Shown here piece after piece: positions 1 to 35,854 of a stretch of 35,854 bases of DNA (within the stretch, counting starts at the first letter, position 1; each line of letters opens with the position of its first letter). A model generated the notes under the pieces. It saw only the letters and a program-made list of their open reading frames with translations, did not search any database and was not told where the DNA came from. Where the stretch lies: NCBI GenBank assembly GCA_030612095.1, contig JAUWOO010000003.1:1-35854 (forward strand), in the 5' to 3' direction. A program made the translations under genes and the position numbers. This stretch comes from Thermoplasmatota archaeon. Its GTDB lineage: Archaea > Thermoplasmatota > E2 > DHVEG-1.

Positions 1-737
1 GCATTTTTTTCTCCAAACGAAGTTGCATATGTTTTCACCCCAAGTTTACGATCTCCTTCCATATCATGTATTCCTTCTGGAAGATCATGGGCATTATCTG
101 CAAAATAGGTAAAAAGAACAAGAAGAATCATATTTTGAATCCCCCTATCACCTGTTGAAATCGCTCCAAATAAAGGCAACTCAAAGATAAGATCCGTAGA
201 TTGCGGCAGTACTGTCCATACCGCGAGAAAACCAAATATTGCTACAGTAAGCCATTGCATTGGCGTAAATATTTCTGAATATGCAGGTATCTTGATGATT
301 TTTTTTAAATATTTATTATGAAATGCTACAAATGAAGCTGTAGATCCTACAAGTATAAAACACCAGACACTAACAATGATTGCAAAAATGAAAGTCATTG
401 CTGAGAATACCAGCGCCATCGCAAAGAATTTTTTTTTACTTATTATACCGGCTGGTACCGGGCGATCTGGGTGAACAATAGCATCAATATCTGCATCTGT
501 TATGTCATTCCATATAAGTGCTGCAAAGAAACCGGAATACATAGTTAGAATTGTCAGAATTATTATTCTCACTATCTCCAAATCATACGTTTGAATTCCA
601 TATGCTAACATCGGAACGCTGGCATACATTAGAATATAACTCATCAATTCATAAAATGGAAGAGGGCGCCAGTCAGCAAGAAAATTAATCGATTTTTTCA
701 GTACATCGCATTTTCTGTTTCTGGTCTTTTCTACCAT
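1..737 (-). CDS. UbiA-family prenyltransferase (3' end truncated by window edge)
   Basis: An integral-membrane prenyltransferase of the UbiA superfamily, read from the reverse strand and absent from the ORF track because it runs off the left edge. The N-terminal about 245 residues are visible. The first Asp-rich motif, NDITDADID (residues about 77-85), and a second one, HDMEGDRKLG, near the edge are the Mg-diphosphate binding signatures of the family. Several hydrophobic membrane segments lie between them. The start ATG at 737 is fixed by in-frame stops just upstream. Family members transfer isoprenoid chains in membrane lipid, quinone or haem synthesis; archaea usually carry several paralogues, so the substrate cannot be assigned here. 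It is divergent from the response regulator at 847. Confidence 0.85.
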   Translation of the reverse strand, partial: MVEKTRNRKCDVLKKSINFLADWRPLPFYELMSYILMYASVPMLAYGIQTYDLEIVRIIILTILTMYSGFFAALIWNDITDADIDAIVHPDRPVPAGIISKKKFFAMALVFSAMTFIFAIIVSVWCFILVGSTASFVAFHNKYLKKIIKIPAYSEIFTPMQWLTVAIFGFLAVWTVLPQSTDLIFELPLFGAISTGDRGIQNMILLVLFTYFADNAHDLPEGIHDMEGDRKLGVKTYATSFGEKN

Positions 738-846
738 TAATCATCATCTAAAAGTGGTTTTGATAAATGCATTAATTTAAAAACATGTTATTGATATGTG
801 ATTATTAACATTACCGATATTCTATCGAAAAGTGGTGAGATGGAAA

Positions 847-1209
847 ATGAAGAAAATAATGGTTGTAGATAACGAGCCGGATATTGTCGATCTTACTAGA
901 ACAGTTCTGGAGATAGGTGGCTATAATGTTGTACCGGCATACAGTGGAGAGGAATGTCTGAAGAAACTTGACGAAGAAAAAGTAGATCTGATTCTTTTAG
1001 ATATAATGATGCCAGGGATGAGCGGCTGGGACGTATTTAACAGAATTAATAAAAAATCCCCGGAGATCAAGATAGCCTTTATGAGTGTACTTGAAATATC
1101 AGATAAAAGAAAACAAGTGCTCCTGGACGAAGGCCTGGCTGATTATATAATGAAACCTTTTGATAAAGATACCTTGTTGGACAGAGTCGATCATATCCTG
1201 AAGAACTAA
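847..1209 (+). CDS. Single-domain response regulator (REC only)
   Basis: A stand-alone phosphoacceptor receiver domain of 120 residues with no output domain. Visible landmarks are the acidic pair near D8/E10 (VVDNEPD), the phosphoacceptor D52 in LLDIMMPGMSG, and the conserved Lys in the YIMKPFD segment. The ORF track opens at GTG 832, but GGTGAG at 834-839 sits 7 nt before ATG 847, so I prefer that start. No histidine kinase is encoded next to it, so the partner kinase must be elsewhere. Such CheY-like proteins act through protein-protein contact; the target is unknown. Confidence 0.85.
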   Translation: MKKIMVVDNEPDIVDLTRTVLEIGGYNVVPAYSGEECLKKLDEEKVDLILLDIMMPGMSGWDVFNRINKKSPEIKIAFMSVLEISDKRKQVLLDEGLADYIMKPFDKDTLLDRVDHILKN

Positions 1210-1307
1210 AGGTAAATTCGGTTTTTGGGTAAGAACTGTATAGCAAATCCTTTATAAATGGAACTAGAAAAATTAAAGTAGAACTAGGAAAATCTAGGAG
1301 ATGGCTT

Positions 1308-1433
1308 TTGATCTGTAAGAACTGTAATAGACGATTTGGTATCGATGGTGTCAATTACTGGAGTGTTAAGCTTGGTTTATGTTCAATTTGCAAGCACACA
1401 GAAATTGCTATAGATGCAGAGCATACTTACTAA
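1308..1433 (+). CDS. Small zinc-ribbon protein, 41 aa, TTG start
   Basis: This short reading frame is below the ORF-track cutoff and starts with TTG. It encodes a 41-residue protein with two CxxC knuckles, CKNC (residues 3-6) and CSIC (residues 25-28), spaced as in a minimal zinc ribbon. A Shine-Dalgarno-like CTAGGAG at 1294-1300 lies 7 nt before the TTG, and a TATA-like TTTATAAATG at 1251-1260 lies upstream at a plausible promoter distance. The function is not recognisable; zinc ribbons of this size often bind nucleic acid or a protein partner. It is convergent with the radical SAM gene. The paired knuckles plus correctly placed signals make a chance ORF unlikely, but no homologue could be checked. 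Confidence 0.55.
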   Translation: MICKNCNRRFGIDGVNYWSVKLGLCSICKHTEIAIDAEHTY

Positions 1434-1466
1434 AAAGTACATGTAATTTATTCCCCGACTTTGAAT

Positions 1467-2486
1467 CTATACCACATGAATTTTTAGTTTTTCTGCAAAA
1501 TCCTTTACCTGTGTGTATTCCTCCTTTAATATCGATCTTCTTAAATCCACATATTCATAAGCACGATACTCTGACCGATACTGATCCATCAAATTAACAG
1601 CAACCTCGGGAATTTCATTACTAATCCATTCTAAAATATGCTTGGAACAACACATTACATGACTTGGTAAAATAAGATGTCTTACAATTATTTCTCCCTG
1701 ATTATATGCTATTTTATGATTTCTTTTTATTATCTGGATATAGTTGTCAACCTTAGATAATTCTTTGGCGCAATCATCATTACCAAATTTAAAATCAGTA
1801 AGATATACATCGATTATTCCATTCAATAGATTCATAGTTTCTTTTGAACAATACATATTTGAATTCCATATTTGCGGTACATTTACATTCAATTCCTTTA
1901 GGACTTTAAGGATATATGGCAAGTTTGGTGTTGGATCCCCTCCAACCCAGTTGACATTTCGTGCCCCTTCACTTCTTCTTTTACTAATTATGTTTGCAAG
2001 TTTTTCCGGTTCTACATAAAAACCGCTAATTTTCTGACTTATGTCCCAATTTTGGCAAAAAACACATTGAAATGTACAGCCTGAGAAAAAAATTGTATGT
2101 GATGGTATAAGCACTGTTTCTTCCCCAAAATGCAAGAATTCAGATACGATTCTTGCCATCATCACATTGCATTCTCCTGAAGTTTTTTCACGATCAACCA
2201 AACATCTTCTCTCACAGAAACTACAACAGTGAAAAATTCGGTTGGCAATTTCAATTTTAAGATCAATCAGAGAGTGTTCTGGTTCTACACCAGATACATT
2301 CATCTTTTTAAGAGCAGAATCATGTTTTCTCCATAAAGAATCGATTGAATCAGAACTATCAAAAGAAACAGGAATATACTTACACTGAAGGTACCGTGCA
2401 TTTAGATTTCCTTCTAAAATATTAAAGTAGTCCGAGAGGATAAATCTAAGTTCATTCATTTTCAATTTGATATTGAGACAATACAT
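1467..2486 (-). CDS. Radical SAM protein, PflX/COG1313 type
   Basis: A 339-residue radical SAM protein resembling the PflX group (COG1313), which is related to pyruvate-formate-lyase activases but of uncertain role. The cluster motif CTFQCVFC (C137, C141, C144) binds the SAM 4Fe-4S cluster, followed by the GGDPTP motif that corresponds to the GGE SAM-contact loop. An N-terminal Cys group (C88, C91, C95, C106) is typical of COG1313 and could bind a second metal site. No pyruvate formate-lyase or other glycyl radical enzyme is nearby, so the activase function is not supported by context. Start 2486 gives the longest frame; an internal ATG nine codons later (MNELRF) is a reasonable alternative. 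Confidence 0.82.
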   Translation of the reverse strand: MYCLNIKLKMNELRFILSDYFNILEGNLNARYLQCKYIPVSFDSSDSIDSLWRKHDSALKKMNVSGVEPEHSLIDLKIEIANRIFHCCSFCERRCLVDREKTSGECNVMMARIVSEFLHFGEETVLIPSHTIFFSGCTFQCVFCQNWDISQKISGFYVEPEKLANIISKRRSEGARNVNWVGGDPTPNLPYILKVLKELNVNVPQIWNSNMYCSKETMNLLNGIIDVYLTDFKFGNDDCAKELSKVDNYIQIIKRNHKIAYNQGEIIVRHLILPSHVMCCSKHILEWISNEIPEVAVNLMDQYRSEYRAYEYVDLRRSILKEEYTQVKDFAEKLKIHVV

Positions 2487-2541
2487 TTAAAAACTATAGG
2501 TATCGTTATAATCACCATATCTAAATAATGGTAAGAATAAT

Positions 2542-3765
2542 ATGATCTGCATAAAAAGATTAGCTGTTGGCGTGCTACTTCTTCTAGTGGTATCGAGTGT
2601 AAGTCAGGCGTATGCACAGCATTCGGTTGGAGGTGAGATTAACCACAATACATGCCAAGAGAATTATACAAGTGCAGTAGAAGATATCGATAGAATTGTT
2701 TTATTTATGTTGAAGTTAGGTCATATGCCATCACTAGCTGTAAACATTGTGAAAAAAAACGAAGTCGTTTTAACAAAGATGTATGGAGAGGCTATAGAAG
2801 GATCAGGAATTCCACCAACAAAAGACACTGTATATCTTGCAGGATCAATATCAAAGTCAATTACAGGAACGGCAGTTATGCAACTATGGGAACAGGGAAT
2901 GTTTGATTTGGATGATGATGTGAACGGATACTTACCGTTTTCATTGAGAAACCCGCATTTTCCCGATACGCCGATTACATTTAGAATGTTACTTGCTCAT
3001 GCATCTGGTCTTGCAAATGTACAATGGCGTCTGTTTTTGTACTTTTCATTGTTGAATCGCTCCGTGGAACGACTAGGAGATTATCTGACACCGGGCAATC
3101 CTTTGTATCGGCCGAGTAATTGGTGTGATTTCTCACCAGGTAGCGGCAGTTATTATTCATCAGTTGGATATGAACTACTTAGTATACTCATTGAGAGACT
3201 GTCTGGAATGTCATTCGTTGATTATTGTCGTAAATATATATTCGAGCCATTGAAGATGAACAACTCCAGTTTTGTTCTAAAGGATATTGAGGATGCGAAA
3301 TCTGCAGGATTCTATGCATGGTTGCTAGGGACATATGTTAGACTTCCCCACTATGAAAATCATAACGCAGCAGCTGGTGGTTTGCAAACAACGGCAGAAG
3401 ATCTTTCGCATTTTTTAATCATGCATATGAATGATGGCAAGTATGATGGAGTGCGTGTTTTGAAGGAAGACACTGTTAGATTGATGCATTCGATTCAGTA
3501 TGACAATATTCCAATTAAAGATCTTAAAAGAGATGGTAGAGGGTATGGTTTAGGCTGGATTGTATGGCCAGAAGATGAATCTGATCTTTCTACAGCAATG
3601 CAGGGTCACTTCGGGAATGTACCTGGAGGAATTACCTCAATGACATATCGGAATGATACAGGCGTGGTGTTGTTAAGTAATCAATGGTTACTTGCGAGAC
3701 CTTTGCAGCTTAGGGCTATGAGATACTTACGAAACTTGTTTTTTGATTTTGGTGACTCTCTATAA
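2542..3765 (+). CDS. Exported serine hydrolase, class C beta-lactamase family
   Basis: A 407-residue secreted or membrane-tethered protein. Residues about 4-25 form a hydrophobic signal sequence ending near AYAQ. The serine beta-lactamase/DD-peptidase fold (COG1680) is shown by the catalytic SxxK tetrad SISK (S102-K105), the Tyr motif at about 205 (YSS, where most relatives have YSN), and a C-terminal GHFG loop matching the HxG/KTG site. Archaeal members are thought to be peptidases or esterases rather than antibiotic-resistance enzymes, because archaea lack murein; the substrate is unknown. It is divergent from the radical SAM gene with a 55-nt gap. There is no clear Shine-Dalgarno site, so the message may be leaderless. 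Confidence 0.82.
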   Translation: MICIKRLAVGVLLLLVVSSVSQAYAQHSVGGEINHNTCQENYTSAVEDIDRIVLFMLKLGHMPSLAVNIVKKNEVVLTKMYGEAIEGSGIPPTKDTVYLAGSISKSITGTAVMQLWEQGMFDLDDDVNGYLPFSLRNPHFPDTPITFRMLLAHASGLANVQWRLFLYFSLLNRSVERLGDYLTPGNPLYRPSNWCDFSPGSGSYYSSVGYELLSILIERLSGMSFVDYCRKYIFEPLKMNNSSFVLKDIEDAKSAGFYAWLLGTYVRLPHYENHNAAAGGLQTTAEDLSHFLIMHMNDGKYDGVRVLKEDTVRLMHSIQYDNIPIKDLKRDGRGYGLGWIVWPEDESDLSTAMQGHFGNVPGGITSMTYRNDTGVVLLSNQWLLARPLQLRAMRYLRNLFFDFGDSL

Positions 3766-3990
3766 TTTTACTTCAGCTAGATTTGCTCTCGCTTCAAGAT
3801 GGCATTTTCTAGATTTGTATCCCTTAAAATTCTCCGTTCAAAATGGATATCTGGCAAACCAGCCGCTCTAAAACGTTAACTCGTTGTACCCATAACATCC
3901 AGATGTATATCATATGAAAGTGTTTTTTTAATTTATAGAAATCTTTTCTATATGTAACAGAGTTCAATCTAATCTTAGCGTTGGATTATG

Positions 3991-4008
3991 CACTTTGAAA
4001 AACAAAAA
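3991..4008. repeat. 18-base direct repeat, copy 1 (CACTTTGAAAAACAAAAA)
   Basis: An exact copy of this 18-mer occurs again at 5992-6009. On the minus strand it reads as a T-tract (TTTTTGTTTTTC), so it could be a transcription termination signal. At copy 1 the nearest upstream minus-strand gene is tRNA-Thr, about 350 nt away. Confidence 0.7.
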
Positions 4009-4050
4009 TAATCTAAGGATTTTAGTCTTTATTGTTGGAGTCACCGAAGG

Positions 4051-4137
4051 GCTCTATAATAAAAGTATAGGTTAGTAACTAATTCATCATCACGGCCTCT
4101 CGAGCCGTATACTCGTGTTCAAATCCCGACGGGAGCA
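4051..4137 (+). pseudogene. tRNA-Glu(CTC)-like sequence, apparently degenerate
   Basis: The 3' two thirds match tRNA-Glu closely. There is a perfect 5-bp anticodon stem ACGGC/GCCGT around a 7-base loop CTCTCGA (anticodon CTC), a T loop TTCAAAT, an acceptor strand CGGGAGC and discriminator A. The T stem TCGTG/CCCGA has one T-C mismatch. The 5' part is wrong: the expected GCTCCCG is replaced by GCTCTAT, leaving only about five acceptor pairs, and the D-arm region carries roughly ten extra bases even though a tRNA-like GTATAGGTTAGTAACT core is present. This reads as a decayed gene, a fragment left by recombination or integration, or a tRNA with an unusual D-arm or intron. Boundaries at the 5' side are uncertain. 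Confidence 0.55.
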
Positions 4138-4355
4138 CTAAATCATTTTCAATACTTTAAATATTATTAATTTCTGCAAATATTAAAAGAGCATTTAACC
4201 CATTGCACAATGATTTTACAATATGAAATAATTTTGTCACTTGCTGATTATGATGTTAATAGGCGCATACCAAAATTGATGTTTTAGAGGTTCAAAGCCG
4301 CACATTAAAAAATGCACCATATGTTACATTTAACAGGAGGAAAATCCTTATGCAA

Positions 4356-4427
4356 GCCGCCGAAGGGAGTTGAACCCCTGACCTGCTGATTACGAATCAG
4401 CCGCTCCACCAGCTAAGCTACGGCGGC
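4356..4427 (-). tRNA. tRNA-Thr (anticodon CGT)
   Basis: A full cloverleaf on the minus strand: acceptor GCCGCCG/CGGCGGC (7 bp), a four-pair D stem with one G-U pair, anticodon stem GCTGA/TCAGC with loop TTCGTAA giving anticodon CGT (reads ACG, threonine), and T loop TTCAACT. The discriminator base is T, as usual for archaeal tRNA-Thr, and CCA is not encoded. Confidence 0.93.
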
Positions 4428-4490
4428 ATTTTAAGGGTTGAATATGGTTCACCAATAAAAAATTGCCTGTTGTTTTACTTCCGCAATCTC

Positions 4491-4500
4491 TTTTTATGTG
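4491..4500 (+). promoter_or_regulatory. TATA-like box of rnhB
   Basis: TTTTTATGTG lies about 22-29 nt before the rnhB ATG, a spacing that predicts a leaderless or nearly leaderless message. This fits the absence of a Shine-Dalgarno site there. Confidence 0.4.
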
Positions 4501-4519
4501 TATCCAATACAATGTTTGA

Positions 4520-5176
4520 ATGATTTGTGGTGTGGATGAAGCCGGCCGAGGTCCAGTTGTTGGTCCGTTAGTAATCGCTGGAGTTACCTTTGAAAATGAT
4601 TTGGAATTAATAGAAAATAATGTGCGCGATTCAAAAAAAATTACACCTAAAAGAAGAGAAATACTATCTAAAAGAATAAAAGAATCGGCAGTAAACTATG
4701 AGATAATTCTCATTTCTGCATCAGATATTGACCATATGCGGAAAGTTATGACGCTAAATGAAATAGAAGTGAACGCTTTTAGCAAGATCATAGAAAAACT
4801 AAAACCAGATATTTGCTACGTCGATGCTGCTGATGTAAATAATGAACGATTTGGTAAGAACATTCTATCTAGACTCTCATTCAAACCAGAGATCATATCT
4901 AAGCACAAGGCAGATGATATCTATCCCATAGTTGGAGCCGCTTCTATTTTGGCGAAAACTAGGAGAGATGAAGAAGTTCAGATGATATCGCAGGAATTGA
5001 AAAAGAAACTGGATATGTCCCTTGGTAGCGGCTATCCTGCAGATCCTGTTACGCAGAAATTTCTCAGAAAATGGGTAAAAACGTTTGGAAAGCTGCCACC
5101 CCATACCAGACATTCTTGGAAAACAGCACAAAATTTATTGAAGGAAAGCAAAATCAAAAAGTTAGACGAATTTTAA
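4520..5176 (+). CDS. rnhB: Ribonuclease HII
   Basis: RNase HII cleaves the RNA strand of RNA-DNA hybrids and single ribonucleotides embedded in DNA. The protein begins with the family signature GVDEAGRGPVVGP (catalytic D6, E7), followed by the RDSKKI loop, a catalytic Asp in CYVDAADV, and the KHKADDIYPIVGAASILAK segment. Its 218 residues match the archaeal enzyme length. The start follows a TATA-like box at leaderless distance. It stands alone between tRNA-Thr (minus) and an orphan response regulator (minus), so it is probably monocistronic. Confidence 0.96.
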   Translation: MICGVDEAGRGPVVGPLVIAGVTFENDLELIENNVRDSKKITPKRREILSKRIKESAVNYEIILISASDIDHMRKVMTLNEIEVNAFSKIIEKLKPDICYVDAADVNNERFGKNILSRLSFKPEIISKHKADDIYPIVGAASILAKTRRDEEVQMISQELKKKLDMSLGSGYPADPVTQKFLRKWVKTFGKLPPHTRHSWKTAQNLLKESKIKKLDEF

Positions 5177-5191
5177 TTTATGTGGCAGATA

Positions 5192-5216
5192 TGCCAGCAT
5201 CCCCTACGGGCTGGCA
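5192..5216 (+). terminator. Hairpin downstream of rnhB
   Basis: TGCCAGC and GCTGGCA form a 7-bp perfect stem with an 11-base loop 16 nt after the rnhB stop. It is GC-rich in AT-rich surroundings. No long T-tract follows, so it could be a transcript-end or stability element rather than a true terminator. The remaining sequence to 5455 shows nothing else I can name. Confidence 0.35.
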
Positions 5217-5455
5217 AGTCCTCCTCATTTATCGTCTTATTAATTCTATAGATGTTGATTTTGATATATATACGTAAAATAAGGGTCAATGAAACTATTC
5301 AATTCGGTTGTTTGGTTTTCAGAAGCTCATAAGATTGTGGTTATTAACATTACATATATTTTAATATATCTTTTTATATGCTTTTACAACTTACTATGCA
5401 GGGATAAAATATACAAAGAAATATGTAAAAATATATACAAATATATCTGTTAGGT

Positions 5456-5845
5456 TTAATCGACCCTTTTAGATAAGCACATAAGACAATTATTTACACT
5501 TGATATTAATTTCTCCGGATCGAGAGGTTTAGACAAGTAATCACGTATATATGACCCAAATCCAATCATCTTTTTATGATTTCTTGTTCCTTTTCCAGTA
5601 ATGATTTCAATTTCTATATTTCTTGTTAATCCCCTGTTAACAATCTTTTTTATCGTATCCCATCCATCCATTTTTGGCATCATGATATCCATAAGTACTA
5701 CTCCTCTGAAGCCTTTTTCCAATTCATTAACACATTTGGCTCCACCATCTACTGTGATTACTTCATAACCTTGACGTTCGAATAGAGTTCTCAAAGAGAA
5801 TAATATATCTTGTTCGTCATCAACAATCATTACCTTTTTATCCAT
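5456..5845 (-). CDS. Single-domain response regulator (REC only)
   Basis: A second orphan receiver domain, 129 residues. The acidic pocket is VDDEQD (D9, D10), the phosphoacceptor is D53 in LMDIMMPKMDGW, and the conserved Lys is in YLSKPLD. The ORF track starts at GTG 5854, but GGAGGTG lies 8 nt before the ATG at 5845, which I take as the true start. No output domain and no neighbouring kinase are visible. It differs clearly from the REC protein at 847 and is not a recent duplicate. Confidence 0.86.
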   Translation of the reverse strand: MDKKVMIVDDEQDILFSLRTLFERQGYEVITVDGGAKCVNELEKGFRGVVLMDIMMPKMDGWDTIKKIVNRGLTRNIEIEIITGKGTRNHKKMIGFGSYIRDYLSKPLDPEKLISSVNNCLMCLSKRVD

Positions 5846-5991
5846 TTGTTTCACACCTCCAATCTCATAGGAGCATATCGCACCATGTCACTGTTTATCA
5901 CTAATGATATATAAAGCTAACCTGCTAAAACGCCAATATGTAAAACTGAATGTTTTAACGTAAATCTATTTTCGATTTAAAAGAAGAGTTT

Positions 5992-6009
5992 CACTTTGAA
6001 AAACAAAAA
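5992..6009. repeat. 18-base direct repeat, copy 2
   Basis: Identical to 3991-4008. Here, read on the minus strand, it supplies the T-tract just after a hairpin downstream of serC, consistent with a terminator role. Confidence 0.7.
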
Positions 6010-6066
6010 AATTGGAAGAGGCAGTAAGACTCACTCTCTTTTACAAGGGTCAAGTATATCTTACTG
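5997..6066 (-). terminator. Probable serC terminator: stem-loop plus T-tract
   Basis: Downstream of serC on the minus strand, CAGTAAGA and TCTTACTG can pair as an 8-bp stem around a loop of about 29 bases. A run TTTTTTTGTTTTTC follows. Archaeal termination depends mainly on the T-tract; the stem may be incidental. Confidence 0.45.
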
Positions 6067-6093
6067 AACTCTAGTTTCAATCCATTGGTTTTC

Positions 6094-7179
6094 TCACTGG
6101 TTATTCTCTTGGAATTCCTTCATGAATTCGACAAGTGTCTGTACACCCTCTACAGGCATGGCGTTGTAGATAGAAGCCCTCATACCACCTATGGATCTGT
6201 GACCTTTGAGACCTACAAGATCCCTTGCCAATCCTTCTGCAACGCACTTTGTTTCCAGTTCAGGGGTTGGCAGATTGAATGTCACATTCATCAGTGATCT
6301 AGAATCTTTCTTAGCATGCCCTTTGTAAAAACCATTAGAATTATCTATTACATCATAGAGTATTTTGGCCTTTTTTCTGTTTATTTTCTCCATAGCGGAA
6401 ACGCCGCCAAGCTCTTTCAGGTGTTCAAGAGATAGCTTACACATATAAATTGCCCAACATGGACCTGTATTGAATAGAGAATCCTTTTCTGCATGAGTCT
6501 TCCATTTCTGCATGGTTGGCGTGTTCTCAGGCACCCTTTCCAGAAGATCATCACGTACTATTACTAAAGTAACTCCTGCAGGCCCCATGTTCTTTTGGGC
6601 ACCGGCATAAATGACACCAAACTTCTTTGAATCAATGACACTGTCCATTATATGAGAAGACATATCACAGACCAGGGGAATATCACTTGACACTTTTGGC
6701 CATTCATGATATTCAGTTCCGTATATGGTGTTATTCCCCGTGATATGGGCAAATGCCGTATTGCCACTAAACTCTATATCCTTTGGAATATAGGAAAATG
6801 TTTCATCCTCGGAACTGGCAACCACTTTCACGTCACCATAGAACTTTCCTTCCTTGATGGCTTTCTTTGACCAAACGCCAGTGTTCACATACTCCATTGG
6901 TTTTTTCCCCACCCGGAGATTCAATGGAACCATATAAAATTGAGATGATGCACCACCCTGTAGCCACATGATTTTGTAGTCATCTGGAATTCCCATGAGT
7001 TCCCTAACTAAACTTGAGGCTCCCGTGTGCATTTTCGCATATTCCTTGGACCTATGAGAAAGCTCCATAAGAGACATTCCTGTGCCATCAAAATTCAAAA
7101 GATCTTTCTGTGCTTTCTCCAGAACTGGAAGTGGCAATGTTGCTGGACCTGCATAAAAATTGTAAACGCGTTTTACCAT
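6094..7179 (-). CDS. serC: Phosphoserine aminotransferase
   Basis: A class V PLP aminotransferase that converts 3-phosphohydroxypyruvate and glutamate to phosphoserine and 2-oxoglutarate in serine synthesis. Signatures are the N-terminal YNFYAGPATLP, the substrate loop SHRSKEY, and the PLP lysine K196 in YAGAQKNMGPAG; the last motif is diagnostic of SerC. I place the start at ATG 7179 (VKRVYNFYAG) because AAAGGTGAT sits 5 nt upstream; the ORF-track start adds 12 unlikely residues. The length of 361 matches the family. Its 2-oxoglutarate product connects with the isocitrate dehydrogenase at the far end of the window. No serA or serB is nearby. Confidence 0.95.
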   Translation of the reverse strand: MVKRVYNFYAGPATLPLPVLEKAQKDLLNFDGTGMSLMELSHRSKEYAKMHTGASSLVRELMGIPDDYKIMWLQGGASSQFYMVPLNLRVGKKPMEYVNTGVWSKKAIKEGKFYGDVKVVASSEDETFSYIPKDIEFSGNTAFAHITGNNTIYGTEYHEWPKVSSDIPLVCDMSSHIMDSVIDSKKFGVIYAGAQKNMGPAGVTLVIVRDDLLERVPENTPTMQKWKTHAEKDSLFNTGPCWAIYMCKLSLEHLKELGGVSAMEKINRKKAKILYDVIDNSNGFYKGHAKKDSRSLMNVTFNLPTPELETKCVAEGLARDLVGLKGHRSIGGMRASIYNAMPVEGVQTLVEFMKEFQENNQ

Positions 7180-7314
7180 AATAATCACCTTTCTGTTGAA
7201 GCAGTGAATATACAAAAGGGATTTAAAGGATTCGGAGGGGAACTTTTTGGTAACAGTTGTACAACAAGCCCTTTATAACTAAAACAACAAAAAAGATGTC
7301 GTGAGGAAAAAGGC

Positions 7315-7665
7315 ATGAAGAGATTATTTGTAAAGGCATTAAAAAACAAATTTAATATGGCAAAGGAAGACGCGATCGAGCTTGCCAAAACTGTTGAAGG
7401 TATTTTTAATGGTGAAAAAGAAATCGAGGATATGACAATCGACAAGTATGCAAGATCACTGTTTTACGAATTGCAAAGAGAACGACTACTCAAACTCCGA
7501 AGAGACGAGTATAAAGAAGAGGGAAAATATATCCGTAAATATTATTGGTCTTTCAATAACGACACAATAAAAGAAGCGGCATATGAAAAATATAAAGAAG
7601 AAAAATACCAAATATATCAAAAAATACCGAAAAACGCATGGGTAACTCGCACTTACTGTAACTAA
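7315..7665 (+). CDS. Small conserved-looking protein of unknown function
   Basis: A 116-residue, very charged, probably all-helical protein (many Lys, Glu, Arg and Tyr) without signal or membrane segment. GTGAGG lies 9 nt before the ATG, supporting translation. The N-terminal half loosely recalls small archaeal DUF families (DUF6015 came to mind), but I cannot confirm this. It is divergent from serC and overlaps the convergent membrane-protein gene by 4 nt at the 3' ends. Confidence 0.6.
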   Translation: MKRLFVKALKNKFNMAKEDAIELAKTVEGIFNGEKEIEDMTIDKYARSLFYELQRERLLKLRRDEYKEEGKYIRKYYWSFNNDTIKEAAYEKYKEEKYQIYQKIPKNAWVTRTYCN

Positions 7666-7958
7666 TTATTCATAGTAGGTGGATCAAGAAGCATCTTATA
7701 CTGGTGAAAATCTCGGATATTCTTTTCTTTTTCGTTTCTCCCATTTATGTCTCGCCGTGTACTTACCAAAAGTTTGCGAAGGAAAACAATGCTTATAAAA
7801 AAACTTAAAAACGCCAGTACCAGAGCAAATTGACAGGAGACTTCCCTAAAAACCAAATCAATATCGACTAGCATATTGAAAACAAACCAAGACATGGATA
7901 ACACTGCAAGTAAAAGAGAAAATGTAAATACCTTGGCAAGTGTTTTTTTATCAGTCAT
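7662..7958 (-). CDS. Small two-helix membrane protein
   Basis: A 98-residue protein with two hydrophobic segments (about residues 9-31 and 43-66) and a charged Arg/Lys/Glu-rich tail. No recognised family. It starts 7 nt after the taw3 stop, so it is almost certainly the third gene of the LysDH-like/taw3 transcript. Its role there cannot be inferred from sequence. Confidence 0.6.
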   Translation of the reverse strand: MTDKKTLAKVFTFSLLLAVLSMSWFVFNMLVDIDLVFREVSCQFALVLAFLSFFISIVFLRKLLVSTRRDINGRNEKEKNIRDFHQYKMLLDPPTMNN

Positions 7959-7965
7959 TTTACCC

Positions 7966-8574
7966 TTATTGTTGGGTTGTTTTGCGGGTACTTAAGTATT
8001 CCTCTAGTTTTTCTTCAAATCTATGTAATTTAAGACTTGATCGATCCATGATCTCGTTTGCAATATTTACCAGAAGATTAAGATACTCTTCATTGCAAAA
8101 CAATTTGCCATCCTTTCCAATGGGTGAATCAAGACGCTCCGTGCTACAAATCTCAACAATAATTTTACGGCCAGTAGATTTCACTCCAGAGTTTTTAAAC
8201 CCGCAAGAAATTGCAGTTTTCAACAAATTGTCTGTGGCATCGTGTGTATTTGCACCTATATGCAGTATGGGCGATTGCGCAAGTAACCAAAGCATTCCAG
8301 TCTTTGCCTTTTTTGCCGCTCCACCTATTTCGTCAGGTTCTATTTTCCTATGCCATTTCCCCAAAAATTCTGCGCCTTTTTTATCACCGAGCCGAGGTAA
8401 TTCAATTAGAACAATTCTTCCAGCACAGCTACTAGAAGTGTAATAGTCATCAGACTCATTTATTATATCCAGTATTGCTTTAATTCCCTCATCTACCTTG
8501 TTTTCACTTTTGGCTTTTTCCAATGAATTAAGCGCTTTTTCTTTCGCATCTAAAAATTCTTTTTCCTTGGACAT
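7966..8574 (-). CDS. taw3: tRNA wybutosine-synthesis methyltransferase Taw3 (TYW3 family)
   Basis: Taw3 is the SAM-dependent N4-methyltransferase acting on the wyosine-type base at position 37 of tRNA-Phe. The signature SSSCAGRI (about residues 47-54) matches the SxSCxGR motif of the TYW3 family, followed by KWHRKIEPDE and the HIGANTHDATDNLLKTAISCGFKNSG block that is also typical. The length of 202 residues fits. It lies 21 nt after the LysDH-like gene and 7 nt before the small membrane protein, all on one strand. No taw1 or taw2 is visible in the window. Confidence 0.88.
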   Translation of the reverse strand: MSKEKEFLDAKEKALNSLEKAKSENKVDEGIKAILDIINESDDYYTSSSCAGRIVLIELPRLGDKKGAEFLGKWHRKIEPDEIGGAAKKAKTGMLWLLAQSPILHIGANTHDATDNLLKTAISCGFKNSGVKSTGRKIIVEICSTERLDSPIGKDGKLFCNEEYLNLLVNIANEIMDRSSLKLHRFEEKLEEYLSTRKTTQQ

Positions 8575-8595
8575 GCTAATCTTACCATATTTTGC

Positions 8596-9741
8596 TCATT
8601 TTCTCTCTTTTTTAATTTGAATGTCACGTTTCTTAAGTTCTTCAAAAAAAACCGTACAGGGAACAATCTCCTCAGGGCAAAAAACACCTCTTCTACTTAT
8701 TGCACCATCTTCTAGCATTTGAGCAGTAATTGAAACTGGATAACCTGTTGTACGCATCATAGCAGAGATGTCATTTTTGTCATCATAATAGTCAATCATG
8801 GTATATTCCAAGGAATGTTTTTTGTCATTTTTCATTCCTTCACTTAAAACCTTGAGTAATACCACATCTTTTCCTGTAGTGGGAACATTTTTCAAAAGAA
8901 GGGCAATTAGCAAATCCCTAGGCATAATCTTTTGATTTCCAATATCAACTGTATTCTCTCCTGCAAGCCCCATATCTAAAAGAGGTTTAAATTTCTCACA
9001 ATGACCTGGATATCTAATGGTCTTGTAATCAAGATAACCTATACATTTCCTATATGTGTAAGGAAGTGTAGAACAACCACCTGAAGTGGTAAACGCTTCC
9101 ATATCTCCAAATGGTTTTGGAAAAGAAACCGTTTCAATATCACCCATAGATTTCTTTTTGATAATTGCACCATGATCAAGGACCATAGCATCTTCAACAT
9201 ATTCATTGATAAGCCCATTCGGTGAGAATACAATCTGATAGTTGAGTGGTGGTTTTGGATCCATCGGTAAACCACCCACTCTCAATTTCACATAATCAAC
9301 AGAATCCATCTCATCGATTATATCGCGTGTAATAATGGATACTAATCCTGGTGCAAGTCCACAATCAGGAATAATTGTGACATCATTTTTTTTGGCCTTT
9401 TCAAAGAGACCTCGTTCACTCTCAACAATTTGGTTATTTCCACCAAGATCAAGAAAATGCGTCTTGGTTTCTATTGCAATCCTCGCCAGATCATAATTAA
9501 ACCTGTAAGGAATTGCAGAGATTGCAATGTCAATATTTTGAAAATGTTTCTTTACTTCATTTGTATCTTCGACATTGAGATTTGCAAAATCTATGTTGTT
9601 TCCTCTAAGAAATTTTTCGGCAGATCGCAACGTTTCATCGTCTTTATCTGCAATAGTTATATTATCAAAATTTGAATGTTTGCATAGGTCATGTGCAATT
9701 GCTCTACCCATCATTCCAGAGCCAATAACAAGAATTTTCAT
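8596..9741 (-). CDS. Saccharopine dehydrogenase-family oxidoreductase, resembling lysine 6-dehydrogenase
   Basis: An NAD(P)-dependent oxidoreductase with an N-terminal Rossmann fold (KILVIGSGMMGRAIAHDL). The core DCGLAPGLVS, GGLPMDPKPPLNY, TSGGCSTLP and YKTIRYPGHCEK closely resemble, from memory, the Geobacillus lysine 6-dehydrogenase branch of the family, more than true saccharopine dehydrogenases. A plausible reaction is oxidative deamination of L-lysine at the epsilon position, but related enzymes act on other amino acids. I use ATG 9741 as start (GGAG 9 nt upstream, Rossmann strand at residue 2); the ORF track adds 15 residues. It is the promoter-proximal gene of an operon with taw3. Confidence 0.8.
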   Translation of the reverse strand: MKILVIGSGMMGRAIAHDLCKHSNFDNITIADKDDETLRSAEKFLRGNNIDFANLNVEDTNEVKKHFQNIDIAISAIPYRFNYDLARIAIETKTHFLDLGGNNQIVESERGLFEKAKKNDVTIIPDCGLAPGLVSIITRDIIDEMDSVDYVKLRVGGLPMDPKPPLNYQIVFSPNGLINEYVEDAMVLDHGAIIKKKSMGDIETVSFPKPFGDMEAFTTSGGCSTLPYTYRKCIGYLDYKTIRYPGHCEKFKPLLDMGLAGENTVDIGNQKIMPRDLLIALLLKNVPTTGKDVVLLKVLSEGMKNDKKHSLEYTMIDYYDDKNDISAMMRTTGYPVSITAQMLEDGAISRRGVFCPEEIVPCTVFFEELKKRDIQIKKERK

Positions 9742-9866
9742 AGTGTTTTTCTCCGCAGAATATTTTTTGTGAATGGAAAGTATCATTAAAAATCATTGCT
9801 CTGCAAATATTTCATAACCATTATATTCAACTACTTTATTTCAGGGGTAATAAGGGAGGTCAAATT

Positions 9867-11159
9867 ATGACTGCAGAATTATGGGATAGCAAGATAGAAT
9901 CAATGCCGCTAAAGAATCTTAAGGAATTGCAACTTAAACGTCTGAAAAAACTTGTGAGCACAGTATATGATAAAAACAAGCATTACAAAAAGAAATTGGA
10001 CGATGCCCAGGTTAAACCAGGAGATATCAAAACTCTAAAAGACATAGAGAAAATCCCATTTCTAACAAAACAAGACTTACGTGAATACTATCCTTTTGGT
10101 CTTGTATGTACTGAGATGGATGATATTGTAGAGATTCATGCTTCTTCAGGTACAACTGGTAAACCTGTGGTCGGACCGTACACCAGAAATGATGTTGAAC
10201 TCTGGGGTGAAGTAATGGCCCGTTCACTTTGGGCTAACGGAATGCGTAAGAATGACATCATGCAGAATTCATATGGATACGGTCTTTTTACCGGCGCTCA
10301 TGGTTTTGAGAAAGGAGCCCAGAAAATAGGTGCAATGGTCATTACTATTAGTTCCGGCAACACAAAACGTCAGATTGATGTTATGAAAGATTTTGGTAGC
10401 ACCGTTATTGCATGCACTCCATCTTACTCGCTATATATTGCAGAAGTTGCTGAGGAGAACGGCCTGGATCCAGTGAATGATTTCAAACTCCGTTTGGGGG
10501 TTTTTGGAGCTGAAGCATGGAGTGAGGAAATGAGAACAAACGTTGAGAAACGCTGGGGAATCACTGCCCATGAACATTATGGTCTTACGGAGATAATAGG
10601 TCCCGGCGTTGTTTCTGAATGTAAACATAAAAAATTACATATAAATGCAGATCATTTTCTAGCTGAGATAATTGATCCAAAAACTGGTGAAACTCTAGAG
10701 CCAGGTGAAGAAGGAGAACTTGTTTTTACCACACTTACTAAAGAGGCTTTTCCTGCCATCAGATTCAGAACAAAAGATCTTGCAACACTATATGAAGATA
10801 CATGTGAATGCGGTCGAACTCTACCCATTCAATCAAGAATCAAAGGTAGAAGCGACGACATGATGAAAGTAAAAGGAGTTATTGTGTTTCCATCACAGAT
10901 AGAAGCTGCACTAATGCAAGTCACTGGGGTAAGTGACAACTATCAAATAATAAAAACCAAAAAAGGTGATATAACTTCACTTTCTGTCGAAGTAGAACCA
11001 ACTGAAGAACGCTACAAAGAAGGGCACCTAGACGATCTTGAAAAACAAGCTGAAGACGAGATTTATAGCATCTTAAATCTACATGTGCCAGTCAACGCTA
11101 TTGAGCCAAAAACTATACCAAGGAGTACTGGAAAAGCAAAAAGAGTAATTGAGCGATAA
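9867..11159 (+). CDS. paaK: Phenylacetate-CoA ligase (PaaK family)
   Basis: An adenylate-forming ligase of 430 residues that activates an aryl acid (phenylacetate or relatives such as indoleacetate) to its CoA ester with ATP. The AMP-binding loop SSGTTGKP is at residues 93-100, HEHYGLTE is the A5-like motif, and RFRTKDL and GRSDDMMKVKGV mark the hinge and C-terminal domain typical of PaaK. A strong GGGAGGTC precedes the ATG by 6 nt. In archaea this family usually works with indolepyruvate- or 2-oxoacid-ferredoxin oxidoreductases in amino-acid fermentation; none is in the window. It forms an operon with the carrier that starts 30 nt downstream. Confidence 0.9.
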   Translation: MTAELWDSKIESMPLKNLKELQLKRLKKLVSTVYDKNKHYKKKLDDAQVKPGDIKTLKDIEKIPFLTKQDLREYYPFGLVCTEMDDIVEIHASSGTTGKPVVGPYTRNDVELWGEVMARSLWANGMRKNDIMQNSYGYGLFTGAHGFEKGAQKIGAMVITISSGNTKRQIDVMKDFGSTVIACTPSYSLYIAEVAEENGLDPVNDFKLRLGVFGAEAWSEEMRTNVEKRWGITAHEHYGLTEIIGPGVVSECKHKKLHINADHFLAEIIDPKTGETLEPGEEGELVFTTLTKEAFPAIRFRTKDLATLYEDTCECGRTLPIQSRIKGRSDDMMKVKGVIVFPSQIEAALMQVTGVSDNYQIIKTKKGDITSLSVEVEPTEERYKEGHLDDLEKQAEDEIYSILNLHVPVNAIEPKTIPRSTGKAKRVIER

Positions 11160-11189
11160 AATTAGTAAAAAGGTGAGGATGAGAATAAG

Positions 11190-12257
11190 ATGATAGAGGT
11201 GTTGGAAGGTATTTTGCCATATATATCTGGTCTTTACACTCTACCGTGGATACTTGTTGGATTCATTCTGACAATTTTAATTGCGAAAGTAACCGGTAGA
11301 GAAAAGATAGATAAAATAATGAAAAAAATTGGACTAATACTGCTGTACTTCTTTGTTCCTGTTCTCCTCTTTAGGATTTTTCTCAATACAAATTTTGGTG
11401 AAGAACAGATTAAGTTTTCAATAATAGTCGCTGCAATAATCTTTTTCATGTATTTGTTAGCATATATGTTTGCTAGATATAATATAAGAAAACAGGGACT
11501 CACCAGTACAAAGAAAAATCTCTATCTAAAAACGATACTTACAAACCAGGGACGAAGTTCTGCATTTATCGGTGGGGCAATGCTTGCAATTGAAGCATGG
11601 GCAGTCCCGGCTGGAATTTACATGGCACTTGTTGGTATCGGACTCTTCGCAATTATTCCATACATCCTGGCACATATGCACAAGAAAGAATCTATAAATC
11701 CAGGAGAAGCTGAACAAGTTAAAACTTTACCCTGGTATTTGAAACTTTATCCATGGTATCTTATTGCATTTGTAATTGCCGCAGTTACCATTCATGAAAC
11801 CACAGGCGTTACAACCACAGATTTTGGTGATGCAGGGATTTTATTGAAATTTTACACAGCCATAACAATACCTGCTGCATTATACTATGTTGGAGCAGGA
11901 ATACATCCAGCAGATCTTAAAGTATCTGAATTGAAAAAACTATGTGGAATGGATAAAAATAAGAAATGTGAAGACCATTGGACGTGGGTAAGAAATATGC
12001 TTATTCTAACAGTTGTAATAACTCCAATACTTACTGTTCTGGTATTTGGCCCATTCTTTGCACTTGGAGCAATACCTCCTGCATGGTTTGCAGTGATTAT
12101 TATTAACTCAGTTCTTCCAATAACTAGTACCAATATATTCCTGCTACCTTATGGAATTGATAAAAAATCCACTGTTCATGCTGTTACATGGACAACACTT
12201 ATATGCGTACCAATTATTGTAGCATTAATTATGATTTTTGGAATATATTTCGCATGA
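11190..12257 (+). CDS. AEC-type (auxin efflux carrier/malate permease) membrane transporter
   Basis: A polytopic membrane protein of 355 residues with about nine or ten hydrophobic segments. The second segment (LILLYFFVPVLLFRIFL) and the C-terminal NSVLPITSTNIFLLPYGID region resemble the crossing-helix elements of the AEC/BASS fold. AEC carriers move organic anions such as malate or aromatic acids. Co-transcription with paaK suggests, as inference only, transport of an aryl or organic acid linked to that ligase. A Cys pair in a loop (LCGMDKNKKC) is unusual. Convergent with thi4, with a 16-nt gap. Confidence 0.7.
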   Translation: MIEVLEGILPYISGLYTLPWILVGFILTILIAKVTGREKIDKIMKKIGLILLYFFVPVLLFRIFLNTNFGEEQIKFSIIVAAIIFFMYLLAYMFARYNIRKQGLTSTKKNLYLKTILTNQGRSSAFIGGAMLAIEAWAVPAGIYMALVGIGLFAIIPYILAHMHKKESINPGEAEQVKTLPWYLKLYPWYLIAFVIAAVTIHETTGVTTTDFGDAGILLKFYTAITIPAALYYVGAGIHPADLKVSELKKLCGMDKNKKCEDHWTWVRNMLILTVVITPILTVLVFGPFFALGAIPPAWFAVIIINSVLPITSTNIFLLPYGIDKKSTVHAVTWTTLICVPIIVALIMIFGIYFA

Positions 12258-12273
12258 AAAACAACTAGAGATA

Positions 12274-13047
12274 TTATAACTTCTTCAAAATAAGTTCTGC
12301 CACCTTTTTACCTGAAAGAAGCATACCACCAAATATAGGCCCCATTCTTTGTGAGCCATATACTGCATTTGCACACATACCTGCTACAAAAAGACCCGGA
12401 TAAGCTTCCCCTGTATTTTCAACAACGGCCCGCTCACCAATATCTGCACACATTGATCTTTCATTCTCAAGATCTCCACTTTTCGTGTCTAAAGGACCGC
12501 ATTTCTTACGCACGATTTTACAGATTTCGGCAGGGTGACCAGTAGCATCAATGCAATATTTAGCTCGAATTGTAAGTGGATCAACATGTAAGCCAGCAAC
12601 TTCTATTGCACTCCAATTGATAACAAAGCCATTTACTTCTTTGTTTTTGTTTAGTAGGACATCTTCGACAGAGATTGCATTAAAAAATCTAGCACCTGCA
12701 TCAATTGCAGATGAACAAAGTTTTGTAACTGCTTCTATAGAATCAGCACTATAATATCCTTTACCTTCATCGGTAACCTTGATGTTCGCTTCTTCAAGTA
12801 AATGCTTAGATTCTTTCTGAACAACAATAACTGGAAATGTCATACCACCACCCCACATACCACCACCAATTGAAAGCTTTCTTTCAAACAGAACGGTTTT
12901 CTTACCTGCTTTTGCCAAATACCGTGCAGCAATGAGGCCAGCGGGACCAGCACCAGCAATAGCAACATCAACATCGAAATAATCTTGAAACTCTTTAGAA
13001 AAACGATTAAATATAATTCTTGTTACAACAACGTCGTCAATCCCCAT
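12274..13047 (-). CDS. thi4: Thiamine thiazole synthase Thi4 (archaeal, His-type)
   Basis: Thi4 builds the thiazole phosphate of thiamine from NAD and glycine on a bound FAD/NAD fold; the archaeal group was earlier misannotated as ribose-bisphosphate isomerase. Seen here: dinucleotide loop VAIAGAGPAGLIAARYLAKAG, the GGGMWGGGM loop, and QRMGPIFGGMLLSGKK at the C-terminus. In GLHVDP the residue aligned with the sulfur-donating Cys205 of yeast is His154, as in Methanocaldococcus, so the enzyme should be catalytic and use free sulfide rather than being suicidal. Start ATG 13047 follows GAGGT by 8 nt; the longer ORF adds 20 unlikely residues. No other thiamine gene is adjacent. Confidence 0.93.
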   Translation of the reverse strand: MGIDDVVVTRIIFNRFSKEFQDYFDVDVAIAGAGPAGLIAARYLAKAGKKTVLFERKLSIGGGMWGGGMTFPVIVVQKESKHLLEEANIKVTDEGKGYYSADSIEAVTKLCSSAIDAGARFFNAISVEDVLLNKNKEVNGFVINWSAIEVAGLHVDPLTIRAKYCIDATGHPAEICKIVRKKCGPLDTKSGDLENERSMCADIGERAVVENTGEAYPGLFVAGMCANAVYGSQRMGPIFGGMLLSGKKVAELILKKL

Positions 13048-13133
13048 AAACAAAACCTCGCAGCGACTATGAATTAACCTGCAGTTATTAAAGATACCGT
13101 TAATCATTTACCACAGCAGCATGATACTATTCT

Positions 13134-13571
13134 GTGTTTACCGTTAGAATATTCCAACCAAATGATATGTTTCCAGTTATAAAACTAGCATCCGAGACGC
13201 TGACTGAACGTTACAATCCAAGTCTCTTTAACTATTTCTATGAAACATTTAATCAGGGGTTTTTGGTGGCCGAAAAGCATCACAAGATAGTGGGATTCAT
13301 TGTAGGAGTAAAGACAAGTTTAGAAGGCGCAAGAATACTAATGATAGCAGTATCAGAAAAACAGAGAGGGCAAAACATAGGATCTGCCTTGCTAAATCAC
13401 TTTTTGAAAGAGATAACTATCCGAAAAATAAAACACGTAGAGTTGGAAGTTAAAATAAGCAATAATGTAGCTATTGAATTCTACCGAAAACATGGATTTA
13501 TTGTTGTAGATACAATATCAAAATTTTACCAAAGTGGCGAAGATGCATATACTATGCGCCTGATATTTTAA
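13134..13571 (+). CDS. GNAT N-acetyltransferase (RimI-like)
   Basis: A 145-residue GCN5-related acetyltransferase. The acetyl-CoA loop is RGQNIGSAL (R/QxxGxG/A motif), preceded by the beta-4 strand MIAVSEK and followed by NNVAIEFYRKHGF, a segment common in RimI/Ard1-type enzymes. It could acetylate protein N-termini or a small molecule. The start is GTG 13134. Its TAA overlaps the UPF0058 stop codon by four bases (TTAA). Confidence 0.85.
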   Translation: MFTVRIFQPNDMFPVIKLASETLTERYNPSLFNYFYETFNQGFLVAEKHHKIVGFIVGVKTSLEGARILMIAVSEKQRGQNIGSALLNHFLKEITIRKIKHVELEVKISNNVAIEFYRKHGFIVVDTISKFYQSGEDAYTMRLIF

Positions 13572-13870
13572 GCCTGAACCAGTTCTTTTTCTTTACTTGT
13601 CATAAAACGCTCAGACATTAAATCTAATCTACAAGAAATCTTTTCCAAGCCTGGGCAATCGTTGTCTGCCAAAAGGTCTGCAATGCCCTTACTCAGCTTG
13701 AATACTGCCAGCTTATGTTCTCTTTTAGATTTATAAACCTGATATGGAGTAACATCCAGTTTATAGTACGCCTGAAATGCACATGATCCATCATTTTCGA
13801 CCATATCTTCCAAGTGGGTCTTCAGTTGAAGTAAAAACGTATGTAGCTGAATAAGTTCGTCTTTCTGCAT
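13568..13870 (-). CDS. UPF0058 family protein
   Basis: A 100-residue archaeal conserved protein of unknown function. The opening QKDELIQLHTFLLQLK and the central VYKSKREHKLAVFKLSKGIADLL match the UPF0058 family. Likely cytosolic and helical. A GGTGG element lies about 10 nt upstream of the ATG. A 13-base sequence 64-76 nt upstream of its start also occurs upstream of dnaG. Confidence 0.88.
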   Translation of the reverse strand: MQKDELIQLHTFLLQLKTHLEDMVENDGSCAFQAYYKLDVTPYQVYKSKREHKLAVFKLSKGIADLLADNDCPGLEKISCRLDLMSERFMTSKEKELVQA

Positions 13871-13933
13871 TATAATCTTCCACCATCATCAAAATAATAT
13901 GTTGAAATAAAACATAGGGTTTTTATCCTTTTC

Positions 13934-13946
13934 TATCCGCCTTTTA
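13934..13946 (-). promoter_or_regulatory. Shared 13-mer upstream of UPF0058 (TATCCGCCTTTTA on plus)
   Basis: On the minus strand it reads TAAAAGGCGGATA and continues upstream into a TATA-like TATATTTAAAAG. The identical 13-mer is at 15275-15287 upstream of dnaG, suggesting a common promoter element. Confidence 0.35.
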
Positions 13947-14002
13947 AATATAACTACTTCTAACTATACGAAAATGTAAAAAATGAATAGAAAAGATGTA
14001 GA

Positions 14003-15235
14003 TTATTGTACATCTTTCTTAGTTAAAACCTTTACGGACGTGGGCATTTTTACAACATTGCCGATTTTTATACCGACTATTTCCTTTATGTTTTTATTAT
14101 TTGCAATATCCAGAAGTCGCTGGGTGATAATACCATCAAATACCACAGTAGAAATATTGTCACTTTTCTTTAGTTCATCAGTTAATTCTCTCACCGGTAT
14201 TTTCTTCAATTCCTTGTCCTTTCCATCAAGCAGCACTGCCTTCAAAGAACCTGAAATCTCATTGAGCATAGCTGCGTAGTTCTTCTGCCTTTCATCAGAT
14301 ACCTCTTTTCGCTTTTCTTCCACTGGGCCCTCAGAGCGTTGCTTCGTTTTTTGTTCACGTTTTTCTTTTTTAGGTTCGATATCTTTATCCTTTTTCTCGA
14401 GCTTTATGTCATACATCTCAGCATATTGTTCAGCCGGAATCTTATTTTTTAAAGACTTCATAATAAGCTTCTGAGGGATTTCTTCAACCTCGCGAGTCTG
14501 AGGAGCTCGTGCTACAAAATCGACATCTGCAGTTTGCAATAGTTCTTTCAAAATAAGTATGCCGCCCCGATCTCCATCGACAAAAGCAGTAGTAATCCGC
14601 TCCTTCGTTAAATCTATCACCGTTTTAGGTATATTTGTTCCGCCAACCGCTATGACATTCTTAATACCATATTTTAAAAGATTAAGTACATCTCTTCTGC
14701 CTTCAACAATAACAATCGCATCGCTTTTATCAATATTTGGGCCTGCGGGACAATGATCATGACCATAATTAATAATCTCTTCAATTTGTACTGCCTGCCT
14801 AACAGTATCAGCTATGCTTTCTCCATTGACCTTACTATCTTCAAGTACTTTATTCAGCAATTCTTTAGCTCGATCTATCACCTTTTTTCTTCGAACAACG
14901 CGCACATCCTCGACTTCTTCTGCAACAATAGTTGCCTTGCATGGCCCTACTCGATCTATACTTTCAAAAGCAGCCGCAAGGATTACTGTTTCAACCCTAT
15001 CCAAAGACGTCGGTAAGGTTATAGTTCCGTTACTCTTCCCACCTTTCGACTCCAATTCTACTTCTATTCTTCCCACTCTTGCAGATCTTTGCAATTCTCT
15101 TAAATCTAGTTCATCGCCAAGAAGTCCCTCGGTTTGACCAAATATGGCCCCTACCACATCAGATTTCTCTACTATGCCATCTGCTTTAATATTAGCCTTA
15201 ATCATATATTTTGTTGTTGATGGATCAATTACCAT
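14003..15235 (-). CDS. dnaG: Archaeal DnaG-type primase / exosome-associated DnaG
   Basis: The archaeal DnaG homologue, 410 residues, which occurs in the RNA exosome with the Csl4/Rrp4 cap and has some primase activity in Saccharolobus. The TOPRIM domain (about residues 165-250) shows the catalytic Glu in IVIVEGRRDV and the metal-binding DGDRGG. The N-terminal domain (GQTEGLLGDELDLRELQ) is the archaeal-specific conserved module. A highly charged Lys/Glu linker follows before a C-terminal globular region ending in VGNVVKMPTSVKVLTKKD-like sequence. ATG 15235 is preferred because GAGGTG lies 6 nt upstream; the ORF track start adds 12 residues. Confidence 0.94.
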   Translation of the reverse strand: MVIDPSTTKYMIKANIKADGIVEKSDVVGAIFGQTEGLLGDELDLRELQRSARVGRIEVELESKGGKSNGTITLPTSLDRVETVILAAAFESIDRVGPCKATIVAEEVEDVRVVRRKKVIDRAKELLNKVLEDSKVNGESIADTVRQAVQIEEIINYGHDHCPAGPNIDKSDAIVIVEGRRDVLNLLKYGIKNVIAVGGTNIPKTVIDLTKERITTAFVDGDRGGILILKELLQTADVDFVARAPQTREVEEIPQKLIMKSLKNKIPAEQYAEMYDIKLEKKDKDIEPKKEKREQKTKQRSEGPVEEKRKEVSDERQKNYAAMLNEISGSLKAVLLDGKDKELKKIPVRELTDELKKSDNISTVVFDGIITQRLLDIANNKNIKEIVGIKIGNVVKMPTSVKVLTKKDVQ

Positions 15236-15274
15236 AACTTTCACCTCATTTAATTTTCTGAAAAGTAGCACCTT

Positions 15275-15287
15275 TATCCGCCTTTTA
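15275..15287 (-). promoter_or_regulatory. Shared 13-mer upstream of dnaG
   Basis: An identical copy of the 13-mer at 13934-13946, located 40-52 nt before the chosen dnaG start on the same strand as the gene. It may be a promoter-proximal or operator element common to both genes. Confidence 0.35.
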
Positions 15288-15450
15288 GCAAATAGTAGGT
15301 GTTGGACCTCACACTTATCTATTTTGGTAACCCGTGCAGGTCAGTATTTTTTGGTTAAGCGGTTAAGTTAAACTAACTACAATATTGATTAATTATACCT
15401 AATTAGTGCTATTTTTCATTAATATTATAGTCATATATGAGGCTTGCGCC

Positions 15451-15460
15451 ATATTTAAAT
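15451..15460 (+). promoter_or_regulatory. TATA-like box of metG
   Basis: ATATTTAAAT lies about 33-42 nt before the metG ATG at 15493, predicting a short leader. Its position inside the long ORF-track frame argues that the 29 extra N-terminal residues are not translated. Confidence 0.45.
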
Positions 15461-15492
15461 GTTGTGCTCATATTCAGCATAGAGAATTTCAC

Positions 15493-17628
15493 ATGAAAGA
15501 AAAGATTTACATTGGTGTGGCATGGCCCTATGCAAACGGATCACTACATCTTGGACATATGGCTGGATGCTATTTGCCCGCAGATATATTTGCACGATAT
15601 AACAGAATGAAAGGTAAAGACGTACTAATGGTTTCTGGAAGTGATGAACATGGTACCCCCATTACAATCAGTGCAGAAAACGAAAAAACAACGCCACAGG
15701 CCATTGTAGACAGATACAATGCTGAGCATAATGAAGATTTGAAACATTTTGGTATTTCTTTTGATCTTTTCACGCGTACAACCACTGAAAATCATGAAAA
15801 AGTCGTGCAGGATGTCTTCCTAACTCTCTATGAGAAGGGGCATATCTACAAAAAAAATGTGGATGCGTTTTACTGCAATAATTGTAATCGTTTTTTACCG
15901 GATAGATACATAGAGGGAATATGCCCACACTGTGGTAATGAAAAAGCCAGGGGTGATCAATGTGATGAATGTGGGAAGATACTAGATCCATTGGAACTTC
16001 TGGATGTGAAATGTAAAATTTGTGGAAGTACGCCTGAAGTGAAGACGAGTGATCATCTATTTCTTGCGTTGAGTAAATTTGAACAGAAATTGCTTGATTG
16101 GATGGAAGATAGAAAACATTGGAAATCAAGCGTACTAAAATTTACCCAGAATTGGCTAAAGAATGGACTGGAAGATAGAGCAATAACAAGAGATATGGAA
16201 TGGGGCATAAAAGTTCCAGTTGAAGGTTTTGAGGGTAAACGAATTTATGTCTGGTTCGATGCAGTAACGGGCTATCTATCTGCCAGCAAAGAGTGGTCGC
16301 AGAATTTAGGAGATCCTGATAAGTGGGAAGAATGGTGGAAAAACAAGCAGGCTAAGCATTACTATTTTCTTGCAAAGGACAATATTCCATTTCACAGTTT
16401 GATTTGGCCGTCTATGCTTATGGGTTATGATGATTCATTGAATTTACCATATGATATTCCCGCCAATGAGTATCTGTGCTTAAAGGGAGAGCAATTCTCT
16501 AAAAGCAGAGGACTTGGCATTTTTGTTTCAAATGTTTTAGAAAAGTTTGATGCCGATGCGGTACGATATTATCTTTCCATAAACATGCCCGAAAATAAGG
16601 ATAGCAACTGGTTGTGGGATGATTTCGTAGCAAAAAACAACGATGAACTTGTTGGAACGTATGGTAACTTCATTCACAGAGTGGTTACATTCACACAGAA
16701 AAATTTTGGTGAAATACCAGATCAGGGAACGCTAGATGACTTGGACAATCAAGCAATTAAAAAAATAGAGGAGATATCCAAAGAGGCTAGTGATGCTTTA
16801 GAAAAATGTAGATTCAAGCAGGGTCTTAGAGCTGTGATGAGTCTAGCACAGTTCGGGAACTTCTATTTTGATCAGAAACAACCTTGGGCCCTAATAAAAT
16901 CAGATAAAGACAAATGTGGTACTGTACTACATATTTGTTTGAAGCTAGCTAATGCATTAGCAGTATTTATGGCCCCGTATCTGCCGTTTTCATCAGATAA
17001 AATATGGAGTACTCTTGGCCATAAAAACTCAGTACATCTTGCTAGTTGGAATGATGCTTTGTCCGATTTGATTGTAGGCAATCCGTTAGAAAAACCAAAA
17101 CCAATATTTAAGAAACTTTTATTGGAGGACTTTGTAACCGAGGCAGATCCATTTTCTAAGCTTGATTTACGCGTTGCAAGGGTAATTGATGCAAAAGATC
17201 ACCCTCAAGCCGATAAACTGTATATGCTTCAAGTTGACCTAGGAGCCCTTGGAAAAAGAGTTTTAGTTGCAGGTATGAAACAACACTATACAAAAGAAGA
17301 AATTACAGGAAAAAATATTGTAATTGTAGTAAATCTTAAACCCGCTACAATCCGCGGTGTTAAATCAAATGGTATGCTTCTTGCTGCTAGCGATGGTAGT
17401 GGTGTTGTCTCCCTTCTCAGTCCAGAAGATGCCAGTCCAGGATCAGAGGTATTCATAGAAGGTATACCGAGAGAACCTGTCGGTGTCTTAGAGTTTGATG
17501 ATTTTAAACAAGTGACCTTGATAGTAAACGAAAAACAAGAGACAACATACCAAGGAAAAACTCTGCAGAGTGAAAAAGGCAAAATCATTTCAGACAAAGA
17601 GGTTAAAAAAGGAGCGAAGATATCATAG
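15493..17628 (+). CDS. metG: Methionyl-tRNA synthetase with C-terminal EMAPII/Arc1p-like domain
   Basis: Charges tRNA-Met for initiation and elongation. The 711-residue protein shows VAWPYANGSLHLGHMAG (HIGH motif), a zinc-knuckle insert with four CxxC pairs (CNNC, CPHC, CDEC, CKIC), the catalytic loop QFSKS (a KMSKS variant), the anticodon-binding helical domain, and an appended tRNA-binding OB fold (KLDLRVARVIDAKDHPQADKL). The ORF-track start at 15406 adds a hydrophobic 29-residue stretch that no MetRS has; ATG 15493 (KEKIYIGVAWPYANG) is the correct start. purC begins 32 nt downstream, probably co-transcribed. Confidence 0.96.
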   Translation: MKEKIYIGVAWPYANGSLHLGHMAGCYLPADIFARYNRMKGKDVLMVSGSDEHGTPITISAENEKTTPQAIVDRYNAEHNEDLKHFGISFDLFTRTTTENHEKVVQDVFLTLYEKGHIYKKNVDAFYCNNCNRFLPDRYIEGICPHCGNEKARGDQCDECGKILDPLELLDVKCKICGSTPEVKTSDHLFLALSKFEQKLLDWMEDRKHWKSSVLKFTQNWLKNGLEDRAITRDMEWGIKVPVEGFEGKRIYVWFDAVTGYLSASKEWSQNLGDPDKWEEWWKNKQAKHYYFLAKDNIPFHSLIWPSMLMGYDDSLNLPYDIPANEYLCLKGEQFSKSRGLGIFVSNVLEKFDADAVRYYLSINMPENKDSNWLWDDFVAKNNDELVGTYGNFIHRVVTFTQKNFGEIPDQGTLDDLDNQAIKKIEEISKEASDALEKCRFKQGLRAVMSLAQFGNFYFDQKQPWALIKSDKDKCGTVLHICLKLANALAVFMAPYLPFSSDKIWSTLGHKNSVHLASWNDALSDLIVGNPLEKPKPIFKKLLLEDFVTEADPFSKLDLRVARVIDAKDHPQADKLYMLQVDLGALGKRVLVAGMKQHYTKEEITGKNIVIVVNLKPATIRGVKSNGMLLAASDGSGVVSLLSPEDASPGSEVFIEGIPREPVGVLEFDDFKQVTLIVNEKQETTYQGKTLQSEKGKIISDKEVKKGAKIS

Positions 17629-17660
17629 AAAAAAATAAAAAAAAGTGGGAGAGGAAAAAA

Positions 17661-18575
17661 ATGAGTGTTGTTACATATACAGATCTGCCGTTTAAGATAT
17701 TTAAAAAAGGTAAAGTGAGAGATGTTTACGAAGTTGATAATAATCTTCTTCTCATTGTTACAGACCGTATATCTGCCTTTGATTATGTGCTGGAAGATCC
17801 AATACCGTACAAGGGAGTTTGCCTAACACAAATATCAAAATTTTGGTTTGATTTTTTCAAGGATACGATACCCAGCCATGTTGTTTCTGCTGATGTTGCT
17901 GATTTTCCTAGCGAATTGAGAGAACATGAAGATGTGCTTTCTGGCAGAAGTATGCTTGTGAAAAAAGCTGAAGTATTTCCTATTGAATGTATCGTGAGAG
18001 GATATATTTCTGGCTCAGCGTGGAAATCCTATAAGAAAGATGAGACGGTATGTGGTAGTAAGCTCCCAAGTGGACTTAAAGAGTCTGATAAGTTTGATGA
18101 GCCGCTTTTTACCCCGTCTACCAAGGCTGAAACAGGACATGATATCAATATTTCTTTTGAGGAGATGAAGAAGACAATTGGCGAGGAACCTGCAGAAAAG
18201 CTAAAGGATTTATCTTTGAAGATCTACAAGACTGCATCAGAATATGCACGTAAAAGAGGTATTATTATAGCGGATACAAAATTTGAGTTTGGGAAAATTG
18301 GCAATGAAATAATACTTGTGGATGAGGTTCTCACCCCCGATTCTTCACGTTTTTGGCCTGCGAATTTATACGAACCCGGGAAATCTCAGCCAAGTTTTGA
18401 TAAACAGTTTGTCAGAGATTATTTGTCAAGTACGGGTTGGGATAAGAATTCCCCGCCGCCTCGCCTACCCAAGAATGTTATTTTAGAAACTCAGAATAAA
18501 TATCAAGAGGCTTATGAAAAGGTTACAGGTAAAAAGTTTATATTTGATCAGACTACTGTAAAGAGAGAGTTATAG
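17661..18575 (+). CDS. purC: SAICAR synthetase (phosphoribosylaminoimidazole-succinocarboxamide synthase)
   Basis: An ATP-dependent ligase that joins CAIR and aspartate in purine synthesis. KGKVRDVYEV is the N-terminal ATP-loop signature, LLLIVTDRISAFDYVL follows, and ECIVRGYISGSAWKSY plus DEVLTPDSSRFWP are the two PROSITE-type blocks. At 304 residues it is the longer form (like yeast ADE1) rather than the 240-residue bacterial form. GGGAGAGG lies 6 nt before the ATG. Its last 23 bases overlap the convergent phosphoesterase gene. Confidence 0.95.
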   Translation: MSVVTYTDLPFKIFKKGKVRDVYEVDNNLLLIVTDRISAFDYVLEDPIPYKGVCLTQISKFWFDFFKDTIPSHVVSADVADFPSELREHEDVLSGRSMLVKKAEVFPIECIVRGYISGSAWKSYKKDETVCGSKLPSGLKESDKFDEPLFTPSTKAETGHDINISFEEMKKTIGEEPAEKLKDLSLKIYKTASEYARKRGIIIADTKFEFGKIGNEIILVDEVLTPDSSRFWPANLYEPGKSQPSFDKQFVRDYLSSTGWDKNSPPPRLPKNVILETQNKYQEAYEKVTGKKFIFDQTTVKREL

Positions 18576-20073
18576 TTACATCACTCTCTTTTCCAACTTC
18601 TGATGCAACATAAATCTCGACTGCGTCATTTTTTTCTCTTTGCATTAGAATTTCTCCGTTTTCTACATTGTAGTCTCCCAACGGAAGCAAAAATGTCAAA
18701 TGAGCTTTTATATCCATTTCCAAATCATTTTCCACAATTGCAGTATACGGATCTGTAAACTTGCAGCTAAGTTTGTATGATGGAATAGAGAATTTCGGTT
18801 CTTTATAATTGTATGATGTAATTTCTCCATCCTGTATATCAATTAGTCTGTATCCCCAATAAGCATCTTCACTCGACAGGGAACTTGACACGGTTGTCGT
18901 TGTTACATAAAGTGTGTCATTTCGAATTGTAATATCATCGTAATGCACATGTCCTGCAAAAACTGCATCCACGCCATATTCGTCAATTAATAAAAGCAGT
19001 TCTTCCCTTCCTCCATACCCATTTTTCAGCAAAGAATCATTCTTTGTATCCCATATGGGATTATGATGCAAAAGCATGAACTTCATTGTTGCATTGCTAT
19101 TTTCCAAATCCTCTTCTATCCACTCCATCTGTTCTTCCTGTATATAACCACCCCAGTTAAAAACAAGATATGAAATACCAAATCTAGCAAGCTTAGGCCA
19201 GTCGTAGGAATTCACACTAGTAAAGTGATGATCACCATAGTCAAATGAATAATAAAGAGGACCAAAATATTCCTGCCATAATTTGAAGCCGTCTTGTCCA
19301 GTTTGGACATATCCGTCATGATTCCCAGGACATAAAAAAGTAGGCACTTGAAACATTTGAAGGATTTCATAACATTTTTTGTATTCCCATGTGTATTCAA
19401 AGGGATATAATTGTCCAAAGACCAAATCGCCTGTTATCACAACAAAGTCTGGGGATATCAAGTTTATTTCCGCTACACATTTCTTCGCGGCTTTCCAACC
19501 TATGGTTTCCCGTATGTTCTCCCTTAGACCTCTTGGATCCCCAATGTGAAAATCTGTGACATGGATAAATGAAAAGTTGTCAGAAAAATCATTTATTACA
19601 CTTACAGCTCTTGGCTGGCTACATGATGTAAATTCGCCATTTTTTCCAATAGTTATAGTAAGATTGTAGAGCTCCTCTGACGTATTTGGGGGAACAGATA
19701 CTGCGACATGCCATGTCGAATCAGTTTTCCATGCATCCTCTAGTTCTAGTTCAATCTCGTCCACAATGGGTTCATATGCTGTAGAGATGCGTGCAGATAT
19801 GCTGTCAAAATCTTCTGATTGAAAATCAATAGTGAAGTTTCCCGCTTTTTCAACCAACACAGGAATCGATGAAAGAGGGTAAAGAATCTTTACAATGCCT
19901 GGTTTGTCAAAACTTTGGATAAAACTTGGTTTATTTTGATAGTTAATTTCTTTAGAATTAAATGAATTAAACATTGGTGTTTTTTGTTGAGAAACTGCCG
20001 AGACAAAACTGCTAGATAGGAGGATTACAGCCGCAAATATTGGAACTAATGTTAGAAGATATTTGTTATTCAT
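18553..20073 (-). CDS. Exported calcineurin-like metallophosphoesterase
   Basis: A 506-residue secreted enzyme. Residues 5-27 are a hydrophobic signal sequence. Residues about 50-165 form a beta-rich, probably Ig-like extracellular domain with several NxS/T sites. The catalytic metallophosphoesterase domain has DFHIGD (D174, H176), TGDLV (D216), GNHD (N251, H252), LLHHNP and AGHVHYDD, all five motifs intact with two metal sites. A further beta-rich tail follows. The substrate is unknown; an extracellular nucleotide or phospholipid is plausible. The 3' end overlaps purC by 23 nt. Confidence 0.87.
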   Translation of the reverse strand: MNNKYLLTLVPIFAAVILLSSSFVSAVSQQKTPMFNSFNSKEINYQNKPSFIQSFDKPGIVKILYPLSSIPVLVEKAGNFTIDFQSEDFDSISARISTAYEPIVDEIELELEDAWKTDSTWHVAVSVPPNTSEELYNLTITIGKNGEFTSCSQPRAVSVINDFSDNFSFIHVTDFHIGDPRGLRENIRETIGWKAAKKCVAEINLISPDFVVITGDLVFGQLYPFEYTWEYKKCYEILQMFQVPTFLCPGNHDGYVQTGQDGFKLWQEYFGPLYYSFDYGDHHFTSVNSYDWPKLARFGISYLVFNWGGYIQEEQMEWIEEDLENSNATMKFMLLHHNPIWDTKNDSLLKNGYGGREELLLLIDEYGVDAVFAGHVHYDDITIRNDTLYVTTTTVSSSLSSEDAYWGYRLIDIQDGEITSYNYKEPKFSIPSYKLSCKFTDPYTAIVENDLEMDIKAHLTFLLPLGDYNVENGEILMQREKNDAVEIYVASEVGKESDVTITLSLQ

Positions 20074-20135
20074 TTTTTCACTTCAGGAATTAATAACATT
20101 TATAAGAATTTATATTTTTCTATGAATAACTACCA

Positions 20136-21671
20136 TCAAAGGATATTTTGCTCCAAACTTCCCACTATCCTTTCAACTTCTTTGAGTATTTCACATGATT
20201 TAACAAGTCCTTTCATTGTCGTGTGATCCTTATACAATGGTCTATCAACATCCAAGAATTCAACATGTTTTCTTATAATCTCTTTGGCCTTTGTAACACC
20301 TTTACCGAACTTATAGTCACGGAAATCAAGAGCCTGAGCAGCGGCCATAAATTCAATACCCAAAATACCGTAAGCATTGTCAAGTATCTGAAAATTCTTA
20401 ATGGCCGTATTCATACCCATAGAAACGAAATCCTCCTGATCAGCAGCAGCTGGAATCGACTGAATAGATGCAGGTGCAGAAAGAATACGCTGTTCAACTA
20501 TTTGCATATCTGCAGTATACTGGGAAAGCATCATTCCTGAAAACATTCCTGCACCTTTTGTCAAGAACGCAGGAAGTCCCACACTTAGTGCAGGATTATT
20601 CAGTCTGTTTAATCTTCTTTCAGACATGACACTTACCATCGTAATAGCAACACCAGCCATGTCCATAGGAAGGGAAACAGGGCTTCCTTGGAAGTTAGCA
20701 CCAGATATTTGAATGTCTTCGTCAGGAAAGAAAATGGGATTATCTCCTACACCATTGAGTTCAATTTCAACCTGTGAACGAGCATAATCCAAAGCATCAT
20801 GAGCAGCACCTATTACCTGTGGTGTAGATCTCATTGAATAGGCATCCTGCACCTTGCATTTGATTCGCTCTTCTTTTAGATCGCCACCTTCAACAAGTTT
20901 GCGTATTGCCTCTGCACTTCTAACTGCACCTTTAAAACCACGTACTTCGTGTAGTCTTGCGCTATACGGTTTCATGTTAGCTTTTAATGCCTCGAGTGAC
21001 ATTGCAGCAGCTATTTCAGCCTGTTTTAACCAGTTGTTTGCATCATAAAGAAATAATGCACTCATTGCTGTAAGCACATTAGAACCGTTTATTATTGCAA
21101 GTCCATCTCTTGCCCGTAAGCCAGGAGTAGGAATTCCTGCTTTTTTCATTGCATCCTTTCCGTCAAAAAGTTTACCTTTGTAGTACGCCTGACCTTCACC
21201 CAACATAAGTAGTGCAATCTGGGACATGGGGGCTAAATCGCCGCATGCACCCACTGAACCTTTCTGGCAAACATAGGGAGTCACACCCTTATTCAACATT
21301 TCTATAAGTGTAAGCGTTATTTCAGGGCGACAACCTGAATTGCCATGTGCATGAACGTTGATTTTACCAAGCATTGCTCCCCGCACGTACTCGATAGGAG
21401 CTGGATCACCAATGCCGGCAGCATGATTGTATATAAGATATTTTTGGAATTCTTTAACTTGATCATCAGTTAAAACAACCTCCGAAAATTCACCTATCCC
21501 CGTATTCACACCATACATTATTTCATGTGCATCGATCTTCCTTTCCAGCATTGCCCTGCATGTTTTGATGCGTTTCAACGAATCTGGATGAAGTTTCACT
21601 TTTTCATTGCGTCTTGCTACGTCAACCACTTTCTCAATTGTAAGTCCGGAACCATCTATAACTACGGTCAT
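20136..21671 (-). CDS. hutH: Histidine ammonia-lyase with an Ala-Cys-Gly MIO triad
   Basis: The aromatic amino-acid lyase family protein that eliminates ammonia from histidine to give urocanate. The 511-residue length, YGVNTGIGEF, the NHAAGIGDP segment (the His is HAL-like) and KGSVGACGDLAPMSQ are typical. The cofactor MIO forms from an internal Ala-Ser-Gly; here it is A142-C143-G144 (codon TGC). Cys can also cyclise to MIO in the Pseudomonas S143C mutant, so activity is still likely. GGGAGGT is 4 nt before the ATG. No urocanase, imidazolonepropionase or other hut gene is present, so the downstream fate of urocanate is not shown. Confidence 0.9.
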   Translation of the reverse strand: MTVVIDGSGLTIEKVVDVARRNEKVKLHPDSLKRIKTCRAMLERKIDAHEIMYGVNTGIGEFSEVVLTDDQVKEFQKYLIYNHAAGIGDPAPIEYVRGAMLGKINVHAHGNSGCRPEITLTLIEMLNKGVTPYVCQKGSVGACGDLAPMSQIALLMLGEGQAYYKGKLFDGKDAMKKAGIPTPGLRARDGLAIINGSNVLTAMSALFLYDANNWLKQAEIAAAMSLEALKANMKPYSARLHEVRGFKGAVRSAEAIRKLVEGGDLKEERIKCKVQDAYSMRSTPQVIGAAHDALDYARSQVEIELNGVGDNPIFFPDEDIQISGANFQGSPVSLPMDMAGVAITMVSVMSERRLNRLNNPALSVGLPAFLTKGAGMFSGMMLSQYTADMQIVEQRILSAPASIQSIPAAADQEDFVSMGMNTAIKNFQILDNAYGILGIEFMAAAQALDFRDYKFGKGVTKAKEIIRKHVEFLDVDRPLYKDHTTMKGLVKSCEILKEVERIVGSLEQNIL

Positions 21672-21696
21672 AGTAACCTCCCAAAATCAACTAATT

Positions 21697-21757
21697 ATCG
21701 AGCCTTGTATCAAGTGACTATGTATTAAGTTTTCCAATAATTTGTTCCATGCTCGAT
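21697..21757 (-). promoter_or_regulatory. Inverted repeat in the hutH upstream region
   Basis: ATCGAGC (21697-21703) and GCTCGAT (21751-21757) are 7-base inverted partners, and a smaller CTTG-TAT-CAAG dyad lies inside. These could be operator half-sites or pair in a leader RNA. Confidence 0.3.
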
Positions 21758-21764
21758 TAAAAAG

Positions 21765-22598
21765 TTATCCCTCTTGCACTGGCGAACGCCAATCAAGACC
21801 AGGGGTTCTAATGCCAACTTTTGGAATTAAAGGCGTTCTTCTCTTATGCTGGCTTTTAATTCTCATTTTTTTAACTCGCTCAACGTCAGATTGTTTCACA
21901 CCTGCAATATGTACTATCTCATCAATATTTATCTTCTGTTCTAAACCAGCAAGTATTTTATCCAAATCTTTGTAACTAAGTTGCAGTTCTTTTTCATCAG
22001 TCTGTCCCTTTATCAGACCAGCAGTTGGAGGTTTTGAGACTATTTCATCCGGAATTTTCAAATACCTGGCTAACTCCAAAACCTGGGTCTTATATAGATC
22101 ACCGATTGGCATAATATCAACACCACCATCCCCATACTTTGTAAAGTAACCAACAAGAATCTCTGATTTATTAGAGGTGCCACAAACAAGACTTCCAGCC
22201 ATATTAGCATATTCAAAAAGCAGTATCATCCTTGCTCTTGCCTTAATATTTGCAAGTGCACAATTATTTGGTTTTACAATACACTTACTTTCAATATTTT
22301 GTACAAGGGAGGTAATGTCTCTTTTTTCACATAACAAATCAAATTTTTTAACGAAGAGCCCCTGATGTTTAATATCTACATCTGGCGTAGCATCATCGGG
22401 TAAAAAAACACACTTCGTGTTTTCCTTTCCTAGCACGCCTTTACATAATAAAGCAGTAACTGCCGAATCAATACCACCCGAAAGTCCAATCACCACACTT
22501 TTACATCCGGAGTTTTCAACATGTGTTTTAATAAAATCCTTGATAATAATTGACACTTCTTCTGGATTTATAGATAAATTGATATCCAAACCAATCAC
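21765..22598 (-). CDS. nadE: NAD synthetase, ammonia-dependent type
   Basis: Amidates deamido-NAD with ammonia and ATP in the last step of NAD synthesis. The PP-loop SGGIDSAV is at residues 40-47, and CGTSNKSEILVGYFTKYGDGGVDIMPIGDLYKTQV is the family core. At 277 residues it has no glutaminase domain. It starts at GTG 22598, and GTGA overlaps the fumB TGA stop, so translation is coupled to fumB. The operon order is fumA-fumB-nadE. Confidence 0.95.
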   Translation of the reverse strand: MIGLDINLSINPEEVSIIIKDFIKTHVENSGCKSVVIGLSGGIDSAVTALLCKGVLGKENTKCVFLPDDATPDVDIKHQGLFVKKFDLLCEKRDITSLVQNIESKCIVKPNNCALANIKARARMILLFEYANMAGSLVCGTSNKSEILVGYFTKYGDGGVDIMPIGDLYKTQVLELARYLKIPDEIVSKPPTAGLIKGQTDEKELQLSYKDLDKILAGLEQKINIDEIVHIAGVKQSDVERVKKMRIKSQHKRRTPLIPKVGIRTPGLDWRSPVQEG

Positions 22599-23170
22599 CC
22601 TTTGCTCAACAATATGTTTTCATTCTTTTTAAGCTCCCTGTATATCGACTCACCATACGAATCTATTGCCACAACTAATGGACCAAATTCTTTTACCACA
22701 AATATCCAGATGGCCTCTGCCATGCCCAGTTCTTCAAGCCAATAAACTGCCCGAACTTCTTGTATGCTATCTGCGGCAAGTGCTCCTGCTCCACCTGTAT
22801 ATGACATATAGACTCCACTATGTTTCTGCAACGTTTTTCTGGTTCTTTCGCCCATGTCTCCTTTTCCAATTATAAGGTTTATACCATATTTTTCTATGAA
22901 TTTATCTTCAAATATTTCCATCCTACCGCTTGTGGTAGGACCAGCAGAAATAACCTTCCAACCATCCTTATTTTTTTTCATTAAAGGTCCACAATGATAG
23001 AGGGCCATAATAGAGGGATCAAATGGAATATCAATCTTATTTTGTTCAAGCATTAAATGGTGGGCTGCATCTCGAGCGGTAAAAACTGTGCCGGAAACAT
23101 ATACAATATCACCAATATGTAATTTTTTTATATCCTCAACGTCAACCGGAATGTCAAAATGATACTCCAA
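22595..23170 (-). CDS. fumB: Class I fumarase, beta (C-terminal) subunit
   Basis: The smaller half of the split class I fumarate hydratase (fumarate to malate). Typical segments are DIVYVSGTVFTARDAAHH, YHCGPLMKK, AGPTTSGRM and GKGDMG. The ORF track opens at ATG 23194 inside fumA, but a strong GGGAGGTT at the end of fumA lies 8 nt before TTG 23170, one base after the fumA stop, which I choose as start. Here FumB means the beta subunit, not the E. coli isozyme. It is a TCA-cycle or reductive-branch enzyme together with fumA. Confidence 0.92.
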   Translation of the reverse strand: MEYHFDIPVDVEDIKKLHIGDIVYVSGTVFTARDAAHHLMLEQNKIDIPFDPSIMALYHCGPLMKKNKDGWKVISAGPTTSGRMEIFEDKFIEKYGINLIIGKGDMGERTRKTLQKHSGVYMSYTGGAGALAADSIQEVRAVYWLEELGMAEAIWIFVVKEFGPLVVAIDSYGESIYRELKKNENILLSKG

Positions 23171-23171
23171 A

Positions 23172-24032
23172 TTATTCAACCTCCCATGTTCCATCAGAGT
23201 GAATAATCATGTTTGCTCTTCGGTCAGCCCAACACTGAACCACAAGACCAACAGGAAGACTTGCAGGATGCCTAGGTGCCTTCTCAACATGAACATCAAG
23301 AACAGTAGTTTTTCCACCAAGCCCCATCGGACCAATTCCACTTTGATTAATTCTTTTAATTAAATCTTCCTCCATTAAAGCAATTTTTTTATCTTGATGG
23401 CGAATGCCGACTGGTCTAAGAAGAGCAGTTTTTCCAAGCTTCATCGCTAGATCTGCCCCACCCCCAATACCTATTCCAACAACAGTAGGTGGACAAGGAT
23501 TTCCCCCAGCTTTTATCATCTCTTCTACAACAAAATCTTTAACACCTTCTATACCAACACCAGGTTTAAGCATAACAAGCTTACTCATGTTTTCACTGCC
23601 ACCGCCTTTTGGTATTGCCGTGATTATTACATCACTACCATCGACAAAATCCCAAGTTATTGCTGGAATATAATCACCAGTATTGTCTTTATGATTCTTG
23701 TGTGTAAACGGGTCAAACGTGTTAGGACGCAATGGAACTTGTTCGGTGGCAATTTTTACTGCATCTGTAATTTGTTTTTTTAATCTACCCACATATAGAT
23801 AATCAACACCAATTTTTACGAAAAACGTCTGAACGCCTGTATCCTGACACATCGGCCTCATTGTCTTTTTTGCAACATCTATGTTTTTAAGAATATTTTC
23901 TATCTGGATTTTTGCAATTCCCTCTTCGATATCATAGGCATTTTTTAAAGCTTTGACAACATCACTAGGAAGTTCTATCTCTGCTTTTTTGATAAGCTGA
24001 ACTATACCTCCCACTATACTTCCATAATCCAT
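23172..24032 (-). CDS. fumA: Class I fumarase, alpha (Fe-S) subunit
   Basis: The iron-sulfur subunit of two-subunit fumarase, 286 residues. The three 4Fe-4S ligands are visible: C62 (MCQDTG), C180 (GNPCPPT) and C267 (VQCWADRR). IGPMGLGGKTT and RHPASLPVG are also family-typical. Oxygen-sensitive class I enzymes fit an anaerobic or microaerobic life. It is the first gene of the fumA-fumB-nadE operon; no Shine-Dalgarno site is visible before the ATG. Confidence 0.95.
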   Translation of the reverse strand: MDYGSIVGGIVQLIKKAEIELPSDVVKALKNAYDIEEGIAKIQIENILKNIDVAKKTMRPMCQDTGVQTFFVKIGVDYLYVGRLKKQITDAVKIATEQVPLRPNTFDPFTHKNHKDNTGDYIPAITWDFVDGSDVIITAIPKGGGSENMSKLVMLKPGVGIEGVKDFVVEEMIKAGGNPCPPTVVGIGIGGGADLAMKLGKTALLRPVGIRHQDKKIALMEEDLIKRINQSGIGPMGLGGKTTVLDVHVEKAPRHPASLPVGLVVQCWADRRANMIIHSDGTWEVE

Positions 24033-24087
24033 TTTACATACATGTATATGTTCTAAAAGTTAAGACTTTTCCTTCGTCAAAAAAACA

Positions 24088-24157
24088 AAAAGAATTTAAA
24101 AAAAATAAAAAAAGGGGTTGTGGATAGTAATTATCTAATTACTGTCTGTTATCCACA
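24088..24157 (-). terminator. acs terminator: compound stem-loop plus T-tract
   Basis: On the minus strand TGTGGATA pairs with TATCCACA (8 bp). Inside is a second 7-bp stem GTAATTA/TAATTAC with a 2-base loop. CCCC and then TTTTTTTATTTTTTTT follow, with TTTTTGTTTTTTT a little further on. The acs stop codon lies inside the structure. Confidence 0.7.
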
Positions 24158-26103
24158 AGACTGTCGACAATGGATGGGTCAGATAGAGTACTGATATCAC
24201 CAAGCTTATCGACCTCGCCTTCTGCAATTTTACGCAAGATACGGCGCATGATTTTTCCAGACCGGGTTTTTGGCAAACCTTCAGCATACTGGATTTTGTC
24301 AGGAGAAGCATGAGGGCCTATCTCTGATCTGACCAGTTTTACTAATTCCTTTGTAAGATTTTCATCGATACTCTCACCGGTATTTAAAGTCACATATGCA
24401 TATATTCCCTGACCCTTGATTTCGTGAGGATATCCAACAACTGCTGCCTCTGCAACCTTTGAATGTTTGCCAAGCGCACCTTCTACTTCAGCAGTGCCAA
24501 TTCTATGACCAGAGACGTTCATCACATCATCCACTCTACCAGTAATCCAGTAATAACCATCAGCATCTCTGAGACAACCATCGCCAGTGAAGAAATATCC
24601 AGGATACATGGTGAAATAAGTATCTTTGAACCTTTTGTGATCTCCATATACTGTTCTCATCATTCCTGGCCATGCCGTTTTGATTACAAGGTTACCTGAC
24701 ACATCATTGCCTTCCAGTTCTTTACCATTATCATCCAAAAGGATTGGTTCTATGCCGAAAAACGGAAGTGTTGCAGAACCCGGTTTGGTTGGTGTTGCAC
24801 CTGGAAGTGGCGTGATAAGAATTCCGCCTGTTTCAGTTTGCCACCAGGTATCTACAATAGGACAGCGTTCGCCACCTATAAGTTTGTAGTACCAGTTCCA
24901 TTCCCTAGATTTGATTGGTTCACCAACAGTACCAAGAATCTTAAGTGAGCTAAGGTCATATTTTGTAACCCAGTCATCACCCTCTTTCATGAGAGCTCTA
25001 AGTGCCGTAGGGGCAGTGTAAAAAGTGTTGACTTTGTGTTTTTCACAGATTGCCCAGAATCTACCCCAATCTGGATAGTTTGGAACACCTTCATACATCA
25101 TTGAAATAGCTTTGTTGTTTAGCGGACCATACACAATGTAAGAGTGGCCAGTAATCCACCCGATGTCAGCCGTACACCAATATATGTCTCCTTCGCGATA
25201 GTCAAAGATATACTTGTGAGTAACAGCAGCATATACTAGGTATCCGCCAGTTGTATGCAATACACCCTTTGGTTTTCCTGTCGAACCAGAAGTATAAAGA
25301 ATAAACAGTGGATCCTCGGCATCCATTTCCTCAGGCGGACATTTTGAATCAGCTTGTTCCATCTCTTCATGCCACCAATAGTCTTTGTCAGTCCAGTCGA
25401 CTTTTTCTCCGATGCGCTTTACAACTATTACAGATTCAATTGATGGGCATTCTTTTACTGATTTGTCAGCGGTGACTTTCATGTGAAGTGGCTTTGGTCC
25501 TCTTACTCCAGCATCTTGTGTGATAAGCATCTTACATTCAGAATCGTTAATCCTATCACGAAGCGAATCGGCAGAAAAACCACCAAAAACTATGGAGTGA
25601 ACGGCACCGATACGGGCACAAGCAAGCATAGATATGGCCAATTCAGGAACCATTTGCAAATAGATACAAACTCTATCACCTTTCTCAATGCCTTTTGATT
25701 TAAGGACATTAGCAAACTTCTCTACTTCAGTAAGAAGTTCTGTATATGTAAAGGTTTTTGATTGATCTGGTTCGTTTCCTTCCCATATAATTGCAATATC
25801 GTCTCCATGTCCGTTTTCAATATGTTTATCAAGGCAGTTGTAGGCTACGTTAAGTTTTGCCCCCTCAAACCACTTGATTTCCGCTTTTTTGAAATCATAT
25901 TTACAGACATTGCTCCATTTCTTATACCAACTTACATTCTCCTCAGCCATTTTTGCCCAGAACTCATCGGGATTTTCTATGGATTTTTTATACAGTTCGT
26001 TGTATTCATCCATGCTGCCGATGTAGGCCCTTGAGCTTATAGTCTTGTTAGGTTTAAAAACCTCAACTGTTTCTGTTTCTGCCATACTTTCCAAACTCTC
26101 CAT
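24139..26103 (-). CDS. acs: AMP-forming acetyl-CoA synthetase
   Basis: Activates acetate to acetyl-CoA through acetyl-AMP. The 654-residue protein has the Acs N-terminal domain, the P-loop-like [15 protein letters not shown] (about 270-284), [30 protein letters not shown] and the C-terminal GKIMRRILR. The last includes the catalytic Lys (about 617) that is acetylated in regulated Acs enzymes. Trp in the WWQTETG motif favours small acids such as acetate. It may supply acetyl-CoA to the nearby citrate module, or capture acetate. A TATA-like AATATAAAATG lies about 37 nt upstream. ATG 26121-type longer starts are not seen; an internal ATG six codons in is an alternative. Confidence 0.95.
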
Positions 26104-26183
26104 TCAGTTTAACTACTTTTTATATTTCACATTTTATATTTTTTAAGAAGAACCTAATTTTGAAGGTCCCCCAAGGATATATT

Positions 26184-26199
26184 AACCCCTTAGCGGGTT
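26184..26199. other. Short hairpin between acs and the duplicated regulator
   Basis: AACCC and GGGTT flank a six-base loop in the roughly 210-nt gap upstream of acs and downstream of the regulator gene. It could be a regulator terminator element or an acs operator. No T-tract is adjacent. Confidence 0.25.
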
Positions 26200-26313
26200 G
26201 CTCGAATAGAGTTTTAGTATATAATATTTTTTGTACGCATTTCCCCGTGTTGAATCCGGAAATTATTCTTCACCAACTATGGTAAAAAAACAAATAGATG
26301 GCGTTCTTCACTT

Positions 26314-27366
26314 TTAAATTTTCAATATTTTTTTTGCTATTGGAGCGAAATCAAAATCCTTTATGATAACTATCCTTTCAAACATATATTTTCTAATAAG
26401 TGGGGTGTATGATATGAAATCATTCTCCTTAAGAAAACGAATCTTGCGCATTTTATCCTCCTTATAGTCCTGATAACCAGGATACGCAGATATCATTATA
26501 ATTTCAAATCCCCTAATGGCAAGAAAGATTGTAGAAGCAGTATCAAGATTACAGATATCCTCTTTGCTAGGTAGTTTACGAGGATTAAATTTGAGGTGAC
26601 AAAATGACAGTATTTCAAAACCTAGTTTATTTAGATTTGGAAGAGCAATATTTCTTAGTAAATTCTCTTCAAAAAAATGTTTTTTCATTCTTGATATAGT
26701 ATGGCGAGATAATCCAACCGTTTCCCCCAATTGTTGAGTAGTATCATTTGGATATTCAACGATTGCAGAATAGACCTTTTTTTCCTTATCAGTTAATTCT
26801 ATATAATCTAGATGATCAAACCAATTCGCATCAGGTTCTATGTTTTCGATGTGATCTAAAGAGAATACTTTTTTTAAAATACGGGAAAAGTCAAAAAACC
26901 TGTTAATGTGACTTGTCTCAAATGGAAATATTACTTCAGTAGGATACTCATTTTCTAAGAGACCGGCTTTACCAAAAGTTTCAGTTCTTATTTCATTTAT
27001 TTTTCCAATATTGGTATAGTTTTTTGATAGGCTGATTGAAAAACCTTTTTCTTGCTCTCCTGCTGAAAAAAAGATTTCTTCAAATACTTCAATTGTTTTT
27101 TTTGTTGTCTTAATTCGCTCTTCTAGTGGTATAACTGGGTTGAACTGAGTATATATCACTGCCAAAAGTTCACACCCCAAATAATTTAACATTGGAACCG
27201 CAAGTTTTCGAAAAAACCCCTGATCAAATAACCTTCGTTTTATAGATGTAAGTGTAGAAAGTTTTACACCCATAATTGATGATAATTCACTATCATTTAA
27301 TCCAGGATATTTAACAAGTCCATAGAGGACTTTTTCCTCGTTTTTTGTTAAAGGCGTTTGCTTCAC
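26314..27366 (-). CDS. Transcription regulator built from two tandem winged-helix plus sensor units
   Basis: A 350-residue protein with clear internal duplication. Residues about 6-77 (LTKNEEKVLYGLVKYPG...) and about 191-262 (LTDKEKKVYSAIVEYPN...) align over about 70 residues at a 185-residue offset. Each has a helix-turn-helix, the [KN]LAVP/IALP loop, and a strand ending in FNP. A sensor-like segment follows each copy. It looks like a fused dimer of an Lrp/AsnC- or MarR-like winged-helix protein, but I do not recognise a named family. The start is GTG 27366, with a TATA-like box 25-34 nt upstream (leaderless). It is divergent from the acn-acl-icd operon and 210 nt before acs, suggesting control of either or both. 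Confidence 0.7.
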   Translation of the reverse strand: MKQTPLTKNEEKVLYGLVKYPGLNDSELSSIMGVKLSTLTSIKRRLFDQGFFRKLAVPMLNYLGCELLAVIYTQFNPVIPLEERIKTTKKTIEVFEEIFFSAGEQEKGFSISLSKNYTNIGKINEIRTETFGKAGLLENEYPTEVIFPFETSHINRFFDFSRILKKVFSLDHIENIEPDANWFDHLDYIELTDKEKKVYSAIVEYPNDTTQQLGETVGLSRHTISRMKKHFFEENLLRNIALPNLNKLGFEILSFCHLKFNPRKLPSKEDICNLDTASTIFLAIRGFEIIMISAYPGYQDYKEDKMRKIRFLKENDFISYTPLIRKYMFERIVIIKDFDFAPIAKKILKI

Positions 27367-27390
27367 AATTTCTAAGAATGATATGAGTCA

Positions 27391-27400
27391 ATATATAATT
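27391..27400 (-). promoter_or_regulatory. TATA-like box of the duplicated regulator
   Basis: On the minus strand AATTATATAT lies about 25-34 nt upstream of the GTG start, predicting a leaderless message. Confidence 0.4.
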
Positions 27401-27520
27401 TTCCCATTTTTCCAAAATAAATCAAATATTTTGTTATAACGCTCGAAATATGACAAAAATTAATCAAAAAAACATTTTGATAATATCAAGATTATTTATT
27501 TGTTTAATTCCGTGCAAAAG

Positions 27521-27530
27521 TTTATTAAAC
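27521..27530 (+). promoter_or_regulatory. TATA-like box of the acn-acl-icd operon
   Basis: TTTATTAAAC lies 46-55 nt before the preferred aconitase ATG at 27576. This predicts transcription start near 27550 and a leader of about 25 nt carrying GAGATGA as a ribosome site. It lies within the ORF-track extension and argues against the longer protein. Confidence 0.45.
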
Positions 27531-27575
27531 GCTTCGAGATACTTCGCAATTATCACCTACAATGAGATGATAAAC

Positions 27576-29525
27576 ATGGGAATGGCAATAACGGAAAAAA
27601 TACTTTCTAAACATGTAACAGAAGGCAAGCCAAAAAAGGGAAGTGAGGTAGGAATAAAAATTGATCAGACCCTTACTCAAGACGCAACAGGTACTATGGC
27701 ATACCTACAATTTGAGGCAATGGGTATTTCTAAGGTCAAAACTGAACTCTCAGTAAGCTATGTTGATCACAACACAGTTCAGATTGGTTTTGAGAACGCT
27801 GATGATCATAAATACCTTCAATCTGTCGCTGAAAAATATGGAATCGTTTACTCAAGAGCAGGTAATGGAATTTGTCATCAAGTACATCTAGAAAGATTTG
27901 GCAAACCTGGAAAGACACTACTTGGGTCTGATTCCCATACACCAACCGGTGGTGGAATAGGGATGATTGCTATTGGCGCGGGCGGTCTTGATGTCGCTGT
28001 GGCAATGGCAGGAGGGGCTTTCTACCTAACATATCCTAAAGTTATAAAGATTAACCTTACAGGAAAACTCAGACCATGGGTAGCAGCAAAAGACATCATT
28101 CTCAAGATTTTAGATATATTTACAACAAAGGGAAACGTCGGTTGCGTTTTTGAATATGGTGGCGAAGGAGTGAAAACCCTCTCAGTTCCCGAAAGAGCAA
28201 CAATAACTAATATGGGAGCAGAATGTGGAGTAACCACATCTGTGTTTCCAAGTGATGAGATAACCAAAGAATTTCTAAAAGCACAAGGTAGAGAAAAGGA
28301 CTGGATTGAACTCAAAGCAGATGATGATGCAGAATATGATAAAGTAGTAGACATCAATCTAAGTGAACTAGAACCACTTGCAGCAACGCCCCATAGTCCA
28401 GGCAACATAAAAACAGTAAGAGAACTAGAAGGAATGGACGTCGATCAAGTCTGTCTCGGAAGTTGTACAAACTCATCATACAAAGATTTGATGACCGTTG
28501 CCCACATTCTAAAGGGCAAGAAAAACAATACAAACGTTAGCTTTGTTGTTGCACCAGGATCAAAACAAGTATTGGAGAATATAATTAAAGATGGGGGATT
28601 TACAGACATTGTTTCTTCAGGTGCAAGAATTGCAGAGTCGGCCTGTGGTTTCTGCATAGGAAACAGTCAATCACCAAAAACAGATGCAGTGTCACTTAGA
28701 ACAAGTAACAGAAATTTCTTAAGTCGCTCGGGAACAAAAAGCGCACAGATCTATCTTGTAAGTCCCGAAACTGCTGCCGCAGCAGTAATAACCGGTAAAT
28801 TTACTGATCCAAGAGATCTTGAAAAAATTGGCATAAAATATCCATCCATCGATATGCCCGCTCAGTTTTACTTAGATGACAGCATGTTCATTTTCCCAAA
28901 GGAAAATTCAGGTAAAGTCAAGATATACCGGGGACCAAACATCGGTGATCCACCAGCAAGTGATCCAATCCCAGATACAATAGCTGGAGAAGTAACAATC
29001 AAAGTAGAAGACAAGATCACCACAGACCACATTATTCCCGCTGGAAGTAAGATGAAGTATAGATCAAACGTTCCAAAATATTCAGAATTTTTATTTGAAG
29101 TTGTCGATCCAACGTTTCATGACCGTGCTGAAAAAATACGCGACAGTGGAAAACACAACATAATTGTTGCTGGACTAAGTTACGGCCAAGGTTCCTCAAG
29201 AGAACACGCAGCATTGTGTCCAATGTACATGGGAGTAAAAGCAGTAATTGCAAAATCTCTTGAGAGAATTCATAAAGCCAATCTCATAAATTTTGGTATA
29301 ATTCCACTAACATTCAAAAACGAAAAAGATTACGATAGTATTGATCAAGCAGATGAACTAGAAATAACAAATATAAAAGAGATTCTTGAAGCAGGAAAAA
29401 CAGTAGTTGTAAGGAATAAGACTAAAGGATTAGAATTCAAGGTTGATTATGACCTTTCCGACAGGCAAAAAATGATTTTGCTTGCGGGAGGGACACTTGC
29501 TTACATGAAAAAGCAGGCAAAATGA
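27576..29525 (+). CDS. acn: Aconitate hydratase
   Basis: Interconverts citrate and isocitrate through a 4Fe-4S cluster. The 649-residue protein (shorter than AcnA, similar to mitochondrial-type or archaeal aconitases) has GSDSHTPTGGG, cluster ligands C297 (LGSCTNSSYKD), C357 and C360 (ACGFCIGN), and the swivel-domain GLSYGQGSSREHAAL. The track start at 27450 adds 42 residues spanning the probable TATA box; ATG 27576 follows GAGATGA, and ATG 27582 is an alternative. It is the first gene of the acn-aclB-aclA-icd operon; aclB begins 20 nt later. Confidence 0.94.
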   Translation: MGMAITEKILSKHVTEGKPKKGSEVGIKIDQTLTQDATGTMAYLQFEAMGISKVKTELSVSYVDHNTVQIGFENADDHKYLQSVAEKYGIVYSRAGNGICHQVHLERFGKPGKTLLGSDSHTPTGGGIGMIAIGAGGLDVAVAMAGGAFYLTYPKVIKINLTGKLRPWVAAKDIILKILDIFTTKGNVGCVFEYGGEGVKTLSVPERATITNMGAECGVTTSVFPSDEITKEFLKAQGREKDWIELKADDDAEYDKVVDINLSELEPLAATPHSPGNIKTVRELEGMDVDQVCLGSCTNSSYKDLMTVAHILKGKKNNTNVSFVVAPGSKQVLENIIKDGGFTDIVSSGARIAESACGFCIGNSQSPKTDAVSLRTSNRNFLSRSGTKSAQIYLVSPETAAAAVITGKFTDPRDLEKIGIKYPSIDMPAQFYLDDSMFIFPKENSGKVKIYRGPNIGDPPASDPIPDTIAGEVTIKVEDKITTDHIIPAGSKMKYRSNVPKYSEFLFEVVDPTFHDRAEKIRDSGKHNIIVAGLSYGQGSSREHAALCPMYMGVKAVIAKSLERIHKANLINFGIIPLTFKNEKDYDSIDQADELEITNIKEILEAGKTVVVRNKTKGLEFKVDYDLSDRQKMILLAGGTLAYMKKQAK

Positions 29526-29545
29526 AAAATGGGAGAATGTAAAGT

Positions 29546-30823
29546 ATGGCACAAAGAGGAGTAAGAGAATTTGACGCTAAAAAAATGCTAGCCACCTACT
29601 GGTCAGAGTATGTGAGCAAAGAGTTCAGTTACCCTGGAAAAGTTGCTCTTGTTGGACCAGAAACTAATATGGATAAACTAGCAAAAGAGGAGCCCTGGCT
29701 AAAAAAGGAAAAACTCGTAATAAAGCCGGATCAACTATTTGGAAAAAGAGGGAAGCACGGCCTAATCAAACTCAATGCATCTTTTGATGAAGCGAAGAAA
29801 TGGATAAAAGAACGCATAAACAAAGACACAAAGGTTGGAAAGGTAACGGGAACGCTTACACATTTTATTATTGAACCATTCACACCCCATGAAGGAGAAT
29901 ATTACATAGCAATCAAAAGCAATCGGGCTGGTGACACCATCTATTTCTCAAATCACGGTGGAGTTGACATAGAGTCGGTCTGGGATACCGTAGCAGAAAT
30001 ACCTGTTGGAATCACTGACGATATTGACAAGATAGATATTGAATCAAAACTGCCAAAAGACACACCAAAAGAAAGTAAAAAAATCATTACAGATTTCATA
30101 CGTGGACTTTTTAGATTTTACGCAGATCTTGGCTATGCATACCTGGAAATTAACCCATTTGCAATAACAGACAACAAAATTGTTCCATTAGATCTTGTAG
30201 CAAGAATTGATGACACTGCGTACTTTGAATGTCAATCTAAATGGGGAGATCTTACGTTTCCAGCACCGTTTGGTAGAAAACTCTCCAAAGAGGAATACTA
30301 TATCAAAGAACTAGATGAAAAAACCGGTGCATCACTTAAGCTCACCCTCCTCAACCCAAAAGGCAATGTATGGACAATGGTTGCAGGCGGTGGTGCCAGC
30401 GTTATTTATGCTGACACAATTGTTGATTTAGGATACAAAGACGACCTTGCAAATTATGGAGAATACAGTGGGAATCCAAACAGAGATTCGACCTACGAAT
30501 ATGCTAAAACAGTCCTTGATCTTATGACAAGAGAAAAAGCTCCAAAGGGAAAACCTAAGTTCCTTATAATTGGAGGAGGAATTGCAAACTTCACAGATAT
30601 TGCAAAAACATTTGCAGGAATCACTATGGCACTCAAAGATTACAAGAAAAAACTTCAAGAAATCAACGTCAAGATATACGTTAGAAGAGGCGGACCAAAC
30701 TATCAAGAGGGATTAAAGATAATGAAAAAACTCGGTGAAGAACTTGGTGTTCCAATAGAAGTATATGGACCTGAAATGCACATGACAAGAATTGTCCCAA
30801 TGGCTCTAGATGGAGGTAATTAA
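29546..30823 (+). CDS. aclB: ATP-citrate lyase, small (ATP-grasp) subunit
   Basis: The 425-residue subunit of heteromeric ATP-citrate lyase: citrate + CoA + ATP to acetyl-CoA + oxaloacetate + ADP + Pi. The opening REFDAKKMLATYW resembles the N-terminus of Chlorobium AclB and plant ACLA. An ATP-grasp region follows, with YAYLEINPFAI, and a C-terminal succinyl-CoA-synthetase-like part has GGGIANFTDIAKTF and RRGGPNYQEGLKIM, which sets ACL apart from succinyl-CoA synthetase beta. GGGAGA lies before the ATG. Nomenclature is reversed in plants, where this piece is called ACLA. The stop is one base before aclA. Confidence 0.93.
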   Translation: MAQRGVREFDAKKMLATYWSEYVSKEFSYPGKVALVGPETNMDKLAKEEPWLKKEKLVIKPDQLFGKRGKHGLIKLNASFDEAKKWIKERINKDTKVGKVTGTLTHFIIEPFTPHEGEYYIAIKSNRAGDTIYFSNHGGVDIESVWDTVAEIPVGITDDIDKIDIESKLPKDTPKESKKIITDFIRGLFRFYADLGYAYLEINPFAITDNKIVPLDLVARIDDTAYFECQSKWGDLTFPAPFGRKLSKEEYYIKELDEKTGASLKLTLLNPKGNVWTMVAGGGASVIYADTIVDLGYKDDLANYGEYSGNPNRDSTYEYAKTVLDLMTREKAPKGKPKFLIIGGGIANFTDIAKTFAGITMALKDYKKKLQEINVKIYVRRGGPNYQEGLKIMKKLGEELGVPIEVYGPEMHMTRIVPMALDGGN

Positions 30824-30824
30824 A

Positions 30825-32681
30825 ATGAAAGAAAGACCAGAATATGTATTATTCGATAAGGATACAAAGGCCATAGTATTTGGATATCAACAGAATGCAA
30901 TCCAACGTATGCTTGATTTTGATTACATATGCAGAAGAAAAGAGCCGTCTGTTACCTGTATTGTAAATCCCACTAGAGAAGGATATCATAAGTGCTTCTG
31001 GGGAACTAAAGATATAATGATCCCCATGTATAAAACAATTAAAGAGGCTGTAGAAAAACACCCAGATGCGGACGTCATGGTAAACTTTGCTTCCTTTAGA
31101 TCTGCATATCAAACGTCAAAAGAAGCTCTTGAAAGCAAAACTATACGAACAGTAGCAATTATTGCCGAAGGAGTTCCAGAAAGAAGATCAAGAGAATTAA
31201 TCAAGATCGCAAACGAAAAGAAAAAATGGATAATCGGCCCTGCGACAGTTGGAGGTATTGCTGGTGGTGGATTCAGAATAGGAAACACCGCAGGAATGCT
31301 TGACAACATTATTGCCTGTCGTCTTCACAGACCTGGCAGTGTTGCATATGTATCGAAATCAGGCGGCCTATCAAATGAGTTGAATAACATCATTGCTCGT
31401 AACACAGATGGTGTCCGTGAAGGGGTTGCAATTGGCGGTGACCGATATCCTGGATCGACATTCATTGAACATATTGAGAGGTACGAAAAAAATCCCGATA
31501 TCAAAATGATAGTACTATTGGGAGAGGTCGGCGGTGTTGATGAATATGTTGTTGTTGACGCATTAAAATCTGGAAAAATAAAGAAACCTCTCGTTGCATG
31601 GTGTATTGGAACATGTTCAAAGGTATTCCCTGCAGAAGTTCAATTTGGTCATGCAGGCGCAAGGGCTGGAGCTGAAAGAGAAACAGCAGATGTAAAAAAT
31701 AAAGCGCTAAAAGAGGCAGGAGCCGTCGTCCCAGACTCCTTTGAAGATTTTGACAAGAAAATCAAAGAAACTTTTGATAAAGAAGTAAAAGCGGGAAGAA
31801 TAAAACCAATGCCCGATATAGAACCTCCAAAGATACCCCTTGATTATAAGGTTGCTATTCGTGATGGTATTGTAAGAAGACCATCTGAATTCATAAGTAC
31901 AATTTCAGATGATCGCGGCGAAGAACTCATGTACTGTGGCGTTCCAATCAGCAAGATATTCGAGGATGATTATGGACTTGGTGGTGTACTTGGTCTACTT
32001 TGGTTCAAGAAGAAACTTCCGAAATGGAGTACTGATTTCCTTGAGATGGTTGTCCTTCTTACGGCAGATCATGGCCCAGCTGTATCTGGAGCACATAATG
32101 CAATTGTTACTGCAAGGGCAGGAAAAGACTTGATTTCATCACTTGTTAGTGGTCTTCTCACCATTGGACCAAGATTTGGAGGGGCAGTGAAAGGGGCCGC
32201 AGATCATTTCACTTCATATTGTGATGCAGGACATCCACCAGAATTCATGGTAAAGGATATGAAAATCAAAAACATCAACATCCAAGGTATCGGCCATAGA
32301 ATCAAATCGGTCACAAATCCAGACAAACGTGTGGAACTTCTGAAAGACTATGCAAAAAAGAATTTCCCGATGACGCCATATCTGGATTATGCTATTGAAG
32401 TGGAAAAAATAACTACTGCAAAGCGAGGTAATCTCATCCTCAATGTTGATGGGTGTATTGGTATCCTTTGTTGCGATATGTTTAGAAGTATAGGTTACAC
32501 AAAAGAAGAAGTAAAAGAATTTGTCTCACTTGGAACACTTAATGCCCTATTTGTCCTAGGGCGCAGTATTGGATTTATGGGGCATATAATGGATCAGAAG
32601 AGACTTAAAACAGGATTATACAGGCATCCGTGGGATGACATTGCGTATATGATGCCAGATAAACCTGAGAAGGTGAAGTAA
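30825..32681 (+). CDS. aclA: ATP-citrate lyase, large (CoA-ligase plus citryl-CoA lyase) subunit
   Basis: The 618-residue partner of AclB. The N-terminal CoA-binding/ligase half carries the phosphohistidine H276 in QFGHAGARAG. The C-terminal half (from about 360) is a citrate-synthase-like lyase domain with SAHNAIVTARAGKDL, GPRFGGAVKGAADHF and NVDGCIGILCCDMF. The same two-part fusion occurs in Chlorobium AclA and the C-terminal part of animal ACLY. I use ATG 30825, 6 nt after GGAGGTAAT inside the aclB end; the ORF track adds five residues. The stop directly abuts the icd start. Confidence 0.95.
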   Translation: MKERPEYVLFDKDTKAIVFGYQQNAIQRMLDFDYICRRKEPSVTCIVNPTREGYHKCFWGTKDIMIPMYKTIKEAVEKHPDADVMVNFASFRSAYQTSKEALESKTIRTVAIIAEGVPERRSRELIKIANEKKKWIIGPATVGGIAGGGFRIGNTAGMLDNIIACRLHRPGSVAYVSKSGGLSNELNNIIARNTDGVREGVAIGGDRYPGSTFIEHIERYEKNPDIKMIVLLGEVGGVDEYVVVDALKSGKIKKPLVAWCIGTCSKVFPAEVQFGHAGARAGAERETADVKNKALKEAGAVVPDSFEDFDKKIKETFDKEVKAGRIKPMPDIEPPKIPLDYKVAIRDGIVRRPSEFISTISDDRGEELMYCGVPISKIFEDDYGLGGVLGLLWFKKKLPKWSTDFLEMVVLLTADHGPAVSGAHNAIVTARAGKDLISSLVSGLLTIGPRFGGAVKGAADHFTSYCDAGHPPEFMVKDMKIKNINIQGIGHRIKSVTNPDKRVELLKDYAKKNFPMTPYLDYAIEVEKITTAKRGNLILNVDGCIGILCCDMFRSIGYTKEEVKEFVSLGTLNALFVLGRSIGFMGHIMDQKRLKTGLYRHPWDDIAYMMPDKPEKVK

Positions 32682-34913
32682 TTGGATGGAAAAGGAAAGA
32701 TAATTTATACAAAGGTTGATGAAGCGCCAGCTTTAGCAACTTATTCTTTTCTACCTATTATAAAAAGGTTCACAGAAGTTGGAGAGATAACAGTTGAAAC
32801 AAGAGATATTTCACTAGCAGGAAGAATTGTTGCAAAATTTCCTGAAAATCTTGCAAAGGAACAAAGGATATCAGATGATTTAGCAGAACTTGGCGATCTG
32901 GTTAAAAAACCAGAAGCAAATATCATCAAACTACCATGTATCAGCGCATCACTACCTCAATTGAAAGCAGCAATAAAAGAATTACAAGACCATGGCTATA
33001 ATCTTTTAGATTATCCAGAGGATCCAAAAAATGATAAAGAAAAAGAAATAAAAGCCAGATATGACAAGATTAAAGGAAGCGCGGTAAACCCTGTTTTAAG
33101 AGAAGGAAACTCAGATCGAAGAGTCCCCGGACCTGTAAAAAACTATGCAAAACAAAACCCACATCCAATGGGTGAATGGACCGCTGATTCAAAATCACAT
33201 GTTACACATATGAAAAGTAATGATCTTTGTTCAAATGAGAAATCTACAACAATTACAAAAGAAACAGCAGGAGATGCAAAAATTGAGTTTATAGGTCAAG
33301 ATGGAACTACTAAAGTTTTAAAGGAAAAACTTGCACTACTTGATGGTGAAATAATTGATGCAACAGTTATGAACAAAAATGCGCTACGTGCATTTCTTGA
33401 AGAACAAGTCGAAGATGCAAAAAAGAAAGATGTTTTGTTTTCTGTTCATTTGAAAGCTACAATGATGAAAGTATCAGACCCGATTATTTTTGGTCATGTA
33501 GTTTCTGTTTTCTTCAAAGATGTATTTGAAAAACATACATCTGTTTTTAAAGAAATAGGTGTCAACCCTAACAATGGACTAGGTGACCTTTATGCAAAAA
33601 TCAAAACACTTCCGGATGATGAAAGAAAAGAAATCGAATCTGACATACAAGCATGTTATGAAAATAGACCTAAACTTGCGATGGTGAACTCTGATAAGGG
33701 AATAACAAATCTACATGTCCCAAGTGATGTAATAATTGATGCATCACTGCCTGCTGCAATCCGAAACTCTGGTCGAATGTGGGGGGCCGATGGCAAGCTT
33801 CATGATACAAAATTTGTGATACCAGACAGCAGTTATGCTGGGGTGTATAAGGAAGTAATTGAGTTTTGTAAAAAAAATGGAGCATTTGACCCAACAACAA
33901 TGGGAACTGTTCCAAATGTTGGTCTTATGGCACAAAAAGCCGAAGAATATGGATCTCATGATAAGACATTTCAAATCCCCGGTGATGGAAAAGTTCGTGT
34001 AGTTTCAGCATCAGGAGAAATAATGATTGAACACAATGTTGAAGAAGGTGATATCTGGCGTATGTGCCAGGTAAAAAACTTACCTATTCAAGACTGGGTT
34101 AAACTAGCGGTTAACAGAGCAAAAGCAACAGGTTCACCTGCTGTTTTCTGGCTTGATAAAAACCGAGCTCATGATGCACAGTTGATAAATAAAGTTAACC
34201 ACTATCTTAAAGATCATGATACAAAAGATCTCAAAATCCATACAATGACGCCAGTAGAAGCAACACGTTTCTCATGCAAACGTATGAAAGAAGGTAAAGA
34301 CGCCATTTCAGTAACTGGAAACGTACTGCGTGATTATCTAACAGACCTGTTTCCGATTCTTGAAGTTGGAACAAGTGCTAAGATGCTATCAATAGTGCCG
34401 CTCATGAATGGTGGAGGACTTTATGAAACAGGAGCAGGCGGATCAGCACCTAAACATGTTCAACAATTCCGACAAGAAGGTCATCTAAGATGGGATTCAC
34501 TTGGAGAGTTTCTAGCTCTTGCAGTATCATTAGAACATCTAAGTAATACAACCAATAATAAAAAAGCAAAAATACTGGGAGAAACACTTGATCAAGCAAC
34601 CGCTAAATTTTTGATAAACAACAAATCTCCATCTCGAAAGGTTAATGAGTTGGATAACAGGGGAAGTCATTTCTATCTAACATTATACTGGGCACAAGCA
34701 TTAGCTGATCAGACAAAAGATGTAGATCTTCAAAGTCGTTTTGCAAAACTTGCACAAGAACTTGCAGATAACGAAACTAAGATCCTTGATGAGTTGATTG
34801 TAGCACAAGGTAAGTCTGTTGATATTGGTGGTTACTACAAACCAAATGATGAACTAGCGACTGAAATAATGCGTCCAAGCGAAACTTTCAATGCAGCATT
34901 AAAAGCATTGTAA
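32682..34913 (+). CDS. icd: Monomeric-type NADP isocitrate dehydrogenase
   Basis: Interconverts isocitrate and 2-oxoglutarate + CO2. The 743-residue protein is the large single-chain IDH of the Azotobacter/Corynebacterium type (COG2838), not the roughly 420-residue dimeric form common in archaea. Seen: [57 protein letters not shown] and [16 protein letters not shown], all typical. It starts with TTG at 32682, with zero spacing from aclA, and AGGTGA lies just upstream within aclA. It is the last gene of the operon. Family members are NADP-specific. Confidence 0.95.
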
Positions 34914-34955
34914 GATGTCGAATAATTCAGACAGCCGATAAAAAACTAAATATGT

Positions 34956-34965
34956 AATATAAAAC
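34956..34965 (+). promoter_or_regulatory. TATA-like box before the DUF167 gene
   Basis: AATATAAAAC lies 22-31 nt before ATG 34987, suggesting a separate leaderless transcript for the DUF167-UPF0292 pair rather than read-through from icd. Confidence 0.4.
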
Positions 34966-34986
34966 ATACAATGGCACTAGTTTAAT

Positions 34987-35304
34987 ATGGAAGAAATCCT
35001 AAAAGATGCTGTAAAAAAGCATAAACTTGGTGCCACTATTAATCTTTTTGTTACACCGGATGCGCGTTCTAATGTTTTTCCAACAGGAGTTGATGAATGG
35101 AGGAAAAGTATAAAAATATCTGTAAAATCACCTGCGCAAGACAATCGTGCAAATGTTGATGTTATAAAAACTGTTTCTGAATATTTTGATGTATCTCATA
35201 TGAATGTATTACTTTTAAATGGTAAGAAAAACCGTGAGAAAACAGTTCTTCTTCAAGGAATGACACCAGGGAAAATTGTTAGTGAAATCCAGGAGAAACT
35301 ATAG
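34987..35304 (+). CDS. DUF167 / UPF0235 (YggU-like) protein
   Basis: A 105-residue conserved protein of unknown function. INLFVTPDARSN, IKISVKSPAQDNRANVDVIKTVSEYF and VLLLNGKKNREKTVLLQG follow the YggU pattern. It is cytosolic. The UPF0292 gene begins two bases after the stop, so the two are one operon. Confidence 0.88.
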   Translation: MEEILKDAVKKHKLGATINLFVTPDARSNVFPTGVDEWRKSIKISVKSPAQDNRANVDVIKTVSEYFDVSHMNVLLLNGKKNREKTVLLQGMTPGKIVSEIQEKL

Positions 35305-35306
35305 TT

Positions 35307-35699
35307 ATGGATTTTAAAAAATCAATTGAAGATCTTGAAAAAATCATTGATGAGTTAGGGGAGGAAAATAGGTCTATTCCAATTATTGTTGAAGGGAAAA
35401 AAGATATAGAAGCTCTTCGTAAACTTGATATTAATGGAGAAATTATTGGGATTAATTCTGGCCATACTCTTATCGACTTTTGTGATAAGATTGCCCAAGA
35501 GCATACAGATATAATTATCCTTACTGACTGGGATAGAAAAGGAGGTTATCTATGCCGAACAATCAAGAAGAATCTTGAAGGACGGGTTAACTGTAATACA
35601 AAATACAGGGAATTGTTTGCTAAAAATGCAATGATTCGGACTCTTGAAGGTTTACCCTCATGGCTTGAAACGATGAAGGAGAAGCTAAACCTGATTTAA
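35307..35699 (+). CDS. UPF0292 TOPRIM-domain protein
   Basis: A 130-residue small TOPRIM protein. PIIVEGKKDIEAL carries the catalytic-type Glu, and IILTDWDRKGG the DxD motif, in the order expected of small archaeal TOPRIM proteins. The biochemical role is unknown; TOPRIM domains bind Mg and act on nucleic acid. Its start is two bases past the DUF167 stop. Confidence 0.85.
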   Translation: MDFKKSIEDLEKIIDELGEENRSIPIIVEGKKDIEALRKLDINGEIIGINSGHTLIDFCDKIAQEHTDIIILTDWDRKGGYLCRTIKKNLEGRVNCNTKYRELFAKNAMIRTLEGLPSWLETMKEKLNLI

Positions 35700-35773
35700 G
35701 CAGCTAATTTGATAAAACTATGGTTTACCCATTAAATGCAAAAAAAAGTTGCAAAATTGAACATTTTCAGAAA

Positions 35774-35781
35774 CTTTTAAG
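35774..35781 (+). promoter_or_regulatory. TATA-like box of the terminal gene
   Basis: CTTTTAAG lies 26-33 nt before ATG 35807, a spacing consistent with a leaderless start for the partial gene at the right edge. Confidence 0.35.
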
Positions 35782-35806
35782 TTTAAGCACGGAATTAAAC
35801 AATTTA

Positions 35807-35854
35807 ATGAAGAATGAGTTTGGAAGGATAATACTACCAATCGATGGATCTAAA
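35807..35854 (+). CDS. Probable universal stress protein (first 16 codons only)
   Basis: The visible N-terminus, KNEFGRIILPIDGSK, matches the first strand and nucleotide loop of UspA-family proteins (usual pattern ILVPxDGS). The gene runs off the right edge, and there are too few residues to be certain. Confidence 0.5.
   Translation, partial: MKNEFGRIILPIDGSK

Follow-up and report, generated by a model that had tools for sequence, protein, structure and literature searches.

A probable single-chain tandem Lrp/AsnC-type regulator linked to TCA-cycle genes in Thermoplasmatota archaea

The archaeal Lrp/AsnC (feast/famine) regulators, such as Ptr2, Ss-LrpB, LysM and PH0140, are built from an HTH + RAM unit. 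The sites bound by archaeal Lrp proteins are separated by two or three helical turns, the activators bind immediately upstream of the BRE, several members control 2-oxoacid:ferredoxin oxidoreductases, and 2-oxoglutarate is sensed by a stand-alone RAM protein (PMC2995911). A fusion of two Lrp-fold domains is known from NirDL (PMC4835899), and HxYxR has been described as the active-site motif of the siroheme decarboxylases AhbA/B (PMC4145669).

In the window, i.e. the whole stretch of 35,854 nucleotides that was analyzed, the ORF at positions 26314..27366 (minus strand, GTG start) encodes a protein of 350 aa and is present as a single copy in its own genome (1.5 Mb, 141 contigs). This protein resembles the archaeal Lrp/AsnC regulators in its HTH + RAM unit, in putative sites that show the same kind of spacing and lie just upstream of a BRE, and probably in acting on central metabolism, 2-oxoacid:ferredoxin oxidoreductases included, as judged here from the neighboring genes. 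Unlike them, it carries two units per chain, is PF01037-negative, has an HTH that scores with TrmB/MarR models, and is associated with a non-palindromic motif. With a probability of about 0.75, it is a single-chain Lrp/AsnC-type transcription factor that arose by one ancient tandem duplication and controls the adjacent TCA operon(s). It apparently belongs to a coherent, undescribed subfamily of a known kind of regulator, and searches of the open-licence literature turned up no description of a tandem Lrp regulator belonging to it.

The original prediction described a tandem duplication resembling a fused dimer, with a repeat at residues 6-77 and 191-262. When the chain was cut at residue 184 and its two parts were compared, residues 6-170 aligned with residues 191-350 over 168 residues (29% identity, 48% positives, with an E value of 3e-17 from this one comparison). 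The repeat was therefore confirmed, and its unit is the whole half. The N-terminal unit (residues 1-170; 26857..27366, minus strand), delimited by the secondary structure of the model and by conservation in the alignment, comprises an HTH (8-48) and a RAM-like part (67-157), and contains the conserved sequence GEQ[ED]KGFS. The C-terminal unit (residues 188-350; 26317..26805, minus strand), for which a profile match to PH0140 was also available, comprises an HTH (193-233) with SRHT[IV][SA]R and a RAM-like part (252-336). The recognition-helix regions of both halves are conserved in the alignment of relatives, and Pfam HTH models matched both halves.

An AlphaFold model based on an alignment of 31 relatives (A1) had a mean pLDDT of 86.7 and a pTM of 0.86; a further alignment (A2), in which one row (L017) was misframed, was left out of the analysis. 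In each half the predicted order was helix-helix-helix, strand, beta-alpha-beta-beta-alpha-beta, followed by one more strand and helix, which is the Lrp/AsnC layout and thus indicates two complete HTH + RAM units in one chain. The predicted folds of the two halves matched, whereas a failure of the halves to superpose had been set beforehand as one of two outcomes that would refute the original prediction. While no named family had been recognized at that stage, the unit can be assigned to a known fold family, that of Lrp/AsnC (HTH + RAM). The sequence profile independently matched PH0140 over HTH + RAM (residues 184-316, E 1e-4). At the regulator gene a search with PF01037 (RAM, AsnC_trans_reg) gave no match, and the AsnC HTH model (PF13404) matched weakly in 6 of 31 members (best E 0.0022), so the kinship with Lrp rests on the fold and the weak profile match. 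The pTM of 0.86 and the whole-chain match to NirDL at TM 0.50-0.55 suggest that the RAM domains may pair within the chain.

Two other identities were weighed against this assignment. The top whole-chain match in a Foldseek search of the PDB was the siroheme decarboxylase NirDL (4CZC, 4CH7; E 8e-8, TM 0.50/0.55), followed by Lrp/AsnC monomers, which aligned with a single half (target TM as high as 0.72). NirDL likewise has two fused Lrp-fold units, and the protein could be conceived as an enzyme of this type (fused NirD/NirL, AhbA/AhbB) with a leftover HTH; but NirDL is an enzyme with a different gene context, the HxYxR motif of AhbA/B occurs in 0 of 32 sequences of the regulator family, and the neighbors are TCA genes, with no haem gene recognized among them. 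The Pfam NirDL-like HTH model also had no match here, yet matches another tandem protein, described below. On the absence of HxYxR this identity was rejected as the least probable of all those considered, and the 350-aa protein is, for the same reason, probably a regulator.

A duplicated member of the TrmB or MarR family is scarcely more probable. The Pfam TrmB and MarR HTH models did exceed their cut-offs in the window protein, and the TrmB HTH (PF01978) matched all 31 members at E<=0.01, but the match is limited to the HTH and the remainder folds as beta-alpha-beta-beta-alpha-beta. TrmB proteins have a sugar-binding effector domain, and MarR proteins form a helical dimer. No Pfam match to the TrmB effector domain was found, nor any naming match in the rest of each half beyond the HTHs, and the predicted fold there is RAM-like. 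Since Foldseek returned Lrp/AsnC and not TrmB or MarR, membership of these families beyond the HTH was rejected. The sugar-binding domain is missing from some TrmB proteins (PMC9426492).

The regulator family was found in 35 of the 45 genomes of its GTDB family, in 39 of 52 in the order and in 105 of 390 sampled from the phylum. The 52 named genome contigs came from Thermoplasmatota, Thermoplasmata, Euryarchaeota or unnamed archaeal MAGs, together with two Asgard records (L090 Harpocratesius and L119 Lokiarchaeota). Full-length matches were nearly all tandem (~340-360 aa), and no single-unit ancestor was seen among the matches to full-length queries. A distant homologue (L166) is present in a single-contig genome of 1.49 Mb (G084) that may come from a cultured species. 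A tree of the halves placed the N units in a single clade (100/100); the C units were near-monophyletic, with C_L168 unplaced. This topology fits one ancient duplication that preceded the spread of the family.

A second tandem Lrp protein of ~325 aa was observed near fumB/acs in clade A (L073:9896-10882(-); also L071, L077, L078, L082 and L083). Like the regulator it has two HTH + RAM-like units per chain and a nearby locus, but unlike the regulator it is matched twice by the canonical AsnC HTH. Its halves cluster together in the tree, apart from the regulator family, and it apparently originated from a duplication of its own. The PF01037 search also detected five ORFs of 81-90 aa in the window's own genome that resemble stand-alone RAM proteins (L220-L224; G000 C54, C70, C28, C10 and C53).

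As described in the original prediction, the regulator gene shares an intergenic region of 209 bp (27367-27575) with acn-aclB-aclA-icd and lies just upstream of acs, from which it is separated by 210 bp. The divergent operon, on the plus strand, begins with acn (aconitate hydratase, 27576..29525). The mechanical start of this ORF at 27450 was judged to be 126 bases too early because NCBIfam aconitase models match only from residue 43 onward, and was relocated by homology. It is followed by two ATP-citrate lyase subunits, namely an aclB-like subunit related to succinyl-CoA-ligase beta (29546..30823), recognized as belonging to ATP-citrate lyase from the gene pair and the domain make-up, and an aclA-like subunit with CoA ligase alpha and citryl-CoA lyase domains (30810..32681), and by icd (monomeric NADP-isocitrate dehydrogenase, TIGR00178; 32682..34913). 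On the minus strand, the regulator gene is followed by acs (acetate--CoA ligase, 24139..26103) and the genes for fumarate hydratase alpha (23172..24032) and beta (22595..23194). The gap between the regulator gene and acs contains a short inverted repeat, AACCCCTTAGCGGGTT (26180-26205), possibly a terminator.

Gene order around the regulator was compared among relatives, and the linkage to acn/acl and acs was retained, so that the second refuting outcome, a neighborhood not conserved in relatives, did not occur either. A TCA or acetyl-CoA gene lay no more than three genes away in 31 of the 32 loci of the order, the single exception (L080) stopping at a contig edge, in 17 of the 32 other Thermoplasmatota loci and in neither of the two Asgard loci, where chance would give ~5% by our own rough estimate. 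In clade A, which includes the window, aclA-aclB-(idh)-acn or acn-aclB-aclA-icd is divergent from regulator-acs-fumA-fumB. In clade B (enzyme names from NCBIfam), korC-korB-korA-korD-frdA-sdhB is divergent from regulator-sucC-sucD. Class-level relatives have korDABC beside the regulator, with hdrA in some, and phylum-level relatives have acn with aclAB or idh. The linkage is thus to TCA genes in general and not only to acn, acl and acs, the other clades having kor, frd and sucCD. A korA of the clade B type was present in 1 of 15 clade A genomes and missing from the other 14; many clade A genomes carry acl-acn and acs in its place. One family apparently holds two versions of the TCA cycle. The regulator is most likely a dedicated switch of the adjoining TCA-cycle genes.

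Motif discovery upstream of the regulator gene detected TTTTCTCATTTTAACAAA, located ~50 bp before the start and touching the TATA box. With the matrix anchored on this first site, a four-site array with a spacing of 30-31 bp was found at 0, -31, -61 and -92 in alternating orientation, the sites at -31 and -92 being inverted. In the window, putative site 1 (TTTTCCCATTTTTCCAAA, 27399..27416, plus strand, 20.5 bits) abuts the BRE/TATA of the regulator gene, whose TATA-like box (ATTATATA read on the minus strand, 27392..27399) was located by eye at a position common to the upstream regions of relatives. Putative site 2 (TTCGAGCGTTATAACAAA, 27430..27447, minus strand, score 2.8) is inverted and lies 31 bp from site 1. 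The places that sites 3 (27460..27477, plus strand) and 4 (27491..27508, minus strand) occupy in relatives are weak in the window (-6.9 at best shift and -6.5, respectively). Site 4 is beside the acn promoter, for which a TATA-like box common to clade A intergenic regions was recognized by eye (TTTATTAAA, 27521..27529, plus strand).

Scores above 0 were obtained at -31, -61 and -92 in 21, 12 and 15 of 25 loci, respectively, compared with 1.3% at control offsets, the 25 loci being related sequences and hence not independent trials. When the clades were taken apart, these offsets ranked 1, 4 and 2 (clade A) and 1, 3 and 2 (clade B) of 248. In a control on the pooled set, the permuted matrices themselves reached z values of up to 8.7, and the -31 peak exceeded all 300 permutations. 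The -61 and -92 peaks were not significant singly on that set, and are carried by the agreement between clades A and B. Site 1 overlaps the promoter BRE, which is conserved for reasons of its own, and the array pattern remained after the BRE-like part of the matrix was dropped. All four sites share one nearly invariant C. The motif is asymmetric, as follows from the column information and from a low correlation with the reverse complement, which was 0.3-0.5 at sites 1, 2 and 4 but ambiguous at site 3 (0.81 at a shifted centre). The idea that the two heads read asymmetric operators thereby gained modest support, in that the conserved motif of the putative operator is non-palindromic.

From these data we infer DNA binding by the protein with the motif as its site, pairing within the chain, action as an activator, and an effector. 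The two RAM domains would most likely pair within the chain as separate subunits do in an Lrp dimer, so that one polypeptide would present two non-identical HTH heads, and these may bind the asymmetric AT-rich site. Several molecules could then assemble on the four sites at three-helical-turn spacing in the intergenic region and contact the BRE/TATA elements at each of the two divergent promoters. This assembly would be set by a central metabolite bound in the RAM domains, and would in turn switch the divergent operon and the regulator gene itself; that the metabolite is 2-oxoglutarate or an amino acid is a guess, made because the neighboring operons share the 2-oxoglutarate/acetyl-CoA node. 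Activation is favored over repression only because of the placement of the sites. The anatomy of the locus fits the archaeal Lrp scheme, except that here a single fused chain would stand for the dimer.

The protein might instead be purely autoregulatory or act elsewhere, the TCA linkage being old synteny and the array a product of two facing AT-rich promoters. Such an account is unlikely, though clearly better placed than the two rival identities above. Site 1 does contain a BRE-like stretch, and some relatives have no TCA neighbor (about half of those outside the order and both Asgard contigs). When ten clade B genomes were searched throughout for the pattern, 104 matches were obtained, compared with 55 in the reversed control; 3 of the 6 exact matches were in the regulator's own promoter, and no clear wider regulon of the motif emerged. 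However, the two clades differ in the divergent partner (acn in one, sdhB-frdA-kor in the other) but have retained both the TCA theme and the array, which was found separately in each of them. Sites 2 and 3 also adjoin no TATA box; the outermost site is close to that of the divergent gene.

A broader reading can be offered tentatively, at somewhat less than even odds. The protein would regulate the 2-oxoglutarate/acetyl-CoA part of the TCA cycle in archaea throughout the phylum, as a single-chain Lrp pseudo-dimer whose two diverged heads read an alternating three-turn array of asymmetric operators that serves two divergent promoters, the array being kept while the operon was exchanged. No dedicated TCA-cycle regulator for these uncultured archaea was found in the open-licence literature. 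Fusion of an Lrp dimer lets the two heads diverge, which is impossible for a homodimer, and offers a clean test of the evolution of operator asymmetry. Members of the family are easily tracked in metagenomes and could serve as markers of the TCA branch that is regulated in a given lineage.

By eye, no obvious array was seen upstream of the regulator in class-level relatives, where some of the regions lie inside coding sequence. The acn promoters of clade B, which are apart from the regulator, had no array, only two isolated matches in one locus. These clade B acn upstream regions (L199-L207, L212) carry another conserved block, ~ACAAATAATTTAAGTA..TATATTACC..TACCC, perhaps another operator.
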